A stretch of DNA of 64,000 nucleotides from NCBI RefSeq assembly GCF_021735935.1, contig NZ_WMDZ01000001.1:2542001-2606000 (forward strand), given 5' to 3'. The position numbers and the translations under genes are program-made. Source of the stretch: Sulfitobacter sp. M39 (GTDB lineage: Bacteria > Pseudomonadota > Alphaproteobacteria > Rhodobacterales > Rhodobacteraceae). This document shows, piece after piece, positions 1-64,000 of this stretch. The notes under the pieces are model-generated. The model was given only the letters and a program-made list of their open reading frames with translations. It had not been told where the DNA came from and did no database searches. Position 1 is the first letter of the stretch. Every line of letters begins with the position of its first letter.

Positions 1-549
1 CGACGCCTCCATCGCGGCATGGGTGATACCGTTGGCAGAGGCGTCGGCCAAGGTGCGGTGCAGGGTGATGGGCTCGGGCGTGGTATGCGCCAGCGGTGCG
101 GTCCATGCGCCTTCCACGCCAGTGGTGCCAAGGTTGACAGCCGCCAGCCCCATCTCGATCCAGATTTGCCGCACGAATGTGCTGACAGAGGTTTTGCCAT
201 TGGTGCCGGTGACGGCAATCATCGTCTGCGGCTGCGCGCCGTACCACAGGGCTGCCGCGCGCGACAGCGCCTCGCGGGGGGCATCGGTGACGACAAGGGC
301 CACGTCGGCGTGTGCCAGTGCGTCAGCGGCCAGCGTGGCCCCCTCGGCGTCGGTCAGCACGGCCACCGCGCCCATGCGCAGCGCATATTGGATAAACTCG
401 GCCCCGTGGACCTTGCTGCCGGGCATGGCGGCGAAGAGGGTGCCGGGCTGGACCTGACGGCTGTCGACGCTGATACCTGCAATGGGCGGGTTGCCCCCCC
501 CTTTCGCGGTCAGACCAAGGGAGGATAACGGGACGGCCTGTGTGCCCAT
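1..549 (-). CDS. murE: UDP-N-acetylmuramoyl-tripeptide synthetase MurE, N-terminal part
   Basis: The gene runs off the left edge, so only about the first 183 codons are seen. MurE adds meso-diaminopimelate to UDP-MurNAc-L-Ala-D-Glu in the cytoplasm during peptidoglycan precursor synthesis. The translation begins MGTQAVPLSSLG, continues through the Mur ligase N-terminal domain (SVDSRQVQPGTLFAA) and reaches the ATP-binding loop TGTNGKTS and the substrate motif NLGTTG. The position directly after ftsI is the standard dcw order. The start is the ATG ending at 549, 16 nt after the ftsI stop. MurF is excluded by the TTGVEG region and the gene order. Confidence 0.93.
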   Translation of the reverse strand, partial: MGTQAVPLSSLGLTAKGGGNPPIAGISVDSRQVQPGTLFAAMPGSKVHGAEFIQYALRMGAVAVLTDAEGATLAADALAHADVALVVTDAPREALSRAAALWYGAQPQTMIAVTGTNGKTSVSTFVRQIWIEMGLAAVNLGTTGVEGAWTAPLAHTTPEPITLHRTLADASANGITHAAMEAS

Positions 550-565
550 GGGGACGCTCTTTATA

Positions 566-2353
566 TTAGTTGCTGCTGGAGAGCGTTATATCAGCGAGGC
601 TGTCCGGTTCAACAGTCGGTCGCAGACCCAGCAGGGGCGCGACGCGACGGACCATTTCCGCGGCCACGGGCACGGCTGTCCAACCGGCCGTGCGGCGCGG
701 TTTGTCGCCCGAGGTCTCGACCGGTTCGTCCAGTGTGACGATCAGCACGTATTTGGGATCATGCGCCGGGAACATGCTGGCAAAGGTCGCGATGACCGTA
801 TCCTCAAGATAGCCACCCCGGGGGCCGGGTTTATCCGCCGTCCCGGTCTTGCCGCCGATCTGGTAGCCGGGCACTTCGGCAAAGCTGGCCGTGCCTTCGG
901 TCACCACGGCACGCAGCATTGCGCGGGCATCCGCCGCCGCGCGTTCGGACATCACACGCGGGCCGACCACGGGGCCGGATTGCTTTCGCAACGTCGGGGT
1001 GACCTTGTGCCCGCCATTGGCGATGGCAGAATAGCCCGCCGCCAGATGCATCGGGCTGGAGGACAGGCCGTGGCCATAGGAGACGGTTACGGTGCTCAGC
1101 TCTTGCCAGCGCTGCGGCAGTAAGGGCTTGCCGCCAGAGGCTTCGACGATCTCGAAGGGGGTTGGCTCAAAGAACCCGAGGTTTTTCAGGAATTCCTGCT
1201 GACGCTCCGCGCCGATCTCAAGCGCAAGCCGCCCTGTCCCGCGGTTGGAGCTGTGCACGATGATCCCCGTCACCGTCTGCTTGCCGTAGTTCTTGCCGTG
1301 GAATTCGCCGATGCGGAAGCCGCCGACCTTCATCGGGCCAGAGGTGTCGATCACCGTATCCGCAGTGGCAATGCCAAGGTCGATCGCCTGTGCCGCGGTG
1401 AAAATCTTGAAGACAGAGCCAAGCTCGTAGACGCCTTGCACCGACCGGTTGAACAGCGGGCTGTCGGACGCATCGCCAGTGACGGCGGCATGGGGCCGGT
1501 CGTTGGGGTCGAAAGAGGGCAATGATACGGCGCTGATCACCTCGCCCGTGTGCACATCCATCAGGACCGAGGTCGCCCCCTTGGCGTTCATCAGCTTCAT
1601 GCCGCCATAAAGAATACGCTCGGACGCGGCCTGTACGGTCATGTCGATCGACAGTTCCAGCGGCTTGTTGCCATTGGCCGGATCGCGTAGATAATCGTCA
1701 AAGTATTTCTCTGCCCCCGCGACGCCAATCACCTCGGCGGCATGGACACCCTCGCGGCCATAGCTGGCTCCGCCCATGATATGCGCGGCAAGCGACCCGT
1801 TGGGGTAAAGGCGCATATCACGCGGTGCAAACAGCAAGCCCGGCTCGCCGATGTCATGCACGGCCTGCATCTGCTCGGGGCTGATTTTCTTCTTGATCCA
1901 CAAGAACTTGCGCTTTCCGGTAAAGTCGCGCAGCAGGCGTTCCTCGTTCAGGTCAGGGAACACGGCCATCAACTTTTTCACGGCCCCCTGCGGGTCGATC
2001 ATGTGGTGCGGCTGCGCATAAAGCGCATGTGTTTCAAAGTTGGTCGCGAGCAGATTGCCGTTGCGATCCACAATATCGGCGCGGGTGGCCGAGATCACGG
2101 AACCCGGGGCCGCCGCGCGCGGCTCTGTCGGGTCGGTGGTCGCCATGACCCCCATACGCGCGCCGACGACGGTGAAGGCGCAGAAGAAGAAGACCCCCAG
2201 CACCAGCAAACGCCCCTCGGCACGCTGCCGCGAGGCGTCACGCATCTGCTCGTGGCGGATACGCTTGTTTTCGCGCTCGATCGCATCGGGGTTTTCGCCC
2301 TTTTGACGGGCTTCAAGAATACGGGCCAGCGGGCGCAGTGGGGTGCGGATCAT
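566..2353 (-). CDS. ftsI: Division-specific peptidoglycan transpeptidase FtsI (PBP3)
   Basis: A 595-residue class B penicillin-binding protein that cross-links septal peptidoglycan in the divisome. A cytoplasmic arginine-rich N-terminus precedes one membrane segment at about residues 49-68, followed by the PBP dimerisation domain (from about 85) and the transpeptidase domain. The three active-site motifs are present: SVFK at about 313-316 (acyl-enzyme serine), SSN at about 368-370, and KTG at about 502-504. The length is typical. The ATG overlaps the ftsL stop by 4 bp, which indicates translational coupling within the dcw operon. Confidence 0.97.
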   Translation of the reverse strand: MIRTPLRPLARILEARQKGENPDAIERENKRIRHEQMRDASRQRAEGRLLVLGVFFFCAFTVVGARMGVMATTDPTEPRAAAPGSVISATRADIVDRNGNLLATNFETHALYAQPHHMIDPQGAVKKLMAVFPDLNEERLLRDFTGKRKFLWIKKKISPEQMQAVHDIGEPGLLFAPRDMRLYPNGSLAAHIMGGASYGREGVHAAEVIGVAGAEKYFDDYLRDPANGNKPLELSIDMTVQAASERILYGGMKLMNAKGATSVLMDVHTGEVISAVSLPSFDPNDRPHAAVTGDASDSPLFNRSVQGVYELGSVFKIFTAAQAIDLGIATADTVIDTSGPMKVGGFRIGEFHGKNYGKQTVTGIIVHSSNRGTGRLALEIGAERQQEFLKNLGFFEPTPFEIVEASGGKPLLPQRWQELSTVTVSYGHGLSSSPMHLAAGYSAIANGGHKVTPTLRKQSGPVVGPRVMSERAAADARAMLRAVVTEGTASFAEVPGYQIGGKTGTADKPGPRGGYLEDTVIATFASMFPAHDPKYVLIVTLDEPVETSGDKPRRTAGWTAVPVAAEMVRRVAPLLGLRPTVEPDSLADITLSSSN

Positions 2354-2703
2354 TCGGGGGCCTCCATCGAGGATACGTCAACGCCGTCGGTGATCTCGAA
2401 CAGCGGCAGTTCTGGCAGCGGCGGGTAGCTCACCTGATCGATAGATCCGAACTGGTCAGGATGCAGCGGCAAAAGGTTCAGCCGGTCAAAGTTCAGCTCT
2501 GCCAGATCGCGCAGACGGTCGGGGCGGTTCTGATAGGCCCATTCTGCCTTGAGCACGGCCAGACGGCTGTAGGCTTCGCGGATTTCATAGCGCAGATCAT
2601 CGGCATCACTCAGGGCTTGCTGGGTCGCGTAATTCTCGCGGTAGGCCCAGAAGGCCAGCCCGATCACCGAAAAGGTGGTTAGGATGTAAAGCACGGTTCT
2701 CAT
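2350..2703 (-). CDS. ftsL: Cell division protein FtsL
   Basis: A small 117-residue bitopic protein with a membrane segment at the very N-terminus ([17 protein letters not shown]), followed by a heptad-like coiled coil ([20 protein letters not shown]). This is the FtsL/FtsB-like architecture. FtsL helps assemble FtsW-FtsI at the septum. Sequence conservation in this family is poor, so the call rests mainly on topology and on the position between rsmH and ftsI, with 4-bp overlaps on both sides. Confidence 0.88.
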
Positions 2704-3692
2704 ACGGTTAATCCCCTGACCATAGGCATGCCGAGTGCCTTGGCATCGATGCTGCCCGCAGGCGCATCAGTGCGAATTGCGACGCGCAGCTTGGCCGAGC
2801 GGCTGCGCGGGTTCTCTTCCAGCTCTTGCGCATCCGGCCCGATGGCCTTGCGCTTGAGGATCTTGAACTGCGGCGCGGGTGCTTCAATTTCGGGCGCAAA
2901 GCGGTTGGCGTTGCCCCCTGCCCCCGCACGCGCCGTTAGGAAGCGTTTGACCATACGGTCTTCGACCGAGTGGAAGGTCACGACAGCCAGCTGGCCACCG
3001 GGTTTCAACGCGCGCTCCGCCGCCATCAACCCGTTGAACAGCTCGCCATATTCATTGTTCACCGCAATGCGCAGCGCCTGAAAGCTGCGGGTCGCGGGAT
3101 GCGACTGGCCGGGTTTCGAGCGCGGCAAACAGCTTTCGACCAACCCTGCAAGCGCCAGCGTTGTGGTGATCGGGGCCTCTTCGCGGGCACGTACGATCGC
3201 TTTGGCGATGCGACGGCTGGCACGTTCTTCACCGTATTGGAACAGGATATTGGCGATCACCTCTTCCTCGGCCTCGTTGACGATATCCGCCGCAGAGGGG
3301 CCGTCCTGGCTCATCCGCATATCAAGCGGCCCGTCACGCATGAAAGAGAACCCGCGTTCTGCCAGATCAAGCTGCATGGAGGATACGCCCAGATCTAACA
3401 CGATCCCGTCCAGATCCTGCGCATATTCGTCCATTTTGGAAAACACGCCGCGCTGCATGATGATCCGGTCGCCATAGTCACCGGCCCAAGCCTGCGCCAT
3501 TTCAAACGCGAGCGGGTCACGGTCCACGGCCACCACCTGCGCAGCACCTGCGTCCAGCAGGCCACGGGTATAGCCGCCCGCGCCGAAGGTGCCATCCAGC
3601 CAACGCCCCGACACAGGGGCCACCGCCGCCAGCAAGGGGCGCAGCAGAACCGGAGTATGGGGGGCGGAAGGGGTATCGTTGGGTCCGCTCAT
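2700..3692 (-). CDS. rsmH: 16S rRNA (cytosine-1402-N4)-methyltransferase RsmH (MraW)
   Basis: An SAM-dependent methyltransferase that modifies C1402 in the ribosomal P site. The protein has the N-terminal HTPVLL motif, the SAM-binding loop [12 protein letters not shown], the family signature [10 protein letters not shown] and the C-terminal PSRSAKLR-like end ([10 protein letters not shown]). I chose the ATG at 3692, which gives 330 residues and has GGAGG 10 nt upstream. A TTG three codons earlier (3701) overlaps the mraZ stop but sits too close to that ribosome binding site. It is second in the dcw operon and coupled to mraZ. Confidence 0.96.
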
Positions 3693-3697
3693 ATCGA

Positions 3698-4201
3698 TCA
3701 AGCCTCCGGCTTGCCGTCCAGGAAGGCCATCGGATCAAAGTCTTCTGGCAGCTCGTCCAGCCATTCCTCTTCGCGGGCCTTTTCCTCGGTCTCGTAGGTT
3801 TCGGGCTTCCAGATCTGGAAGGTATCACCGGCGGCGATAAAGAATGCTTCGTTCTCCAGGTCGATCTTGTTGCGCAGCTTGGCGGGCAGAACCAAGCGAC
3901 CCGTTTCATCGACCGATGTGGGAAAGGACTGACCGTGGAACAGGCGCTGCAGCATCTTGCGTTCCATCGACCCGCGCGGCAGCGCGTCGATCTTGTCGTC
4001 CACCTCTTCGATGGCCTGCATGGTATAGCATTCAAGATAGCTGCGGCGGCTGTCGCCATAGACAATCACCAGCTCGGGCGTGCCACCGTTTTGCCAATTC
4101 GGGTCACCGGCTTCCAACACACGACGAAAAGAGGCTGGGATAGACACCCGCCCCTTCGTATCGACCTTGTGTTGGCTTTCGCCTCTGAACCTGCGGCTCA
4201 C
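3698..4201 (-). CDS. mraZ: Transcriptional repressor MraZ
   Basis: A DNA-binding AbrB-like protein with two SpoVT/AbrB domains, each carrying a DxxGR motif (DTKGRVSIP near the N-terminus and DETGRLVLP near residue 100). MraZ binds TGGGA repeats in its own promoter and represses the dcw operon in Escherichia coli. The GTG at 4201 is chosen because it gives the family-typical start SRRFRGES, a length of 167 residues, and AGGGA 7 nt upstream. An upstream ATG in frame (4288) would add 29 residues unlike MraZ. Candidate binding boxes lie several hundred bases upstream. Confidence 0.95.
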
Positions 4202-4489
4202 GTGTTTGTCCCTGCCTGCGACGCTTGTGCGCCCTAAAATCATGCCCCCGGCGGTAGATGTAGAAACGGCGGGCTGATCTGCTGCCACTGATCAACCCGC
4301 CGCCCGTCCCGCCTTGGCGGGGAAGTCCGACTGCGCGCGCCACCTGGGGGGATGTCTGCTCGCTCGCGCGCCGGATCTCTTGGTCTGATGAAAGCGAGGT
4401 GCCTGTATGAACCTGCTAGAGTTTTATTTGGTCGTTGGGGTCGTTTGGTGCCCCGTGTCTCGTTCTCATCCGATGCACTAGGGATGCCA

Positions 4490-4504
4490 TGGGAATTGAT
4501 GGGC
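4490..4504 (+). promoter_or_regulatory. Weak MraZ-box-like pair
   Basis: TGGGA at 4490 and TGGGC at 4500, exactly 10 bp apart, lie on the plus strand, opposite to the other boxes; another TGGGA lies at 4519. The spacing fits MraZ boxes, but the second copy is imperfect. Confidence 0.3.
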
Positions 4505-4659
4505 GTCCATAAGTTTTTTGGGAAACACACACCAAATTTGGTTTTGCACAGGGTTGTAAATCAACATGTGGGGAAGAAATGTCAGCGATTTTTAGCTTAT
4601 GTCGGTTAAATATGAAATTTAAACACAACATATTGAGGCGAAAAACGCGTGTTGGAATT

Positions 4660-4674
4660 TCCCACAATTTCCCA
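4660..4674 (-). promoter_or_regulatory. Candidate MraZ box pair
   Basis: On the minus strand TGGGA-AATTG-TGGGA, with repeats starting 10 bp apart, matches the spacing and core of the MraZ operator known from E. coli. It points in the direction of mraZ, about 460 bp upstream of it. Confidence 0.5.
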
Positions 4675-4693
4675 ACAATTTTAGACCACAGAC

Positions 4694-4702
4694 TTATCCA
4701 CA
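4694..4702 (+). promoter_or_regulatory. Perfect DnaA box
   Basis: TTATCCACA is an exact match to the consensus high-affinity DnaA box. One-mismatch relatives (TTTTGCACA near 4546, TTAAACACA near 4619) lie in the adjacent AT-rich stretch. It may let DnaA act on dcw transcription; a single perfect box is too little to claim an origin. Confidence 0.5.
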
Positions 4703-4838
4703 ACCTGTGTTCGTGGCTTGTTCCCCAATCGCAACGGCAATTGCTACTGTTTTATCGCGCAAACTGAGGATTCCGCGCCTCAGACAGCCATTTTCCGCCG
4801 AATCACCTTGCCAATCGGGCAGGCTCGGGCCGGCAGCC

Positions 4839-4876
4839 TCCCATGTTTTCCCATGGGGTTTTCCCATGCGATCCCA
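4839..4876 (-). promoter_or_regulatory. Four-repeat MraZ operator candidate
   Basis: On the minus strand, TGGGA occurs four times. The plus-strand complement TCCCA starts at 4839, 4849, 4862 and 4872, giving two pairs with 10-bp spacing separated by 13 bp. The E. coli MraZ site is three TGGGA-type repeats with 10-bp period, so this is the best operator candidate for autoregulation of the dcw operon here. It would place the promoter about 640-680 bp upstream of mraZ. Confidence 0.6.
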
Positions 4877-4909
4877 TACACACGTCCACACGACGCCGAT
4901 GAACGCGAA

Positions 4910-4935
4910 ACGCCGCGCAGGGGGCTACGCGGCGT
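4910..4935 (-). terminator. Hairpin after mrp
   Basis: ACGCCGCG and CGCGGCGT form a perfect 8-bp stem with a 10-nt loop, 35 bases past the mrp stop, followed on the minus strand by TTTCGCGTT. The T tract is weak. A second inverted repeat, GGGGCTAC (4921) with GTAGCCCC (4962), overlaps it. Confidence 0.45.
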
Positions 4936-4969
4936 TGAGTACAGATAGGGTCGTGAAGGAGGTAGCCCC

Positions 4970-6040
4970 TTAGGCCATCCCGCCCTTAATCAAACCTTCG
5001 GCGATGCGTGCATAGGCTTGAGCCATCGGCCCATCACCCGCGGCCACCGGCGTGCCACCATCGCCGGAAAGCCGGGTATCAAGATCGATGGGAAGACTGC
5101 CGAGTAACGGCACCTCCATCTTCGCGGCTTCGGCTGCAACCCCGCCATGACCAAAGATTTCATGTTCGGACCCACAATCAGGACAGACAAACAGCGACAT
5201 ATTCTCGATCAATCCCAACACGGGCGTCTTCAGCGTATTGAACATATCAATCGCCTTGCGCGCGTCGATCAGCGCCACGTCCTGCGGCGTCGATACCACG
5301 ATTGCGCCAGACAATTCGGATTTGGTACATAGTGTCAGCTGCACATCGCCCGTACCCGGCGGCAGATCGACAAGCAACACGTCCAGCTCGCCCCACTCTA
5401 CCTGCCCCAGCATCTGTTGCAGCGCGCCCATCAGCATCGGGCCACGCCAGACCACTGCCTTCCCCTCCTCCATCATGAAGCCGATGGACATCAGGGTCAC
5501 GCCATGGGCGTGCAGCGGAATGATCGTCTTACCATCAGGCGAGGCAGGCCGCTTGTTCACCCCCATCATACGCGGCTGACTGGGACCATAGATATCGGCA
5601 TCCAGCAAACCAACCTTGCGCCCCGCCCGAGCCAAGGCCACGGCGAGGTTCGAGCTCACGGTCGATTTGCCCACGCCCCCCTTGCCCGACCCAATGGCGA
5701 GAATGCGCTGCACGCCAGCCGGTTTCATCGGGCCATCCTGCGCCTTCGGGTGCCCACCAATTTTGAGGCTGGGGGCCGATTGCTTTGGCGCGGGACCATG
5801 GGCCGTCAGGGCGACTGTTACGCTGCCAACGCCCTCAACCTCGCGCACCACGGCCTCTGCCGCGTCGCGCAGCGGGGCCATCTGCGCGGCGACTTGCGCA
5901 TTGGGGGCTTCTATAACAAAGCGCACCACATCGCCCTCGACCGTCAAAGCGCGGATCAGATCGTGATCAAAGATAGATTTTCCATCCGGCAGCATCACCC
6001 GGGCCAGAGCAGATTCGACGTCGGATTTAGAGAGCGGCAT
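4970..6040 (-). CDS. Mrp/ApbC/NBP35-family iron-sulfur cluster carrier ATPase
   Basis: A 356-residue cytoplasmic P-loop ATPase that carries and delivers Fe-S clusters to apoproteins. An N-terminal MIP18/DUF59-like domain (residues 1-85) precedes the deviant Walker A GSGKGGVGKST at about 118, the Mrp signature region around DLPPGTGD, and the C-terminal CPDC metal-binding motif. I prefer the ATG at 6040, with AGGAA 7 nt upstream; a longer frame exists but its extra 36 residues do not look like the family. The gene is transcribed alone. Confidence 0.93.
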   Translation of the reverse strand: MPLSKSDVESALARVMLPDGKSIFDHDLIRALTVEGDVVRFVIEAPNAQVAAQMAPLRDAAEAVVREVEGVGSVTVALTAHGPAPKQSAPSLKIGGHPKAQDGPMKPAGVQRILAIGSGKGGVGKSTVSSNLAVALARAGRKVGLLDADIYGPSQPRMMGVNKRPASPDGKTIIPLHAHGVTLMSIGFMMEEGKAVVWRGPMLMGALQQMLGQVEWGELDVLLVDLPPGTGDVQLTLCTKSELSGAIVVSTPQDVALIDARKAIDMFNTLKTPVLGLIENMSLFVCPDCGSEHEIFGHGGVAAEAAKMEVPLLGSLPIDLDTRLSGDGGTPVAAGDGPMAQAYARIAEGLIKGGMA

Positions 6041-6175
6041 GACATATTCCTTTCGAGACTGCTTTTGACATGGCAGTTTCTGTCCAAATCGCAACCCTAC
6101 GTTCGCATGCCGCACAGCACCAAGGCAAAACGAACATTTAGCGCCCAAAAATTACGCAAAACCCCTATGTTTTCG

Positions 6176-6220
6176 CTGCATGGCAGCAATGCACAATTTG
6201 AGAATTGTGCAAACGCAGCA
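6176..6220 (+). promoter_or_regulatory. Operator-like module 1 upstream of the first sRNA
   Basis: CTGCATGGCAGCA, then 15 bp, then ATTGTGCAAACGCAGCA. The first part contains the palindrome CTGC-N3-GCAG. Between the halves lies a perfect inverted repeat with 9-bp arms, TGCACAATT (6190-6198) and AATTGTGCA (6203-6211). The same two-part module recurs at 6446 and, partly, at 39839. CTGC-N3-GCAG resembles the PhaR box described for Rhodobacter sphaeroides; I recall that from memory and do not assert PhaR here. Confidence 0.5.
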
Positions 6221-6272
6221 AATAGGTCAAAAAGGTTTCAGGAACGCAGACACTGCGAGCCAAGAATAAGAC

Positions 6273-6355
6273 CAAACTCATCCATCCTCCTCCCGGATGT
6301 GTTTGTTTTCGGCGGCGATACCCTCCTCCTCCCTGGTATCGTCGCCATTTTTTTT
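6273..6355 (+). ncRNA. Cuckoo/CcsR-like small RNA with two anti-SD loops and terminator
   Basis: Two consecutive hairpins each expose a CUCCUCCC-type sequence. Hairpin 1 (6273-6305) has stem CAAAC..CATCC/GGATG..GTTTG and loop UCCUCCC. Hairpin 2 (6311-6346) has a 12-bp stem GGCGGCGATACC/GGTATCGTCGCC and loop CUCCUCCUCCCU, followed by eight Ts, so it also acts as terminator. This is the layout of the alphaproteobacterial cuckoo RNAs (CcsR1-4 of R. sphaeroides), which are linked to a DUF1127 gene and induced by RpoH-type sigma factors under stress. The 5' end is not determined. Confidence 0.8.
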
Positions 6356-6445
6356 CATACAACTCCTCCTGACTGCTAAAGCGTTTGCGCTAGGGTTATT
6401 TTGTTCCCGATCAAGACGTTACGTCACCTTTTGCCCATGCATTTT

Positions 6446-6489
6446 CTGCATAGCAGCATTGACGATCTGGCTATTGTGCAGATGCAGCA
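6446..6489 (+). promoter_or_regulatory. Operator-like module 2 upstream of the DUF1127 gene
   Basis: CTGCATAGCAGCA, 14 bp, then ATTGTGCAGATGCAGCA; nearly the same module as at 6176-6220, lying 66-109 bp before the DUF1127 start codon. The 17-bp stretch 6443-6459 is identical to 39837-39853 upstream of the second DUF1127-like gene. The repetition before functionally related genes makes a shared regulator likely. Confidence 0.55.
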
Positions 6490-6554
6490 TTTTACTACAT
6501 AACCAACACAAGACGAATGATAACGAACACAGACGAAACAAGACGAGGTATCCG

Positions 6555-6767
6555 ATGGCCTACTTGAACGCTACAACCGCACCGACCCTGGCAGACCGTT
6601 TTGCCGCGCTGATGTCCGCACTCGAGACTCGCCGCAAGCAACGCCGCGTATACCGCTCCACTTTCAACGAGCTGAGCTCCTTGTCCAACCGCGAGCTGAA
6701 CGACCTGGGCATGGGCCGCTCGCAAATCCGCGGCATCGCGCTGGAAACAGCACGCAACGCTGCATAA
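6555..6767 (+). CDS. DUF1127 small basic protein (RSP_6037-like)
   Basis: A 70-residue arginine-rich protein with the DUF1127/YjiS-like C-terminal pattern (NELSSLSNRELNDLGMGRSQIRGIA). Short DUF1127 proteins have been implicated in RNA-related and stress functions in alphaproteobacteria, but no molecular activity is visible in the sequence. It starts MAYLNATTAP. It is framed by hairpins with CUCCUCCC loops on both sides, as RSP_6037 is in R. sphaeroides, where gene and sRNAs are co-transcribed. It probably shares their stress control. Confidence 0.88.
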   Translation: MAYLNATTAPTLADRFAALMSALETRRKQRRVYRSTFNELSSLSNRELNDLGMGRSQIRGIALETARNAA

Positions 6768-6779
6768 ATCATACTGGAT

Positions 6780-6857
6780 CGGGCACACGCACCCTCCCTG
6801 TTGTGTGCCTGTAGAAAGCTTCGGGTCTCCTCCTCCTCCCTGAGACCGGCGGCTTTC
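6780..6857 (+). ncRNA. Second cuckoo-like sRNA (two CCUCCC-loop hairpins)
   Basis: Twelve bases after the DUF1127 stop begins hairpin 3 (6780-6811), stem GGCACAC/GTGTGCC with CCCUCCC in the loop. Hairpin 4 (6814-6857) follows, stem GAAAGC..GGTCTC/GAGACC..GCTTTC with the loop CUCCUCCUCCCU, identical to the loop at 6323-6334. The proximity to the stop suggests processing from the DUF1127 mRNA, as for the CcsR RNAs. No T-run follows hairpin 4. Confidence 0.72.
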
Positions 6858-6861
6858 ATAA

Positions 6862-6950
6862 ACGTCCCCTTCCCCCTTTCCTCCCGATTGGATTGGGGAC
6901 GTAGATAAAGACGGCGGTGCTTTCCTCCCAAAGCACCGCCGTTCTTGCAT
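6862..6950 (+). ncRNA. Third cuckoo-like sRNA ending in a strong hairpin
   Basis: Hairpin 5 (6862-6902) has stem ACGTCCCC/GGGGACGT and a 25-nt loop holding UUUCCUCCC. Hairpin 6 (6911-6942) has a perfect 13-bp stem ACGGCGGTGCTTT/AAAGCACCGCCGT closing the six-base loop CCUCCC. Hairpin 6 probably ends the DUF1127-sRNA transcript and, read on the other strand (followed by CTTTATCT), the uvrD transcript. The long loop of hairpin 5 makes this unit the least typical of the three. Confidence 0.65.
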
Positions 6951-6987
6951 CTAATTCTTGATAATTCGTAAAACTCATGACGCCCGT

Positions 6988-9408
6988 TTAGAACGGAACG
7001 TCATCCGATGCGCTCAGATAGCGCGACACGACCTTCTTGACCCCGGCCTTGTCAAAGCTGATCTCAAGCTTATCCCCTTCGATTCCAACAACTTCGCCAT
7101 AGCCAAATTTCTGGTGGAACACCCGCTCCCCCATTGCAAAACTGCTGACGGCGGACATGTCGATCGTCACATTTCGGGCTTCCGAAGGCTGGCTCACGCT
7201 GCGCGCTTGGCTGCGCGTCTGCAATCTGCGCCACCCCGGAGAATTATATACATTCGCTTCAGCGGCTTTTTCATGTAGATTCGATTTGGGCATCGCAGCG
7301 CCATACCCGCCACCATACAGACCCGGCGGGGTCAGCACATCCACATGGGCTTCGGGAAGTTCGTCGATAAACCGTGACGGCATGGCGCTTTGCCACTGAC
7401 CAAACACGCGGCGGTTGGCCGCAAAAGAGATCGTGCAAAGCTGCTCTGCCCGGGTGATTCCGACATAGGCAAGCCGCCGCTCTTCCTCCAGCCCCTTCAG
7501 GCCGGATTCGTCCATCGATCGCTGCGACGGAAACAGCCCATCCTCCCAGCCGGGAAGAAACACCGCGGGAAACTCAAGCCCCTTGGCCGCGTGCAACGTC
7601 ATGATCGACACTTTCGCGCCGCCATTGTCGCTTTCATTATCCATAATCAAGCTGACGTGTTCCAGAAAACCTTGAAGATTCTCGAACTGCTCCAACGCTT
7701 TAACCAGCTCCTTCAGGTTCTCGAGCCGCCCCGGAGCTTCCGGCGTTTTGTCGTTCTGCCAAAACCCAGTATATCCGCTTTCATCCAAAATAATCTGCGC
7801 CAATTCCACATGGCTGACTTCGGGCGGGCCATATTCCTCGTGAAACAGCGGCGCACCTTCATCGATGACGCTATCGTCATCAACCACAGTCTGTAGGCGC
7901 GGGCCCTGCGCCAGTTCGGACCAGCGCTGAATCCCGTCGATGAGCAAACGCAACTGCGCCGCACCACGACCGCCAATCCCGCCATTCGCCAAAAGGATCC
8001 GCGCCCCCTCCACCAGGTTCACACCGTTTTCGCGCGCGGTTTTCTGTATATTTTGTTGCGCTTTATCACCCAAACCACGCTTGGGCGTGTTTACGATTCT
8101 CTCAAAAGCAAGATCGTCATCAGGCGAGGTAACCACCCTGAAATAGGCCATGGCGTCGCGAATTTCTAACCGTTCATAGAAACGCGGGCCACCGATCACG
8201 CGGTACGGTAGGCCAATGGTCAGGAAACGATCCTCGAACGCGCGCATCTGGTGCGATGCCCGTACAAGAATCGCCATATCGTCCAATGTGTATGGATCAA
8301 GCTCGCGTGTGCCGCGCTGCAACGCTTCGATTTCGTCGCCGATCCAACGCGCCTCTTCCTCGCCATCCCAATGGCCGATAAGACGCAGCTTTTCACCCTC
8401 CCGGGATTCCGTCCACAAGGTCTTGCCCAAACGCCCCTCATTTCCTGCGATCACGCCCGAAGCGGCCGCCAGGATGTGCGGTGTTGACCGGTAATTCTGT
8501 TCCAACCGCACCACATGAGCGCCGGGAAAATCTTTTTCGAACCGCAGGATGTTGCCAACCTCGGCCCCTCGCCATCCGTAGATCGACTGGTCGTCATCCC
8601 CGACACAGCAGATATTCTTGTGGCCAGAGGCCAGCAGACGGAGCCACAAATACTGTGCCACGTTGGTATCCTGATACTCATCCACCAGAATATATTTGAA
8701 CCACCGCTGATATTGCCCCAGCACGTCTTCGTGCTGCTGGAAGATGGTGACCATATGCAGCAGCAAATCACCGAAGTCGCAGGCGTTCAGATCTTTAAGC
8801 CGCGCTTGATACTGCGCATAAAGCTCCGCCCCGCGGTGGTTATAGGCCCCCGCATCGGCCGTAGGAATTTTGTCGGGCGTCAATGCGCGATTTTTCCAGC
8901 TATCAATAACGCCTGACAGCAAACGTGCGGGCCAACGTTTGTCATCAATCCCTTCCGCCTTGATCAACTGCTTGAGCAGACGCAGCTGGTCATCCGTGTC
9001 CAGAATGGTGAAGTTCGACTTTAGCCCGACCAATTCAGCATGGCGGCGCAACAGCTTGACGCAAATCGCATGAAACGTACCCAGCCAAGGCATCCCTTCA
9101 ATGCTCTGCCCCAGCATATGCCCCACACGGTTTTTCATCTCGCGCGCGGCCTTATTGGTGAAGGTTACCGCGAGAATCTCGTTCGGGCGGGCGCGCCCGG
9201 CGTTCATCAGATGCACGATCCGTGCCGTCAAAGCCTTGGTCTTGCCCGTGCCTGCCCCCGCGAGCATCAAGACAGGGCCGTCCATCTGCTCCACCGCGGC
9301 ACGCTGGGCCGGATTTAGCCCATCAAGATAGGGTTGCGGACGCGCAGCCATAGCGCGCGATGATAGGGAAGCGCCCTCAAAGGCGGCCATTTCGTCAAAA
9401 TCATTCAT
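6988..9408 (-). CDS. ATP-dependent 3'-5' DNA helicase, UvrD/PcrA family
   Basis: An 806-residue superfamily 1 helicase for nucleotide excision and mismatch repair and for clearing replication obstacles. It shows the Q/Walker A region (LAGAGTGKTKALTARI), motif II VDEYQDTN, motif III GDDDQSIYGWRGA, motif IV EQNYRS, motif V TLHAAKGLEFPAVF and motif VI EERRLAYVGITRA. The C-terminus (about residues 735-800) has the PcrA/UvrD Tudor-like fold sequence GERVFHQKFGYGEVVGIEGD that contacts RNA polymerase. Length and domain order are those of alphaproteobacterial UvrD/PcrA. It is monocistronic. Confidence 0.95.
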   Translation of the reverse strand: MNDFDEMAAFEGASLSSRAMAARPQPYLDGLNPAQRAAVEQMDGPVLMLAGAGTGKTKALTARIVHLMNAGRARPNEILAVTFTNKAAREMKNRVGHMLGQSIEGMPWLGTFHAICVKLLRRHAELVGLKSNFTILDTDDQLRLLKQLIKAEGIDDKRWPARLLSGVIDSWKNRALTPDKIPTADAGAYNHRGAELYAQYQARLKDLNACDFGDLLLHMVTIFQQHEDVLGQYQRWFKYILVDEYQDTNVAQYLWLRLLASGHKNICCVGDDDQSIYGWRGAEVGNILRFEKDFPGAHVVRLEQNYRSTPHILAAASGVIAGNEGRLGKTLWTESREGEKLRLIGHWDGEEEARWIGDEIEALQRGTRELDPYTLDDMAILVRASHQMRAFEDRFLTIGLPYRVIGGPRFYERLEIRDAMAYFRVVTSPDDDLAFERIVNTPKRGLGDKAQQNIQKTARENGVNLVEGARILLANGGIGGRGAAQLRLLIDGIQRWSELAQGPRLQTVVDDDSVIDEGAPLFHEEYGPPEVSHVELAQIILDESGYTGFWQNDKTPEAPGRLENLKELVKALEQFENLQGFLEHVSLIMDNESDNGGAKVSIMTLHAAKGLEFPAVFLPGWEDGLFPSQRSMDESGLKGLEEERRLAYVGITRAEQLCTISFAANRRVFGQWQSAMPSRFIDELPEAHVDVLTPPGLYGGGYGAAMPKSNLHEKAAEANVYNSPGWRRLQTRSQARSVSQPSEARNVTIDMSAVSSFAMGERVFHQKFGYGEVVGIEGDKLEISFDKAGVKKVVSRYLSASDDVPF

Positions 9409-9757
9409 GCGGCCAATCTATCCCGCGCACGCACCAAATAAAAGACACGTTCGCAAAATGTTCCCGCCGCGTTTTCTATAAAGCAGCGGCGGTTTGCTAG
9501 CCGTCTAGCGTCAAAGCCGCAGGAATTATTGTTATCTGTCTCTCCTTATTACTCATGTCATTGCATAGTTACGATCGCGCCCTCGTCTCGGCGTAGCACC
9601 CCACCTCTTTCCAAATGATTAAAAATCCCCCGCGGACCGCAAAAAAACTTCTACTTGCACACCGCGTCAAACAGACGCAACAATGCCGCAGCGCAGCGTT
9701 AGCGCGCGTTCTAGACGCTTGAAAATTAAGATTTCTCGCCAGCAGGAAGGCCTAGCT
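9409..9757. other. Intergenic region between uvrD and pyc
   Basis: A 349-bp divergent promoter region. It holds one copy of the 20-bp dispersed repeat (9609-9628). I see no RNA gene and no convincing small open frame. The pyc ribosome binding site AGGAAGG lies near 9745. Confidence 0.6.
9609..9628 (-). repeat. 20-bp intergenic repeat, copy A
   Basis: On the minus strand GGATTTTTAATCATTTGGAA. It fits the consensus GGATTT-N5-CATTTGGAA shared by five intergenic sites in this window. It is preceded on that strand by CGCGGGG. Confidence 0.7.
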
Positions 9758-12700
9758 ATGACCGACTTTAAGAAAATTCTAATCGCGAACCGCGGCGAGA
9801 TCGCCATTCGAATTATGCGCGCGGCCAACGAGATGGGAAAAAAGACGGTCGCCGTTTTCGCCGAGGAAGATAAGCTGGGCCTACACCGTTTCAAGGCCGA
9901 TGAAGCCTACCGGATCGGGGCCGGTTTGGGGCCTGTCGCCGCCTATCTGAGCATCGATGAAATCATCCGCGTGGCCAAAGCCTCGGGCGCGGATGCGATC
10001 CACCCGGGCTATGGGCTATTGTCAGAAAACCCTGATTTTGTAGATGCTTGCGCGCAGAACGGTATTACTTTTATCGGGCCGCGTGCGGAAACAATGCGCG
10101 CCTTGGGCGATAAGGCCAGCGCGCGACGCGTGGCGATGGAGGCCGGTGTGCCGGTCGTACCCGCGACAGAGGTTCTAGGCGATGATATGGAGGCCGTCCG
10201 CGAACAGGCGGCAGAGGTTGGCTACCCGCTGATGCTCAAGGCGTCCTGGGGCGGCGGGGGGCGCGGCATGCGCCCTATCGCGAATGAAGACGAACTTAAA
10301 GAAAAAGTGATGGAAGGCCGGCGCGAGGCCGAGGCGGCCTTTGGCAATGGCGAAGGCTATCTGGAAAAGATGATCCTGAAGGCGCGCCATGTCGAGGTGC
10401 AGATTTTGGGCGACAGCCACGGTGAAATCTACCATCTATTTGAAAGAGATTGTTCCGTTCAGCGTCGCAACCAAAAGGTCGTCGAGCGCGCGCCTGCCCC
10501 CTATCTGACCGAAGAACAACGCGCCGAAATTTGCGAATTGGGCCGCAAAATCTGTGCGCATGTTAACTATGAATGTGCCGGTACGGTCGAATTTTTGATG
10601 GATATGGACAACGGGAAGTTCTATTTTATCGAGGTAAATCCACGGGTTCAGGTCGAACACACGGTCACCGAAGAGGTCACCGGCATCGATATCGTACAGG
10701 CGCAAATATTAATTGCCGAAGGCAAGACAATCGCCGAGGCGACGGGCAAGGCCTCGCAGGCAGATGTGCAGCTGAACGGCCATGCGTTGCAGACGCGGAT
10801 TACCACCGAAGACCCCCAAAACAACTTCATTCCTGATTATGGCCGCATCACCGCCTTTCGGGAGGCCACCGGCATGGGCATCCGCTTGGACGGCGGTACC
10901 GCCTATTCGGGTGGGGTGATCACGCGCTATTACGACAGCCTTTTGGTCAAGGTGACGGCGAAAGCTCAAACGCCCGAGCAAGCGATCGCCCGCATGGACC
11001 GCGCCCTACGCGAGTTCCGCATCCGGGGCGTGTCGACAAACATCGCCTTTGTCGAAAATTTGCTGAAACACCCGACCTTCCTCGATAATAGCTACCACAC
11101 CAAGTTTATCGACCAGACGCCCGAGCTTTTTACCTTTGAAAAGCGCCGCGACCGGGCGACCAAAGTGTTAACATATATCGCTGATATTACAGTGAACGGG
11201 CACCCTGAAACCAAAGGGTTCGAACGCCCTGCGGCGGCCGTCCGCGCGCCGCAGCCCCCCGGAGCCCGGGCCGAGCCGATGATGGGCACCCGTAACCTGC
11301 TTGAACAAAAAGGGCCGCAGGCTGTTGCCGATTGGATGGGGCAGCAGCGGCAACTCTTGATCACCGACACCACCATGCGTGACGGCCATCAGTCATTGCT
11401 CGCGACGCGGATGCGCAGTCATGACATGATCAAGGTTGCCCCGGCCTATGCCGCTAATCTTCCACAACTTTTCTCGATGGAGTGCTGGGGCGGTGCGACC
11501 TTCGACGTGGCCTACCGGTTCTTGCAAGAATGTCCGTGGCAACGCCTGCGCGACCTGCGTGCCGCCCTGCCAAACGTGATGACGCAGATGCTGCTGCGCG
11601 GGTCGAATGGCGTGGGCTATACCAATTATCCGGACAATGTAGTGCAGGAATTTGTCCGCGTGGCCGCAACCGAAGGTGTCGATGTTTTCCGCGTGTTTGA
11701 TAGCCTGAACTGGGTTGAAAACATGCGTGTCGCGATGGACGCGGTGATTGAAAACGGTAAGATTTGCGAAGGTACCGTTTGCTATACCGGCGACATTTTT
11801 GATCCGGACCGATCCAAATACAGCCTGAAATATTATGTCGCTATGGGCAAGGAACTGAAAGCGGCCGGCGCCCATGTTCTGGGCCTGAAAGACATGGCCG
11901 GCGTGCTCAAGCCGAATGCTGCCAAAGTATTGATCAAAGCGCTGAAATCCGAGGTCGGCCTGCCGATCCATTTCCACACGCATGACACCGCAGGCACGGC
12001 TACCGCGACGATCATGGCAGCCTCCGAGGCAGGCGTGGACGCGGTAGATTGCGCTATGGACGCGCTATCGGGCAACACGTCTCAGGCGACGCTCGGGTCC
12101 GTGGTCGAAGCGCTGAAACACACAGATCGCGACACGGGCCTGTCGATGGACGCGGTGCGCGAAATCTCTAACTACTGGGAAGAAGTGCGTGGCGAATATG
12201 CCGCGTTCGAGACCGGCATGCAGGCCCCTTCCTCCGAAGTCTATCTGCACGAGATGCCCGGCGGGCAGTTCACCAACCTCAAGGCGCAGGCCGCATCGAT
12301 GGGGCTGGATGATCGTTGGCCCGAGGTCGCCAAAACCTACGCCGAGGTGAACCAGATGTTTGGTGATATCGTCAAGGTGACGCCGTCGTCCAAAGTGGTC
12401 GGCGACATGGCTCTGATGATGGTATCCCAAGGGTTAACCCGCGCGCAGGTCGAAGACCCGAAGGCGGAAATGTCCTTTCCTGAAAGTGTGATCGACATGA
12501 TGCGCGGCAATCTGGGCCAGCCTCCGGGCGGGTTCCCTGACGCGATTGTCGACAAAATCCTCAAAGGCGAAAAACCGAACACGGAACGCCCCGGTGCCCA
12601 TCTGCCCCCTGCCGATCTTGAAGCGACACGCAAGGAATTGCGCGACCTTCTGGAAGGGGCTCAGGTAGAAGAAGATGACCTGTCGGGGTACCTCATGTAC

Positions 12701-13198
12701 CCGAAGGTTTTCCTGGATTACATGGGCCGTCACCGGACCTATGGCCCTGTCCGTGTATTGCCGACCCGTACCTTCTTCTACGGGATGGAACCGGGCGAAG
12801 AGATCACCGCGGAAATCGACCCGGGCAAGACGCTGGAAATTCGTCTGCAAGCCTTGAGCGAGACCAATGAAGACGGCGACGTTAAGGTCTTTTTTGAACT
12901 GAATGGCCAGCCGCGCGTGGTGCGCGTGCCCAACCGGATGGTCAAAGCGACGACTGCACAGCGTCCCAAGGCCGAGATCGGCAACGTCAATCACATCGGA
13001 GCGCCGATGCCGGGGGTTGTTGCCTCGGTCGGGGCGACGGTTGGTCAAAAAGTCAAATCAGGCGATCTGCTGCTAACCATCGAGGCGATGAAAATGGAAA
13101 CCGGTATCCACGCGGACCGCGATGCTGTCGTCAAAGCGGTGCATGTCACGCCCGGGGGCCAGATCGACGCCAAGGATCTGCTGGTCGAGTTGGAGTGA
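9758..13198 (+). CDS. pyc: Pyruvate carboxylase
   Basis: A 1146-residue biotin enzyme that makes oxaloacetate from pyruvate, bicarbonate and ATP (anaplerosis). The domains run in order. Biotin carboxylase occupies residues 1-450 (KILIANRGEIA at the N-terminus, ATP-grasp loop GGGGRGMR). The carboxyltransferase HMGL-like domain follows from about 530 (TTMRDGHQSLLATRMR), then the PYC C-terminal domain. The biotinyl domain is at the end, with EAMKMETG carrying the biotinylated lysine. The start at 9758 follows AGGAAGG and gives the family N-terminus. It is single-polypeptide (alpha4 type), alone in its transcript apart from the VOC gene 4 bp downstream. Confidence 0.97.
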   Translation: MTDFKKILIANRGEIAIRIMRAANEMGKKTVAVFAEEDKLGLHRFKADEAYRIGAGLGPVAAYLSIDEIIRVAKASGADAIHPGYGLLSENPDFVDACAQNGITFIGPRAETMRALGDKASARRVAMEAGVPVVPATEVLGDDMEAVREQAAEVGYPLMLKASWGGGGRGMRPIANEDELKEKVMEGRREAEAAFGNGEGYLEKMILKARHVEVQILGDSHGEIYHLFERDCSVQRRNQKVVERAPAPYLTEEQRAEICELGRKICAHVNYECAGTVEFLMDMDNGKFYFIEVNPRVQVEHTVTEEVTGIDIVQAQILIAEGKTIAEATGKASQADVQLNGHALQTRITTEDPQNNFIPDYGRITAFREATGMGIRLDGGTAYSGGVITRYYDSLLVKVTAKAQTPEQAIARMDRALREFRIRGVSTNIAFVENLLKHPTFLDNSYHTKFIDQTPELFTFEKRRDRATKVLTYIADITVNGHPETKGFERPAAAVRAPQPPGARAEPMMGTRNLLEQKGPQAVADWMGQQRQLLITDTTMRDGHQSLLATRMRSHDMIKVAPAYAANLPQLFSMECWGGATFDVAYRFLQECPWQRLRDLRAALPNVMTQMLLRGSNGVGYTNYPDNVVQEFVRVAATEGVDVFRVFDSLNWVENMRVAMDAVIENGKICEGTVCYTGDIFDPDRSKYSLKYYVAMGKELKAAGAHVLGLKDMAGVLKPNAAKVLIKALKSEVGLPIHFHTHDTAGTATATIMAASEAGVDAVDCAMDALSGNTSQATLGSVVEALKHTDRDTGLSMDAVREISNYWEEVRGEYAAFETGMQAPSSEVYLHEMPGGQFTNLKAQAASMGLDDRWPEVAKTYAEVNQMFGDIVKVTPSSKVVGDMALMMVSQGLTRAQVEDPKAEMSFPESVIDMMRGNLGQPPGGFPDAIVDKILKGEKPNTERPGAHLPPADLEATRKELRDLLEGAQVEEDDLSGYLMYPKVFLDYMGRHRTYGPVRVLPTRTFFYGMEPGEEITAEIDPGKTLEIRLQALSETNEDGDVKVFFELNGQPRVVRVPNRMVKATTAQRPKAEIGNVNHIGAPMPGVVASVGATVGQKVKSGDLLLTIEAMKMETGIHADRDAVVKAVHVTPGGQIDAKDLLVELE

Positions 13199-13202
13199 TC
13201 CC

Positions 13203-13589
13203 ATGCGCCTTTCTGCCCTGACCCTGATCGTTCCCAGCTACGACGAAGGAATATCCTTTTACTGTGGCACGATGGGGTTCGAGCTGACACAGGACGAGGA
13301 CCAGGGGCATAAACGCTGGGTGCGCGTCACCCCTTCGGGTGGCGGCACCGGCTTTATCCTCGCCGAACCGGGCGACGATGTTCAGCGTGCAGCGATTGGG
13401 AACCAAGGTGCGGGGCGTGTCTGGTTGTTTCTAGAGACCGAGGATTTTGCCCGCGACCATGCCCGACTTTTGGCTGGGGGCGTAACATTCGAAGAAGCCC
13501 CCCGCCATGAACCCTATGGCACTGTCGCCGTTTTTCGCGACGTATTCGGCCATCGATGGGATCTGATCGAGCCGCGCACGCCCCCCTAA
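13203..13589 (+). CDS. VOC (glyoxalase/bleomycin resistance fold) protein
   Basis: A 128-residue single-domain VOC protein with the two beta-alpha-beta-beta-beta modules: N-terminal SALTLIVPSYDEGISFYCGTMG, and C-terminal GTVAVFRDVFGHRWDLIEP, with an E near the end as is usual for the metal site. A classic glyoxalase I metal set is not complete, so substrate is unknown. The start is 4 bp after the pyc stop, which suggests co-transcription; VOC neighbours of acyl-CoA/pyruvate enzymes may be epimerase-like, but nothing here proves that. Confidence 0.85.
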   Translation: MRLSALTLIVPSYDEGISFYCGTMGFELTQDEDQGHKRWVRVTPSGGGTGFILAEPGDDVQRAAIGNQGAGRVWLFLETEDFARDHARLLAGGVTFEEAPRHEPYGTVAVFRDVFGHRWDLIEPRTPP

Positions 13590-13693
13590 AGAAAGCATCG
13601 GCCCTGGCACTTGGGGCCGGATGCATTCTGTCGCATTGAACAGGCCCGTTCCGCTGCTACGTTCACGCTTAGCATGACAGATGGACGGCTCCC

Positions 13694-14176
13694 ATGCCCT
13701 ATGAATGGAAAACACGGCCCGACGCGTCGACGCAGGTTCTTTGCCTGCGGCCGCACCAATCCCTGCCGGCAAAGGGATTCGCCAGCTTTATCCTCATCAC
13801 GTTCGTCCTAATTCTGACCCCCGTTCTGCCACTGTTGGGGACTGTTTTGCTGTGGGGGCTTCTTCCTTTCATGCTGGCCGCCGTCGCGGCGATGTATTGG
13901 GCGCTACAGCGCAACCATAAGGCCAGACAGATTGAAGAAGTGTTTACGCTCGACCACAATACAGCACATTTATCCCATCTCACCGCGCGCGGAGAGGTCA
14001 AGGAATGGCAGTGCAACCGGCATTGGGCCGTCGTGACGAAATATGAAAAAGACGGCCCCGTACCCCACTATGTGACCCTGCGCGGCATGGGCCGCGAGGT
14101 CGAAATCGGGACCTTCCTGAGCGAAGAAGAAAGGATCGCCCTTTATGACGAGCTGAACCGTTCGCTGATGCGCTGA
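13694..14176 (+). CDS. DUF2244 membrane protein
   Basis: A 160-residue protein with two closely spaced membrane helices (about residues 30-70, SFILITFVLILTPVLPLLGT and onwards) followed by a soluble DUF2244-type C-terminal domain (RHWAVVTKYE, LRGMGREVEIGTFLSEEER). The family occurs widely in alphaproteobacteria, often near cytochrome oxidase or respiratory genes. No function is established. It is preceded by a 104-bp gap after the VOC gene and is convergent with yqeY. Confidence 0.87.
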   Translation: MPYEWKTRPDASTQVLCLRPHQSLPAKGFASFILITFVLILTPVLPLLGTVLLWGLLPFMLAAVAAMYWALQRNHKARQIEEVFTLDHNTAHLSHLTARGEVKEWQCNRHWAVVTKYEKDGPVPHYVTLRGMGREVEIGTFLSEEERIALYDELNRSLMR

Positions 14177-14179
14177 GCC

Positions 14180-14638
14180 TTAGCTCAGCCGCTCTTTCAC
14201 TTTGGGACCGACCGCGCCAAAATCCATTTGCCCCGTGTACTTACCTTTAAGCAGGCCGATCACCTTGCCCATGTCACGGATCGATGTCGCACCCACTTCG
14301 GCAATGGCGGCATCGACGGCTTTGGCGGTTTCTTCTTCGGTCAGCTGACGGGGCAGAAACTCTTCGATCACGGCAATCTCTTCACGCTCGCGATCCGCAA
14401 GATCAAGCCGCCCGCCCTCTTCATAGGCGCGTACGGATTCCATACGTTGTTTCGCCATTTTACCTAAAATCGCGAGCACTTCGGCATCGCCAACACCCGT
14501 GTCGCCCTCATCAGCACGCGCCGCGATGTCTTTATCCTTGATCGCCGCATTGATCAGCCGCAGGGTCGACAGCCGGTCCGCCGCCTTGTCTTTCATTGCC
14601 TGTTTCAGTGCATCCGAGATGCGAGTGCGCAGTACCAT
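14180..14638 (-). CDS. GatB/YqeY domain protein
   Basis: A 152-residue all-helical protein of the YqeY family, related to the tRNA-binding tail of the GatB amidotransferase subunit. Recognisable stretches are MVLRTRISDALKQAMK, RLSTLRLINAAIKD and the C-terminal GLLKGKYTGQMDFGAV. It probably binds tRNA or supports translation, but the role is unproven. The start at 14638 has AAGGA 8 nt upstream; another ATG two codons earlier is too close to it. It is divergent from carA, a common arrangement in this group. Confidence 0.9.
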   Translation of the reverse strand: MVLRTRISDALKQAMKDKAADRLSTLRLINAAIKDKDIAARADEGDTGVGDAEVLAILGKMAKQRMESVRAYEEGGRLDLADREREEIAVIEEFLPRQLTEEETAKAVDAAIAEVGATSIRDMGKVIGLLKGKYTGQMDFGAVGPKVKERLS

Positions 14639-14837
14639 TACCATCGTCCTTTTGACCCTAGGGGGTATTAAGCCGTGCAACATAGAGATATTGCGCGGCG
14701 CAGGCAATGCCACAAGCCTCGCCCAACCCACTGAAAATTAACGATATTTCATTTTCAACCTGCTATTGACCCCGACGAAATGCGGCTTTAGGTTGCCACC
14801 GTTTAGCTCCATATACCTGCCGCTGGAGGCCCCCGAC

Positions 14838-15998
14838 ATGACCGCGACCACATCACCTCGTCCGACTGCCTGCCTGGCGCTAGCGGACGGATCGATTTTC
14901 TACGGCATGGGCTTTGGCGCAACGGGAGAGACCGTGGCCGAGCTATGCTTTAATACAGCGATGACCGGCTATCAGGAAATCATGACCGACCCGTCCTACG
15001 CGGGGCAGATCGTGACCTTTACCTTCCCCCACATCGGCAATACCGGCACAAACCCCGAAGATGACGAAACCGGCGATCCGGTCGCAGCGGGGATGGTTGT
15101 CAAATGGATGCCCACCGACCCGAGCAACTGGCGTTCGGTCCAGCCGTTGTCCGAATGGCTGGCGTCGCGCGGGCGCATCGCGATTGGTGGTATTGACACA
15201 CGCCGCCTGACCCGCGCCATCCGGCAGCAAGGGGCCCCTCACGCGGCGTTAGCGCATAATCCCGACGGCGTTTTCGACGTCGAAGCGCTGGTCGCCGCCG
15301 CACGCGGTTTCGCGGGCCTGGAAGGCATGGATCTGGCGAAAGATGTCAGCTGCAAACAATCCTACCGCTGGAATGAAATGCGGTGGGCTTGGCCCGACGG
15401 CTATACCGCGCAGGAAAACGCACCTCATAAAGTGGTCGCGATCGACTACGGTGCCAAGCGCAACATCCTACGCTGCCTTGCTTCGGCCGGCTGCGACGTC
15501 ACGGTGCTGCCCGCCTCTGCCACGTATGAAGATGTGATGGCGCATAATCCTGACGGGGTTTTCCTGTCGAACGGCCCCGGCGATCCGGCGGCGACCGGCG
15601 TGTATGCCGTGCCGATGATCAAGGAGGTCATCGAAAAGACAGAGCTTCCGGTTTTCGGCATTTGCCTTGGCCACCAGATGCTTGCGCTGGCTCTTGGGGG
15701 GCATACGGTCAAGATGGGTCACGGTCACCACGGCGCGAACCATCCCGTTAAGGACATTGATACCGGCAAGGTCGAAATCACCTCGATGAACCATGGTTTT
15801 GCCGTCGATGCGCAAAGCCTGCCAAGCGGTGTGGTTGAAACCCATCAGTCGCTGTTTGACGGTTCCAACTGCGGCATCCGGATGGAGGGGCGGCCCGTCT
15901 GGTCCGTCCAGCACCACCCCGAAGCCAGCCCCGGCCCGCAAGACAGTTTCTATCTGTTTGAACGCTTTGCCGCGGCGATGGCAGAACGGGCCAGCTGA
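14838..15998 (+). CDS. carA: Carbamoyl-phosphate synthase small (glutaminase) subunit
   Basis: A 386-residue subunit that hydrolyses glutamine and passes ammonia to CarB, supplying carbamoyl phosphate for pyrimidines and arginine. The N-terminal CPSase domain (LADGSIFYGMGFGA, FNTAMTGYQEIMTDPSY) precedes a class I glutamine amidotransferase with the nucleophile in GICLGHQ and the catalytic His/Glu in VQHHPEASPGP. The chosen ATG follows GGAGG by 8 nt. carB is not in the window, as in many alphaproteobacteria. Confidence 0.97.
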   Translation: MTATTSPRPTACLALADGSIFYGMGFGATGETVAELCFNTAMTGYQEIMTDPSYAGQIVTFTFPHIGNTGTNPEDDETGDPVAAGMVVKWMPTDPSNWRSVQPLSEWLASRGRIAIGGIDTRRLTRAIRQQGAPHAALAHNPDGVFDVEALVAAARGFAGLEGMDLAKDVSCKQSYRWNEMRWAWPDGYTAQENAPHKVVAIDYGAKRNILRCLASAGCDVTVLPASATYEDVMAHNPDGVFLSNGPGDPAATGVYAVPMIKEVIEKTELPVFGICLGHQMLALALGGHTVKMGHGHHGANHPVKDIDTGKVEITSMNHGFAVDAQSLPSGVVETHQSLFDGSNCGIRMEGRPVWSVQHHPEASPGPQDSFYLFERFAAAMAERAS

Positions 15999-16095
15999 GC
16001 TTGGTAATTGCGGGCGTTCTCTTCATCCGCAATTAACACCCCCTTAAGGCATCTCTGCCACGTTCGTCCCATTCCGAGAGGAAGGGATTCGCCTG

Positions 16096-18012
16096 ATGAG
16101 CAACCTTGGATTAGAGCTGAAAGCCCCCAAACCCGCGCGTGTGCGCGGGCGCTACCGTCCCTTGGGGCGCATATTGGTCGACGCAGGGCAGATCGATCAG
16201 GCCGATCTGGTTCACGCGCTTGAAGCGCAGCGCGATCTCGATGCGCCGCTTGGGGAAATCCTTGTGGCAAAAGGGCTTGTCTCGCGCAGTCAGGTAACTA
16301 AAGCACTGGCGCTTCAACATCAGATCCAGCAGGTCGACCTTGACGCAGACCCGCCCAAACCAATGCTTGCGCGCTATCTGCCTGCCGAAGCCAGCTTGCG
16401 CCATAAGATTGTGCCGTGGCGACGAATGGGCCAAACGCTGTTTGTAGCGACCAGCCGGCCGGATACCCTTCATACCCTTGCGCATGAGGCCTTCGGCAAC
16501 AGCGATCTGGACATCGTACCGGTGCTGGCAGAACCCGCGCAGATCAACCGTCAGATCACCGCGCTTTACGGTACCGAACTTGCCAAACGCGCGGCAGAAC
16601 GTGTGCCCCCTCATGAAAGCTGCCGAACATGGCGGGTTGCCGGTCCCCGTCGGCGTATTTGGGCCGCCGGTGTCATTTTTGTCACGAGCATGCTGTTCGC
16701 GTTACTCCCCGCGGTGACTTTTACGGCGTTTGTTCTATGGGCATTGTTTTGCAGTACTATGATCATGACGCTACGTCTGTCGGCCTTTCTGGCGCGCTGC
16801 CTGTGGGTGAACACACCACTGCCTTCAGACCCCGCCGTGCCATCGCCCCCGACACGATGGCCAAAGGTATCGGTTCTTGTCCCTCTTCTTCATGAGGAGG
16901 AGATTGCCAGCGCCTTGATCGCGCGCCTGTCGCAGCTCAGCTATCCCAAGGCGCTGCTGCAGGTCGTGCTGGTGCTGGAGGAAGGCGATCAAATGACCCG
17001 TGACACCATCGCGCGCACCGAACTGCCCTTCTGGTTCGACGTGATCGAAGTGCCCCAAGCAGGCAAACTGCGCACCAAACCCCGTGCCCTGAACTACGCG
17101 CTGGAATTTTGCAGCGGAAGTATTATCGGCGTGTGGGATGCCGAGGACGCGCCGGAGGTCGACCAGATCAACCGCGTCGTACAACACTTTGATCAAGCGC
17201 ATAAAAACGTCGCTTGTGTGCAGGGCGTTCTGGATTTCTATAATGCGCGCACCAACTGGATCTCGCGTTGTTTCACGCTGGAATATGCAACCTGGTGGCG
17301 CGTGATCCTACCCGGTGTCGCGCATCTGGGGCTGATCATCCCGCTTGGTGGCACGACATTGTTTTTCCGCCGCGCTGCTTTGGAAAAACTGCGTGGCTGG
17401 GACGCCCATAACGTCACCGAAGATGCAGATCTTGGCGTCCGCCTCGCGCGGCATGGGTATAAAACCGACCTGCTGCCCACGGTCACTTACGAAGAGGCCA
17501 ATTTTCGTGCGTGGCCGTGGGTCAAACAAAGGTCACGATGGCTGAAAGGCTTCTTGATCACATGGGTCGTGCACAGCCGTGCCCCCCTCCGGCTAATCCG
17601 CGATGTCGGGCTCATTCGGTTTTTGGGCGTGCAGGTACTGTTCCTCGCGACGTTCTGCCAGTTTATCTTTGCCCCCCTGCTCTGGTCCTTTTGCCTACCG
17701 CTATTCGGCGCGGCGCATCCCGTTCAAACAACACTGGGCGCTGATGTGTTCTACGGGCTTTTCGGATATTTCCTCTTCGCAGAAATCCTCAATCTATCTG
17801 TCGCGATGACGGCTGTCTCGGGTCCGCAGCATCGCCACCTTATACCCTGGGCAATCACCCTTCCGTTTTACTTTATACTCGGTTCTTTCGCAGCCTATAA
17901 GGCGCTATATGAATTCGTGGTCACGCCGTTTTATTGGGATAAGACCGAACATGGCGTCGCGCATAAATCCAGCCCCACTGGTTCTACGGCGTCACCATTT
18001 CGTCCACCCTAG
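16096..18012 (+). CDS. GT2 glycosyltransferase with N-terminal MshEN/GspE_N domain
   Basis: A 638-residue fusion. Residues about 25-165 match the T2SS ATPase N-terminal (MshEN) type: RYRPLGRILVDAGQID, LGEILVAKGLVSRSQVTKAL. Two membrane helices follow (about 190-235). The processive GT2 domain (from about 260) has the family signals VSVLVPLLHEE, a DAED metal-binding motif, TED and the QRSRW product-binding motif, and then three to four C-terminal helices. The architecture suggests a cellulose/hyaluronan-synthase-like polymerase or a polyprenyl-phosphate glycosyltransferase. MshEN domains bind cyclic di-GMP in some proteins, so c-di-GMP control of an exopolysaccharide is possible. Confidence 0.85.
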   Translation: MSNLGLELKAPKPARVRGRYRPLGRILVDAGQIDQADLVHALEAQRDLDAPLGEILVAKGLVSRSQVTKALALQHQIQQVDLDADPPKPMLARYLPAEASLRHKIVPWRRMGQTLFVATSRPDTLHTLAHEAFGNSDLDIVPVLAEPAQINRQITALYGTELAKRAAERVPPHESCRTWRVAGPRRRIWAAGVIFVTSMLFALLPAVTFTAFVLWALFCSTMIMTLRLSAFLARCLWVNTPLPSDPAVPSPPTRWPKVSVLVPLLHEEEIASALIARLSQLSYPKALLQVVLVLEEGDQMTRDTIARTELPFWFDVIEVPQAGKLRTKPRALNYALEFCSGSIIGVWDAEDAPEVDQINRVVQHFDQAHKNVACVQGVLDFYNARTNWISRCFTLEYATWWRVILPGVAHLGLIIPLGGTTLFFRRAALEKLRGWDAHNVTEDADLGVRLARHGYKTDLLPTVTYEEANFRAWPWVKQRSRWLKGFLITWVVHSRAPLRLIRDVGLIRFLGVQVLFLATFCQFIFAPLLWSFCLPLFGAAHPVQTTLGADVFYGLFGYFLFAEILNLSVAMTAVSGPQHRHLIPWAITLPFYFILGSFAAYKALYEFVVTPFYWDKTEHGVAHKSSPTGSTASPFRPP

Positions 18013-18662
18013 CCTTCGTCTTTGCGCTGCGCCGCTTCTTGCTTGAGCCGCGTCATGAAGGCGACAGAGATATGCGTGCGCAATGCTTCATCCGCGCCAT
18101 CTTCGTCACGCTGTTCGATCATCTGGACAATGCGGTCATGTTCGTCCTGCGCAATCGCGCCGCGCCCGTCCACCGCCAGCGACGATGTCGCCATCAGCGC
18201 CATGGATCGGTGCACCAGATCAAGTTGCTGCACCAGATACCGGTTGTGCGACGCGAGATGAATTTGTTTGTGAAATCTGCGGTTCGCACGTGCCAGCGCC
18301 GCTGGATTGTCGCGAAAAGCGTCGTCTTCCTCGACCATTTCGCGCAATACACGGACTTCTTCAGCGGTGGCGTGACGGGCGGCAAGCCGCGCGGCCAACC
18401 CTTCCAGCTCGCCGCGTACAACGTAAAGTTCGGCCACCTGATTGTGATCCAACGATGCAACGATCAGGCTTCGTCCGTCCCGCGCGAGCAAGGACTGCGT
18501 CTCAAGCCGTTGTAATGCTTCACGAACCGGCGTTCTTGAGACACCGAAGCGCTCTGCCAATTCGCTTTCCACCAGCCGATCACCGGGGCGATAGGTGCCC
18601 ACGTCAATCGCGTCCAGGATCATCGAATAGGCGTCTGTGGGTCCGGAGCGTGGCGTCGTCAT
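18009..18662 (-). CDS. GntR-family regulator with FCD domain
   Basis: A 217-residue transcription factor with a winged-helix N-terminus (GTYRPGDRLVESELAERFG, VSRTPVREALQRLE) and an all-helical FCD ligand domain (RFHKQIHLASHNRYLV). FadR-type FCD regulators usually respond to organic acids via a metal site of three His and an Asp. The preferred start (MTTPRSGP) is the ATG at 18662; a TTG 15 codons earlier is possible. It converges with and overlaps the glycosyltransferase end by 4 bp. Targets are unknown. Confidence 0.9.
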   Translation of the reverse strand: MTTPRSGPTDAYSMILDAIDVGTYRPGDRLVESELAERFGVSRTPVREALQRLETQSLLARDGRSLIVASLDHNQVAELYVVRGELEGLAARLAARHATAEEVRVLREMVEEDDAFRDNPAALARANRRFHKQIHLASHNRYLVQQLDLVHRSMALMATSSLAVDGRGAIAQDEHDRIVQMIEQRDEDGADEALRTHISVAFMTRLKQEAAQRKDEG

Positions 18663-18760
18663 TGGTTCTCTTTCAAAAGGCTCCGGCACCTTAGCCCCCG
18701 CGTCCAATTGCGCAACCCCGTGATCTTGCGCAGATCATCTGGTCAGCGTAGCAAGTCCCC

Positions 18761-19408
18761 ATGCCACACACCTCTTTTTCTCATGTGAATACTTGGGTCT
18801 TTGACCTTGATAACACATTATACCCGCCATCAGCCCGCCTGTTTGACCAGATCGAACAGCGGATGACGCACTGGGTAATGACCGCCTTGAACGTCGACGC
18901 GCAGCGCGCGGACTATCTGCGCAGACATTATTGGCACACCTATGGCACCACATTGGCTGGGCTGATGCGCGAACACGACCTTGATCCTGGCCCCTATTTG
19001 CACGAGGTGCACGAGATCTCCTTTGACGCGCTGATCCCGGATCCTCTGCTTGCCGCACGGATCGCCGCCCTACCGGGGCGCCGGATCATCTATACCAACG
19101 GCACCGCCCCCTACGCCGAGAAAGTCATTGCCGCACGGGGGCTATCGGGCCTATTCGATGCCATCTACGGCGTTGAACACGCGTCATTTTTACCCAAACC
19201 CGAACGCGCCGCTTATGACCTGATATTTGCCGCCGACGCATTGACCCCAACCACCGCCGTGATGTTCGAGGACGACCCCCGCAACCTGATTGCCCCGCAT
19301 GACATGGGGATGGGCACCGTCCATGTGGCCGAGCACCCCGCCCCCGCGCCACATATCCATTTCCACACCGATGATCTTTCGGCTTTTCTTGCACAGATCA
19401 CGGGCTAA
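18761..19408 (+). CDS. HAD-superfamily pyrimidine 5'-nucleotidase
   Basis: A 215-residue haloacid dehalogenase-like hydrolase. Motif I is FDLDNTLYPP, motif II is YTNGT, motif III lysine is in LPKPERAAYD, and motif IV is FEDDPRNL. The alpha-helical cap inserted after motif I and the NTLYP signature identify the SDT1/pyrimidine 5'-nucleotidase subgroup, which dephosphorylates UMP/CMP-like substrates. The start lies 99 bp after the divergent GntR gene start; the next gene follows after 9 bp, so an operon is likely. Confidence 0.88.
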   Translation: MPHTSFSHVNTWVFDLDNTLYPPSARLFDQIEQRMTHWVMTALNVDAQRADYLRRHYWHTYGTTLAGLMREHDLDPGPYLHEVHEISFDALIPDPLLAARIAALPGRRIIYTNGTAPYAEKVIAARGLSGLFDAIYGVEHASFLPKPERAAYDLIFAADALTPTTAVMFEDDPRNLIAPHDMGMGTVHVAEHPAPAPHIHFHTDDLSAFLAQITG

Positions 19409-19417
19409 CTGACGGGC

Positions 19418-20620
19418 ATGACCATGGCATGTGATATCTTGATTTCGGGCGGCGGCATTGCCGGTTTGACGGCGGCAGCGGCTTTCGGCACCGCGGGTTT
19501 CAACGTCGTCTGCGTCGACCCCACGCCCCCCGTCACCGATGGTGCGGCGCAAGGGGCCGACATGCGCTCTACCGCGATGCTGCAGCCGGCGCGCCGCGTG
19601 CTTGAGGCAGCGGGCATCTGGGCCCATCTGGAAGAACATGCCGCACCTTTGCAGGTGATGCGTATTGTGGATGCGGGCGGTGACGGCGATACACCAGTCA
19701 CCAGCCGCGCGTTTGATGCTGCCGATATCTCGGACCAGCCCTTTGGCTGGAACTTCCCGAACTGGCTGCTGAGGCGCGCGCTTCTGGAGCGGCTAGAGGC
19801 TTTGCCGAACGTCGATTTCCGCCCCGGCACCGCAACCACCAGCCTGTTCACCCGCACCACCGGCGCACGCGTAACCCGCAGCGATGGAACGAAAATTTCG
19901 ACAAAGCTCGTGATTGCCGCAGACGGGCGCGACAGCCCCATGCGCGACGCCGCCGGAATTGAGGTGACCCGCCAAAGCTATGGCCAAAAGGCGCTTGCCT
20001 TTGCCGTGACACACCCGATCCCGCATGAAAACGTGTCGACCGAGGTGCACCGCAGCGGGGGCCCCTTCACCCTTGTGCCCCTGCCCGATCGCGACGGTCT
20101 GCCCTGCTCTGCCGTGGTGTGGATGGATGACGGCGCGTCCTGCCTTGCGCGGATGGCGCTTGACGCAGATACGTTTTCTCAAGCCGCAACCGACCGCAGC
20201 GCACACGTGCTCGGCCCGTTGACGCTGGCCTCCGAACGGGCGATCTGGCCGATCATCAGCCAGCATGCCGCGCGCCTCTCTGCCGAACGCGTCGCCCTGA
20301 TTGCAGAAGCCGCCCATGTGATGCCCCCCATCGGCGCGCAGGGGTTGAACATGTCGCTGCAAGACATCGCAACGTTGCTGGAACTGGCGCAAAAGCACGG
20401 CGCTGATCTGGGCAGCCAGCAGATGCTGGACGCCTACCACAAGGCCCGGTTTGGCGATATTCAGCTGCGCTTGCGCGGCATCGAGCTGCTGAACCGCGCC
20501 AGTCAGGCGACAACGCCGTTGGCCCGAGATGCCCGTGCCAAAGGGCTCAGCGCGCTATACGCGCTGCCCCCCGTACGGCGCATGCTGATGGAGATGGGGT
20601 TGGGCATGCGGCAGGGCTGA
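19418..20620 (+). CDS. UbiH/UbiF-family FAD-dependent monooxygenase
   Basis: A 400-residue flavoprotein hydroxylase, probably acting on the ring of a ubiquinone precursor. It has the N-terminal Rossmann FAD motif DILISGGGIAGLTAAAAF, a central VIAADGRDSPMRD (DG motif) and the third FAD motif ALIAEAAHVMPPIGAQGLNM. The GD of the usual GDAAH is replaced by EA. Alphaproteobacteria carry several paralogues (UbiL, UbiM, UbiH) that cannot be separated here by eye. The gene follows the nucleotidase by 9 bp. Confidence 0.87.
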   Translation: MTMACDILISGGGIAGLTAAAAFGTAGFNVVCVDPTPPVTDGAAQGADMRSTAMLQPARRVLEAAGIWAHLEEHAAPLQVMRIVDAGGDGDTPVTSRAFDAADISDQPFGWNFPNWLLRRALLERLEALPNVDFRPGTATTSLFTRTTGARVTRSDGTKISTKLVIAADGRDSPMRDAAGIEVTRQSYGQKALAFAVTHPIPHENVSTEVHRSGGPFTLVPLPDRDGLPCSAVVWMDDGASCLARMALDADTFSQAATDRSAHVLGPLTLASERAIWPIISQHAARLSAERVALIAEAAHVMPPIGAQGLNMSLQDIATLLELAQKHGADLGSQQMLDAYHKARFGDIQLRLRGIELLNRASQATTPLARDARAKGLSALYALPPVRRMLMEMGLGMRQG

Positions 20621-20638
20621 CCTGCCGCGCGCCTTAAC

Positions 20639-21766
20639 TTACAGTACCTTATCGACTACGGCTGCCAACCGCGCGAGCGTGGCATCAACGTCGTAAAGCT
20701 TATCCAACCCGAACAGCCCCAGACGGAAGGTCTGGAAATCCTCCGGCTCGTCACACATCAACGGCACGCCAGCGGCGATCTGCATCCCTTCGGCAGCAAA
20801 GGCCTTGCCGTTTTGCACGGATGGATCCGCAGTATAGCTCACCACCACCCCAGGCGCGCCAAAACCTTCCGCCGCGACAGAGGTAACGCCCCTATCCGCC
20901 AGCATCTTGCGCACAGAATCCCCCAGACGCCACTGCGCCTCTTTCAGACGGTCAAAGCCGTAGGATTTCGTCTCAAGCATGGTATCGCGGAATTGGCGTA
21001 GCGCATCGGTCGGCATGGTCGCGTGATAGGCGTGGCCGCCATTTTCATAGGCTTTCATAATGCTATGCCACTTGGCCAGATCGATGGCAAAGCTGTCCGA
21101 TGTTGTCTCTCCCATGCGTGCAACAGCGCGCTCCGACATCATGACCAGCCCGGCAGAGGGCGATGCGCTCCAGCCCTTTTGCGGCGCAGAGAGCAATAGG
21201 TCGACGCCAAGCGCCTTCATATCCACCCATGCGCAGCCCGACGCGATGCAATCCAGCACCACCAGCGCGCCGACGGCATGGGCCGCTTCTGCCATCTGCT
21301 TGATATAGTCATCGGGCAGGATCACCCCTGCACTGGTCTCCACATGAGGTGCGAAAACCACCTGCGGCTTATGCGTCTCGATGGCTTTGACAACGTCATC
21401 AATCGGGCTTGGGGCAAAGGGCGCGGGCGTGCTGTTGCCCTGCATTTGCGCCTTCATAACGGTGGCATTGCCGGTCAGATCACCGCTCTCGATGATCTGG
21501 CTCCACCGATAGGAAAACCAGCCGTTGCGCACGACCAGCACCTCGGCACCCCGTGCGAACTGACGGGCGACCGCCTCCATCCCGTAGGTGCCGCCTCCGG
21601 GGACCACCGCCACGGCATCGGCGTTGTATACGTCCTTGAGCAGAGTGCTGATGTCGCGCATGACCTCTTGGAACACGGCGCTCATATGGTTCAAGGACCG
21701 GTCGGTGAACACGACCGAAAACTCTTCAAGCCCTTCCGGGTCAACTGAATTTAGCAAAGCGGGCAT
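20639..21766 (-). CDS. Class V aminotransferase (alanine/serine-glyoxylate type)
   Basis: A 375-residue fold-type I PLP enzyme. The region VVPGGGTYGMEAVARQF, the PLP-phosphate and aspartate part VLDCIASGCAWVDM, and the Schiff-base lysine in LLSAPQKGWSASPSAG match serine-pyruvate/alanine-glyoxylate aminotransferase relatives. The exact amino donor is not predictable. The start at 21766 has a perfect AGGAGG 6 nt upstream. The two Lrp regulators just upstream on the same strand make amino-acid-responsive control plausible. Confidence 0.86.
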   Translation of the reverse strand: MPALLNSVDPEGLEEFSVVFTDRSLNHMSAVFQEVMRDISTLLKDVYNADAVAVVPGGGTYGMEAVARQFARGAEVLVVRNGWFSYRWSQIIESGDLTGNATVMKAQMQGNSTPAPFAPSPIDDVVKAIETHKPQVVFAPHVETSAGVILPDDYIKQMAEAAHAVGALVVLDCIASGCAWVDMKALGVDLLLSAPQKGWSASPSAGLVMMSERAVARMGETTSDSFAIDLAKWHSIMKAYENGGHAYHATMPTDALRQFRDTMLETKSYGFDRLKEAQWRLGDSVRKMLADRGVTSVAAEGFGAPGVVVSYTADPSVQNGKAFAAEGMQIAAGVPLMCDEPEDFQTFRLGLFGLDKLYDVDATLARLAAVVDKVL

Positions 21767-21815
21767 GATATCCTCCTGATGGTTTCGCGCGAACATAGCC
21801 CCTCGCGTGGCAAAG

Positions 21816-22277
21816 TCACAGGCCCAATGGTCCGGTCAGTCGTTCCTCGCTCAGCAGCACATTTGCCTCGACCGCCCCCGCCCCCGGCAGAGTCATGATC
21901 CGCCGCCGCAGCACCCGTTCGAAATCTGCCAGATCCCGCGCCACAACCCGTAAACGGTAGTCATATAGCCCCAGAACATGCTCCACCGTTTGAACCTCTG
22001 GGATGGCACTGACGGCGCGTTCGAAATCCTCAAGACTGACCCGACCCTTGGTCGCAAGCTTGACGCCGAGAAAGACGGTGACGCCGAACCCCAATGCCTC
22101 GCGATTCAAGCGCACCCTCTTGCCGCGCAGGATGCCTGCCTCCTCCAACCGTTTGATCCGCCGCCAAGTGGCAGGCTGCGATAGCCCCATATGACGCCCC
22201 AGGGCACCGGCGCTCTGCGTGGCATCGCGCGCAAGCGACCGGATCAGCCGGTGGTCCACCTCATCGAGCGTGATCAT
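21816..22277 (-). CDS. Lrp/AsnC-family regulator
   Basis: A 153-residue regulator with an N-terminal helix-turn-helix (LDEVDHRLIRSLARDATQSA, LSQPATWRRIKRLEEAGI) and a C-terminal RAM ligand domain. Its ATG overlaps the stop of the preceding Lrp gene by 4 bp, so the two are translationally coupled. A heteromeric Lrp pair is conceivable. The divergent ilvC and the downstream aminotransferase are the obvious candidate targets. Confidence 0.93.
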   Translation of the reverse strand: MITLDEVDHRLIRSLARDATQSAGALGRHMGLSQPATWRRIKRLEEAGILRGKRVRLNREALGFGVTVFLGVKLATKGRVSLEDFERAVSAIPEVQTVEHVLGLYDYRLRVVARDLADFERVLRRRIMTLPGAGAVEANVLLSEERLTGPLGL

Positions 22278-22729
22278 AGCGGCAACGCCTCCTCTGACTT
22301 GATCCGCGCCACATGCATCAGCGCCTCGATATCGGCAATATGTGGCAAAGTTAGAATGCCCTCCCGGTAAATCTGCTGATAATGCGCCATATCCCGCGCA
22401 ATTACCGATAGGCGCACATCCACACGCCCCAGAAAGGTCTGGAGCTCGATCACCTCAGGCAGTTTGCGCGCCTCTTCAAGAAAGCGGTCAAAGGCATTGC
22501 CCTGCGTCTTGTCCAAGGTAATCCGCAAGGACACCTCGACCGTGTAGCCCAATGCCGCCCAATCGACGACAGCCGCCACCCCTTGCACGATCCCGGTTTC
22601 CTGCATGCGAGTGATCCGCCGTGACACTTTGCCCGCCGTCAACCCCGTTAGGTCGGCCAGCTCAGCTGGCGACAGCCCCGCATCCGCCTGCCAGTGGCGC
22701 AGAATACGTCGATCCATATCATCAAGCAT
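22274..22729 (-). CDS. Lrp/AsnC-family regulator
   Basis: A 151-residue Lrp-type protein, HTH near the N-terminus (MDRRILRHWQADAGLSPAEL, GKVSRRITRMQETGIV) and a RAM domain ending in HVARIKSEEALPL. It differs substantially from its coupled partner, so this is not a recent tandem copy. It is first in the minus-strand pair and divergent from ilvC across 135 bp, the typical position of a regulator that controls both promoters. Confidence 0.93.
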   Translation of the reverse strand: MLDDMDRRILRHWQADAGLSPAELADLTGLTAGKVSRRITRMQETGIVQGVAAVVDWAALGYTVEVSLRITLDKTQGNAFDRFLEEARKLPEVIELQTFLGRVDVRLSVIARDMAHYQQIYREGILTLPHIADIEALMHVARIKSEEALPL

Positions 22730-22792
22730 GATTTTTCCATTTTTTGTGCCTACGACGCATTACCATCTTCATTTTGCCAAATAAACTCATAA

Positions 22793-23887
<1,095 letters not shown>

Positions 23888-23908
23888 TCGCCGATGCAGC
23901 GATGTGGA

Positions 23909-23940
23909 AAGGCCCGGTTTTACACCGGGCCTTTTCTTTT
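23909..23940 (+). terminator. Rho-independent terminator of ilvC
   Basis: AAGGCCCGGT and ACCGGGCCTT form a 10-bp stem with a five-base loop, followed by TTCTTTT; it lies 22 bp past the ilvC stop. Confidence 0.9.
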
Positions 23941-23991
23941 GCGCAACCGGCTGTCACATCTGGCGGGCCGAGTTTTCCCACAGGATATGTC

Positions 23992-24918
23992 ATGCCGGAC
24001 GCGCCCCAGATCACCAAATCCAGCTGGCTGATGATCCTGCTGCTTGCCTTCATCTGGGGAGGCACGTTTCTGGTGACCGAAATCGCCCTGACTGAAGTGC
24101 CACCCTTCTGGATCGCGGCCACACGTGTCGGGTTCGCGGCCTCCGTGATGGTGGTTATCTGGGGTCTGCGCGGGTTTCGGCTCTTTACCCAATCCCCCAC
24201 CCGCGGCGACATTGCGGCCGTCATCTTTATCGGTGCCGCCAGCTCTGCCGTGCCGTTCAGCCTGCTCGCATGGGGTCAGCAATATGTCACCTCGGGCTTC
24301 GCGGGGGTGACCATGGCCGCGACGGCGCTGATCATCCTGCCGCTATCGCATTTCTTCGTCCCGGGCGAAGCGATGAGTCCGCGCAAGGTGATCGGGTTTG
24401 CCTTGGGCTTTGTCGGCGTTGTCATCCTGATCGGCGCGCAAGCCTTTGAAAGCACCGGCACCGCGATTGAGACCCAGGGCCGTCTGGCCTGCTTGGGTGC
24501 GGCGGGGTGCTACGCCACCAGTTCGATCATCATGCGCCGCCTGCCCGCGGTGGATGCGATCGGCCTTGCGACCATCCTGCTGATCATTGCCACCTGCATC
24601 ACCATTCCCATGGCGATCATCATCGAAGGTCTACCGCCCCGCCCCTCGCCGTCCATCTTCGCGGCGCTGGCGTTTCTGGGCCTGATCCCCACCGCCGCCG
24701 CGAATTTCCTGCGCGTGCTGGTGATCCGCAGCGCCGGCCCGGTGTTTATGTCACTGGTGAACTACCAAGTCCCCGTCTGGTCCGTCTGCCTCGGCGCGCT
24801 CTTGCTGAACGAACCGCTGCCGCCATCCCTGCTCTACGCGATGGTGCTGATCCTCTCGGGTGTCGCGCTCAGCCAATATGGCGCATTCCGCCGGCTGTTC
24901 ACCCGCACCCGCGCCTAG
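23992..24918 (+). CDS. DMT-family transporter (EamA, two repeats)
   Basis: A 308-residue integral membrane protein with ten predicted helices arranged as two EamA domains, with signature stretches AFIWGGTFLVTEIAL and ALLLNEPLPPSLLYAM. DMT proteins export or import metabolites; substrate cannot be read from sequence. The position after ilvC and the amino-acid context suggest an amino-acid exporter, but the terminator separates it from ilvC. The ATG at 23992 follows AGGA. Confidence 0.88.
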   Translation: MPDAPQITKSSWLMILLLAFIWGGTFLVTEIALTEVPPFWIAATRVGFAASVMVVIWGLRGFRLFTQSPTRGDIAAVIFIGAASSAVPFSLLAWGQQYVTSGFAGVTMAATALIILPLSHFFVPGEAMSPRKVIGFALGFVGVVILIGAQAFESTGTAIETQGRLACLGAAGCYATSSIIMRRLPAVDAIGLATILLIIATCITIPMAIIIEGLPPRPSPSIFAALAFLGLIPTAAANFLRVLVIRSAGPVFMSLVNYQVPVWSVCLGALLLNEPLPPSLLYAMVLILSGVALSQYGAFRRLFTRTRA

Positions 24919-24919
24919 C

Positions 24920-24939
24920 TTCCAAATGGCTCTAAATCC
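24920..24939 (-). repeat. 20-bp intergenic repeat, copy B
   Basis: On the minus strand GGATTTAGAGCCATTTGGAA. Its upstream flank (GATGCCTTCGGCGA) is nearly the same as that of copy E at 60822, so the conserved unit in these two is about 40 bp. It lies between the convergent EamA and glmM genes. Confidence 0.8.
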
Positions 24940-24991
24940 TCGCCGAAGGCATCCCACGGCCACCGCAGGCGGCGCGTTCCGCGAGGGTGCG

Positions 24992-25031
24992 GCAGGGCCG
25001 CCGCGCAGGACACCCCCGCTAGCGGCCCTGC
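24992..25031. terminator. Inverted repeat between convergent genes
   Basis: GCAGGGCCGC and GCGGCCCTGC form a perfect 10-bp stem with a 20-nt loop, lying 8 bp beyond the glmM stop. No T-run is present, so it may be a Rho-assisted terminator or mRNA end protector. Confidence 0.4.
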
Positions 25032-25038
25032 GATCAGC

Positions 25039-26385
25039 TTAAGGTGCGACAGCCGCTGTGACTGCATCCACCACGGAATCGACCGCGCGTTCCATCAGCT
25101 GCGCGTCTTCATGTTCTGCCATCACACGTACCAGCGGCTCGGTGCCGGATTTGCGGATCAGCAAACGCCCCTGACCGGCCAGATCGGCCTCGGCCTGTGC
25201 GATGGCCCCTTGCACCTGCACATCTTCCAACGGCACCTGACCGGCGGAAAACCTTACGTTCTTAAGCAGTTGCGGCACGGGCTCAAAGTTATTCAGCAGC
25301 TCGGACGAGGTCTTTTCCGACCGGATCATCTCTGCCAGAAACTGCAGCCCCGCCATCAAACCGTCACCCGTGGTGGCGTGGTCGGTCATGACGATATGGC
25401 CCGATTGCTCGCCGCCCAGATTGAACCCGCCTTCGCGCATCCGCTCGACCACATAGCGGTCGCCGACGGACGTCCGCTCAAGCCGTAGCCCCTTGCCCTG
25501 CAAGAAGTGTTCAAGGCCAAGGTTACTCATCACCGTGGCAACCAAGGCGCCATTGGCCAGCCGGTCTTCGGCCGCCCAACGGGACGCCATAAGGGCCATG
25601 AATTGATCCCCGTCACCGACCTTGCCGGTCTCGTCGATCAGGATCACGCGGTCCGCATCGCCATCCAGACAAATGCCCACATGGGCACCGTGCTCCACCA
25701 CTGCCGCTGCAGCACGTTCGGGGTGGGTCGAGCCACAATTCTCGTTGATATTAAAGCCGTTCGGTGCCACGCCAATCTCGATCACCTCGGCCCCGAGCTC
25801 CCATAGGGTTTCGGGTGCGACGCGGTGTGCGGCCCCATTGGCGCAGTCGATCACGACCTTCAGCCCGTCCAGACGCATCTGGCGCGGGAACGATGACTTC
25901 ACCCGCTCGACATAGCGGAACCGCCCGTCATCGATCCGCTTGGCACGGCCGATCTTGTCGGCGGGGTTCAACTCCACACCGCCTTCGATCAACGCCTCGA
26001 TCTCGGCCTCCACAGCGTCGCTCAGCTTGAAGCCGTCGGGGCCGAAGAACTTGATGCCATTATCCGTCGCCGGATTGTGGCTGGCCGAGATCATGACCCC
26101 CAGATCAGCCCGCATCGACCGCGTCAGCAGCCCGACCGCAGGCGTAGGGACCGGCCCCAGCAGCAGCACATTCATCCCCGAGGACGTCAGCCCCGCCGTC
26201 AGCGCATTTTCGAACATATAGCCCGACAACCGCGTGTCTTTGCCAATCACCACACGGTGCACACCGTCACGACCCGCGCTGAAATAGCGCCCCACAGCGG
26301 CCCCGATCTTCAGGGCGACCTCGGCTGTCATCGGATGCACATTGGCCTTCCCGCGAATACCGTCTGTTCCAAATAATTTTGTCAT
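25039..26385 (-). CDS. glmM: Phosphoglucosamine mutase
   Basis: A 448-residue alpha-D-phosphohexomutase that interconverts glucosamine-6-P and glucosamine-1-P on the way to UDP-GlcNAc. It starts [18 protein letters not shown], has the phosphoserine loop [13 protein letters not shown], the metal loop DGDADR and the sugar-binding GGEQSGH. A C-terminal phosphate-binding loop [12 protein letters not shown] completes it. The start overlaps the folP stop by 4 bp, the usual folP-glmM arrangement; GGGAG lies 6 nt upstream. Confidence 0.97.
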
Positions 26386-27398
26386 AAAATGCTCCCAAAA
26401 TATGCGGCATGCCACAGAGCGACCGCTTGGCGGGTGTCGTCCACGTCATGCACACGGATCATTTGCACACCCTGCCCCAATCCTGCAAGCGCCACGGCGA
26501 TCGACCCCGGCGCGCGGTCCTGTGCCTGCGGCGCGTTGCCGATCGTTCCGATGAACCGTTTGCGCGACACGCCCAGCAGGATAGGCGTCCCCAAAGCGTG
26601 AAACAGGCTTAGCCGCGCCAGCAGAGCCAGATTGTGATCCTGCGTCTTGCCAAACCCGATGCCCGGGTCCGCCAGAATGGCCCCCCGCGGGATTCCTGAT
26701 GCCTCTAGCATACTGATCTGCCGCTCCAGCGCGTCAAAAACATCAAGCAGCACGTTATCGTACTGTGGGTCCAGATGCATGGTCGCGGGATCGCCTTGGG
26801 CATGCATAACGCAGACCGGCAGCGCCAGTTTTTGACACAGGGGGCCAAGGGCGGGATCAAAGGTGAAGCCCGAGACGTCGTTTACCAGATTGGCACCAGC
26901 GCTGACCGCCGCCTCGGCCACGGCGGCCTTGCGGGTATCGATGGAGATCGAAATTTGCAGCCCCGCCCCCCGCAGTGCGGCGATGACAGGGGCGGTGCGC
27001 GTAATCTCTTCGGAGACGGGCACAAAATCCGCGCCGGGGCGCGTGGACTCGCCGCCAATGTCCAGAACATCCGCGCCAGCCGCCACCATCTTTTGTGCGC
27101 CGCGCAGCGCATCGGGCACGGCGTTATGCTGCCCCCCGTCCGAGAAACTGTCCGGCGTCGTGTTCAGAATGCCCATGATGCGCGGGCGGTCCAGCGTCAG
27201 CCCTGCCATCGCGGGTCTGGGCGCGGTCAGCCGTGCCATCACGCTCGCCGGGATATCGGCCGCGGGCACAACACGGGGCGGCGCGCGACGCGACAAGACC
27301 TCGGCATGGGTGAACCAGCCCCACCCCCCCGCGAGAGACACCGCAGTGTCAGGCCGCGCGGGGCCAATCTGGACGAGAGGTCGAAAGTAATCGGTCAT
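26382..27398 (-). CDS. folP: Dihydropteroate synthase
   Basis: A 338-residue enzyme that joins p-aminobenzoate to the pterin diphosphate. The TIM barrel contains [32 protein letters not shown] and the DPGIGFGKT motif. About 70 N-terminal residues ([18 protein letters not shown] onwards) precede the barrel, longer than in E. coli FolP but as seen in relatives. It lies between folB and glmM and is coupled to glmM. Confidence 0.96.
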
Positions 27399-27401
27399 GT
27401 C

Positions 27402-28325
27402 TCACAACCTGTCCTGGTCCACCGCCACAGCGCGCAGCGGGACAGAGGCGTCAGCCGGCAAGTCAGCCCCGATCACCAACATCTCTGTCGCGTCGAAGCT
27501 GGCGGCGAACCACGCGGCCAGGGCCACAGCATCGCGCGGCTGCGCCGAGGGGGTGTCCACGCTATCAAGCACGATCTTCGACGGGGCCCAAACACTCGTC
27601 TGGCCGTTCTTCATCGCCCAATCCAGCTCTGTCCGCGTCGCCACGACAACGCAGCGATCATCCTTTGCGGCCAGCACCCAGGCATTCTGTTCAATCGCCA
27701 GCAGATCAATCCGGCGCTGCGCCATTTTATGCCCGACCTGCGGCGCGGCGGTGTCCGATGCGCCGACACAGAGGATCAGGGGCCGCCCCATCTGGTGCAA
27801 CTGGTCCAGCCACCCCGCCAGATGCGGCGAGGCGATGGCATCATTGCTCAGATAGACCAGCTCGGGGTGTGGCACCTCGCGCGCCTCGGCCTGACTGTCG
27901 GGGGTATCGTCACGGGCGCGCACGATCTCGACGCCCAAAGCACCGGGGCCACGGTCCAGCTTTTCGATGCGCACAAACACCCGCATCGCCTGTCGTTCCA
28001 GCAGGATACGATCCGCGACCCGTTCGGCCAGCGTCTCGAGCAGGTTCAGCCGTTCGTCCGACAGCTCATAGGCGATGGCCTCGGTCACGCGGTCGTAGGA
28101 CAGGATGCGGTCCACATCGTCGTCCACGGGGCCGGTCAGCGGCTGCACCTCGACGACGACATTGAAACAGATACGCTGCGTTACGCCACGTTCGGCCTGA
28201 AAGGCGCCGATCTCGACCTCAACGATATGATCGCGCAGGGAAATCCGGTCTAGGGGTTCAGGCCCCGCCGTCGCAGCAGCGCGTTCGGACGGATGCGCAA
28301 AGGCAAGCCGCGTGTCACTTGTCAT
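27402..28325 (-). CDS. folB: Dihydroneopterin aldolase domain fused to an uncharacterised C-terminal domain
   Basis: A 307-residue protein. Residues about 25-135 are FolB (LDRISLRDHIVEVEIGAF, LSYDRVTEAIAYEL, NLLETLAERVADRIL, RIEKLDRGPGALGVEI), which cleaves dihydroneopterin to hydroxymethyl-dihydropterin. About 160 further residues (PHPELVYLSNDAIASPHLAG to the end) have no family I recognise; they alternate hydrophobic beta-like and helical segments. Plain FolB is about 120 residues, so this is over twice the usual length. It is first in the folB-folP-glmM run, 3 bp before folP. Confidence 0.88.
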   Translation of the reverse strand: MTSDTRLAFAHPSERAAATAGPEPLDRISLRDHIVEVEIGAFQAERGVTQRICFNVVVEVQPLTGPVDDDVDRILSYDRVTEAIAYELSDERLNLLETLAERVADRILLERQAMRVFVRIEKLDRGPGALGVEIVRARDDTPDSQAEAREVPHPELVYLSNDAIASPHLAGWLDQLHQMGRPLILCVGASDTAAPQVGHKMAQRRIDLLAIEQNAWVLAAKDDRCVVVATRTELDWAMKNGQTSVWAPSKIVLDSVDTPSAQPRDAVALAAWFAASFDATEMLVIGADLPADASVPLRAVAVDQDRL

Positions 28326-28433
28326 GGGTTTGGGCCTTTGCTTGTCTCACTTGCAAACGATCCTAGACCGTTTGCGCGGATGTACCAAAGCCAGACACGG
28401 CTGGCCAGCCATCAAAGACGACAGAAACGCCGC

Positions 28434-29069
28434 TTAGTTCGACGCGGTCTGAACGCCGTCACGATAGAACATGTGCACGCCGATCTTGGTGGTGCGGGTA
28501 AAGACGCGCGACCAACGGGGGCTTACGGCCGTGGTATGATAATACGTCGCCCCCCCTGTCAGCGATGGTGCCTTGCCGTCCAGCACCGCCCGCGCGACCT
28601 TGCCGACCTGCGCATAGGCGCGCGGCTCTGATATCACTTCGGCATTGCCATCGCAGGTGTAGGTGAACTGGCACTGGTATTTGCGCCCCGTCCCCTGATT
28701 GATCACGCTGCATAAAGACCCGGGAAACTGTGCGGATTTCACACGGTTCACAATCACTTCGGCCACAGCGAACTGGCCCTTGACCGTCTCGCCGCGCGCT
28801 TCAAAGTACAGCGCCTCTGCCAGACAGCGCCATTGTTCGCCGCCCGATGCTTTCGGCTGTTCGGCCAGCCATGCGCGGGTGAACTCCACCTCGCTGGCGT
28901 TGTTCGATGCGATCATGCTTTCCAGACGTTCCGACCCGACAGAGCGCAGCCCTTTGGCTTCGATGTCAGCCAGTGCTTTGGCCTGTTGCGGGCTGGCGGA
29001 CGCCACGGCAGGAGCAAGCAAAGACAGCGCCAGCAGGGCGCAGGACGAGATTTTCTGAAAAGAACGCAT
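28434..29069 (-). CDS. Secreted cell-wall hydrolase, SleB/CwlJ type
   Basis: A 211-residue exported protein with a signal peptide (MRSFQKISSCALLALSLLAP, cut near ASA) and a Hydrolase_2 (SleB-like) domain. The domain shows WRCLAEALYFEARGE with the catalytic glutamate, AVAEVIVNRV, FPGSLCSVINQG, CQFTYTCDG, and GGATYYHTTAVSPRWSR. It probably cuts or remodels peptidoglycan in the periplasm. GAGG precedes the start by 6 nt. It stands alone between folB and ppdK. Confidence 0.9.
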   Translation of the reverse strand: MRSFQKISSCALLALSLLAPAVASASPQQAKALADIEAKGLRSVGSERLESMIASNNASEVEFTRAWLAEQPKASGGEQWRCLAEALYFEARGETVKGQFAVAEVIVNRVKSAQFPGSLCSVINQGTGRKYQCQFTYTCDGNAEVISEPRAYAQVGKVARAVLDGKAPSLTGGATYYHTTAVSPRWSRVFTRTTKIGVHMFYRDGVQTASN

Positions 29070-29197
29070 TGAGCGCCTCGCAAGTAGTTTCGGACAGCGC
29101 CCCCTACCCAAACTGGCACCAAGCGTAAACCCTGCCGAAACCGCCTGCGCGGGAACCCGCACAGGAAAACAACATCTAGGCGATCAGCCGCGCAAAA

Positions 29198-31720
29198 CTA
29201 CCCGATCTTGTCCGCGATTGCGAGCTGTGCCGCCGCCAATCTGGCGACCGGAACACGGAAAGGTGAGCAAGAAACGTAGTCAAATCCCGCGTCACGGCAA
29301 AAAGCAATCGATTCGGGGTTGCCGCCGTGCTCTCCGCAGATCGACAAGGTAATCCCAGGTTGTGCATCCCGCCCCCGCGCGGCACCAAGCTGAAGCAACT
29401 CTCCGACGCCGTCACGGTCCAGCATATGGAAGGGATCTTCGGGGAAAACGCCCTGCTGCACGTAGGTCGACATGAACCGTCCCGCGTCATCGCGGCTCAA
29501 CCCATAGGTCATCTGCGTCAGGTCGTTTGTCCCGAAGCTGAGGAAGGAACAATGGGGCGAAATCTCTCCGGCGCGCAGGGCGGCACGGGGCGTTTCGACC
29601 ATCACGCCCAAACGGTAGGTAAAGCTCGCGCCGCGTTCGGATTTCACTGCCGTTGCGATCTTGTCGACGCTGGCCTTGATCAGCTCCACCTCGCGTTTGG
29701 CCGAAACAAGCGGGATCATGATCTCGGGCACCACGGGGTCGCCATCGCGGCTGGCTTCGATCGTGGCCTCGAAAATCGCGCGGGCTTGCATCTCGTAGAT
29801 TTCGGGCACCGTCACGCCAAGACGCACGCCGCGCAGGCCGAGCATCGGGTTATATTCGGTCATCGCCTCGATCCGGCGGGTCACATTGGACAGCGGCAAA
29901 TCCAGCGCCTCGGCCAGATCGCGTTGACCAGTGCGGGTCGAGGGCAGGAATTCGTGCAAGGGCGGATCGAACAGACGGATGCACACCGGCTGCCCCTGCA
30001 TGATGCGGAAAAGCTGGATGAAATCATCGCGTTGCATTGGCAGCAACCGCTCAAGCACGGCGCGGCGGCCTTCGCTGGTGTCGGCAAAGATCATCTCGCG
30101 CATCACGGTCAGGCGGCTGGGGTCGAAGAACATATGCTCTGTCCGGCACAGCCCGATCCCCTGCGCGTCGAAATTGCGTGCGGTTTGCGCGTCGGCCGGA
30201 GTGTCGGCATTAGCACGTATCCCGATGTCGGCAGCGTCTTCGGCCCAGGACATGAGCTTTTGGAAGGTCGCATCCAGCAGCGGCTCAAGCATATCCGCGG
30301 CCCCGCACAGCACCTCTCCCGAGGTGCCGTCGAGGGTGATTTCATCGCCTGCCTTGAACATCCGCCCGTCAGGGGCCGTGATCACCCCCTTGACCAGATC
30401 GAACCGCATCGACGACGCACCGACGACGCAGGGCAAGCCCATGCCCCGCCCGATCACCGCGGCGTGGCTGGTGATGCCACCGCGTTCGGTCAGCACGGCT
30501 TGGGCAGCATGCATCCCGCGAATATCCTCGGGCGAGGTTTCGCGGCGCACCAGAATACATTTCTCGCCCCGTGCGGCACTGGCTTGCGCGTCATTCGCAT
30601 TGAACACGATCCGGCCGGTGGCGGCACCGGGGCTGGCGGCAATGCCGCGCCCGATCACATCGCGTTTCACCCGTGGGTCAACCTGCCGGTGCAACAGCTC
30701 TGTCAGGGTGCGGGGCTGGACACGCATCAGCGCCTCTTCGCGGGGGATGATCCCTTCGTCCGCCAGCGCCACCGCGATCCGCACCGCCGCCCGCGAGGAC
30801 CGCGACACGCGCACGCCATCAAGGATAAACAACTCTCCGTCAGAGATGACGAATTCCACCTGCATCTCGGCGCGCAACCGCACCCGCATCAGCGCCGCGT
30901 GCTGTTTGAGCATCTCGAAGGCTTCGGGGGCGTGTTCCTCAAGCGACGGGCCGCGTGGATCGCGCGTCAGGTAAAGCGCATCGGCCGTGTCCTGCAAGGC
31001 GTCGCGCCCCTGCGACTGGCTCAGGTACCGCCCGGTAATCTGCGGCAGGCCGGTGGTGCTGTCCACCAGCTGCAACACGCCCGATCCGCAAATCCCCGTA
31101 CCCACTCCGAATACCATCTGCTGCACAATCAGGCCCAGCCCTGCATCCGCAGGAGCCCCCTTGGCCTGCCGCAACAGCCGCGCCGAGGTGCCCTCCCACG
31201 CCCGCGCCATGGAACTAAGCACTGCGGTCAACTGGGTCACCCGGTCCTGAGGGAAGCTTTCTTCGGTCTCAAGCTCGTAGGCGCGCAGGGATTGCAGCAG
31301 CGCCTCGCGCCCGTCGCCTTCGACGTCGTCGAACATATCGGGATCCAGCCGCGCCACATTGACGGCATAGGATTGCACGAAACGGGTATAAAGCGCCGAT
31401 GCGGGCCCCTCGCCCATGCGTTCGCAATAGTCGGCATAGCGGTCATCGTTCATGCCGATGTTCATCACCGCCCCCGGCCCGCCCCAATCCGGGTCCTGGC
31501 TAGAGGGGCGCACGCATAGCAACGCGTCTTGGGGGAATTCATCGGCGACCGCTTGCAGATCGGGGATCTGCCCCTGCGCAATCTCGAGCACGACATCAAA
31601 GGGCAGCGCCACGGTGCGCGGCACCGGCAGATCAAGACGGACCAGACGTTGCAGACATTTCGCACGCCCCCCATGCGTATCATTCGCGATGGGGGCGGTT
31701 TGGGTCACAAGGGTTGTCAT
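29198..31720 (-). CDS. ppdK: Pyruvate, phosphate dikinase (divergent N-terminal domain)
   Basis: An 840-residue enzyme interconverting pyruvate+ATP+Pi and PEP+AMP+PPi. The phosphohistidine domain has TERGGITSHAAVIGRGMG (catalytic His), and the PEP-utilising barrel has GIGLCRTEHMFF, GVMVETPRAAL, SFGTNDLTQMTYG and the catalytic Cys in SICGEHGGNPESIAFC. The N-terminal ATP-grasp is shorter and altered: where the family normally has a VRSGARxSMPGMMDT block, this protein reads CVRPSSQDPDWGGPGAVMN. Start choice (ATG 31720) is uncertain because no clear ribosome binding site is seen; a GTG at 31807 is the alternative. It follows glyS. Confidence 0.9.
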   Translation of the reverse strand: MTTLVTQTAPIANDTHGGRAKCLQRLVRLDLPVPRTVALPFDVVLEIAQGQIPDLQAVADEFPQDALLCVRPSSQDPDWGGPGAVMNIGMNDDRYADYCERMGEGPASALYTRFVQSYAVNVARLDPDMFDDVEGDGREALLQSLRAYELETEESFPQDRVTQLTAVLSSMARAWEGTSARLLRQAKGAPADAGLGLIVQQMVFGVGTGICGSGVLQLVDSTTGLPQITGRYLSQSQGRDALQDTADALYLTRDPRGPSLEEHAPEAFEMLKQHAALMRVRLRAEMQVEFVISDGELFILDGVRVSRSSRAAVRIAVALADEGIIPREEALMRVQPRTLTELLHRQVDPRVKRDVIGRGIAASPGAATGRIVFNANDAQASAARGEKCILVRRETSPEDIRGMHAAQAVLTERGGITSHAAVIGRGMGLPCVVGASSMRFDLVKGVITAPDGRMFKAGDEITLDGTSGEVLCGAADMLEPLLDATFQKLMSWAEDAADIGIRANADTPADAQTARNFDAQGIGLCRTEHMFFDPSRLTVMREMIFADTSEGRRAVLERLLPMQRDDFIQLFRIMQGQPVCIRLFDPPLHEFLPSTRTGQRDLAEALDLPLSNVTRRIEAMTEYNPMLGLRGVRLGVTVPEIYEMQARAIFEATIEASRDGDPVVPEIMIPLVSAKREVELIKASVDKIATAVKSERGASFTYRLGVMVETPRAALRAGEISPHCSFLSFGTNDLTQMTYGLSRDDAGRFMSTYVQQGVFPEDPFHMLDRDGVGELLQLGAARGRDAQPGITLSICGEHGGNPESIAFCRDAGFDYVSCSPFRVPVARLAAAQLAIADKIG

Positions 31721-31824
31721 GGCGGTTTTCTGCACTGCGGCACCTTTTGGTTCCTGCGCAGCATAGGCTTTCGCCGTGGTGTGGCAAGGCGTGATCGCCT
31801 TGCCCACGTGTCGGGTCTGCTGCG

Positions 31825-34179
31825 TTACCCGTCGATTTTCGTCAGATCCGCGACCGAGCTACAGATCGTGCGGATACGGCTGAGCAGGTTCAACCGGTTG
31901 CGCCGGACTGTTGCGTTGTCAGAGTTCACCTGCACCGCGTCAAAGAAGGCATCAATCGGCCCGCGCAAGGACGCCATCGCGGACATGGCTGTGCCGAAAT
32001 CCTGTGCCTCCATCGCCGGTTTGATCTGCGCCTCTGCGGTATCAAGGGCGGCAAACAGGGCGCGCTCTTCTTCGGTCTCGGCAAACTTGATGTCCGCCCC
32101 GAAGGAGTATTCCACCCCATCCGCATCCTCGGCCTGGCTGAGAATATTGTTGGCGCGCTTGAACCCCTGAATCAGGTTTTCCCCGTCGTCGGTTTTCAAC
32201 GTCTCGCTCAACGCCTTGGCGCGTTTGACCAGCAGGGTCAGGTCGTCGTTGCCCTCCATCGCAATGCAGGCGTCGATGATGTCATGACGGACGCCTTGGT
32301 CCTTGAGGTACACCTTGAGACGGTCGTGGAGGAAGGAGAGGAGGTCCACGGCTACATTGGTAGCGGTAAAAATTAGATTCTCATCTTCTACGTAAGTATT
32401 GAGATGTTTGCCATCCTCTTCAAATTCGACATCTTTCGACCAAGCAAGATGCTCAGTCTTAAGCAATTTTTGTAGGTGTTCTCTCGGCAAACGTAGAGAG
32501 GGAATTGGCTCGCCAGTAGTAGCATCGAATTCAAGTTCTTTAGCTTCGAAAGCGCTCCAGCTTTCTTCACTTAGCTTACCAGTCTGGTCGTCTACTTCAT
32601 AGAAATCCATGTACAGCAGGTGTTTTGCATCTGCGTGAATCATAAGATTATTTGCGATACCCTCTACAAAAACATCTTGGCTTGAGATTTGGATTCCATT
32701 CTCAACCAAAATCCGAATAACGCCCAAGGCTGCGCGACGCAGCGCAAACGGGTCTTTGCTCCCCGTCGGTTTTTCGTCAATCGCCCAAAAGCCGGTCAGC
32801 TTGTCGATTTTCTCTGCCAGCGCCACGGCGATGGATACGGGCGCGGTTGGCACGTCGTCGGACGGCCCCAGCGGCGCATAATGGTCTTGGGCGGCGGCGG
32901 CGATGGCCTCGGACTTGCCGGCGGCTTTCGCGTAATAGCTGCCCATAAGGCCCTGAAGTTCGGGGAATTCATAGACCATTTCGGACGATAGATCGGCCTT
33001 GGCGAAACGTGCGGCGGCGCGAGCTTCATCGGCATCGGCCCCGACCATCGGGGCGAGTTCCCCAGCCAGTGCCTCCATGCGCGAGATCAGCTCGGCCTGT
33101 GTGCCCAGCTTGTTGTGGAAGGTCACGTTGGACAGGCGGTCCACCCAGGTCTGCATCCCGGCCTCCGACTGCGCGATGCGCAGATCGTTTTCCCAGAAGA
33201 ATTTAGCGTCCGACAGACGTGCAGAGAGCACTTTTTCGTTCCCCGCCAGAATGGTCGCGCCATCGTCGGCGGTGGTGCGGTTGGCGACGGTGACAAAGCG
33301 TTCGATGCGGCCCGTCTTGGGGTTGCGCACGGAAAAGAACTTCTGGTGCTCTTTCATCGAGGTTTGCAGCACCTCGGGCGGCAGGCCAAGGAAATCTTCG
33401 CCAATCTGCCCCATCAGCACGACGGGCCATTCCACCAGTCCTGCGACCTCGGCCAGCAGGCCCGCATCCTCGACGACCTCAAGCCCGTTGGCAAAGGCCA
33501 TATTGGTCGCGTCGTTCCAGATCGCATCACGCCGCTCTTCCGGGTCAAGCACGACAAAGGCGCGTTTCAGCTTGGCGCTGTAATCGTCAAAGCTGCTGAC
33601 GGTGATTGTATCGGGGGCCAGAAAGCGGTGCCCGCGCGTGGTATCGCCTGCGGTAATCCCGTCGATGGTCAAGGGCACGGTCTGCGCGCCATCTTCAGCC
33701 GACAGGATACACAGGATCGAATGCAGCGGGCGCACCCACCGCAAGCTGCCACTGCCCCAACGCATGGATTTGGGCCATGGGAAATTGCGAACGGTGGTTT
33801 CCAGCACTTCTGCCACAATCTCGGCTGCGGGACGGCCCGGCTTGTTGATCATGGCAAACAGGATCTTGCCCTTGGGGGTGTCGCGCTCTTCCAGCTGGTC
33901 ACGGGTCAGCCCCGCACCGCGCAGGAACCCTTCGATGGCTTTTTCCGGCGCGTCGGCCTTGGGGCCTTTGCGTTCCTCGACCAGCGACGGGCTGGCATCC
34001 AGCATCCCCTCGATCGTCAGGGTCAGACGACGCGGCGTCGAAAAGGCCGCGGCAGAGGCATAGGTCAGCCCCGCATCCACCAGACCGTTCGTCACCAGTT
34101 TCTTTAGATCATCCGCCGCGCGCGCCTGCATGCGGGCGGGGATTTCTTCCGAGAAAAGCTCTATCAGGAGGTCGGGCAT
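31825..34179 (-). CDS. glyS: Glycyl-tRNA synthetase beta subunit with a low-GC insertion
   Basis: A 784-residue subunit of the alpha2beta2 GlyRS; it binds tRNA(Gly). It starts MPDLLIELFSEEIPARMQ and ends in the DALR anticodon-binding region. Family members I know are about 690 residues; the surplus sits at residues about 490-605 (positions about 32360-32710), between ALGVIRILVENG and LLSFLHDRLKVYLKDQG. That stretch is acidic (FEAKELEFDATTGEPIP, DVEFEEDGKHLN) and AT-richer: two 60-base lines I counted have 43% and 35% GC against 60% in a flanking line. The frame is intact, so the insertion is translated. Confidence 0.93.
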   Translation of the reverse strand: MPDLLIELFSEEIPARMQARAADDLKKLVTNGLVDAGLTYASAAAFSTPRRLTLTIEGMLDASPSLVEERKGPKADAPEKAIEGFLRGAGLTRDQLEERDTPKGKILFAMINKPGRPAAEIVAEVLETTVRNFPWPKSMRWGSGSLRWVRPLHSILCILSAEDGAQTVPLTIDGITAGDTTRGHRFLAPDTITVSSFDDYSAKLKRAFVVLDPEERRDAIWNDATNMAFANGLEVVEDAGLLAEVAGLVEWPVVLMGQIGEDFLGLPPEVLQTSMKEHQKFFSVRNPKTGRIERFVTVANRTTADDGATILAGNEKVLSARLSDAKFFWENDLRIAQSEAGMQTWVDRLSNVTFHNKLGTQAELISRMEALAGELAPMVGADADEARAAARFAKADLSSEMVYEFPELQGLMGSYYAKAAGKSEAIAAAAQDHYAPLGPSDDVPTAPVSIAVALAEKIDKLTGFWAIDEKPTGSKDPFALRRAALGVIRILVENGIQISSQDVFVEGIANNLMIHADAKHLLYMDFYEVDDQTGKLSEESWSAFEAKELEFDATTGEPIPSLRLPREHLQKLLKTEHLAWSKDVEFEEDGKHLNTYVEDENLIFTATNVAVDLLSFLHDRLKVYLKDQGVRHDIIDACIAMEGNDDLTLLVKRAKALSETLKTDDGENLIQGFKRANNILSQAEDADGVEYSFGADIKFAETEEERALFAALDTAEAQIKPAMEAQDFGTAMSAMASLRGPIDAFFDAVQVNSDNATVRRNRLNLLSRIRTICSSVADLTKIDG

Positions 34180-34277
34180 GGGTTCGTACCTTTCGGGGCC
34201 GCGTGTCGCTTGGGTGCGGTTAAATATGTGTCGCGCAAACAGCGCTTATGTCAAAGGGCCGGTCGATCCGGGGCGGA

Positions 34278-34799
34278 TCAGTCGGCGGGGCGTTGCGGGC
34301 AGGCTTCGCCCACCACGGTGCCATCATAGGATTTGTCGCCACAATCGTTCAGCTCGTGCCAGACATAGCCCCGCCCGTCCGAGCTGATCGCGACAATACG
34401 GTCAACGCCGAAATGCACGTTCTTCTGCCCCAGAAAGGTCAGCGCCGTGCCTGCCTCGATCTCTTCTGCGATGGCTTTGGCGTCGAAACAATCGAACCAG
34501 CCCGGTGCATTGCGCGGCGTGACCTCGTCGCTGACGACATAGGTTTCGGACAGCATAGCGAGGCTGAGCGAGGTGTCGAAACATGCGCGGTAGCGGATGG
34601 GCGAGCTGTCGGCGTCGATGGCGCGGAAATTGTCGGTCAGGATCGGCTCGGACGCATTGCTGGAGATCGACACCAGCGAGACACCGTCGTCCGGTGCCGG
34701 CGCTTCGTGATAATAGCCGTAGACCTGTAGATAATAAAGCGCGAGACCCGCAATGGCTGCTGCAACCAAGATGACGCCTCCTACAATTTTACCGTTCAT
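34278..34799 (-). CDS. Small membrane-anchored protein (probably DUF6446)
   Basis: A 173-residue protein with a single N-terminal membrane anchor ([20 protein letters not shown]) and a periplasmic domain with four cysteines (RACFD, FDCFD, NDCGD, EACPQ). I recall such proteins in Rhodobacteraceae glyQ-glyS operons as DUF6446, without known function. Its ATG overlaps the glyQ stop by 4 bp, so it is translated with GlyQ. The upstream ATG six codons earlier lies inside glyQ and is less likely. Confidence 0.75.
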
Positions 34800-35734
34800 G
34801 CCGCGTTTTCCGACCAACCGCCGGCCCGTGTCTGAACAAAGGCGTCAGCGCAGGCTTTGGCAAGGGTGCGCACCCGCCCGATATAGGCCTGACGCTCTGT
34901 CACCGAGATGACACCGCGTGCGTCCAGCAGGTTGAAGATGTGGCTCGCCTTGATGCATTGGTCATAGGCGGGGTGCGCCATCACGATGCGCTTGCCGGTC
35001 TTGGGGTCCACGGCGTCTTGCGCAAGGATCGCCTTGCACTCGTTCTCGGCCTCGACAAAGTGGTCCAGCAGCACGTCGGTATTGGCGACATCAAAGTTCC
35101 AGCGGGCGTATTCTTCCTCGGTCTGTTTGAACACGTCACCATAGGTCAGCGGGATCGGCGCGTCGGGGCTGTTAAAGGGCATGTCCATCACGTGATCGAC
35201 GCCCAGAACATACATCGCCAGACGCTCAAGCCCGTAGGTCAACTCTCCCGATACAGGATGGCAATCGTGGCCGCCGACCTGCTGGAAATAGGTGAACTGC
35301 GACACTTCCATGCCGTCACACCAGACTTCCCAACCCAGTCCCCATGCGCCCAACGTGGGGCTTTCCCAGTCATCCTCGACAAAGCGGATGTCATGCAGCG
35401 CCATATCGATCCCGATCGCCTCTAGCGAGCCAAGGTAGAGCTCTTGCAGATTGGGCGGGCTGGGTTTGATCAGCGCCTGAAACTGGTAGTAATGCTGCAA
35501 ACGGTTGGGGTTTTCCCCATAGCGCCCGTCGGTTGGGCGGCGCGAGGGCTGCACATAGGCGGCGGCCCAAGGGTTGGTGCCAAGCGCGCGCAGGGTCGTG
35601 GCCGGGTGGAACGTACCCGCACCGACTTCCATGTCGTAGGGCTGCAGGACCGCACAGCCCTGACGTGCCCAATAGGACTGTAGGGCGAGGATGATTTCCT
35701 GAAATGAACGGGGGCGCTGGACCGGGTCGGACAT
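34796..35734 (-). CDS. glyQ: Glycyl-tRNA synthetase alpha subunit
   Basis: A 312-residue class II synthetase catalytic subunit that activates glycine. Recognisable stretches are [55 protein letters not shown] and [13 protein letters not shown]. The start at 35734 gives the usual N-terminus; the upstream extension is not family-like. It heads the glyQ-DUF6446-glyS(-ppdK) run and is divergent from the protease-like gene at 35892. Confidence 0.97.
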
Positions 35735-35891
35735 AAGATTTTGCCTTTGCTGCTGCGCGCCTTTCCTAAGGTGCTGTCGCGGTAGGGTCAATTGGCAGCT
35801 TTGTGATGATTTGCGCTGTCTCAAGCATGGTATTTTGCACAGGTTCCTGCTTATCTACTGCAAGTTTAAATCCTTGAGAGCACCCATACCT

Positions 35892-37721
35892 ATGACGCGA
35901 CTGTTTGCGGCCCTGATCGCCGCCTTGTTTATTGCCCCGTTTGCCTTTGCACAGTCTGCCGATGATGTGGTTTGGATACAGGTCGAAGCCCAGCCTAATC
36001 TGGCCGCGGCGACAGATCGCGCACGTGCCTATAGCGCCAACCTTGAGGATGTGAACGGCTTTGCCTTGGGCGGCAGTTGGTATGGAATCGCGGTCGGTCC
36101 CTATCGCCGTGATGACGCGGAACTGTTGTTGCGCCGCTACCGCCGGGACGGGGTGATTCCGCGCGACAGCTTTATCCAGCTTTCTGAACGGTTCCAGCAG
36201 CAGTTCTGGCCCGTGGGCGCGAACGTCCTGAACATTCCGCTGATCGCACCGGTTGATCCCGCAACCCCGACCGAGGCGCAGAGCGACGACGAGATTACGC
36301 AAACCACCCTGCCCCCCGCCAGCGAAGCGCTGGAGCAAGAGGACACCGCCACCGCAGAGGCAGAAACCACGCAAGTCCCTGTCCTGCCCGAACCACCACG
36401 TGACGAAACCCTGGCCGAAGCGCGCGCCAGCGAACGGGAGCTTGACCGCGAGGCGCGTGAACAGCTGCAGGTCGCGCTGAAGTGGGCAGGGTTTTACAAT
36501 GCCTCTATCGACGGTGCCTTCGGGCGGGGGACGCGGGGGTCTATGGCCGATTGGCAAGCCGCCAACGGCTATGACACCACCGGCGTGCTGACAACGCTGC
36601 AACGCGCTGCCCTTCTGAAACAATATAATGCCGTGCTCGAAGGTCTGGGTCTGCAGCTTGTGCGCAACGCCGACGCCGGGATCGAGATGGTGATGCCCAC
36701 CAAGATCGTTGGGTTTGACCGGTTCGAGCCCCCCTTCGCCCATTACAATGGCACCGGCGACATCGATGCCCGGGTTCTGCTGATCAGTCAGGCGGGCGAT
36801 CAGGATACGCTCTTTGGTCTGTACGACATCATGCAGACCCTTGAAATCGTTCCCGAAGAAGGCCCGCGCGAGCGGAAGTCCGACAGTTTCGAACTGATCG
36901 GCGAGAACGGCCGTATCGTCAGCCAGACGCAGGTGTCGCTGGAGAATGGCGAGATCAAGGGCTTCACCCTCATCTGGCCCGCCGGGGACGAAGACCGCCG
37001 CCGCCGCGTGATTGCCGAGATGACAAAATCCTTTACCCGCCTGCCCGGTACGCTGGATGCCGCAGCCGGGGGTGGCGACCGTCAGGCTGTCGATCTGGTG
37101 TCGGGTCTGCAAATCCGGTCGCCGAAAATCTCGCGCTCGGGCTTCTTCATTGATGGGCGCGGTACTGTTGCGACCACATCCGAAGCGGTGCAAAGCTGTG
37201 GTCGTCTGACGCTGGACGACGAGACAGAGCTTGATGTGGTTGTTGATGATGCGGCCAGCGGGATCAGCTTGCTGAAACCCCGCACGGCCCTTTCTCCGCT
37301 GAATGTGGCAGCGTTCAACACCGTGCCCCCCCGTTTGCAGTCCGAAATCGCGGTTGCGGGTTTCCCCTATGAGGGCGTGCTTGGATCCGCGACGGTGACC
37401 TATGGCACGCTTGCCGATGTGCGGGGGCTCCAGGGCGAAGAGAACATCGCCCGCCTCGCGCTAGAAGCCCGCAGCGGTGACGCGGGTGGCCCGATTCTGG
37501 ATCGTGACGGGCGCGTCTTGGGCATGCTGCTGCCCCGTGCCAATGGCGCGCGCGAACTGCCCGAAGATGTCGCCTTTGCGATTGAATCCAAGGTCATCGC
37601 AGAGCTTGCGCAAAATGCCGGTGTCACCGTTGATACCACGGGCAGCAGCACCACGATCAAACCGCAGGACCTGCGTGAAAAGGCCAAGGGCATGACCGTT
37701 CTGGTCAGCTGCTGGGAATAA
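35892..37721 (+). CDS. Exported protein: SPOR-like region, peptidoglycan-binding domain and catalytically dead trypsin-like domain
   Basis: A 609-residue secreted protein. A signal peptide (LFAALIAALFIAPFAFA) is followed by a region resembling a SPOR-type fold (WIQVEAQPNLAAATDRARAY). A PG_binding_1 domain is at about 190-245 (LQVALKWAGFYNASIDGAFG). The C-terminal part (about 415-600) is a trypsin-like serine protease fold. The active-site positions are altered: the usual TNAHVV-type histidine site reads TTSEAV, and GDSGGP reads GDAGGP, so both His and Ser are missing. It may be a pseudoprotease binding peptidoglycan in the periplasm. Confidence 0.82.
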   Translation: MTRLFAALIAALFIAPFAFAQSADDVVWIQVEAQPNLAAATDRARAYSANLEDVNGFALGGSWYGIAVGPYRRDDAELLLRRYRRDGVIPRDSFIQLSERFQQQFWPVGANVLNIPLIAPVDPATPTEAQSDDEITQTTLPPASEALEQEDTATAEAETTQVPVLPEPPRDETLAEARASERELDREAREQLQVALKWAGFYNASIDGAFGRGTRGSMADWQAANGYDTTGVLTTLQRAALLKQYNAVLEGLGLQLVRNADAGIEMVMPTKIVGFDRFEPPFAHYNGTGDIDARVLLISQAGDQDTLFGLYDIMQTLEIVPEEGPRERKSDSFELIGENGRIVSQTQVSLENGEIKGFTLIWPAGDEDRRRRVIAEMTKSFTRLPGTLDAAAGGGDRQAVDLVSGLQIRSPKISRSGFFIDGRGTVATTSEAVQSCGRLTLDDETELDVVVDDAASGISLLKPRTALSPLNVAAFNTVPPRLQSEIAVAGFPYEGVLGSATVTYGTLADVRGLQGEENIARLALEARSGDAGGPILDRDGRVLGMLLPRANGARELPEDVAFAIESKVIAELAQNAGVTVDTTGSSTTIKPQDLREKAKGMTVLVSCWE

Positions 37722-37727
37722 AGAAAA

Positions 37728-37760
37728 CCCCGATCTCCCGTTCAACGGGGGATCGGGGTC
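37728..37760 (-). terminator. Strong terminator hairpin, oriented to the minus strand
   Basis: ACCCCGATC and GATCGGGGT close a long hairpin with an inner stem TCCCGTT/AACGGGG. The T-rich tail (TTTTCTTTATT) is on the minus strand, so it best serves transcripts from trkH; on the plus strand it can still end the upstream secreted-protein gene. Confidence 0.8.
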
Positions 37761-37948
37761 AGTCGTTTGAACCGCCCTTGATCAGGCTGCAGTTTGCGGC
37801 GTCGGGTAGATCAACTTTGGGCGGTCCACCCAAACCGCCTGCGCCAAGACTTTTGGAAGCTCATCTAGCGATGTTGGTGCTGCTGAATTGCTTGTGCAGA
37901 CCGAAAATACCAAAGATCGGCCCAACGGGCGAGTTTGGGCTGCAACTC
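37761..37948 (-). other. Gap with possible gene remnant
   Basis: No confident gene. On the minus strand a frame ending at TGA 37782-37784, just before the terminator, reads LDELPKVLAQAVWVDRPKLI and then YPTPQTAA. It has no proper start that avoids the trkH end and may be the tail of a decayed gene. Confidence 0.3.
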
Positions 37949-39397
37949 TCAAGCTCTCCAGAACTTGAATGTCAGAATGACGTAAACCGCCATAAGCTCT
38001 AGCCGCCCGACCAGCATCGCGGCAGTGAGAATCCATTTGGCCGTATCGTTGAGCGTGCTGAAATTACCTGCCGGCCCGATGATCTTGCCCAGGCCCGGCC
38101 CGATGTTCCCCAAGGCCGCCCCCGCCCCCGAGATCGAGGTCACGAAATCCAGCCCCGTCATGCTGAGCGCCACGGCCACCAGCCCCAATGTCAGCGTGAA
38201 GAACATAAAAAACGACATGACCGAGATCATGACATCGCCGCTGATCGGGCGACCGTCATAGCGCGGGGTAAAGATGCCGTGGGGCGACCGGATTCGCTGC
38301 AACTGCGCGCGGATTGACGCGAACAAAAGCTGATAGCGGAAGATTTTGATCGAACATGTGGTCGATCCCGCACAACCGCCGATCAGCCCCGTAAAAAAGA
38401 AAAGCGCGACCGGGAACGGCCCCCAGGTCATATAATCGACCGAGGCAAACCCCGTGCCAGAGATAATCGACGTAATGTTGAACAGCGCCTCGCGCAGGGA
38501 TTGTTCCCAATGTTGTGGGAAGACCGACTGGACCGACACAAAGATCAGCCCGACCAGCACCGCAATCGTCAGCAAGAAACCCTTTACCTGCGGATCACGA
38601 TGCAGCGCCAATGGATTGCCGTTCAGCAGTTGCACATAGCGCACGAAAGGCAGCGCCGCGAGTACCATGAAGATCGACGCCGCATATTCCGCATTGCCGC
38701 TAAAGGTACCAAAGGACGCGTCATAATTCGAAAACCCGCCCGTAGACACGGTGGTCAGCGCGTGGACGGTCGCGTCAAAAACGTTCATCCCCAAGGTCAG
38801 ATAGGTCAGCGCGCAGGCGAAGGTCAGCCAGACATAAATGACCGAGATCTGGCTAGCGATCTGCCCGGCCCGCGGCAGGATTTTACCAAAGGTGTCAAAA
38901 GCTTCTGACTTGAAGATCTGCATACCACCGACGCGCAGTTCGGGCAGGAACACCATCGCCACAACAATGATACCAATGCCCCCCAGCCACTGCAGGATCG
39001 CACGCCACAGCAACAGCCCCTTGGGCAGATCATCAAGACCGGAGAAAACCGTCGATCCGGTGGTCGTCATACCCGACATGGCCTCGAACACCGCATCGAC
39101 GAAACGCGCCTCTGTCGCGCCAAGCATGAATGGGAGCGCGCCGAAGAGCGGCAGCATCAGCCACACGGCCGTGGTCAGCAAGAAGGTTTGCTGGATCGTC
39201 AGCCCTTCCTTAACCCCATTGGCACAGGCCAGCGCGATCATGCTGCCACCCAATATGGTGATCAGCCCGGCCTCGACGAACACCGGCCAGTGGCCGCGCC
39301 CTTCGGCAATATCGACCAACATTGGCACGATCATCGCAATGCCAAGCACCGACACCAACAGGCCGATGACATATCCAACTGGGCGCAAATCCAACAT
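37949..39397 (-). CDS. trkH: TrkH-family potassium uptake channel subunit
   Basis: A 482-residue membrane protein with the four MPM repeats of the TrkH/KtrB superfamily. The selectivity-filter regions are visible (FEAMSGMTTTGSTVFSGLDD, HALTTVSTGGFSNYDASFG, ITSIISGTGFASVDY, GGCAGSTTCSIKIFR). TrkH imports K+ together with the NAD-binding gating protein TrkA, which is not nearby. I prefer the ATG at 39397 (MLDLRPVGYVIGLLV). It is preceded by a terminator of the DUF1127-like gene. Confidence 0.94.
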   Translation of the reverse strand: MLDLRPVGYVIGLLVSVLGIAMIVPMLVDIAEGRGHWPVFVEAGLITILGGSMIALACANGVKEGLTIQQTFLLTTAVWLMLPLFGALPFMLGATEARFVDAVFEAMSGMTTTGSTVFSGLDDLPKGLLLWRAILQWLGGIGIIVVAMVFLPELRVGGMQIFKSEAFDTFGKILPRAGQIASQISVIYVWLTFACALTYLTLGMNVFDATVHALTTVSTGGFSNYDASFGTFSGNAEYAASIFMVLAALPFVRYVQLLNGNPLALHRDPQVKGFLLTIAVLVGLIFVSVQSVFPQHWEQSLREALFNITSIISGTGFASVDYMTWGPFPVALFFFTGLIGGCAGSTTCSIKIFRYQLLFASIRAQLQRIRSPHGIFTPRYDGRPISGDVMISVMSFFMFFTLTLGLVAVALSMTGLDFVTSISGAGAALGNIGPGLGKIIGPAGNFSTLNDTAKWILTAAMLVGRLELMAVYVILTFKFWRA

Positions 39398-39453
39398 CTG
39401 CGCAGCGTTGGCGCGGCGGCGCGCCGGTGTCAAGGACGCGCCCTACGGTAAAA

Positions 39454-39488
39454 CGCAAAACGGCCCGGGCAAGACACACCCAGGCCGT
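39454..39488 (-). terminator. Terminator of the second DUF1127-like gene
   Basis: Read on the minus strand, ACGGCC(TGGG)...(CCCG)GGCCGT forms a hairpin followed by TTTTGCGTTTT, starting 23 bp after the stop at 39511. Its loop does not contain a CCUCCC motif. Confidence 0.75.
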
Positions 39489-39510
39489 CAATAATCAACC
39501 TGTGAACCGA

Positions 39511-39747
39511 TCAGACGTAATATGTGTCGCGGAAAACATGGTGCACGATGTCATCACGTTTGATGCCCATCGCGGCCAGCTCTTCGTCGGTTTTGGACTG
39601 CAGGAATGCCACCTGACGCATCCGGCCCGAATTCGCACCCGCTGCGATCAAACCGTTCCAGATGGCAGCAAAGAACCCGCCGATGACGGCGAAGGGGGCT
39701 TTGATGGTGGGGACGTTGCTTTGCGAAATTGTGCTGTTGTAAGCCAT
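39511..39747 (-). CDS. DUF1127-like small protein
   Basis: A 78-residue protein. The N-terminal half is hydrophobic (IKAPFAVIGGFFAAIWNGLI) and the C-terminal part (LQSKTDEELAAMGIKRDDIV) follows the DUF1127 pattern. The hydrophobic helix suggests membrane association. It is monocistronic with its own terminator, and its upstream region shares a 17-bp identity with that of the DUF1127 gene at 6555. No sRNA hairpins with CUCCUCCC loops follow it. Confidence 0.8.
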   Translation of the reverse strand: MAYNSTISQSNVPTIKAPFAVIGGFFAAIWNGLIAAGANSGRMRQVAFLQSKTDEELAAMGIKRDDIVHHVFRDTYYV

Positions 39748-39838
39748 AATAAACTCTCGATTTATCTTGGCATTTCTGCCGGTTACCTTGTTCTGCCTCT
39801 TAATATAACGAAGCAATCCCCAATGAGAACCGACGTTT

Positions 39839-39875
39839 CTGCATAGCAGCATCCCGAAGATGCCGCATCGCAGCA
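39839..39875 (-). promoter_or_regulatory. Operator-like module 3 upstream of the second DUF1127-like gene
   Basis: Written on the plus strand: CTGCATAGCAGCA, a short spacer, then ATGCCGCATCGCAGCA. The first 13 bases equal module 2 at 6446. The spacing between the halves is 7-8 bp shorter than in modules 1 and 2, and the orientation relative to the gene is inverted. It lies about 90-130 bp before the start codon. Confidence 0.45.
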
Positions 39876-39974
39876 TGGCTTTGCGCATGTTTCACGCAGG
39901 CATCACAAATCACCGCGCAATAAATGCGCAGAATGAAAACATGTCAGAGTAACTGCCCTAAAACCGTACTAACA

Positions 39975-41063
39975 TCAGCCGACGTGAAACAGCGTGCTGA
40001 ACAGTCTGGGGTCAATGCTTTGAGCCGCAAAGGTATCGCCCTGCGTCAGAACAGAGATTGCATCATGGCTGTGCAGGCTTTCTTGGTGGCTGGCCACAAC
40101 GCGAAAATCACCCACCCGCGGTTCGGCTTGCAACTGCTCGCAGAACAGCCGCGCCGCGTCTTCCACAAAGATCGGATGCGCGGCGTTCAGCTCCGCAAAC
40201 GCCTGTTCGTCCTCGCGTTTGACCATCACCTGCGTCTCTGTCGGCACCGCACGGCGCGCCGCGTCGATCAGGTCTTCGAACCACAGGCAGCTTTCCTCGC
40301 AGTTCACCTCGACCGAGATCCGCGCGACAGAGCGTTGCGAATGCGGCGTGGCAAGCTGCCCCCGTGTCGCACGGGCATGTTCGGACAGCTCCAGCGAACA
40401 GGGACAGGTAGAGGAATAGACGTAATCAAGGTGGATGATCTTCTTGCGCGCACCTTCGGCCTCGACCAGCTCAAGCGCGATGTCGTAATATTGGTACCCC
40501 GACAGCCCCGACCGTAAGCTGTCGATGCGCACCGGAAAAGAGAACCGCATCTGGATGCGGGCATCATAGCTTTCGAGGTCGGACTTATAATCATCCAGCG
40601 CAGCTTCCATCACCTCAAAGCTGAACACCTCATCCGCGTGTTTATAGAAACTGCGCATGATGCGGGACATGTTGATGCCCTTTTTATCCGCCTCAAGGCT
40701 GACCGATCCGGTGACCGATGTCTCGAGCGTCAGATCGCTGCCCTCGCGGGTGTGAAACCGCATGGGCAACCGAAAGTTCGATATCCCCACATGCTGGATC
40801 TGCTGTTTCGCACCACGGATCAGGCTCGACGGGCCGTTTTGCAGATCGGGCAGCGTGGCCTTGTAGTTATCTCCCACTGCAAAATCACTGGGATAATCGC
40901 GGCTGAACTGCGGGTAGCTTTCGGCGCTTTGCAGCAGACGGGCCAGCGATGGGTCCAGCGCATCCATCTCTGTCGCGCTGGCCTTGCGCGCCCAGGCCCG
41001 CAACGTATCAAGTGCGGCAACCGCGTCATCACGGTCCGGTATCACTGTCGCGGCGATATTCAT
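39975..41063 (-). CDS. folE2: GTP cyclohydrolase FolE2
   Basis: A 362-residue type IB GTP cyclohydrolase (COG1469), the first step of folate (and queuosine) synthesis, forming dihydroneopterin triphosphate. The metal-ligand cysteine stretch STCPCSLELSEHARATRGQL, the HSQRSVARISVEV segment and the HPIFVEDAAR motif are present. The extra N-terminal region is typical for this subtype. FolE2 works with other metals when zinc is scarce and is often Zur-controlled; I saw no obvious Zur box. AAGGG precedes the start by 8 nt. It works with folB and folP of this window. Confidence 0.95.
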   Translation of the reverse strand: MNIAATVIPDRDDAVAALDTLRAWARKASATEMDALDPSLARLLQSAESYPQFSRDYPSDFAVGDNYKATLPDLQNGPSSLIRGAKQQIQHVGISNFRLPMRFHTREGSDLTLETSVTGSVSLEADKKGINMSRIMRSFYKHADEVFSFEVMEAALDDYKSDLESYDARIQMRFSFPVRIDSLRSGLSGYQYYDIALELVEAEGARKKIIHLDYVYSSTCPCSLELSEHARATRGQLATPHSQRSVARISVEVNCEESCLWFEDLIDAARRAVPTETQVMVKREDEQAFAELNAAHPIFVEDAARLFCEQLQAEPRVGDFRVVASHQESLHSHDAISVLTQGDTFAAQSIDPRLFSTLFHVG

Positions 41064-41084
41064 AGCAAGACCCTTTCGCAAGTT

Positions 41085-41150
41085 GCCCCCTATATAGGCG
41101 ATATCGGGGGCTTTACCAATGCTCCGTCCAGCCAAGCAGGCAAAGCCCCC
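41085..41150 (-). promoter_or_regulatory. folE2 leader with two mutually exclusive hairpins
   Basis: In transcript direction the segments are GGGGGCUUUGCC (1), GGUAAAGCCCCC (2) and, after GAUAUCGCCUAUAUA, GGGGGC (3). Segment 2 can pair with 1 (about 11 of 12 bases) or with 3 (GCCCCC/GGGGGC extended by AUAU/AUAU). The 1:2 hairpin also could end metZ transcripts. No T-run follows either. Confidence 0.4.
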
Positions 41151-41156
41151 AATAGA

Positions 41157-42341
41157 TCACTTCAATGTGTCCAGCGCCTGACGGATGTCGGCGATCAGAT
41201 CATCCACATCCTCAAGCCCCGCAGACAAGCGCACAAGACCCGGGCTGATCCCCAGCGTGGCTTTCTGGTCATCCGGCAAACGCTGGTGCGTGGTGGTCGC
41301 CGGATGGGTCGCGATGGATTTCGCATCGGCAAAGTTGTTCGAGATGGTGATAATCTCGAGCGCATTAAGGAATGCAAAACACGCTTCCTTGCCGCCCTTT
41401 ACCTCTACCGCCAAGACGGTCCCCGCCGACGGCGCATGAGACGTGGCGAGCTCGTGCTGCGGATGGCTGGGGTGTGTGGGATAGCGCACGGCGCTCAGCT
41501 TGGGGTGCCCGTTCAGCGCATCTGCGATCTTATAGGCGGCATCCGCTTGGGCACGGACACGCAGGTCGATGGTTTCAAGCGCCTTGAGGTGGGTCCAGGC
41601 GGTAAACGGGTTCATCGCGCCGCCAGTGTGCTTCATATAGGCTTCGACGGGGCCGCGGATCAGTTCTTTGGGCCCGCAAATTGCCCCGCCCAGCATACGC
41701 CCCTGCCCGTCCACATGTTTCGTGGTCGAGATAATGGCGATATCCGCTCCACATTCCTTGGCATAGGAAAATACCGGCGTCGCCATCGCGTCATCCGCCA
41801 GCACCAGCGCGCCGACGGCATGGGCCGCTTTCACCACATGGCGCATGTCAACGACTTCCAGGGTGGGGTTCGAAATGCTTTCGAAGAAGACCATGGTCGT
41901 GTCAGGGCGAATGGCCGCATCCCACGCCGCGTTATCCGTACCGTCGATCAAGGTCACCTCGACCCCGAAACGCGCTAGGATATCCTCCAGCACATACAGG
42001 CACGACCCGAAAAGGGCGCGCGCGGCGACCACGTGATCGCCTGCTTTCAGCAGCGATGTCAGCGCCCCGCTGACCGCCGCCATCCCAGAGGTACAGGCGA
42101 AACAATCCTCATACCCCAAAAGGCCCGAGATCCGGTCCTCGAACATGCGCACCGTGGGGTTGCCATAGCGGGCATAGATAAACTCATCATCCCCCAGCGA
42201 CTGGAACCGCGCCTCGGCCTGTTCGGCACTGTCATAGACAAAACCCTGTGTCAGGAACACGGCCTCGGACACTTCGTTATACTGGCTGCGGCGGGTGCCA
42301 CTGTGAACAGCCTTGGTCCGTGGTTTCCAATCAACGCTCAT
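41157..42341 (-). CDS. metZ: O-succinylhomoserine sulfhydrylase
   Basis: A 394-residue Cys/Met-metabolism PLP enzyme that makes homocysteine directly from O-succinylhomoserine and sulfide. It starts MSVDWKPRTKAVHSGTRRSQ. The YGNPT substrate loop, the SGMAAV region and the PLP lysine in IISTTKHVDGQGRMLGG are as in MetZ of Pseudomonas and alphaproteobacteria. The start follows AGGAAGG by 8 nt. A SAM-II riboswitch and a terminator-like hairpin precede it, so SAM represses it. Confidence 0.95.
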   Translation of the reverse strand: MSVDWKPRTKAVHSGTRRSQYNEVSEAVFLTQGFVYDSAEQAEARFQSLGDDEFIYARYGNPTVRMFEDRISGLLGYEDCFACTSGMAAVSGALTSLLKAGDHVVAARALFGSCLYVLEDILARFGVEVTLIDGTDNAAWDAAIRPDTTMVFFESISNPTLEVVDMRHVVKAAHAVGALVLADDAMATPVFSYAKECGADIAIISTTKHVDGQGRMLGGAICGPKELIRGPVEAYMKHTGGAMNPFTAWTHLKALETIDLRVRAQADAAYKIADALNGHPKLSAVRYPTHPSHPQHELATSHAPSAGTVLAVEVKGGKEACFAFLNALEIITISNNFADAKSIATHPATTTHQRLPDDQKATLGISPGLVRLSAGLEDVDDLIADIRQALDTLK

Positions 42342-42377
42342 TCTCTCATCCTTCCTGTCCCGCCGTGCAGCGGGCGT

Positions 42378-42411
42378 AAAAAAACCCCAGACGCGGTCAA
42401 GCGAAAGGGGG
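42378..42411 (-). terminator. Terminator-like hairpin between riboswitch and metZ
   Basis: In transcript direction: CCCC, a short internal loop, CGC-UUGACC-GCG, UCU, GGGG, then seven Us. The stem is modest, but the U-run right after it is typical of an intrinsic terminator and suggests transcriptional control by the riboswitch 11 bases upstream. A second hairpin (CCCGC/GCGGG, 42359-42374) stands directly before the ribosome binding site. Confidence 0.55.
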
Positions 42412-42421
42412 CTTTCATCCT

Positions 42422-42490
42422 GACCTTTTAGCGGAATTTGGCAGGTTTCTCTGCCCGTGGCCCGCAATCCGGTATCAAATCGCCACGTGT
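42422..42490 (-). promoter_or_regulatory. SAM-II riboswitch
   Basis: The transcript shows P1 CGUGGC/GCCACG, the conserved GAUUUGAUACCGGAUUGC loop segment, and downstream UUCCGCUAAAAGG, whose UCCG can form the pseudoknot with CGGA. GAUUU, UUGC and GCUAAAA are the hallmarks of SAM-II (the metA motif) of alphaproteobacteria. A small extra hairpin (GGCAG/CUGCC) is inserted between P1 and the pseudoknot strand. It controls metZ 80 bases downstream. Confidence 0.88.
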
Positions 42491-42540
42491 CATCTGCTAC
42501 GCCCCTCGCCCGCTCGCGTCAACTACAACAGCAAGCCGCC

Positions 42541-42560
42541 TTCCAAATGGCCGTAAATCC
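42541..42560 (-). repeat. 20-bp intergenic repeat, copy C, with structured flank
   Basis: On the minus strand GGATTTACGGCCATTTGGAA. It is preceded (42561-42601) by GGGGGCCAGCCCCC and a hairpin GCTGCCCC-GTAT-GGGGCAGC, starting right after the stop of the YciB gene. Copy D at 52640 has the same type of flank. Confidence 0.8.
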
Positions 42561-42604
42561 CGGGGGTGCTGCCCCATACGGGGCAGCGGGGGCTGGCCCC
42601 CGTC

Positions 42605-43210
42605 CTAGCTTTCGTCTTTTTCCAAACCATAGGTCTGGAACAGCCGCCCTTGCGTCATGAAAAACACAAACACCGCCGCCGTCAGCCCGAATGTCTTGAA
42701 ATACACCCAAGTCTCGGTGCTGGCAAAGCGCCAGATCAGCTCGTTCGCGAGCGCCAGACCGAAAAAGCACAGCATCAGCCGTTTGGTCAGGATCATCCAG
42801 CCGGCGTCATTCAGAGGCATCATCTCTTCCATCACGAACTTGAGATAGGATTGCCCCCGCGCCAGACCGATCGCCAGCAGCACTGCAAACAAAAGGTAGA
42901 TGGCGGTCGGCTTCATTTTAAAGAACCTCTCGTCATTCAGCCAAACCGACAGCCCCCCGAACAGTGTCACCAGAATGACTGTGGCCACCTGCATGCGGCT
43001 GATCTTGCCTGTCAGCGCCCACAGCGCGCCTGTCGACAGGATCAACAGCGGTACAAAGGCCGCCGTCACCACGATAAAGCCGCTGTAGTCGGTGCCCCAC
43101 AGGGTGAAGGTCTCGTCCTTGAAGCGCAGATAGGCGACAAAGAATATTAGCACCGGCCCGTATTCCAGCGCCGATTTGACGAAAGGGTTTATCTCGCGTG
43201 TCGTGCTCAT
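42605..43210 (-). CDS. yciB: Inner membrane protein YciB / septation protein A (IspZ)
   Basis: A 201-residue protein with five to six membrane helices. The family signature stretches are KSALEYGPVLIFFVAYLRFK, PTAIYLLFAVLLAIGLARGQSY and WRFASTETWVYFKTFGLT. YciB contributes to envelope integrity and septum-directed cell-wall synthesis in other bacteria. It is 12 bp downstream of the DMT transporter gene and together with ftsY forms a minus-strand run. Confidence 0.93.
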   Translation of the reverse strand: MSTTREINPFVKSALEYGPVLIFFVAYLRFKDETFTLWGTDYSGFIVVTAAFVPLLILSTGALWALTGKISRMQVATVILVTLFGGLSVWLNDERFFKMKPTAIYLLFAVLLAIGLARGQSYLKFVMEEMMPLNDAGWMILTKRLMLCFFGLALANELIWRFASTETWVYFKTFGLTAAVFVFFMTQGRLFQTYGLEKDES

Positions 43211-43222
43211 CTTGCTCTCCAG

Positions 43223-44125
43223 TTATCCGCCCATTTCGACAATCACCGCGCCAAGCGCGATCAGCGCCATCAGGGCAATACGGCGCGGGCCTACGGTTTC
43301 TTTCAGCACCAACCATCCGATCAGCGCCGCAAACACGGTCGAGGTTTCACGCAGCACGGCAGCCTCGCCCACTTTGTCCAGTCGGGTCGCCAGCATGATC
43401 GAGCCAAAGCTGAAAAAGGCGACAAAACCACCCGCCACGCCGCGGGTCATCAACGGGCCAAGGTCGGGGCTATTTTCCATCCGCAGCCAGCGGCGCGCGG
43501 CAATCACGGGCATGACCAGCCCGTCGATCATGAAAAACCAAGCCAGAAAGGTAAAAGGGTTGTCCGTCGCGCGGATGCCATAGGCGTCGAACGTGGTATA
43601 AAGCGCCACGAAAAGCCCCGTCAGCACCGCTAGCCCGAGGGCCGCGTTCAGCGTATCGCGTTCGGACACGAGGTAGACAAAGTTATACAGCGCCAGCCCG
43701 AAGATGCCGGCCACCAGCACCGCAACGCCCAACCATTGCACGCCCGAAAAGCTCTCTCCAAAAATGAGGTAGGCACCGATCACGGTGAACAAGGGCCCCG
43801 TGCCGCGCACTACAGGGTAGACGACCGTATAGGCCCCCTTGGTGTAGGCCCATGCCTGCAGCAGCTTGTACACAATATGGATCGCCCAAGCCCCGGCAAA
43901 AATGACCCACATATGGGGCTCGGGCCAGGGCACGACAAACAGCGCAAAGGGAGCTGCCATCAGGCAATAGGAAAAGTCGATGGCTCCGCGGGTCAACCAC
44001 GGATCATGCCGCCCTTTCTGAAGCGCGCCAAAAACGGCGTGCAAAAAGGCCGCAGCCAGCGCCAACCACAGCGCCGCTTGGTGACCGGCGGCTGTGCCTT
44101 CAATTTGGCTGATCCATTCGGTCAT
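43223..44125 (-). CDS. DMT/EamA-family transporter
   Basis: A 300-residue membrane protein with about ten helices. EamA features appear in the stretch from VVRGTGPLFTVIGAYLIFGE and in the second repeat (STVFAALIGWLVLKETVGPR). Substrate unknown. It sits between ftsY (22 bp upstream) and yciB, an arrangement usual in Rhodobacteraceae, which suggests a housekeeping rather than catabolic role. Confidence 0.87.
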   Translation of the reverse strand: MTEWISQIEGTAAGHQAALWLALAAAFLHAVFGALQKGRHDPWLTRGAIDFSYCLMAAPFALFVVPWPEPHMWVIFAGAWAIHIVYKLLQAWAYTKGAYTVVYPVVRGTGPLFTVIGAYLIFGESFSGVQWLGVAVLVAGIFGLALYNFVYLVSERDTLNAALGLAVLTGLFVALYTTFDAYGIRATDNPFTFLAWFFMIDGLVMPVIAARRWLRMENSPDLGPLMTRGVAGGFVAFFSFGSIMLATRLDKVGEAAVLRETSTVFAALIGWLVLKETVGPRRIALMALIALGAVIVEMGG

Positions 44126-44147
44126 GTCGCCGGACCTTTATGCTGCG

Positions 44148-45344
44148 TCACTGCGGCTCCAGCCCCATCAAGGCATCCGCAAATTCCTGCGGGTCAAAGG
44201 GCTGCAGATCGTCAATCTGTTCGCCCACGCCGATGGCATGGATCGGCAGCCCGAACTTATCCGCAAGCGCCACCAGCACGCCGCCCTTGGCCGTGCCGTC
44301 TAGCTTGGTCATGACCAGACCGGAAACATCTGAAATTTCCTGAAAAACCTTCACCTGATTCAGCGCATTCTGCCCTGTCGTCGCATCCAGCACCAACAGA
44401 GTATTATGCGGCGCGCTTGGGTCTTTCTTGCGAATGACCCGCACGATCTTGGCCAGTTCTTCCATCAGGTCGCCGCGGTTCTGCAACCGTCCGGCCGTGT
44501 CAATCAGCAGCAGATCAGCGCCGTCACGCTCCGCCTGAGTCATCGCGTCAAACGCAAGGCTCGCCGGGTCCGACCCCTGCCCTGCGGTCAGTACTGGCAC
44601 GTCGGCACGGTCGCCCCAGACCTGCAATTGTTCGACAGCGGCGGCGCGAAATGTGTCACCGGCGGCGATCACGACGTTCTTGCCTGCGGCTTTGAACTGG
44701 CTGGCCAGCTTGCCGATTGTGGTCGTCTTGCCCGACCCGTTTACCCCCACCACAAGCACCACCTGTGGTGTCTTGGCATAGATCGGCAAGGGCTTGGCAA
44801 TCGGGTCCATGATCCGCGCGACCTCTGTCGCCATGAGGCGCTTGATCTCGTCCACAGACAGACGCTTGCCAAAGCGCCCCTCGGCCATATTCGCGGTGAC
44901 GCGCAGGGCCGTATCCACGCCCATATCGGTCGAGATCAGCAGCTCTTCGAGCTGTTCGAGCATCTCGTCATCCAGCACACGCCGCACAACAGGGGCCGCG
45001 GCGCTGCGGCCCATCAAGCGGCCCATCAGACCAGGTTTGGCCGGTGCTGGCTCGGGGGGTGCGGGCACCAGATCGGGGGCCACGGGGCTCATCGTCTCGC
45101 GCAGCGGCACGGGCGCGGGCGTATCTTCTTCATCCGCTGGCATCGGTGCGGGTTCATCATCCACCGCTTCGGGCAATGCTTGGGCCGCGGCCTGCGGCGC
45201 ATCCATCACCTGATCGACAGGAACTTCATCCACCGTTTCAGGGGTATCCGTCGCCCCGCCATCTTCGACAATCGCCTCAAGCCCCTCGTCGATCTTGGAC
45301 GAGGATTTGAACATTTTGGATTTCAGCTTTTGAAAAAAGGCCAA
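44148..45344 (-). CDS. ftsY: Signal recognition particle receptor FtsY
   Basis: The membrane-associated GTPase that receives SRP-ribosome complexes at the translocon. A long acidic, Pro/Ala-rich A domain (about residues 10-105) precedes the N domain and the G domain, with G1 GVNGSGKTTTIGKLA, DTFRAAA, DTAGR and TKLDGTAKGG. I propose the TTG at 45344, giving AFFQKLKSKMFKSSSKIDEG and 398 residues, with GGAG 8 nt upstream. The ATG at 45314 would remove this conserved membrane-targeting N-terminus. Confidence 0.95.
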   Translation of the reverse strand: MAFFQKLKSKMFKSSSKIDEGLEAIVEDGGATDTPETVDEVPVDQVMDAPQAAAQALPEAVDDEPAPMPADEEDTPAPVPLRETMSPVAPDLVPAPPEPAPAKPGLMGRLMGRSAAAPVVRRVLDDEMLEQLEELLISTDMGVDTALRVTANMAEGRFGKRLSVDEIKRLMATEVARIMDPIAKPLPIYAKTPQVVLVVGVNGSGKTTTIGKLASQFKAAGKNVVIAAGDTFRAAAVEQLQVWGDRADVPVLTAGQGSDPASLAFDAMTQAERDGADLLLIDTAGRLQNRGDLMEELAKIVRVIRKKDPSAPHNTLLVLDATTGQNALNQVKVFQEISDVSGLVMTKLDGTAKGGVLVALADKFGLPIHAIGVGEQIDDLQPFDPQEFADALMGLEPQ

Positions 45345-45455
45345 GCGCGCTCTCCGAATTGTCAGGCGTTTTCTATGATCTATAGGCTCGACCGGCGGGA
45401 TGGAAGGGCGACAAGAGCAATTGACAGCAAGCGGCCCGTCGCGCACCAAGTCTGC

Positions 45456-46340
45456 ATGCGGTTTTTATGGGTGCTCTGGGTGATACTGATGGCAGGGGCG
45501 GCGCAGGCCGAGCCGGACCAGCGCTACTGTTCCAGCACCAAATGGGGCCATGCCCACTGCATCCGCCCTGCGCATTTCGTGTATGACACGTGCAACGCGA
45601 TCAAGGTCTTCTCCGAGCGGCACGGGCTGGACAGCGGATTTTTCGCGCGGCTCATCTGGCAAGAAAGCCGGTTTGACCAAAACGCGTTGAGCCATGCCAA
45701 TGCGCGCGGCATTGCGCAGTTTATCCCCTCCACCGCCGCGCTGCGCGGGCTGAAAGACCCATATAATCCTGCTGATGCACTGGAACACTCTGCCCAGTAT
45801 CTTGCTGAAATGACGCAGAAATACGGGAACGAAGGGCTGGCTGCGATCGGCTATAATGGCGGCGAGCGACGTGCAGAGGGGTTTCTGGCTGGCAAGGGGC
45901 TCGCCCCCGAGACGGTCGCCTACGTCCCCGTCATCACCGGTCTGGACGCCGAGCAATGGCGCGATGCCCCGCCCAAAACGCCCAATTTCCGGCTATCAAA
46001 AACGCAACCTTTCCTGCCCGCCTGCTACGAGATGGCACGCAATCGTCGGGTGACCGCCCTGAAAGTGACACCCCCTGCCCCGATGATCAAACCCTGGGGT
46101 GTTCAGGTATCCTTCGGGACCAGCAAGGACCGCGCGCGGGATAAAGCCAATGCCCAGACAGCAAGCTGTCGCAGCGCGGTAAAAGGGCGGCGTCTGGATT
46201 TCCTGTTCAAGAAAAACCGCGTATCGCGCCGTAAGGGATTCTACTTTGGGCAATACGGCAGCGATACCCGCACCGACGCCCAGCGCCTGTGCGACAGGAT
46301 GCGCGCGACCGGGTGCACCTGCTTGGTCGTGCAGAACTAA
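45456..46340 (+). CDS. Lytic transglycosylase with SLT domain
   Basis: A 294-residue exported enzyme that cleaves peptidoglycan glycan strands. A signal peptide (MRFLWVLWVILMAGAAQA) precedes a family 1 SLT domain (FFARLIWQESRFDQNALSHA with the catalytic Glu, then RGIAQFIPSTAALRGL and AAIGYNGGERR). A C-terminal cysteine-containing, SPOR-like stretch (GFYFGQYGSDTRTDAQRLCD) might bind peptidoglycan. It is divergent from ftsY and convergent with the formate-dehydrogenase-type gene. Confidence 0.9.
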   Translation: MRFLWVLWVILMAGAAQAEPDQRYCSSTKWGHAHCIRPAHFVYDTCNAIKVFSERHGLDSGFFARLIWQESRFDQNALSHANARGIAQFIPSTAALRGLKDPYNPADALEHSAQYLAEMTQKYGNEGLAAIGYNGGERRAEGFLAGKGLAPETVAYVPVITGLDAEQWRDAPPKTPNFRLSKTQPFLPACYEMARNRRVTALKVTPPAPMIKPWGVQVSFGTSKDRARDKANAQTASCRSAVKGRRLDFLFKKNRVSRRKGFYFGQYGSDTRTDAQRLCDRMRATGCTCLVVQN

Positions 46341-46370
46341 TTCCCATTTTGAAGAGACGTCTATCCCGTT

Positions 46371-48083
46371 CTAAACCTCGTCGGGGAAGTGTTTGATCAC
46401 CAGGCGGATCGGGTTCGGCGCTGCCTGCCCCAGCCCGCAGATAGAGGCATCGACCATGGCGGTCGATAGCTCTTCCAGCAAGGGTTTATCCCAGCGTTCC
46501 GCCTGCATCAGCTTGACGGCTTTTTCGCAGCCCACGCGACAGGGGGTGCATTGCCCGCAGCTTTCATCCTCGAAAAAACGCAGCATATTCAGTGCTGCGG
46601 CCTTGGCGCTGTCTTGGTCCGACAGCACCACCACAGCTGCAGAGCCGATGAAAGACCCGTGCGGCTGCAATGTATCAAAGTCGAGCGGTATGTCATCCAT
46701 CGCGGCGGGCAGCAGACCCGAAGATGGCCCACCCGGTTGATAGGCCTTGAACCGGTGCCCGTCGGCCATGCCACCCGCAGCCTCGATGATATCGGTGATC
46801 GTGGATCCCGCAGGCAGCTCATACATTCCGGGTTTGGCAACGCGCCCCGATACCGAATAGCTGCGCAGCCCCTTGCGCCCATTCTTTTCCGTGCTGTTCA
46901 GCACCTCGGGCCCTTCGCGGCAGATGCGCGTCACCCAATGCAGGGTTTCAACGTTATGCACCAAGGTGGGCCGACCAAAGATCCCGACCTGCGCCACATA
47001 GGGGGGACGGTGCCGCGGCAGCCCGCGTTTGCCCTCGATGCTTTCAATCATCGCGGATTCTTCACCGCAAATATAAGCCCCCGCACCGCGCCGCAGATCA
47101 ATGTATCCTGCGGGAACAATGCCTGCAGCCTCGAGCGCTGTAATCTCTGCCCGAAGGAGCGCGAGCACCTGCGGGTATTCGTCCCGCATGTAGAGGAACA
47201 CTTTCTCTGCCTCTACAGCCCAAGCGGCGATCAGCATCCCCTCTAGGAAAAGATGTGGGACGCGTTCTAGGTACCAGCGATCCTTGAAGGTGCCGGGCTC
47301 CCCTTCATCGCCGTTGACCGCCATATAACGCGGGCCCGCATTATCCCGCACGAACCCCCATTTCTTGCCCGACGGGAAACCAGCGCCGCCAAGTCCGCGC
47401 AAACCAGCGTCGAGCAGGCTTTGCTGCACTTCCTCCCAATCGCCATCACGGCGCAGTTTCTTGAGCGCCTCATACCCGCCGTCTGCGACATAGGCGTCGA
47501 ACGCTTCGTAGTCGGGCACATGCACATGGGTATCGCCAGCCGCGATGACCTGCTGCACCTTTTCCACTGTTGCGTGGTCGACAAAGTTATGCCCGATCTC
47601 AAGCGCCGGTGCCGTATCACAACGCCCCATGCAAGGCGCACGCACGACACGTACCTCTGACGCGTCCAACCCGTCTTCCAGTGCGGTTTTCAACGCCTGC
47701 GCACCGGCCAATTCGCAGGACAGAGAATCGCAAATCCGTATGGTCAGCGCGGGCGGTGGTGTTTCCCCCTCCTTCACCACATCAAAATGGGCATAGAATG
47801 TTGCGACTTCGTAAACTTCGGCCATGCTCATGCGCATTTCTTCGGCCAAAGCCCGTAGATGCGCCGCAGAAAGATGCCCGAATTTATCTTGAATAAGATG
47901 CAAATGCTCGATCAGCAGATCGGCACGTCGCGGTTTATCCGCCAATAGGGCGCGCACCTCATCCCACGCGTCCTCTTGCAACTGGCGACCCTTGGTGTGG
48001 CTGCGCCCCTTACCCTTGCCGGATTTCCACACACCTTTGCGAGGCGCGTTTGCATCTGCGGTATCATGATTGTCCAACGCCAT
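46371..48083 (-). CDS. NuoE-NuoF fusion: NADH-binding (beta) subunit of an NAD-linked formate dehydrogenase type complex
   Basis: A 570-residue diaphorase. The N-terminal thioredoxin-like 2Fe-2S domain (residues about 35-180) carries cysteines in CDSLSC and APCMGRCDTAP. The NuoF part binds FMN and NADH (LRGLGGAGFPSGKKWGFV, VNGDEGEPGTFKDR, GAGAYICGEESAMIES) and has the 4Fe-4S site SCGQCTPCRVGC. The combination is that of fused FdsG-FdsB subunits of NAD-dependent formate dehydrogenase. No molybdenum catalytic subunit, FdhD or FdsD gene is in the window, so its partner must be elsewhere, or it serves another complex. Confidence 0.85.
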   Translation of the reverse strand: MALDNHDTADANAPRKGVWKSGKGKGRSHTKGRQLQEDAWDEVRALLADKPRRADLLIEHLHLIQDKFGHLSAAHLRALAEEMRMSMAEVYEVATFYAHFDVVKEGETPPPALTIRICDSLSCELAGAQALKTALEDGLDASEVRVVRAPCMGRCDTAPALEIGHNFVDHATVEKVQQVIAAGDTHVHVPDYEAFDAYVADGGYEALKKLRRDGDWEEVQQSLLDAGLRGLGGAGFPSGKKWGFVRDNAGPRYMAVNGDEGEPGTFKDRWYLERVPHLFLEGMLIAAWAVEAEKVFLYMRDEYPQVLALLRAEITALEAAGIVPAGYIDLRRGAGAYICGEESAMIESIEGKRGLPRHRPPYVAQVGIFGRPTLVHNVETLHWVTRICREGPEVLNSTEKNGRKGLRSYSVSGRVAKPGMYELPAGSTITDIIEAAGGMADGHRFKAYQPGGPSSGLLPAAMDDIPLDFDTLQPHGSFIGSAAVVVLSDQDSAKAAALNMLRFFEDESCGQCTPCRVGCEKAVKLMQAERWDKPLLEELSTAMVDASICGLGQAAPNPIRLVIKHFPDEV

Positions 48084-48253
48084 CGGGCCGCCCTCTCGTA
48101 TCGCTTTCGCACTACGCTATCAAAGCCGCATGAGCTTGCGCAGAGTAAAAGCGACCAATCCGCAGCACTTTACGCGGTAGCTGCGGCGACCTAGGCCCTT
48201 TTTCACGCGCCGTTTCGCGTATAAGAAACACCCATCCCCAGCGGAGCCGCCCT

Positions 48254-49267
48254 ATGTTCTGGTACAGCATCGCCAGCCTGACCCCAGCGATATTTCTGTT
48301 TCTCGCCTGTCTACGCGGCGGCCCCTGGCCCCTGATCGCGCTGCTGTCGATCACTGTGGTCGTGTTTTTCCTTGATCGGCTATCGCACCGGCTGCCTGTG
48401 CGAAACACGTCGGGTCGTGTTCTAAGCCTGACACTGGGCGCTGTGCATTTCACTCTTTTACCCCTTGGGGTCTGGGCGCTGGGCGCAAGCGACACGTTGA
48501 ACGTGCTCGACAAGCTATTGATTTATATCGGGCTTGGTCTGTTTCTTGGTCAGATCTCGAACTCCAACGCGCATGAGCTGATCCATGCCGCATCGAAATG
48601 GCCCCGACGGATCGGCACCGCGATTTATTGCAGCCTTTTGCACGGGCATCACGTATCGGCCCACTTGCGCGTGCATCACATCTACGTCGCAACGGAGCAT
48701 GATCCGAATTCGGCTAGATTGGGCGAAGGTTTCTATGCCTATGCCCTACGCGCCCTAAAAGGCGAGTTTATGGCCGGGCTGCGCGCTGATACGCGGCAGC
48801 GGCGTGGGAAACGGCACCTCTTGTCGCACCCATATGTCACCTATGTTACCGGTGCATTGATCACCCTCGCCGCCAGCTTTGCACTGGCCGGAGCGCGCGG
48901 GGTCGTTGCGATGCTGGCGCTGGCGGCCTATGCGCAAATGCAGCTGTTGCTATCCGACTATGTGCAACACTATGGCCTGCGCCGCAAAACATCCGAAAAT
49001 GGCAAGCCCGAGCCCGTGGGCCCGCAGCATAGTTGGAATGCGCCTGCGTGGTATTCCTCGGCGATGATGCTGAATGCGCCGCGCCATTCGGACCATCACA
49101 TGCGCCCCTCGCGCGCCTTTCCGGCGCTAAAGCTGACACCGGGCACCATGCCAATGTTGCCGCGATCCCTGCCGGTGATGGCTGTGCTGGCGCTGGTCCC
49201 ACCGCTGTGGCACCGGGTGATGGACCGCCGTGTCGCGCGTTGGCAGCCGGTCCGCGATCAAGACTAG
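48254..49267 (+). CDS. AlkB-like membrane di-iron oxygenase
   Basis: A 337-residue membrane protein of the alkane hydroxylase/fatty-acid desaturase superfamily with about six helices. The histidine boxes are visible: NAHELIHA, LHGHHVSAHLRVHH, and NAPRHSDHHMRPS, with the AlkB-type DYVQHYGLRR between. The first box ends HA rather than the HK usual in alkane 1-monooxygenase, and the protein is shorter than AlkB (about 400). No rubredoxin or reductase gene is adjacent, so the substrate (alkane or other hydrophobic compound) is open. Confidence 0.85.
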   Translation: MFWYSIASLTPAIFLFLACLRGGPWPLIALLSITVVVFFLDRLSHRLPVRNTSGRVLSLTLGAVHFTLLPLGVWALGASDTLNVLDKLLIYIGLGLFLGQISNSNAHELIHAASKWPRRIGTAIYCSLLHGHHVSAHLRVHHIYVATEHDPNSARLGEGFYAYALRALKGEFMAGLRADTRQRRGKRHLLSHPYVTYVTGALITLAASFALAGARGVVAMLALAAYAQMQLLLSDYVQHYGLRRKTSENGKPEPVGPQHSWNAPAWYSSAMMLNAPRHSDHHMRPSRAFPALKLTPGTMPMLPRSLPVMAVLALVPPLWHRVMDRRVARWQPVRDQD

Positions 49268-49299
49268 ATCGCGCCTCGGGTTTCTGGCACGCTGCGGCT

Positions 49300-49695
49300 A
49301 TGAAACAGCTTGCCCTGATCCTCGCCCTGACACAGACCTCCCCTTTGGCCGCGCAATCCATAATGTCGGCTGCAGAGTTTGACGCCTATACACGGGGCAA
49401 AACCCTATTCTACGCTCAAAACGGAGAGACCTACGGTGCCGAGCGGTATCTGAGCAACCGGCGCGTCGAATGGTCCTTTCTGGACGGTGAATGCAAGTCA
49501 GGCAGCTGGTACGAAGATACGGGCAAGATTTGCTTTACCTATGACGAGAACCCGGCACCCCAGTGTTGGCGCTTTCGCGAAGGGGCGTCCGGATTGATCG
49601 CCCAGTTCGAAAACGACCCGACCACCACCGAGCTTTACGAGGCACAAAACAGCGGGCAGGATTTCACCTGCCTTGGCCCGAAAGTGGGGGTCTAA
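49300..49695 (+). CDS. Small exported protein of unknown function
   Basis: A 131-residue protein with a short signal peptide (MKQLALILALTQTSPLAAQS) and a mature domain containing four cysteines (GECKSG, GKICFTYDE, PQCWRF, DFTCLG), probably two disulfides in the periplasm. Sequences of this kind (YGAERYLSNRRVEWSFLDG) occur in Rhodobacteraceae without a function I know. It lies 32 bp after the AlkB-like gene and converges with xseA. Confidence 0.7.
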   Translation: MKQLALILALTQTSPLAAQSIMSAAEFDAYTRGKTLFYAQNGETYGAERYLSNRRVEWSFLDGECKSGSWYEDTGKICFTYDENPAPQCWRFREGASGLIAQFENDPTTTELYEAQNSGQDFTCLGPKVGV

Positions 49696-49698
49696 ACC

Positions 49699-51234
49699 CT
49701 AGAAGAGGCTGCCTTGTTCGGGCGCTTTCTTGCGGGTCCTTTTGGGGGCTGCCCCGCCGCCGATCTTCACCTTGCCGTCGATAAATTCAATCTCGAGCGC
49801 CGAGGCATCCTGCGCCGCCTGCTTGGTTGTCACCACGCCCCCATCGCCGCGCACCACGGCGTAACCCCGTGCCAGCGTCGATTTATAGCTGAGCATTTCA
49901 TGCAGACGGTCAAGACCGGCGAGCTGTTTGTGCCAGCCTTGGGTCTGCCGTTGCCCTGCATCTGAAAGGCGCCGCGCAAGCAATTGAAAGGCCTCTTCTT
50001 TCCGCTTTCGGTCCTGTTCCAACGCGTCGGGGCGGAAACGGGCGATCAAACCCTCAAGACGGCGCTTTTGCTCGCGGCCCAAAGCCTCGGGGCGGAAGCG
50101 ATCGGCCAGGGCGGCCAGCCTGCGTTTCTCTGCCTGAATACTGCGGCGCAGGGTGGCAGGGCGCAACGCGCCAGAGATGTCAGAGAGATGCACCTTGCGT
50201 TTCTGCACACCGGCGGTCAGCGCCGGCCCCAGACGGGCACCGCGCATATCGAGCCGCTGGCGCGGACCATCAAGCAAGCTGTCGGGCCGCGGCAACGCGC
50301 GCGCCATGTCGCGCAACCGCTGGTCGCGGCGGGCAAGGCCCTGGCTGAGCGCTTGGGTCATCCGTGCCTCCTGCCCATCGAGCAAGGCGACAAGTTCATG
50401 GCGCACAGGCACCGCAAGCTCGGCCGCCGCCGTCGGCGTGGGCGCGCGCTTGTCAGAGACATAGTCGATCAGCGTGGTATCGGTTTCATGCCCCACCGCT
50501 GAGATCAGTGGGATGTCGGACGCTGCGGCGGCCCGTGCGACGATCTCTTCGTTGAACCCCCATAGATCCTCGACCGAGCCGCCGCCACGCGCCACAATTA
50601 ACAGATCAGGCCGCGGCAAGGCCCCGCCGGGGGTCAGCGCGTTGAACCCCGCAATGGCGCGCGCGACTTCTGGCGCGCATTTCGCGCCCTGCACGGCGAC
50701 GGGCCAGATCAGCACCTTGCGCGGAAACCGGTCGCACAGACGGTGTAAAATGTCGCGGATCACCGCACCCGAGGGCGACGTTACCACCCCGATCACCTCA
50801 GGAAGATAGGGTAGCGGGCGTTTGCGTTCGGGCGCAAACAGGCCCTCTGCCGCCAGCGCTGCCTTGCGTTTTTCCAGCAACGCCATCAGCGCGCCCATGC
50901 CCGCCGGTTTAATATCCTCGATCACAATCTGGTACTTCGACTGTCCGCCGAACGTGGTGATGCGGCCTGTGGCGATCACCTCCATGCCCTCTTCGGGCTG
51001 GGTCTCAAGGCGGGCCGAAACCCCTTTCCAGATCACGCCGGAAATAACCGAACTGTCATCTTTGAGGTCCAGATAGATATGCCCCGAACGTGGCCGGCTG
51101 ACGCGCCCCACCTCACCGCGAATCCGCACATGGCCAAATTCGCCCTCGATCACGCGTTTAATCGCACCCGAAAGCTCGGTTACGGTGAATTCGGGGCTGT
51201 TCTCCCCCTCGCGCGGGTCGTCGATCAGATCCAT
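49699..51234 (-). CDS. xseA: Exodeoxyribonuclease VII large subunit
   Basis: A 511-residue catalytic subunit of ExoVII, a bidirectional single-strand DNA exonuclease. The N-terminal OB fold ([30 protein letters not shown]) precedes the catalytic domain ([55 protein letters not shown]) and a long coiled-coil region with repeated arginines (about 290-420). The start at 51234 removes an extension unlike the family. xseB is not nearby. It is divergent from purD. Confidence 0.96.
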
Positions 51235-51318
51235 CAGCGGTGTCTTTCCGTCTTTATCTTGTGTCGGGCTCAGTCCCAGCTTAGAACGCGCAGCAACCAA
51301 GGCCAAGGGAGTGCAACC

Positions 51319-52584
51319 ATGAACATCCTCATTCTGGGCAGCGGCGGGCGCGAACACAGTCTAGCCTGGGCCGTATTGCAAAACCCTAAATGCGACAAGC
51401 TGATCGTAGCACCGGGAAATGCCGGGATCGCCGCCATCGCAGACTGCGCCACTTTCGACATCAACGACGGCGCGGCAGTGGTCGGTTTTGTCGATAAAAA
51501 CAACATTGATTTCGTCATCATCGGGCCAGAAGCGCCTCTTGCTGCAGGCGTTGGCGATGATCTGCGCGCTGCCGGCGTATTGGTGTTTGGCCCGTCAAAA
51601 GCGGCCGCGGCGCTGGAAGCCTCCAAAGCTTTTACGAAAGAGATCTGCGACGCCGCAAACGCCCCCACAGCCGCCTATGGGCATTTCACCGACGCAGACG
51701 CTGCGCGGGCCTATCTGGCCGACCACCCTGCCCCGATCGTGATCAAGGCTGACGGTCTTGCAGCGGGCAAAGGCGTGATCATCGCCGAAACCGATGCAGA
51801 GGCGCTGGCCGCCGTCGATACGATGTTCGACGGCACCTTCGGCGACGCGGGTGCAGAGGTGGTGATCGAAGAGTTTATGGACGGCGAAGAAGCGTCCTTC
51901 TTTGTTTTGTGTGACGGCGACACCGTGCTGCCGATCGGCACAGCCCAAGACCACAAACGCGTGGGCGACGGCGATACCGGCCCCAACACCGGCGGCATGG
52001 GGGCCTATTCGCCCGCGCCGGTGCTAACCGACGAGATCGCCGAACGTGCGTTGGCTGAAATCATCCGCCCGACCATGGCCGAAATGGCCAAGCGCGGCAC
52101 GCCTTACCAAGGGGTGCTTTACGCCGGTTTGATGATCAAGGACGGAGTGCCGCGTCTCGTCGAATACAACGCCCGTTTTGGCGATCCTGAGTGTCAGGTC
52201 CTGATGATGCGCCTTGGCGCGCAGGCTTTTGACCTGATGCATGCCGCCGCCGAAGGGCGCCTGAACGAGGCCCGCGTGAACTGGGCCGACGATCACGCTG
52301 TCACCGTCGTTATGGCCGCGCAAGGCTATCCCGGAAGCTATGACAAGGGCAGCGAAATCAAAGGGTTGGATGCCCTCCCCGAAGACAGCCGCAACATGGT
52401 CTTCCATGCGGGCACCGCCAAGAAAGACGGGGCGATTACGGCTATCGGCGGGCGGGTTCTAAATGTCACGGCGCGCGGCGACACACTGGCCGAGGCACAG
52501 GCACGCGCCTATGAAATGGTCGAGGCGATCGACTGGCCGGGCGGGTTCTACCGTCGCGATATCGGCTGGCGCGCGCTGTCTTGA
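51319..52584 (+). CDS. purD: Phosphoribosylamine-glycine ligase
   Basis: A 421-residue ATP-grasp enzyme, second step of purine synthesis (GAR synthetase). It starts [20 protein letters not shown], has the ATP-grasp parts [14 protein letters not shown] and [14 protein letters not shown], and [14 protein letters not shown] lies 8 nt before the ATG. It is monocistronic and is followed by a copy of the 20-bp repeat. Confidence 0.97.
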
Positions 52585-52639
52585 GGGCGCGGCCTGCTGG
52601 TCTGACGAGATGAACCGGGGGCTAGCCCCCAGACCCCCA

Positions 52640-52659
52640 GGATTTTTAACCATTTGGAA
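52640..52659 (+). repeat. 20-bp intergenic repeat, copy D
   Basis: GGATTTTTAACCATTTGGAA, preceded by the palindrome GGGGGCTAGCCCCC (52617-52630) and AGACCCCCA. It lies between purD and the convergent FG-GAP gene. Flank structure matches copy C. Confidence 0.8.
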
Positions 52660-52671
52660 GCAAGTCTGTGC

Positions 52672-53423
52672 TTAGCTTGGGCTGAGCGTACAGGCTTGGG
52701 CAGCGGCGGTATTGCTGGCAGTGAAGGGCACGTCGAAGCTTCGCGGGCTTAGTGTTTTGCCGTCAAGCTGAAGGGCCACCATTTGCGATGGCGCACTGCG
52801 CTGCCACGGCATCTGCGCGAGGATCAATTCGGGGTGTGGGCCGCATTTGCGGATACCCCCCGCGATTTCCGGATCACCGATACGGTGGTTGGTGAACCCC
52901 TCTGCCGTAGCAATGATGGTGAGGCCGCTGTTATCGTAAGCGAGCAGCTGCACCGAACCGGACAGATGCGGGGTGACGACGATCGCGATCTCAAGCCGTC
53001 CATTGCCGGTGAAATCCGCAGCACCAATCGGGGCAAGCCAGCGGTTTTTCCGCCCGATAAAGGGCGTTTGCGCGATGCGCCCGGACGCGCCATAGACCGC
53101 AAGCCGCGCACCTTTGGACTGATGGCTTTCAACCACAATCACTTCGGGTTGCCCGTCACTATCCAGATCCGCAACCCGAGGCGATGTGTCTTCGAATACA
53201 AGGGCTTGGGGCAAAATTATCCGACGGTTGGTGCCGTCAGCCAAGCCCAGCGTTAGGCTGCCCCATTCGACCGCATCGCCCAATACGCCGTGATTATAGC
53301 GTGTTGTCGGGTCACCAAAGCTGGCGCGGGCGATAAGGTCAGCAGAAGCGGGCAGCGCGTTGATCACGTAGGCCGCGACGATTGGCAAAAGGCGCGACGA
53401 CATATGTCGCGCCAGCCGTCGCA

Positions 53424-53424
<1 letters not shown>
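52672..53424 (-). CDS. Exported FG-GAP/VCBS-repeat protein
   Basis: A 250-residue protein with an N-terminal signal peptide (RLLPIVAAYVINALPASA) and two or three FG-GAP/VCBS-like beta-propeller repeats (PRVADLDSDGQPEVIVVESH, IGAADFTGNGRLEIAIVV), whose Dx(D/N)xDG loops bind calcium in related proteins. It probably acts in the periplasm; function is unknown. Its ATG overlaps the ferredoxin stop by 1 bp, so they form an operon. Confidence 0.85.
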
Positions 53425-53765
<341 letters not shown>

Positions 53766-53930
53766 TTAGAATTTCGACATATGTAAACAGCAGCCCGCAG
53801 CTTCGCCAGCCCCTTTTCGCGGCTCGTGCACGGGGATGGCATTATTCACATCCCTATGGGCCTATCATCTAGGCATTGCTGCGAAAAGCCGCTAGCCTGC
53901 GACGGACCCTTTGACCCGCAAGGCCCGGCT

Positions 53931-54497
53931 GTGCAGTATTTTCCCCGACCTTTTATTCAATTTGCCTGCGTGTTTACGGTACTCGTCTCGCTCGGCGCAT
54001 GTAACGCCGTCTCCCAAGATGCGGAGGCACCCGAACCCGGCGTCCGTGAGGCGACAACCAAGGGCCCGGCAGGGGCCGCACCGGGTAGCTGTTGGGGGCG
54101 GACCGTATCACCTGCAGTGATCGAAACGGTGACGGAGCAGGTCCAGGTGCAGCCGGCGCAGATCAGCTCTACCGGCGAAATCCAGTCACTGCCTATTTAC
54201 CGCACGGAAACACGGCAACAGATCGTCTCTCCCCGTGTGGACAACTGGTTCGAGACGCCCTGCACCAGCGCGCTTACGCCCGACGTGATCGCCACGCTGC
54301 AACGCGCGCTAGAGGCGCGCGGGTTCTATGGCGGGGCCATTCATTCCGAGCTCGACGACGCGACACGGCGGGCAATGCGGGCGTATCAGATCAGCACTGG
54401 CGGGCCCGATAGCCCCGTTCTTGCACTGGCCACGGCGCGATCCCTGGGTGTCATCGCCGTAGACATCCCCGGTGTCGATCAGAATAGACGCGGTTAA
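53931..54497 (+). CDS. Lipoprotein with peptidoglycan-binding domain
   Basis: A 188-residue protein. The proposed GTG start (53931, AAGG about 8 nt upstream) gives a lipoprotein signal ending in the lipobox LGAC, so the mature protein is lipid-anchored. The C-terminal part (TPDVIATLQRALEARGFYGG, IHSELDDATRRAMRAYQ) is a PG_binding_1 domain. The middle contains VIETVTEQVQVQPAQI, a stretch seen in related Rhodobacteraceae lipoproteins. It may tether the outer membrane to peptidoglycan. Its stop overlaps that of the convergent ABC gene. Confidence 0.82.
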   Translation: MQYFPRPFIQFACVFTVLVSLGACNAVSQDAEAPEPGVREATTKGPAGAAPGSCWGRTVSPAVIETVTEQVQVQPAQISSTGEIQSLPIYRTETRQQIVSPRVDNWFETPCTSALTPDVIATLQRALEARGFYGGAIHSELDDATRRAMRAYQISTGGPDSPVLALATARSLGVIAVDIPGVDQNRRG

Positions 54498-55252
54498 GAA
54501 ACAACCTCAAGCGGTTGGAAAACAAAACCTTTGTCGGTGACTTCACTAAACGCAGTGATGCCGAAAACGGCTTCGACAATCTCTGTCGTCAGTGCCGCCT
54601 GCGGCAAGTCGTCTGCGACAACTGCGCCGTTGTGCAACACGATCAACCGTGTGCAATGCCGCGCTGCCAGTCCCAGATCATGAAGCGAGACGAGCACCCC
54701 ACGTCCCTGGCCCGCCGCTTTGGAAAAGCTTTCCATCGCGGCGATTTGATGGGCAGGATCTAGCCCGGCGGTGGGCTCATCCGCGATCAGCAAGGGTGCC
54801 TCTTGGGCGAGGCTACGAGCGATCAGCACGCGCGCCTGCTCCCCACCCGACAGCTGTGTCGCGGGACGATTGCGGAAGGCGTTCAAGCCCATCTGCGCAA
54901 TGGAGCGATCTACGGCGGCCTGATCTTTTGCCTGTAGTTTCTGCCCGGCCCGCAGATGGGGCGTGCGGCCCAGTCGGATGATCGTTTCGACCGTGACCGG
55001 CCACGCAATCTCGCGCGATTGGGGCATCCACGCGGCGGCACGCCCGCGCATGCGCGGGGCAAGTGCGGCGATTGAACTTTGGCCATCAGCGGGGATCAGG
55101 CCCAATGCCGCGCGCATCAGGGTGGTCTTGCCGGCACCATTCGGTCCGACCAGGCCTACGACCTCTCCTTCACGTAAGGTTAGATTGATGTCGGATAAAA
55201 CGGTTTTGCGCCCCCGATGAACGGAGAGGTTTTGCAGGGATAGCAGGGTCAT
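54494..55252 (-). CDS. ABC transporter ATPase (FecE/HmuV/BtuD type)
   Basis: A 252-residue nucleotide-binding subunit with Walker A GPNGAGKTT, signature LSGGEQARV, Walker B LLIADEP and a switch His. The order of motifs and the partner permease place it in the iron-siderophore/hemin/vitamin B12 importer family. Its start overlaps the permease stop by 4 bp. No substrate-binding protein or TonB receptor is in the window, so the ligand cannot be assigned. Confidence 0.92.
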   Translation of the reverse strand: MTLLSLQNLSVHRGRKTVLSDINLTLREGEVVGLVGPNGAGKTTLMRAALGLIPADGQSSIAALAPRMRGRAAAWMPQSREIAWPVTVETIIRLGRTPHLRAGQKLQAKDQAAVDRSIAQMGLNAFRNRPATQLSGGEQARVLIARSLAQEAPLLIADEPTAGLDPAHQIAAMESFSKAAGQGRGVLVSLHDLGLAARHCTRLIVLHNGAVVADDLPQAALTTEIVEAVFGITAFSEVTDKGFVFQPLEVVS

Positions 55253-56268
55253 AGCCCTTCCCTCCGCGTGCGATAGATCAGGTGGAGAAACAGCGGCGCG
55301 CCCACCAATGCCGTCACAACCCCAAGCTTGAGATCACGGTCGGGCACCACAAGGCGCACAAGGATATCCGACGCGAGGATCATCGCCGCGCCGCCAAGTG
55401 TCGCGGCCCATAGCAGCGCCCCCGGTCGCGCGCCAACAAAGCCACGTAGCAGGTGCGGCATGACCAGCCCCACAAACCCGATCGCCCCCGCCACGGCGGT
55501 AGAGGCACCAACGACCGCCGCCGTACCGATAATGACCGTGAGGCGAAGCCGGAATAGGTTGATCCCCATCGCCTCTGCCGCGTCTTCGCCCAAGGTCAGC
55601 GCGTCAAGCCCACGCCCGAGGGTCGCCAACAGGACACCGCCCCCAAGCAGAAAGGGCATCGCGATCCAGACATGGGTCATGGACCGGTCCGCTAGGGAGC
55701 CCATCATCCAGAATACGATCTCATTCGCGGCATAGGGGTTCGGCGACAGGTTCAGCACCAGCGAGGTTAGTGCCGCAGCAAAGGCCGATATTGCAATACC
55801 AGCGAGGATCAGCGCCAGTGACGTGCCCCGAGGGCCTGCCAACAGCAGCACTAACAACACCCCCAACAGGGCACCGCCAAGCGCCATTGCGGGAAGCGCG
55901 AGCGCTGCAAGCGCGGCCAACCCGGTCTGTATCGCCAGCACAGCCCCCAACGCTGCAGAGCCCGAGACCCCGATCAGCCCCGGATCCGCCAACGGGTTGC
56001 GCAGATAGCCCTGCATCGCAGCACCGGAGAGCCCCAAAGCACCGCCGATCATCACGCCCAATAGCGCACGCGGGAGCCGTATCTCGCGCATGACGGTGGC
56101 CAGCGGGCCGCCCTGCCCGGTGACCAACGCGCTCAAGCTGTCACATAGGGATGCGGTGGACGGGCCAATCAGCAGCGACCCGACAAATAGCACGCACACA
56201 AGGCTGCCGAGACCAAGCGCCAGGACCGCTGACCGCCCCATCAGCAACCGACCCCAGCACGTTGGCAT
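55249..56268 (-). CDS. FecCD-family ABC permease (iron chelate, heme or B12)
   Basis: A 339-residue integral membrane protein with about ten helices. FecCD signatures are RLPRALLGVMIGGALGLSGA, LADPGLIGVSGSAALGAV, and AGAIGFVGLVMPHLLRGFVG. The start at 56268 (MPTCWGRLLM) is chosen because the upstream extension is unlike the family. It forms an operon with the ATPase. The 220 bp upstream hold no B12 box that I can find. Confidence 0.92.
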   Translation of the reverse strand: MPTCWGRLLMGRSAVLALGLGSLVCVLFVGSLLIGPSTASLCDSLSALVTGQGGPLATVMREIRLPRALLGVMIGGALGLSGAAMQGYLRNPLADPGLIGVSGSAALGAVLAIQTGLAALAALALPAMALGGALLGVLLVLLLAGPRGTSLALILAGIAISAFAAALTSLVLNLSPNPYAANEIVFWMMGSLADRSMTHVWIAMPFLLGGGVLLATLGRGLDALTLGEDAAEAMGINLFRLRLTVIIGTAAVVGASTAVAGAIGFVGLVMPHLLRGFVGARPGALLWAATLGGAAMILASDILVRLVVPDRDLKLGVVTALVGAPLFLHLIYRTRREGL

Positions 56269-56489
56269 TTCATTTGCCCCCCTGCATAGGGCGCAACACT
56301 TAACATTGGGTGAATGGATATGCTCATCGTTCCGCTCATAATTTCTCCCCGACCCTCCTAGTCTCATCACAGTTCCGCTCAACCTTCGAGGGGCGTTTGG
56401 ATACTGCCACAATATAAGCTCACACACCCGTGAACTTTTCCACGCGCTACGGCGTTGAGGTTTAAATCCTTCAACTGCTGGAGCCCTAT

Positions 56490-57587
56490 TTGGAACATCT
56501 GCCCTCAATCCGGCGCTCGCTTCAGTTGCTGGTCCTGATTTCCCTTTTCGTCACCGCGTATTTTGCCAAGGACTTGATATTGCCCATTGTTCTGGGCTTT
56601 TTGCTTGCTCTGACCCTGTCGCCCGTGGGCCGCGCGCTTTATCGCATCGGCGTGCCGCATCCTGTGTCGGCCTTTTTGCTGGTGACCGCGACGAGTTTGG
56701 TGATTGCTGCCGTGGTTTTACTGTCCGCGGGCACCGTGGCGATCTGGAGCGATGAGATCCCGGAAATGGGCCGCGAGATCCAGATAAAGCTGAGCGGCGT
56801 GAGCAATGCGGTTGAAACGATGCGATCTGCCTCGGAAGAGGTAGAGAAACTGGGCACCGAAACCGGCGGCAAACCGCAAGAGGTTGTGGTGCGCCAACCT
56901 GGCTTGCTCGACACCGCGATGGATACGGTGAGCAAAACTGGGGCGTCGCTGGCGGTGATCCTGATACTGGCGCTGTTCTTACTTGGCTCTGGCGAGCTGT
57001 TTTACTTAAAACTTGTGCAATCCATGCCGACGTTAACGGAAAAGAAACGTGCCCTGCATACGGTCTATGACGTGGAGAAGCGGGTGTCGCGCTACCTGCT
57101 GACGATTGCCACGATCAATGCTGTGCTCGGCATATTAGTCGGGACCTATCTGACAGTGCTGGGCTTGCCGTCGGCCTATATCTGGGGGATCGCGGCGTTC
57201 ATGCTGAACTTCCTGCCCTATATCGGCGGGTTCGCGGGGGTGCTCTTGGTCGCGGGATTCTCTCTCGTGACGTTTGATACCATCGGCTATGCGATGTTGG
57301 CCCCGATCGGTTACCTGACGCTGACTCTTTTAGAGGGGCAGATTATCACCCCGTGGCTGGTCGGCCGCCGGTTGGAGATGAATACCGTTGCGGTATTTCT
57401 AACGGTGGTGTTTTGGGGGTGGCTATGGGGCATCCCCGGCGCATTGGTCGCGGTGCCCTTTCTTGTGGTGTTCAAAGTCGTTTGCGAGAACTTTGAACCG
57501 CTTCATACCATCGGGAATTTCCTGTCCGCAGAGCAGGTTAAACCCGATGATATGAAGGATCAGGAAGTCATGTCAGCCAGCGAGTGA
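56490..57587 (+). CDS. AI-2E (TqsA/PerM) family membrane protein
   Basis: A 365-residue protein with about eight helices and the family pattern: N-terminal helices, a soluble insert (about residues 90-150) and the C-terminal block YLTLTLLEGQIITPWLVGRR. Some members export autoinducer 2, others are Na+/H+ antiporters or have unknown roles. The start is a TTG with GGAG 6 nt upstream and no usable ATG. It converges with dctM, their ends overlapping by 15 bp. Confidence 0.88.
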   Translation: MEHLPSIRRSLQLLVLISLFVTAYFAKDLILPIVLGFLLALTLSPVGRALYRIGVPHPVSAFLLVTATSLVIAAVVLLSAGTVAIWSDEIPEMGREIQIKLSGVSNAVETMRSASEEVEKLGTETGGKPQEVVVRQPGLLDTAMDTVSKTGASLAVILILALFLLGSGELFYLKLVQSMPTLTEKKRALHTVYDVEKRVSRYLLTIATINAVLGILVGTYLTVLGLPSAYIWGIAAFMLNFLPYIGGFAGVLLVAGFSLVTFDTIGYAMLAPIGYLTLTLLEGQIITPWLVGRRLEMNTVAVFLTVVFWGWLWGIPGALVAVPFLVVFKVVCENFEPLHTIGNFLSAEQVKPDDMKDQEVMSASE

Positions 57588-58973
57588 TGGCAGCCACAAC
57601 ACGATGGACGGGAAGGCCACCAACAAAGCGATTGTCACGGCATCCGCGATAAAGAACGGTGTCACGCCCTTGAACACGTCCTGAACGCTCAGGTCAGGGC
57701 GTACCCCTGCAACCACAAAGCAGTTGAGGCCAATGGGCGGCGTGATCAGACAGAACTCTGCCATCTTCACCACCAAGATACCGAACCAAATCGCACACAT
57801 CGGCCCCGACATCCCAAAAGCACTATCCGCGGCAGAGACGAACTCGCCCCCGTTCAGCGCCATGACGGCAGGATAGACGACCGGAAGTGTCAGAAGTAGC
57901 ATGCCAATTGCATCCATGAACATCCCCAGAACCGCATAGGCCAGCAAGATGCACACGAGGATCAGGATCGGCGATGCCTCAAGCCCCGAAATCCAGTCGG
58001 CGAACGCGCCCGGCAGATCGGCAAAGCCCAGGAACCGAACATAAATCAGCACGCCCCAGATGATGGTAAAGATCATCACGGTGAGTTTCGCCGTTTCAAG
58101 CAGCGCGTCCTTAAGCTCGGCCCACCGCATGCCGCGATAAAGCGCCATCAGGAACACGATAAACGCGCCCACGGCCCCGCCCTCTGTTGGGGTGCCCCAT
58201 GCGTCGCCGAAGGGGTTGTAAACAAAGAAGATAATGATGATCACAACCGCAAAGATCGGCATGGCGGCAGGAAGCGATGCGAACCGCTGCTTCCAGGTAA
58301 AGCCGCTTACGGGGGGGCCGACGCTTTTCCAGATGGTCGCAATACCCACGATCAGGACGGCATAGACGATGGCCGAAAACGCACCGGGGATAAAGCCCGC
58401 CAGAAGCAGCTTGCCCACGTCTTGTTCAACGATGATCGCATAGATGACAAGGATCGCCGATGGCGGGATCAACGAGGCCAAAGTGCCCCCGGCCGCCACG
58501 ACGCCCGCCGCGAATTTTTTGTTGTACCCAATCGACAGCATCTCGGGGATGGCGATACGTGCAAACACCGCTGCCGTCGCGACCGAAGCACCGGAAACCG
58601 CTGCAAAGCCCGCGGTTGCAAAGACGGTCGACACAGCAAGACCGCCGGGCAGCCATGCAATCCAGCGTTTTGCGGCCTCGAACAAGGCGCGGGTCAGACC
58701 GGCGTAATAGGCAAGAAAGCCGATCAGAATGAAAGTGGGAATCAAGCTTAGCGTCTGGCTCGACACTTTGGAGTGTGGCACCTGCCCCGCGGTCTTGATC
58801 GCGACCGTCAGCGCCCAGTCCAACTCGGACCACTGCATGCCTTTTTTGGACCAAAAGATCCAGATCAGGCCGACCAGACCCGCCATTGCCGCGGCGAAAG
58901 CCACGCGCATACCGAGCACCACCATAAGCAGCAGCCCGCCCGAGACCCATAGGCCAATTTCAATAGGATCCAT
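57573..58973 (-). CDS. dctM: TRAP transporter large membrane subunit (DctM)
   Basis: A 466-residue protein with about twelve helices, the ion-coupled channel subunit of a tripartite ATP-independent periplasmic transporter. Family stretches include GASVATAAVFARIAIPEMLS, GYNKKFAAGVVAAGGTLASL, IPPSAILVIYAIIVEQDVGK and LITPPIGLNCFVVAG. It follows dctQ by 2 bp. The substrate is an organic acid of unknown identity. Confidence 0.94.
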   Translation of the reverse strand: MDPIEIGLWVSGGLLLMVVLGMRVAFAAAMAGLVGLIWIFWSKKGMQWSELDWALTVAIKTAGQVPHSKVSSQTLSLIPTFILIGFLAYYAGLTRALFEAAKRWIAWLPGGLAVSTVFATAGFAAVSGASVATAAVFARIAIPEMLSIGYNKKFAAGVVAAGGTLASLIPPSAILVIYAIIVEQDVGKLLLAGFIPGAFSAIVYAVLIVGIATIWKSVGPPVSGFTWKQRFASLPAAMPIFAVVIIIIFFVYNPFGDAWGTPTEGGAVGAFIVFLMALYRGMRWAELKDALLETAKLTVMIFTIIWGVLIYVRFLGFADLPGAFADWISGLEASPILILVCILLAYAVLGMFMDAIGMLLLTLPVVYPAVMALNGGEFVSAADSAFGMSGPMCAIWFGILVVKMAEFCLITPPIGLNCFVVAGVRPDLSVQDVFKGVTPFFIADAVTIALLVAFPSIVLWLPSLAG

Positions 58974-58975
58974 AA

Positions 58976-59605
58976 TCAGTCCCGCCCGTCTAGATGTTCA
59001 GCTTCCGCCATCGCCTGTTCAGCCGCGGATTGTAGCAAGGGTACAGCAACGGGGTTTTCCAACCCCAATACAAAGGCCCGCCCATAGCCCCAGATCTGCA
59101 GCAGCAACCGCAAAGCCAGCACCGTAAAGGCCATTGGCACGATCAGTTTCGCGGGCCAGATCGGCAGACCGATATCGATGGAGCTGTCACGGCTCCACAT
59201 CGGGGCGGCGAAATCAAAGCTGCGCTGGAAATGCGCCCAAGAGCCCCAGATCAGCGCCAGCATAAGGATAAAGATCAGCACGACCGAGAATGTCTCGGCG
59301 GCCCATAGCGCGCGGCCTTTGAGCTGGCCGATCAGGATGTCCATGCGCACATGGCCGCCGTTCCGCTGGGTATAGGAAATCCCCATGATCGCGATCAGCG
59401 GCATGGCGAATTCAATCCAGTCCACATACCCCGCCAGCGGCGTGCCAAAAAACTTGCGGCCGCCAACCGACCAAACGGCAAGCACCATCAGCATGAAAAC
59501 GGCAATACCAGAGACCAGAGCAAACACGGTTTCAAGGCGTAAAAGCTTTTTGTCGATACGGCTAAGCAGACTGCCGTCTTCGAGCACGGCGGAGGAACCG
59601 GCCAT
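58976..59605 (-). CDS. dctQ: TRAP transporter small membrane subunit (DctQ)
   Basis: A 209-residue protein with four membrane helices (about 32-50, 68-85, 108-128, 155-175) and a DctQ pattern around MLMVLAVWSVGGRKFFGTPL and NGGHVRMDILIGQLKGRA. It works with DctM and the periplasmic DctP. It stands between the hairpin after dctP and dctM. Confidence 0.9.
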   Translation of the reverse strand: MAGSSAVLEDGSLLSRIDKKLLRLETVFALVSGIAVFMLMVLAVWSVGGRKFFGTPLAGYVDWIEFAMPLIAIMGISYTQRNGGHVRMDILIGQLKGRALWAAETFSVVLIFILMLALIWGSWAHFQRSFDFAAPMWSRDSSIDIGLPIWPAKLIVPMAFTVLALRLLLQIWGYGRAFVLGLENPVAVPLLQSAAEQAMAEAEHLDGRD

Positions 59606-59648
59606 GATGCTTTCCTTTCAAATGAGTGGGAGGGAGATCGTACAAACA

Positions 59649-59676
59649 AAGGGGGCCTGCATCGGCAAGCCCCCTT
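59649..59676 (-). terminator. Hairpin between dctP and dctQ
   Basis: AAGGGGGC and GCCCCCTT form an 8-bp stem with a 12-nt loop, followed on the minus strand by TGTTTGTA. It lies 10 bp after the dctP stop. Such intra-operon hairpins let the binding protein be made in excess of the membrane subunits. Confidence 0.6.
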
Positions 59677-59686
59677 CTTGCGCCAC

Positions 59687-60703
59687 TTAGTTGGACGCGC
59701 GTTTTTCTTCCAGCGTTTTGACGACCAGGTCATAAAGCTCTTGGCCTGGGATGCCTTGGGCTTCCATATCCTTGATCCAGGCAGCACGCGCGGGGTCAGC
59801 TGCCTTGGATTTGAACTCGGCCAGAACTTCGGGCGTGAACATCACTTTTTCAACGCCTTTTTCTTCCAGCACGGCGTCCCAGCGGTTCAGCAGCTCGCCA
59901 TAGTTCGCCAGATAGTGATCCAGCGCCTCGTCGACAGAACCGTCCAGCGCTTCTTTTTCCGCGTCCGACAGGGCCTCGTAGGCATCAATGTTAACCACCA
60001 CAGGGCAGTTCACCGTGCCGGGGTTAAGGTTCGCGGTCCACCAATCAGCCTTGTTGATCGTACCAAAGCTCAGGTGCGCGTGCTGCGCGAAAGCCACGGT
60101 ATCCACAACGCCGGATTCCATTGCGTTATAGGCCTCGGAGGAGGTCACGGAGGTCGGGACAGCGCCCACGGTTTCAAAGGCTTTGCCCAGACCACCTGTC
60201 GCACGCACGCGCATGCCGTCAAAGGATTCTAGCGTATCGCGAGGCTCGCCCGTGCCAACAAGGTTGTACTGCGGCATTGGCGAGGTCATCAGCATTTTGG
60301 CGTTCCACTGTGCCATCTCTTTGGCCACGGCAGGGTGTGCGTATACAGCGCGGGACACGGCGACTTCTTCTTCAAGGTTCTGAACCCCAAGGAAAGGCAG
60401 TTCTAGCACGGTGATCGCGCGGTTCTTGTCGGCGTGGTAGCCAGCACAGAATTGCGCCATCTCAAAGGCACCGATGGAAATACCATCGAGGTTGTCAGAG
60501 TTCTTGGACAGACCGCCATAGCTGACATTGATGGTGAATTCGCCATTGGTCTTTTCGGACACAAGCTCGGCAATCTTTTCGACATGCTCGGTGAAGGCAC
60601 GACGTTTACCCCAGACAGAGGCGTTCCATTCCGTCGCGGCCGCTTGCGAGGCAAAAGCGAAAGTCAAAGCGCAGACAGCTGCGCCGTTCAGTAGATTGTT
60701 CAT
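59687..60703 (-). CDS. dctP: TRAP transporter solute-binding protein (DctP)
   Basis: A 338-residue periplasmic protein with a cleavable signal peptide (AAVCALTFAFASQAAA). The DctP features are visible, including RVRATGGLGKAFETVGAVPT with the conserved Arg for carboxylate binding, and the EAYNAMESGVVDTVAFA segment. The start at 60703 follows AAGGGAG by 7 nt. It is first in dctP-dctQ-dctM and divergent from acs, which may hint at uptake of a substrate feeding acyl-CoA metabolism. Confidence 0.93.
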   Translation of the reverse strand: MNNLLNGAAVCALTFAFASQAAATEWNASVWGKRRAFTEHVEKIAELVSEKTNGEFTINVSYGGLSKNSDNLDGISIGAFEMAQFCAGYHADKNRAITVLELPFLGVQNLEEEVAVSRAVYAHPAVAKEMAQWNAKMLMTSPMPQYNLVGTGEPRDTLESFDGMRVRATGGLGKAFETVGAVPTSVTSSEAYNAMESGVVDTVAFAQHAHLSFGTINKADWWTANLNPGTVNCPVVVNIDAYEALSDAEKEALDGSVDEALDHYLANYGELLNRWDAVLEEKGVEKVMFTPEVLAEFKSKAADPARAAWIKDMEAQGIPGQELYDLVVKTLEEKRASN

Positions 60704-61083
60704 TGATATCTCCCTTATGCGGGCTGTTTGGGGCCCGCTTGGGCGAAATACTATCCTTAGGGCAACTTGCTGCCAACCCCTGAACATCTCTCTTGGCCGC
60801 CCCTGTGGGAGCCTTCGGCGAGGATTTTTCACCATTTGGAACCATGCCCCGCGCGCGATCGGCCCCGTTAACAGGCAATCGGTGCTGTTTCCTAGGGTTT
60901 TGGCGAGATTGTCAGGCAAATTTACTAGTCCGCGCAGCAGACGGAAAAATATTTACAGACAAACCGCGTGTTTCCATATGCTTATTTCCTTCTTTTCACT
61001 TCCCGTTATGATCTGCCAAGGGAGAGCCGCCACGCCTATGCGTCCGAGCGGCAGAAAACGAACAGAGTTCTGAGGGAGGAACC
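60704..61083. other. Divergent promoter region dctP/acs
   Basis: About 380 bp without a gene. It contains copy E of the 20-bp repeat (60822-60841). The acs-proximal part (60930-61010) is AT-rich and probably holds the acs promoter. The acs ribosome binding site GGGAGG lies just before 61084. A frame through this region from a TTG at 60919 is only a random extension of dctP. Confidence 0.6.
60822..60841 (+). repeat. 20-bp intergenic repeat, copy E
   Basis: GGATTTTTCACCATTTGGAA, preceded by TGGGAGCCTTCGGCGA, nearly the same flank as copy B. Unlike copies B-D it lies between divergent genes, 119 bp upstream of the dctP start. Confidence 0.8.
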
Positions 61084-63039
61084 ATGTCCAACGTCGCCAC
61101 ACAGACCTATCCGCCATCCGACGACATGGCGGTCAATGCCCATGTGAACGCCGCGAAATACGACGCGATGTATCATGCCTCTATCGCGGACCCCGACGGG
61201 TTCTGGCTGGAGCAGGCGCAGCGCATCGATTGGATGAAGCCGTTTACCAAGGTCAAAGACGTCGATTTCACTTTCGGTCAGGTCAAGATCAACTGGTTTT
61301 CCGACGGCGCGTTGAACGTCAGCGCCAATTGCATCGACCGTCATCTTGAAACGCGCGGCGACCAGACCGCGATCATCTGGGAGCCGGACAGCCCGGACGA
61401 AGACGCGCAGCACATCAGCTATCGCGCCCTGCATGCCCAGACATGCAAAATGGCCAATATCCTGCGCGATATCGGCGTCGGCAAAGGCGACCGAGTTATC
61501 ATCTATATGCCGATGATCCCCGAAGCCGCCTATGCCATGCTGGCCTGCGCGCGTATCGGTGCGATCCATTCGATCGTCTTCGCCGGGTTCTCTCCGGATG
61601 CGCTGGCGGCAAGGGTACAGGGGTCGGACGCCAAGGTTGTGATCACCGCAGATTATGCGCCCCGCGGGGGCAAAGCGACACCGTTGAAGGCCAACGCGGA
61701 CAAGGCTTTGGCAGGCTGCGACCCATCGGTCAAATGTCTAGTGGTGCGGCGCACTGGCGGTGATGTGGCATGGAATGATGCGCGCGACGTGGATTATACC
61801 GCGCTTGAAAAAGCGGCTTCTGACACTTGCGCGCCGGAAGAGATGAACGCCGAAGATCCGCTGTTCATCCTTTATACCTCTGGCTCGACCGGTCAGCCCA
61901 AAGGGGTCGTGCATACGACGGGTGGTTATCTGGTCTATGCCGCGCTGACCCACGAGGTCACATTTGATTACCACGATGGCGATGTCTATTGGTGCACGGC
62001 CGATGTGGGCTGGGTGACGGGCCACAGCTATATCGTCTACGGTCCGCTTGCCAACGGGGCCACAACGCTCATGTTCGAAGGCGTGCCCACCTACCCCGAC
62101 GCCAGTCGCTTTTGGCAGATCTGTGAAAAACACAAGGTAAATCAGTTCTACACCGCCCCGACCGCCATTCGCGCCCTGATGGGCAAGGGCCGCGCCTTTG
62201 TTGACGGTTGCGATCTGAGCAGCCTGAAACTGCTTGGCACCGTGGGCGAGCCGATCAACCCCGAAGCCTGGAATTGGTACAATGACGTTGTGGGCAAAGG
62301 GAACTGCCCCATCGTGGACACATGGTGGCAAACGGAAACCGGCGGTCACCTGATGACGCCGCTGCCCGGTGCCCACGCCACCAAACCCGGCGCCGCGATG
62401 AAGCCCTTCTTTGGGATCAAACCGGTCGTACTTGAACCCACCACCGGTGCCGAGATCGATGGCAATGACGTCGAGGGAGTACTGTGTATCGCTGACAGCT
62501 GGCCAGGCCAGATGCGCACGGTCTGGGGCGATCACGAGCGGTTCGAGCAGACCTATTTCAGCGACTACAAGGGCTATTACTTCACCGGTGACGGGTGCCG
62601 CCGGGACGCAGATGGCGATTACTGGATCACGGGCCGCGTGGATGACGTGATCAACGTCTCCGGTCACCGGATGGGCACGGCCGAAGTCGAAAGCGCTTTG
62701 GTCGCGCACCCCAAGGTGGCCGAGGCCGCGGTCGTCGGGTTCCCCCATGATATCAAGGGACAGGGCATCTATTGCTATGTCTCGCTGATGAGCGGCGAAA
62801 GCCCAAGCGAGGACCTGCGGGCCGAACTCCGCGACTGGGTCCGCTCGGAGATTGGCCCGATCGCCTCGCCCGATATGATCCAATGGGCCCCTGGCTTGCC
62901 CAAAACCCGTTCAGGCAAGATCATGCGCCGCATCCTGCGCAAGATCGCAGAGAACGACTATGGCACGCTTGGCGATACATCTACCCTGGCAGAGCCCGAG
63001 GTTGTCGACGATCTGATCGCGAACCGGATGAACCGCTAG
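61084..63039 (+). CDS. acs: Acetyl-CoA synthetase (AMP-forming)
   Basis: A 651-residue enzyme making acetyl-CoA from acetate, ATP and CoA via acetyl-AMP. The P-loop-like [20 protein letters not shown], the TWWQTETGG substrate motif, [20 protein letters not shown] and the C-terminal catalytic lysine in [12 protein letters not shown] are present. That lysine is the usual acetylation site in Acs regulation. GAGGGAGG lies before the ATG. It is monocistronic with its own terminator. Confidence 0.97.
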
Positions 63040-63054
63040 GACCACATAACGCGA

Positions 63055-63081
63055 AAGGGGCACCAAATGGTGCCCCTTCTG
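63055..63081 (+). terminator. Terminator of acs
   Basis: AAGGGGCACC-AAAT-GGTGCCCCTT, a perfect 10-bp stem with a four-base loop, 15 bp after the acs stop, followed by CTGCAT. It can work for the convergent DUF992 gene as well. Confidence 0.75.
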
Positions 63082-63103
63082 CATATCGCTCTATTGGCCT
63101 GAA

Positions 63104-63619
63104 TTAACCTTCGACGCGTTGCAGTGTAATTTCACCCACGCCGATGGCAAAGTTTACGCCGTTCTGCGTGTTGACGCTCACCGGTTGCAGCGCCAGCGTG
63201 TCTTCCGAACCGCCGACCATGACATTGGCACCTAGGCCCACACCAACAGTGGCTTCAGCAGAAACACCCTGATAGTCGCCGTTCAACCCGCCTTCGTAAT
63301 ATTCGGATTCAGTTGGTGCCAACACCAACCAGGACATCTGACCATTCTGGGTCTTGCCGATATCAATGCCGTAGCGTTTGATGTCGCCGATGTATGTCTC
63401 GTCAGCCAGACCCTCTTGCACGGGATTGAAGGTGCAGGTCAGCTCGCGGGTAGACCCGAAGATGAAGCCCGTGCCATCACCAACATCACAGCTCAGCGAG
63501 CCGACCTCGGTGTGGTCCACAGTCTCGCCGTCGTCGGCCAGTGCAGGCGTGGACAAAGCAGCGCCGGTGACAAGGGCTGCGACAGTCAACTTGATGGGGG
63601 CAAAACGATTCAGTGTCAT
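63104..63619 (-). CDS. Exported DUF992 protein
   Basis: A 171-residue protein with a signal peptide (LTVAALVTGAALSTPALA) and a DUF992 domain: SLSCDVGDGTGFIFGSTREL, LTCTFNP, RYGIDIGKTQNG, SAEATVGVGLGANVMVGGSE, and a final beta strand. The two cysteines probably form a disulfide. The family is periplasmic or envelope-associated in alphaproteobacteria and has no known activity. AAGGA precedes the start by 7 nt. Confidence 0.88.
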   Translation of the reverse strand: MTLNRFAPIKLTVAALVTGAALSTPALADDGETVDHTEVGSLSCDVGDGTGFIFGSTRELTCTFNPVQEGLADETYIGDIKRYGIDIGKTQNGQMSWLVLAPTESEYYEGGLNGDYQGVSAEATVGVGLGANVMVGGSEDTLALQPVSVNTQNGVNFAIGVGEITLQRVEG

Positions 63620-63900
63620 AGTTAATCCTTCCGGCGGGAAACCCGCCAATAACAGTCGTGAGCGTCGGCATTCGGGTGCCTGTTGGCGGTAGCTGGAACC
63701 TCATATCCCAACACCCCTTCTCCGACAGGCAGTCCGAAATTTCGCGGTCATGCCTCTCAGTGGGGGAACAACACGGCAGGCGCCATTCGGTTCCACACAG
63801 CGGTTTTTATCGGCCACCATCGCCCCCCACGAACGGCGTGCCGCAACGGCCCGGGGTTTGGCGACTGGACAAATCCGGCTCCCCGTGGCACCGCTGCGGC
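63620..63900. other. Intergenic region before the flavin reductase
   Basis: 281 bp between the divergent DUF992 and flavin reductase genes. I see no RNA gene, repeat or strong hairpin in it. Confidence 0.5.
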
Positions 63901-64000
63901 ATGGCTGATCCTTTGCACCACTTCATCCCCCTGCCCGACGCCACAGTCGAGCTACGCCGCGCCTTTGGTCGTTTTGGCACAGGGGTAACGATTGTGACGG
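63901..64000 (+). CDS. Flavin reductase family protein, N-terminal fragment
   Basis: Only 33 codons are in the window. The translation starts MADPLHHFIPLPDATVELRR and goes on to AFGRFGTGVTIVT, which matches the N-terminus of flavin reductase-like (DIM6/NTAB) FMN-binding proteins, typically about 165 residues. These give reduced flavin to monooxygenases. The partner is outside the window. Confidence 0.7.
   Translation, partial: MADPLHHFIPLPDATVELRRAFGRFGTGVTIVT

Follow-up and report, generated by a model that had tools for sequence, protein, structure and literature searches.

Within a 64,000-nucleotide stretch of the Sulfitobacter sp. M39 genome, hereafter the window, we identified a cuckoo/CcsR-type locus that likely encodes a stand-alone anti-Shine-Dalgarno (aSD) sRNA, uncoupled from its own DUF1127 operon. 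CcsR-like/cuckoo RNAs at a DUF1127 locus are a known kind of arrangement; new here are the genus-wide split of these RNAs around the gene and a duplicated promoter element resembling that of the LsrB/VtlR regulon. We observed a cluster of hairpins with covarying stems, a layout conserved among relatives, two copies of the promoter element, and the likeness of its box to the motif of a described regulator.

The locus is marked by six plus-strand stem-loops with CCTCC or CTCCC in the loop, clustered at 6269-6947. A stem finder applied to 6100-7100 returned exactly these six, and the stretch 6260-6960 contains 6 loop hairpins, where 300 dinucleotide shuffles averaged 0.33 and never exceeded 3. 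When the criterion is loose, 33 CCUCC-loop hairpins are found over both strands of the whole window, so single hairpins mean little and the cluster of six is what stands out. Two hairpins precede the DUF1127 gene: hairpin 1 (6269-6309, loop AUCCUCCUCCC) and hairpin 2 (6311-6346, a 12-bp stem with loop CUCCUCCUCCCU), both supported by the stem finder, the predicted fold and compensatory changes. Four follow it, hairpins 3 (6780-6811) and 4 (6814-6857) being located by the stem finder, and hairpins 5 and 6 by the stem finder and the fold. Hairpin 5 was placed at 6871-6899 by the stem finder and extends to 6862-6902 with its outer stem, an 8-bp G+C-rich helix (6862-6869 with 6895-6902); the arms stand 25 nt apart, which makes it the weakest of the six. 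Hairpin 6 (about 6906-6947) exposes only CCUCCC in its loop, and its plus-strand tail, TTCTTGCATC, is a poor T-run; a terminator scan scored its stem on the minus strand only, 46 nt beyond the end of the pcrA-like gene. On its 3' side hairpin 2 is followed by an A and then eight T residues (T8 run, 6348-6355), and together they look like an intrinsic terminator. Hairpin 2 is absent from the list produced by the terminator scan because its 12-nt loop exceeds the scan's loop limit of 8. Single-strand folds of the three hairpin pairs gave z-scores of -6.4 (6262-6352), -3.4 (6774-6860) and -7.6 (6855-6950), with 0, 1 and 0 of 200 shuffles, respectively, folding as well as the native sequence. A sequence-only reading of this DNA had reported six CCUCCC-type stem-loops, two of them before the DUF1127 gene and ending in a T-run terminator and four beginning within 13 bp of its stop, with an identical 12-base loop in hairpins 2 and 4. 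These claims were borne out: hairpin 3 starts 12 nt past the stop codon, and hairpins 2 and 4 share the 12-nt loop CTCCTCCTCCCT.

The hairpins pair up into three plus-strand units. The upstream unit (6268-6350) was detected with the Rfam models RF02791 (CcsR1) and RF02344 (ar14) and with our own model R1; downstream unit 1 (6776-6855, hairpins 3 and 4) with the stem finder, R1 and, weakly, RF02791; and downstream unit 2 (6862-6947, hairpins 5 and 6) with the stem finder, the fold and RF02791. At a relaxed threshold RF02791 aligned to the upstream unit over its full length (model positions 1-83; 37.8 bits, E 3.2e-7), covering two stem-loops that each carry a CCUCCUCCC-type loop, and gave weak, full-length matches at 6776-6855 (15.1 bits) and 6864-6947 (23.4 bits). 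The best Rfam match by bits was that of RF02344 to 6266-6386 (42.2 bits, E 5e-6). The sequence-only reading had assigned three units to the cuckoo/CcsR family and named Rfam covariance models as the check. Three RF02791 matches lie at the three expected places, the last two weak, and support a CcsR-like assignment; no Rfam family reached its gathering score anywhere in the window. The upstream unit falls below the gathering scores of both RF02791 (65.3 bits) and RF02344 (58.8 bits). Such scores are usual in this bacterial family, since CcsR1 matched 169 of 198 family genomes at E<=0.01 and exceeded the gathering score in only nine of the 198; one of 14 control genomes was also matched, below the cut-off. 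In the whole 3.34-Mb genome there is one CcsR1 match at E<=0.01 (E 1.5e-7), presumably the upstream unit. R1 scored 106 bits against the upstream unit, which is itself part of the model, and 29.4 bits (E 6.5e-6) against downstream unit 1 (6770-6860). We describe the upstream unit as CcsR-like and do not file it strictly under RF02791 or RF02344, because it reaches neither gathering score and lacks the three hairpins of RF02344.

The gene between the units (6555-6767, plus strand) encodes a CcaF1-like DUF1127 protein of 70 aa (PF06568, 44.5 bits), 96% identical to its counterpart in Sulfitobacter litoralis DSM 17584, a strain in which the locus is likewise present, and 79-83% identical to relatives in S. 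marinus and Roseobacter sp. GAI101. The genome carries four genes that pass the Pfam cut-off for DUF1127. The genes mrp and pcrA are recurrent neighbors in many of the loci fetched from other genera, though absent from some of the fetched stretches. A short DUF1127 protein gene with adjacent CcsR-like sRNAs, the mark of a cuckoo/CIN1 locus, is thus found here on the grounds of PF06568, the hairpins and covariation. By position, the two downstream units would fall within the 3' part of a DUF1127 mRNA; the upstream unit ends before the gene in its terminator-like hairpin. We also considered the upstream unit as a coding region, given an open frame at 6297-6767 that is in frame with DUF1127. This reading was rejected: the frame crosses the terminator-like hairpin, and in the close relatives G000, G013 and G012 it measures 165, 98 and 104 aa.

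Conservation was assessed on 32 distinct upstream units of the genus aligned over 101 columns. The two CCTCCTCCC loops are mostly constant in this set. In the consensus structure 97.9% of cells are paired vs 88.8% in shuffles, 11 of 19 pairs are changed on both sides vs 6.5, and double-change cells number 65 vs 18.2; none of 500 shuffles attained any of these three values, which are favored by the derivation of the structure from the same alignment. The number of further pair types was unexceptional (24 vs 21.6, attained by 58 of 500 shuffles), and slid structures paired only 31-56% of cells. Compensatory changes support both upstream hairpins. The sequence-only reading had named the absence of covariance or loop conservation in related genomes as grounds for abandoning the proposal, and we found covarying stems around largely constant loops. 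The pattern of change also bears on the possibility that the hairpins are decoys or binding sites for the DUF1127 protein, serving autoregulation or RNA stabilization, with mRNA pairing secondary. CcaF1 of Rhodobacter sphaeroides is described as an RNA-binding protein that affects CcsR maturation (PMC10253847, PMC8307010), and a DUF1127 gene is present in 73 of the 86 family loci fetched by CcsR match, both of which fit such a role. Nevertheless, the CCUCCUCCC loop is conserved while the stems vary, as would be expected of an anti-Shine-Dalgarno seed; related loops are reported as proven seeds in NfeR1 (PMC10746234); and several hairpin arrays stand without a detected DUF1127 gene. We regard a primary decoy function as improbable and retain the stand-alone sRNA as the better account of the upstream unit.

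The placement of this unit is common to the genus and not peculiar to the Sulfitobacter sp. M39 genome. A strong CCUCC hairpin lies 30-450 nt upstream of DUF1127 in all 55 readable genus genomes. These loci were fetched by protein match (30) or by R1 match (25), and the 25 fetched by a model of the upstream unit are no independent test of its presence. The count omits L210 and L224 (contig ends, without DUF1127), G004 (64% complete, no match) and L005-L008 (repeat genomes or extra records). The upstream hairpin is T-tailed in 47 of the 55 loci; the eight without a clear T-tail have three or four upstream hairpins, and in the five whose tails were read the tail is C/T-rich. R1 matched 57 of 58 genus genomes, including 54 of 54 of good quality, with the proviso that it was built from genus loci: 30 of the 32 sequences behind it were taken from loci already fetched, many of them in the genomes searched. 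For other genera of the family we took the best CcsR1 match from one genome per genus, a non-random sample of 86 of the 169 matching genomes; DUF1127 was undetected in 13 of these loci, which were dropped from the layout count. Hairpins (1 to 14) follow DUF1127 in all 73 remaining loci. A T-tailed upstream hairpin occurs in none of the 73 and a single strong upstream hairpin in three, counting one DUF1127 gene per locus. The downstream-only arrangement that the sequence-only reading took as usual is therefore the rule in this sample. In locus L064, where four DUF1127 genes stand in tandem, the hairpins of one module sit upstream of the next gene. Other genera also have hairpin arrays with a nearby promoter element and no detected DUF1127. 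Being free-standing does not in itself make the unit unique; it is the split at the DUF1127 locus that marks the genus within the sample. A general-term search, which took in few subscription papers, returned no report of the split layout or of a LysR-type box at Rhodobacteraceae CcsR loci.

Both the upstream unit and the DUF1127 gene are preceded on the plus strand by a copy of one promoter element, TGCTGCATRGCAGCATTG, about 11 nt, ATTGTGCA, 2-4 nt and GCAGCA. The sRNA copy (6174-6220), recognized as repeat D4 and by pattern hits, consists of the box CGCTGCATGGCAGCAATG (6174-6191), TTGTGC (6205-6210) and GCAGCA (6215-6220); the DUF1127 copy (6444-6489) consists of TTCTGCATAGCAGCATTG, TTGTGC (6474-6479) and GCAGCA (6484-6489). 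Repeat D4 itself (6193-6220 and 6462-6489, 75% identical) is part of this longer duplicated element. For the DUF1127 copy, TACATA (6496-6501) is a possible -10 hexamer, with a spacer of 16 from the putative -35; the -10 region of the upstream unit looks poor by eye, and a consensus sigma-70 promoter scan gave no hit in the region. The primary transcript of the upstream unit perhaps spans about 6237-6355, its 5' end being putative.

The element precedes the sRNA unit in 34 of 34 genus loci with scores of 26-31, and the best score in 106 control windows was 19.4, obtained with a spacing term slightly different from that used to score the 55 genomes. In the latter set, 54 of 55 genomes score at least 26 at the sRNA unit. 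Before DUF1127 the genus is divided: the copy is strong (at least 26) in 21 of the 55, the window's own among them, 11 score in between and 23 fall below 22 (21, 9 and 25 with a slightly different spacing term). In other genera the element scores at least 26 before DUF1127 in 67 of 73 loci. Across 149 family genomes the exact element pattern occurs 36 times, spread over 35 of them, and the reversed pattern does not occur. Thirty of the 36 were examined: in 24 a DUF1127 gene follows within 500 nt, five have at least two CCUCC hairpins and no detected DUF1127, and one has a single hairpin. The core CTGCATRGCAGC occurs four times in the M39 genome. Two occurrences are at the DUF1127/sRNA locus, the third precedes another DUF1127 ORF, about 60 nt from its first start codon, and the fourth is upstream of a small ORF at 39511-39747.

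The two copies bear on the main rival to a free-standing sRNA, namely that DUF1127 has a long leader in which the upstream unit acts as an attenuator, its terminator stopping most transcripts and read-through producing DUF1127. Attenuation in the leader of a Sinorhizobium DUF1127 gene is described (PMC12218461), and the DUF1127 copy has decayed in many members of the genus, 23 of the 55 scoring under 22. Among the 31 copies with scores under 24, the -35/-10-like block retains most of its letters at only 50-80%, so DUF1127 might depend on the upstream promoter there. Against this, a strong promoter-like block lies between the terminator and DUF1127 in 21 of 55 genomes, the window included, and over 34 genus loci the TTGT and TA--TA letters before DUF1127 are conserved at 80% or more. 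Moreover, a plain terminator needs no compensatory changes around largely constant loops, as seen in both hairpins, and the Sinorhizobium attenuation is reported to proceed without an intrinsic terminator, via a uORF (PMC12218461). These points weaken attenuation, least so where the DUF1127 copy has decayed, and we consider it improbable. The conserved promoter element before the upstream unit and the terminator-like hairpin at its end support the independent control that the sequence-only reading had raised as a possibility.

The box of the element resembles the binding site of VtlR/LsrB, given for VtlR as CAATGCAGCCATGCA (PMC12595884) and in a shorter consensus as GCAT-N3-TG-N3-T (PMC7486931). 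Both copies in the window match the 15-letter VtlR motif at 13 positions. This likeness was noticed first and then tested: elements in 54 of the 73 other-genus loci agree with the reverse complement of the motif in at least 13 of 15 letters, 200 shuffled motifs reached 13 letters in at most one of the 73 (mean 0.065), and none of 124 downstream control windows held a match of at least 13 letters. The shorter consensus is matched exactly by two of 55 upstream copies, two of 55 DUF1127 copies and four of 73 family copies. In 171 of 183 copies the distance from the start of the box to TTGTGC is 27-28 nt; were TTGTGC the -35, the box would lie at about -63 to -51, and the LsrB motif is placed at -61 to -49 in PabcR1 (PMC8844928). 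In Brucella, VtlR is described as the primary regulator of DUF1127 proteins and as an activator of AbcR2 (PMC12595884), and DUF1127 genes and sRNAs are under VtlR/LsrB in Rhizobiales (PMC12595884, PMC7486931, PMC8844928). Our locus is thus like the VtlR/LsrB regulon in its box and in the kind of client, DUF1127 genes plus sRNAs; it differs in that the regulon is known in Rhizobiales, whereas this locus is from Rhodobacterales and its regulator is putative. Two descriptions count against direct transfer: LsrB has been called unique to Rhizobiales (PMC11975290), and the R. sphaeroides ccaF1-CcsR promoter has been assigned to RpoHI/RpoHII (PMC10253847). A search with the AbcR model RF02345, as a route to lsrB, found no match in 58 genomes of the class, and likewise none in the controls. 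On the strength of the box, a LysR-type activator probably drives both the sRNA and the DUF1127 promoters.

The shared element might instead be bound by PhaR or by some further factor in place of an LsrB-like activator of the LysR type. PhaR of R. sphaeroides binds CTGCNNNGCAG (PMC12542648), and CTGCATRGCAG satisfies CTGCNNNGCAG. The center of the element tells against this assignment. PhaR-like sites beside the phaP- and phaR-like genes of M39 have the centers ACT, ATT and AAT, which fit the RNY center of the Sinorhizobium PhaR motif (PMC12542648), whereas the element has ATA or ATG in 124 of 127 copies with GCA-N2-GC (141 copies were scored, and the 14 without GCA-N2-GC were left out). Furthermore, the match of the element to the VtlR motif spans 15 letters. 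PhaR itself was set aside as the regulator, its core fitting but its center being unlike the PhaR-like sites of the genome, and is kept as a rival; a factor of this other kind is rather unlikely. With a LysR-type activator as the preferred regulator, we tentatively suggest, without giving it even chances, that a LysR-type regulator with a near-identical box controls ccaF1-CcsR across Rhodobacteraceae, that Sulfitobacter copied the promoter and sRNA upstream as a module, and that a large part of the genus then saw the DUF1127 box decay, leaving the signal to the sRNA alone. If true, an LsrB/VtlR-type switch for DUF1127 genes and anti-Shine-Dalgarno sRNAs reaches beyond Rhizobiales.

For transcription, the identity of the activator, RNA-target pairing and processing, we infer the following. 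The upstream unit would be transcribed from its own promoter to its own intrinsic terminator, yielding an RNA of roughly 85-115 nt whose two exposed CCUCCUCCC loops would bind mRNAs at their purine-rich ribosome-binding sites and prevent translation. This step is proposed by analogy with the alpha-r14 RNA NfeR1 of Sinorhizobium, which has three CCUCCUCCC hairpins, is directly activated by LsrB and silences ntrB via its aSD loops (PMC10746234). DUF1127 and the two downstream units would form one separate operon, from whose mRNA tail the downstream sRNAs would be cut by RNase E with involvement of the DUF1127 protein, the upstream unit being made independently; the analogy is with CcaF1-CcsR1-4 of R. 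sphaeroides, in which CcsR units are cut from the DUF1127 mRNA (PMC8625941, PMC8307010). A common LysR-type activator would act on the LsrB/VtlR-like box copies of both promoters, and in the part of the genus where the DUF1127 copy has decayed and the sRNA copy is kept, the sRNA would be separated from the protein. GGGAGGAGG, which would pair exactly with the loops, shows no enrichment across the genome (11 occurrences vs 11 for the reversed pattern), and three of the 11 are the sRNA genes themselves; targets thus probably pair over fewer than nine bases.

Compared with CcsR1-4 and CcaF1 (RSP_6037) of R. sphaeroides (PMC10253847), the Sulfitobacter locus likewise has DUF1127 closely followed by two-hairpin units with CCUCCUCCC-type loops. 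It differs in having two downstream units in place of four, an extra unit upstream that has a promoter element and a terminator-like hairpin of its own, and sub-gathering scores. The rhizobial sRNA NfeR1/alpha-r14 (RF02344) stands alone, exposes aSD loops and has an LsrB-type site upstream (PMC10746234), and a conserved box-like element stands before the Sulfitobacter upstream unit as a candidate LsrB-type box of the alpha-r14 kind. Unlike NfeR1, with its three hairpins, the upstream unit has two and adjoins a DUF1127 gene; the third stem of the ar14 model pairs badly in the window, though CUCCUCC is present past the T-run. The pairing of a short DUF1127 protein with CcsR-like sRNAs is shared with cuckoo/CIN1 loci as described in PMC10253847; the split arrangement and the duplicated promoter element would set the Sulfitobacter locus apart.

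CcsR RNAs have been studied as products of an mRNA whose protein also affects their maturation, so that it is difficult to tell what the RNA does from what the protein does. The genus seems to offer a natural separation, with one sRNA copy free and the box kept there and lost at DUF1127 in many genomes. The box further predicts one LysR-type input for DUF1127 genes and aSD sRNAs beyond Rhizobiales, R. sphaeroides included, where RpoHI/RpoHII is the control mentioned for ccaF1-CcsR (PMC10253847). As to the protein, R. sphaeroides CcaF1 is reported to complement a mutant of Agrobacterium in a process linked to PhoR (PMC12501420); by analogy, DUF1127 proteins may act by protein contacts, and an RNA-processing role may fail here.

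The stem of hairpin 6, the last hairpin of the DUF1127 locus (window positions 6911-6942), can also be read as a terminator in the minus-strand direction, where the terminator scan scored it 46 nt beyond the end of the pcrA-like gene. Because the stem also reads as a terminator in this orientation, it may be shared by two converging transcripts.

The number of hairpins preceding the DUF1127 gene varies within Sulfitobacter. Three or four upstream CCUCC hairpins, lacking a clear T-run, were observed in a sub-group of eight fetched loci (L017-L019, L022, L023, L201, L203 and L208), the absence of the T-run having been read from the tails of the first five (L017-L019, L022 and L023). In this sub-group, the upstream unit has apparently been doubled. 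Elsewhere in the M39 genome, near position 1533000 of contig C1 (locus L132, 1490-2140), lie phaC-, phaP- and phaR-like genes, named by reading ORFs. The PhaR-like sites at these genes, with the centres ACT, ATT and AAT, resemble the promoter element of the DUF1127 locus, yet are distinct from it.

Downstream of a different DUF1127 gene, near position 2097400 of the same contig (locus L003, 1408-1690), there is just one CCUCCC-loop hairpin, and its tail is rich in T; this is possibly a one-hairpin form of the main-locus arrangement. Four tandem DUF1127 genes with CCUCC hairpins in between were found in a single genome, G066 (loci L064 and L156). In other Rhodobacteraceae genera, CCUCC hairpin arrays form free-standing units away from DUF1127, with the promoter element ~30-120 nt upstream (loci L147, identical in place to L077; L140, L142, L149, L163, L165 and L052; L065, equivalent to L191; and L087, equivalent to L197); no DUF1127 gene was detected between element and array in these loci.

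Two further regions of the window were noted. A small-protein ORF at 39511-39747 (-) has a C-terminal end (LQSKTDEELAAMGIKRDDIVHHVFRD) that, by eye, looks like that of DUF1127 proteins; a Pfam search with this protein matched no family. The box-like palindrome stands twice in tandem (39837-39879) immediately upstream of its gene. A long stretch with no obvious gene, 4290-4970 (-), precedes an mraZ-like ORF, which heads what appears, from gene names given by ORF reading, to be a division and cell-wall cluster. In R. sphaeroides, the sRNA UpsM is reported to arise from such a leader (PMC8625941).
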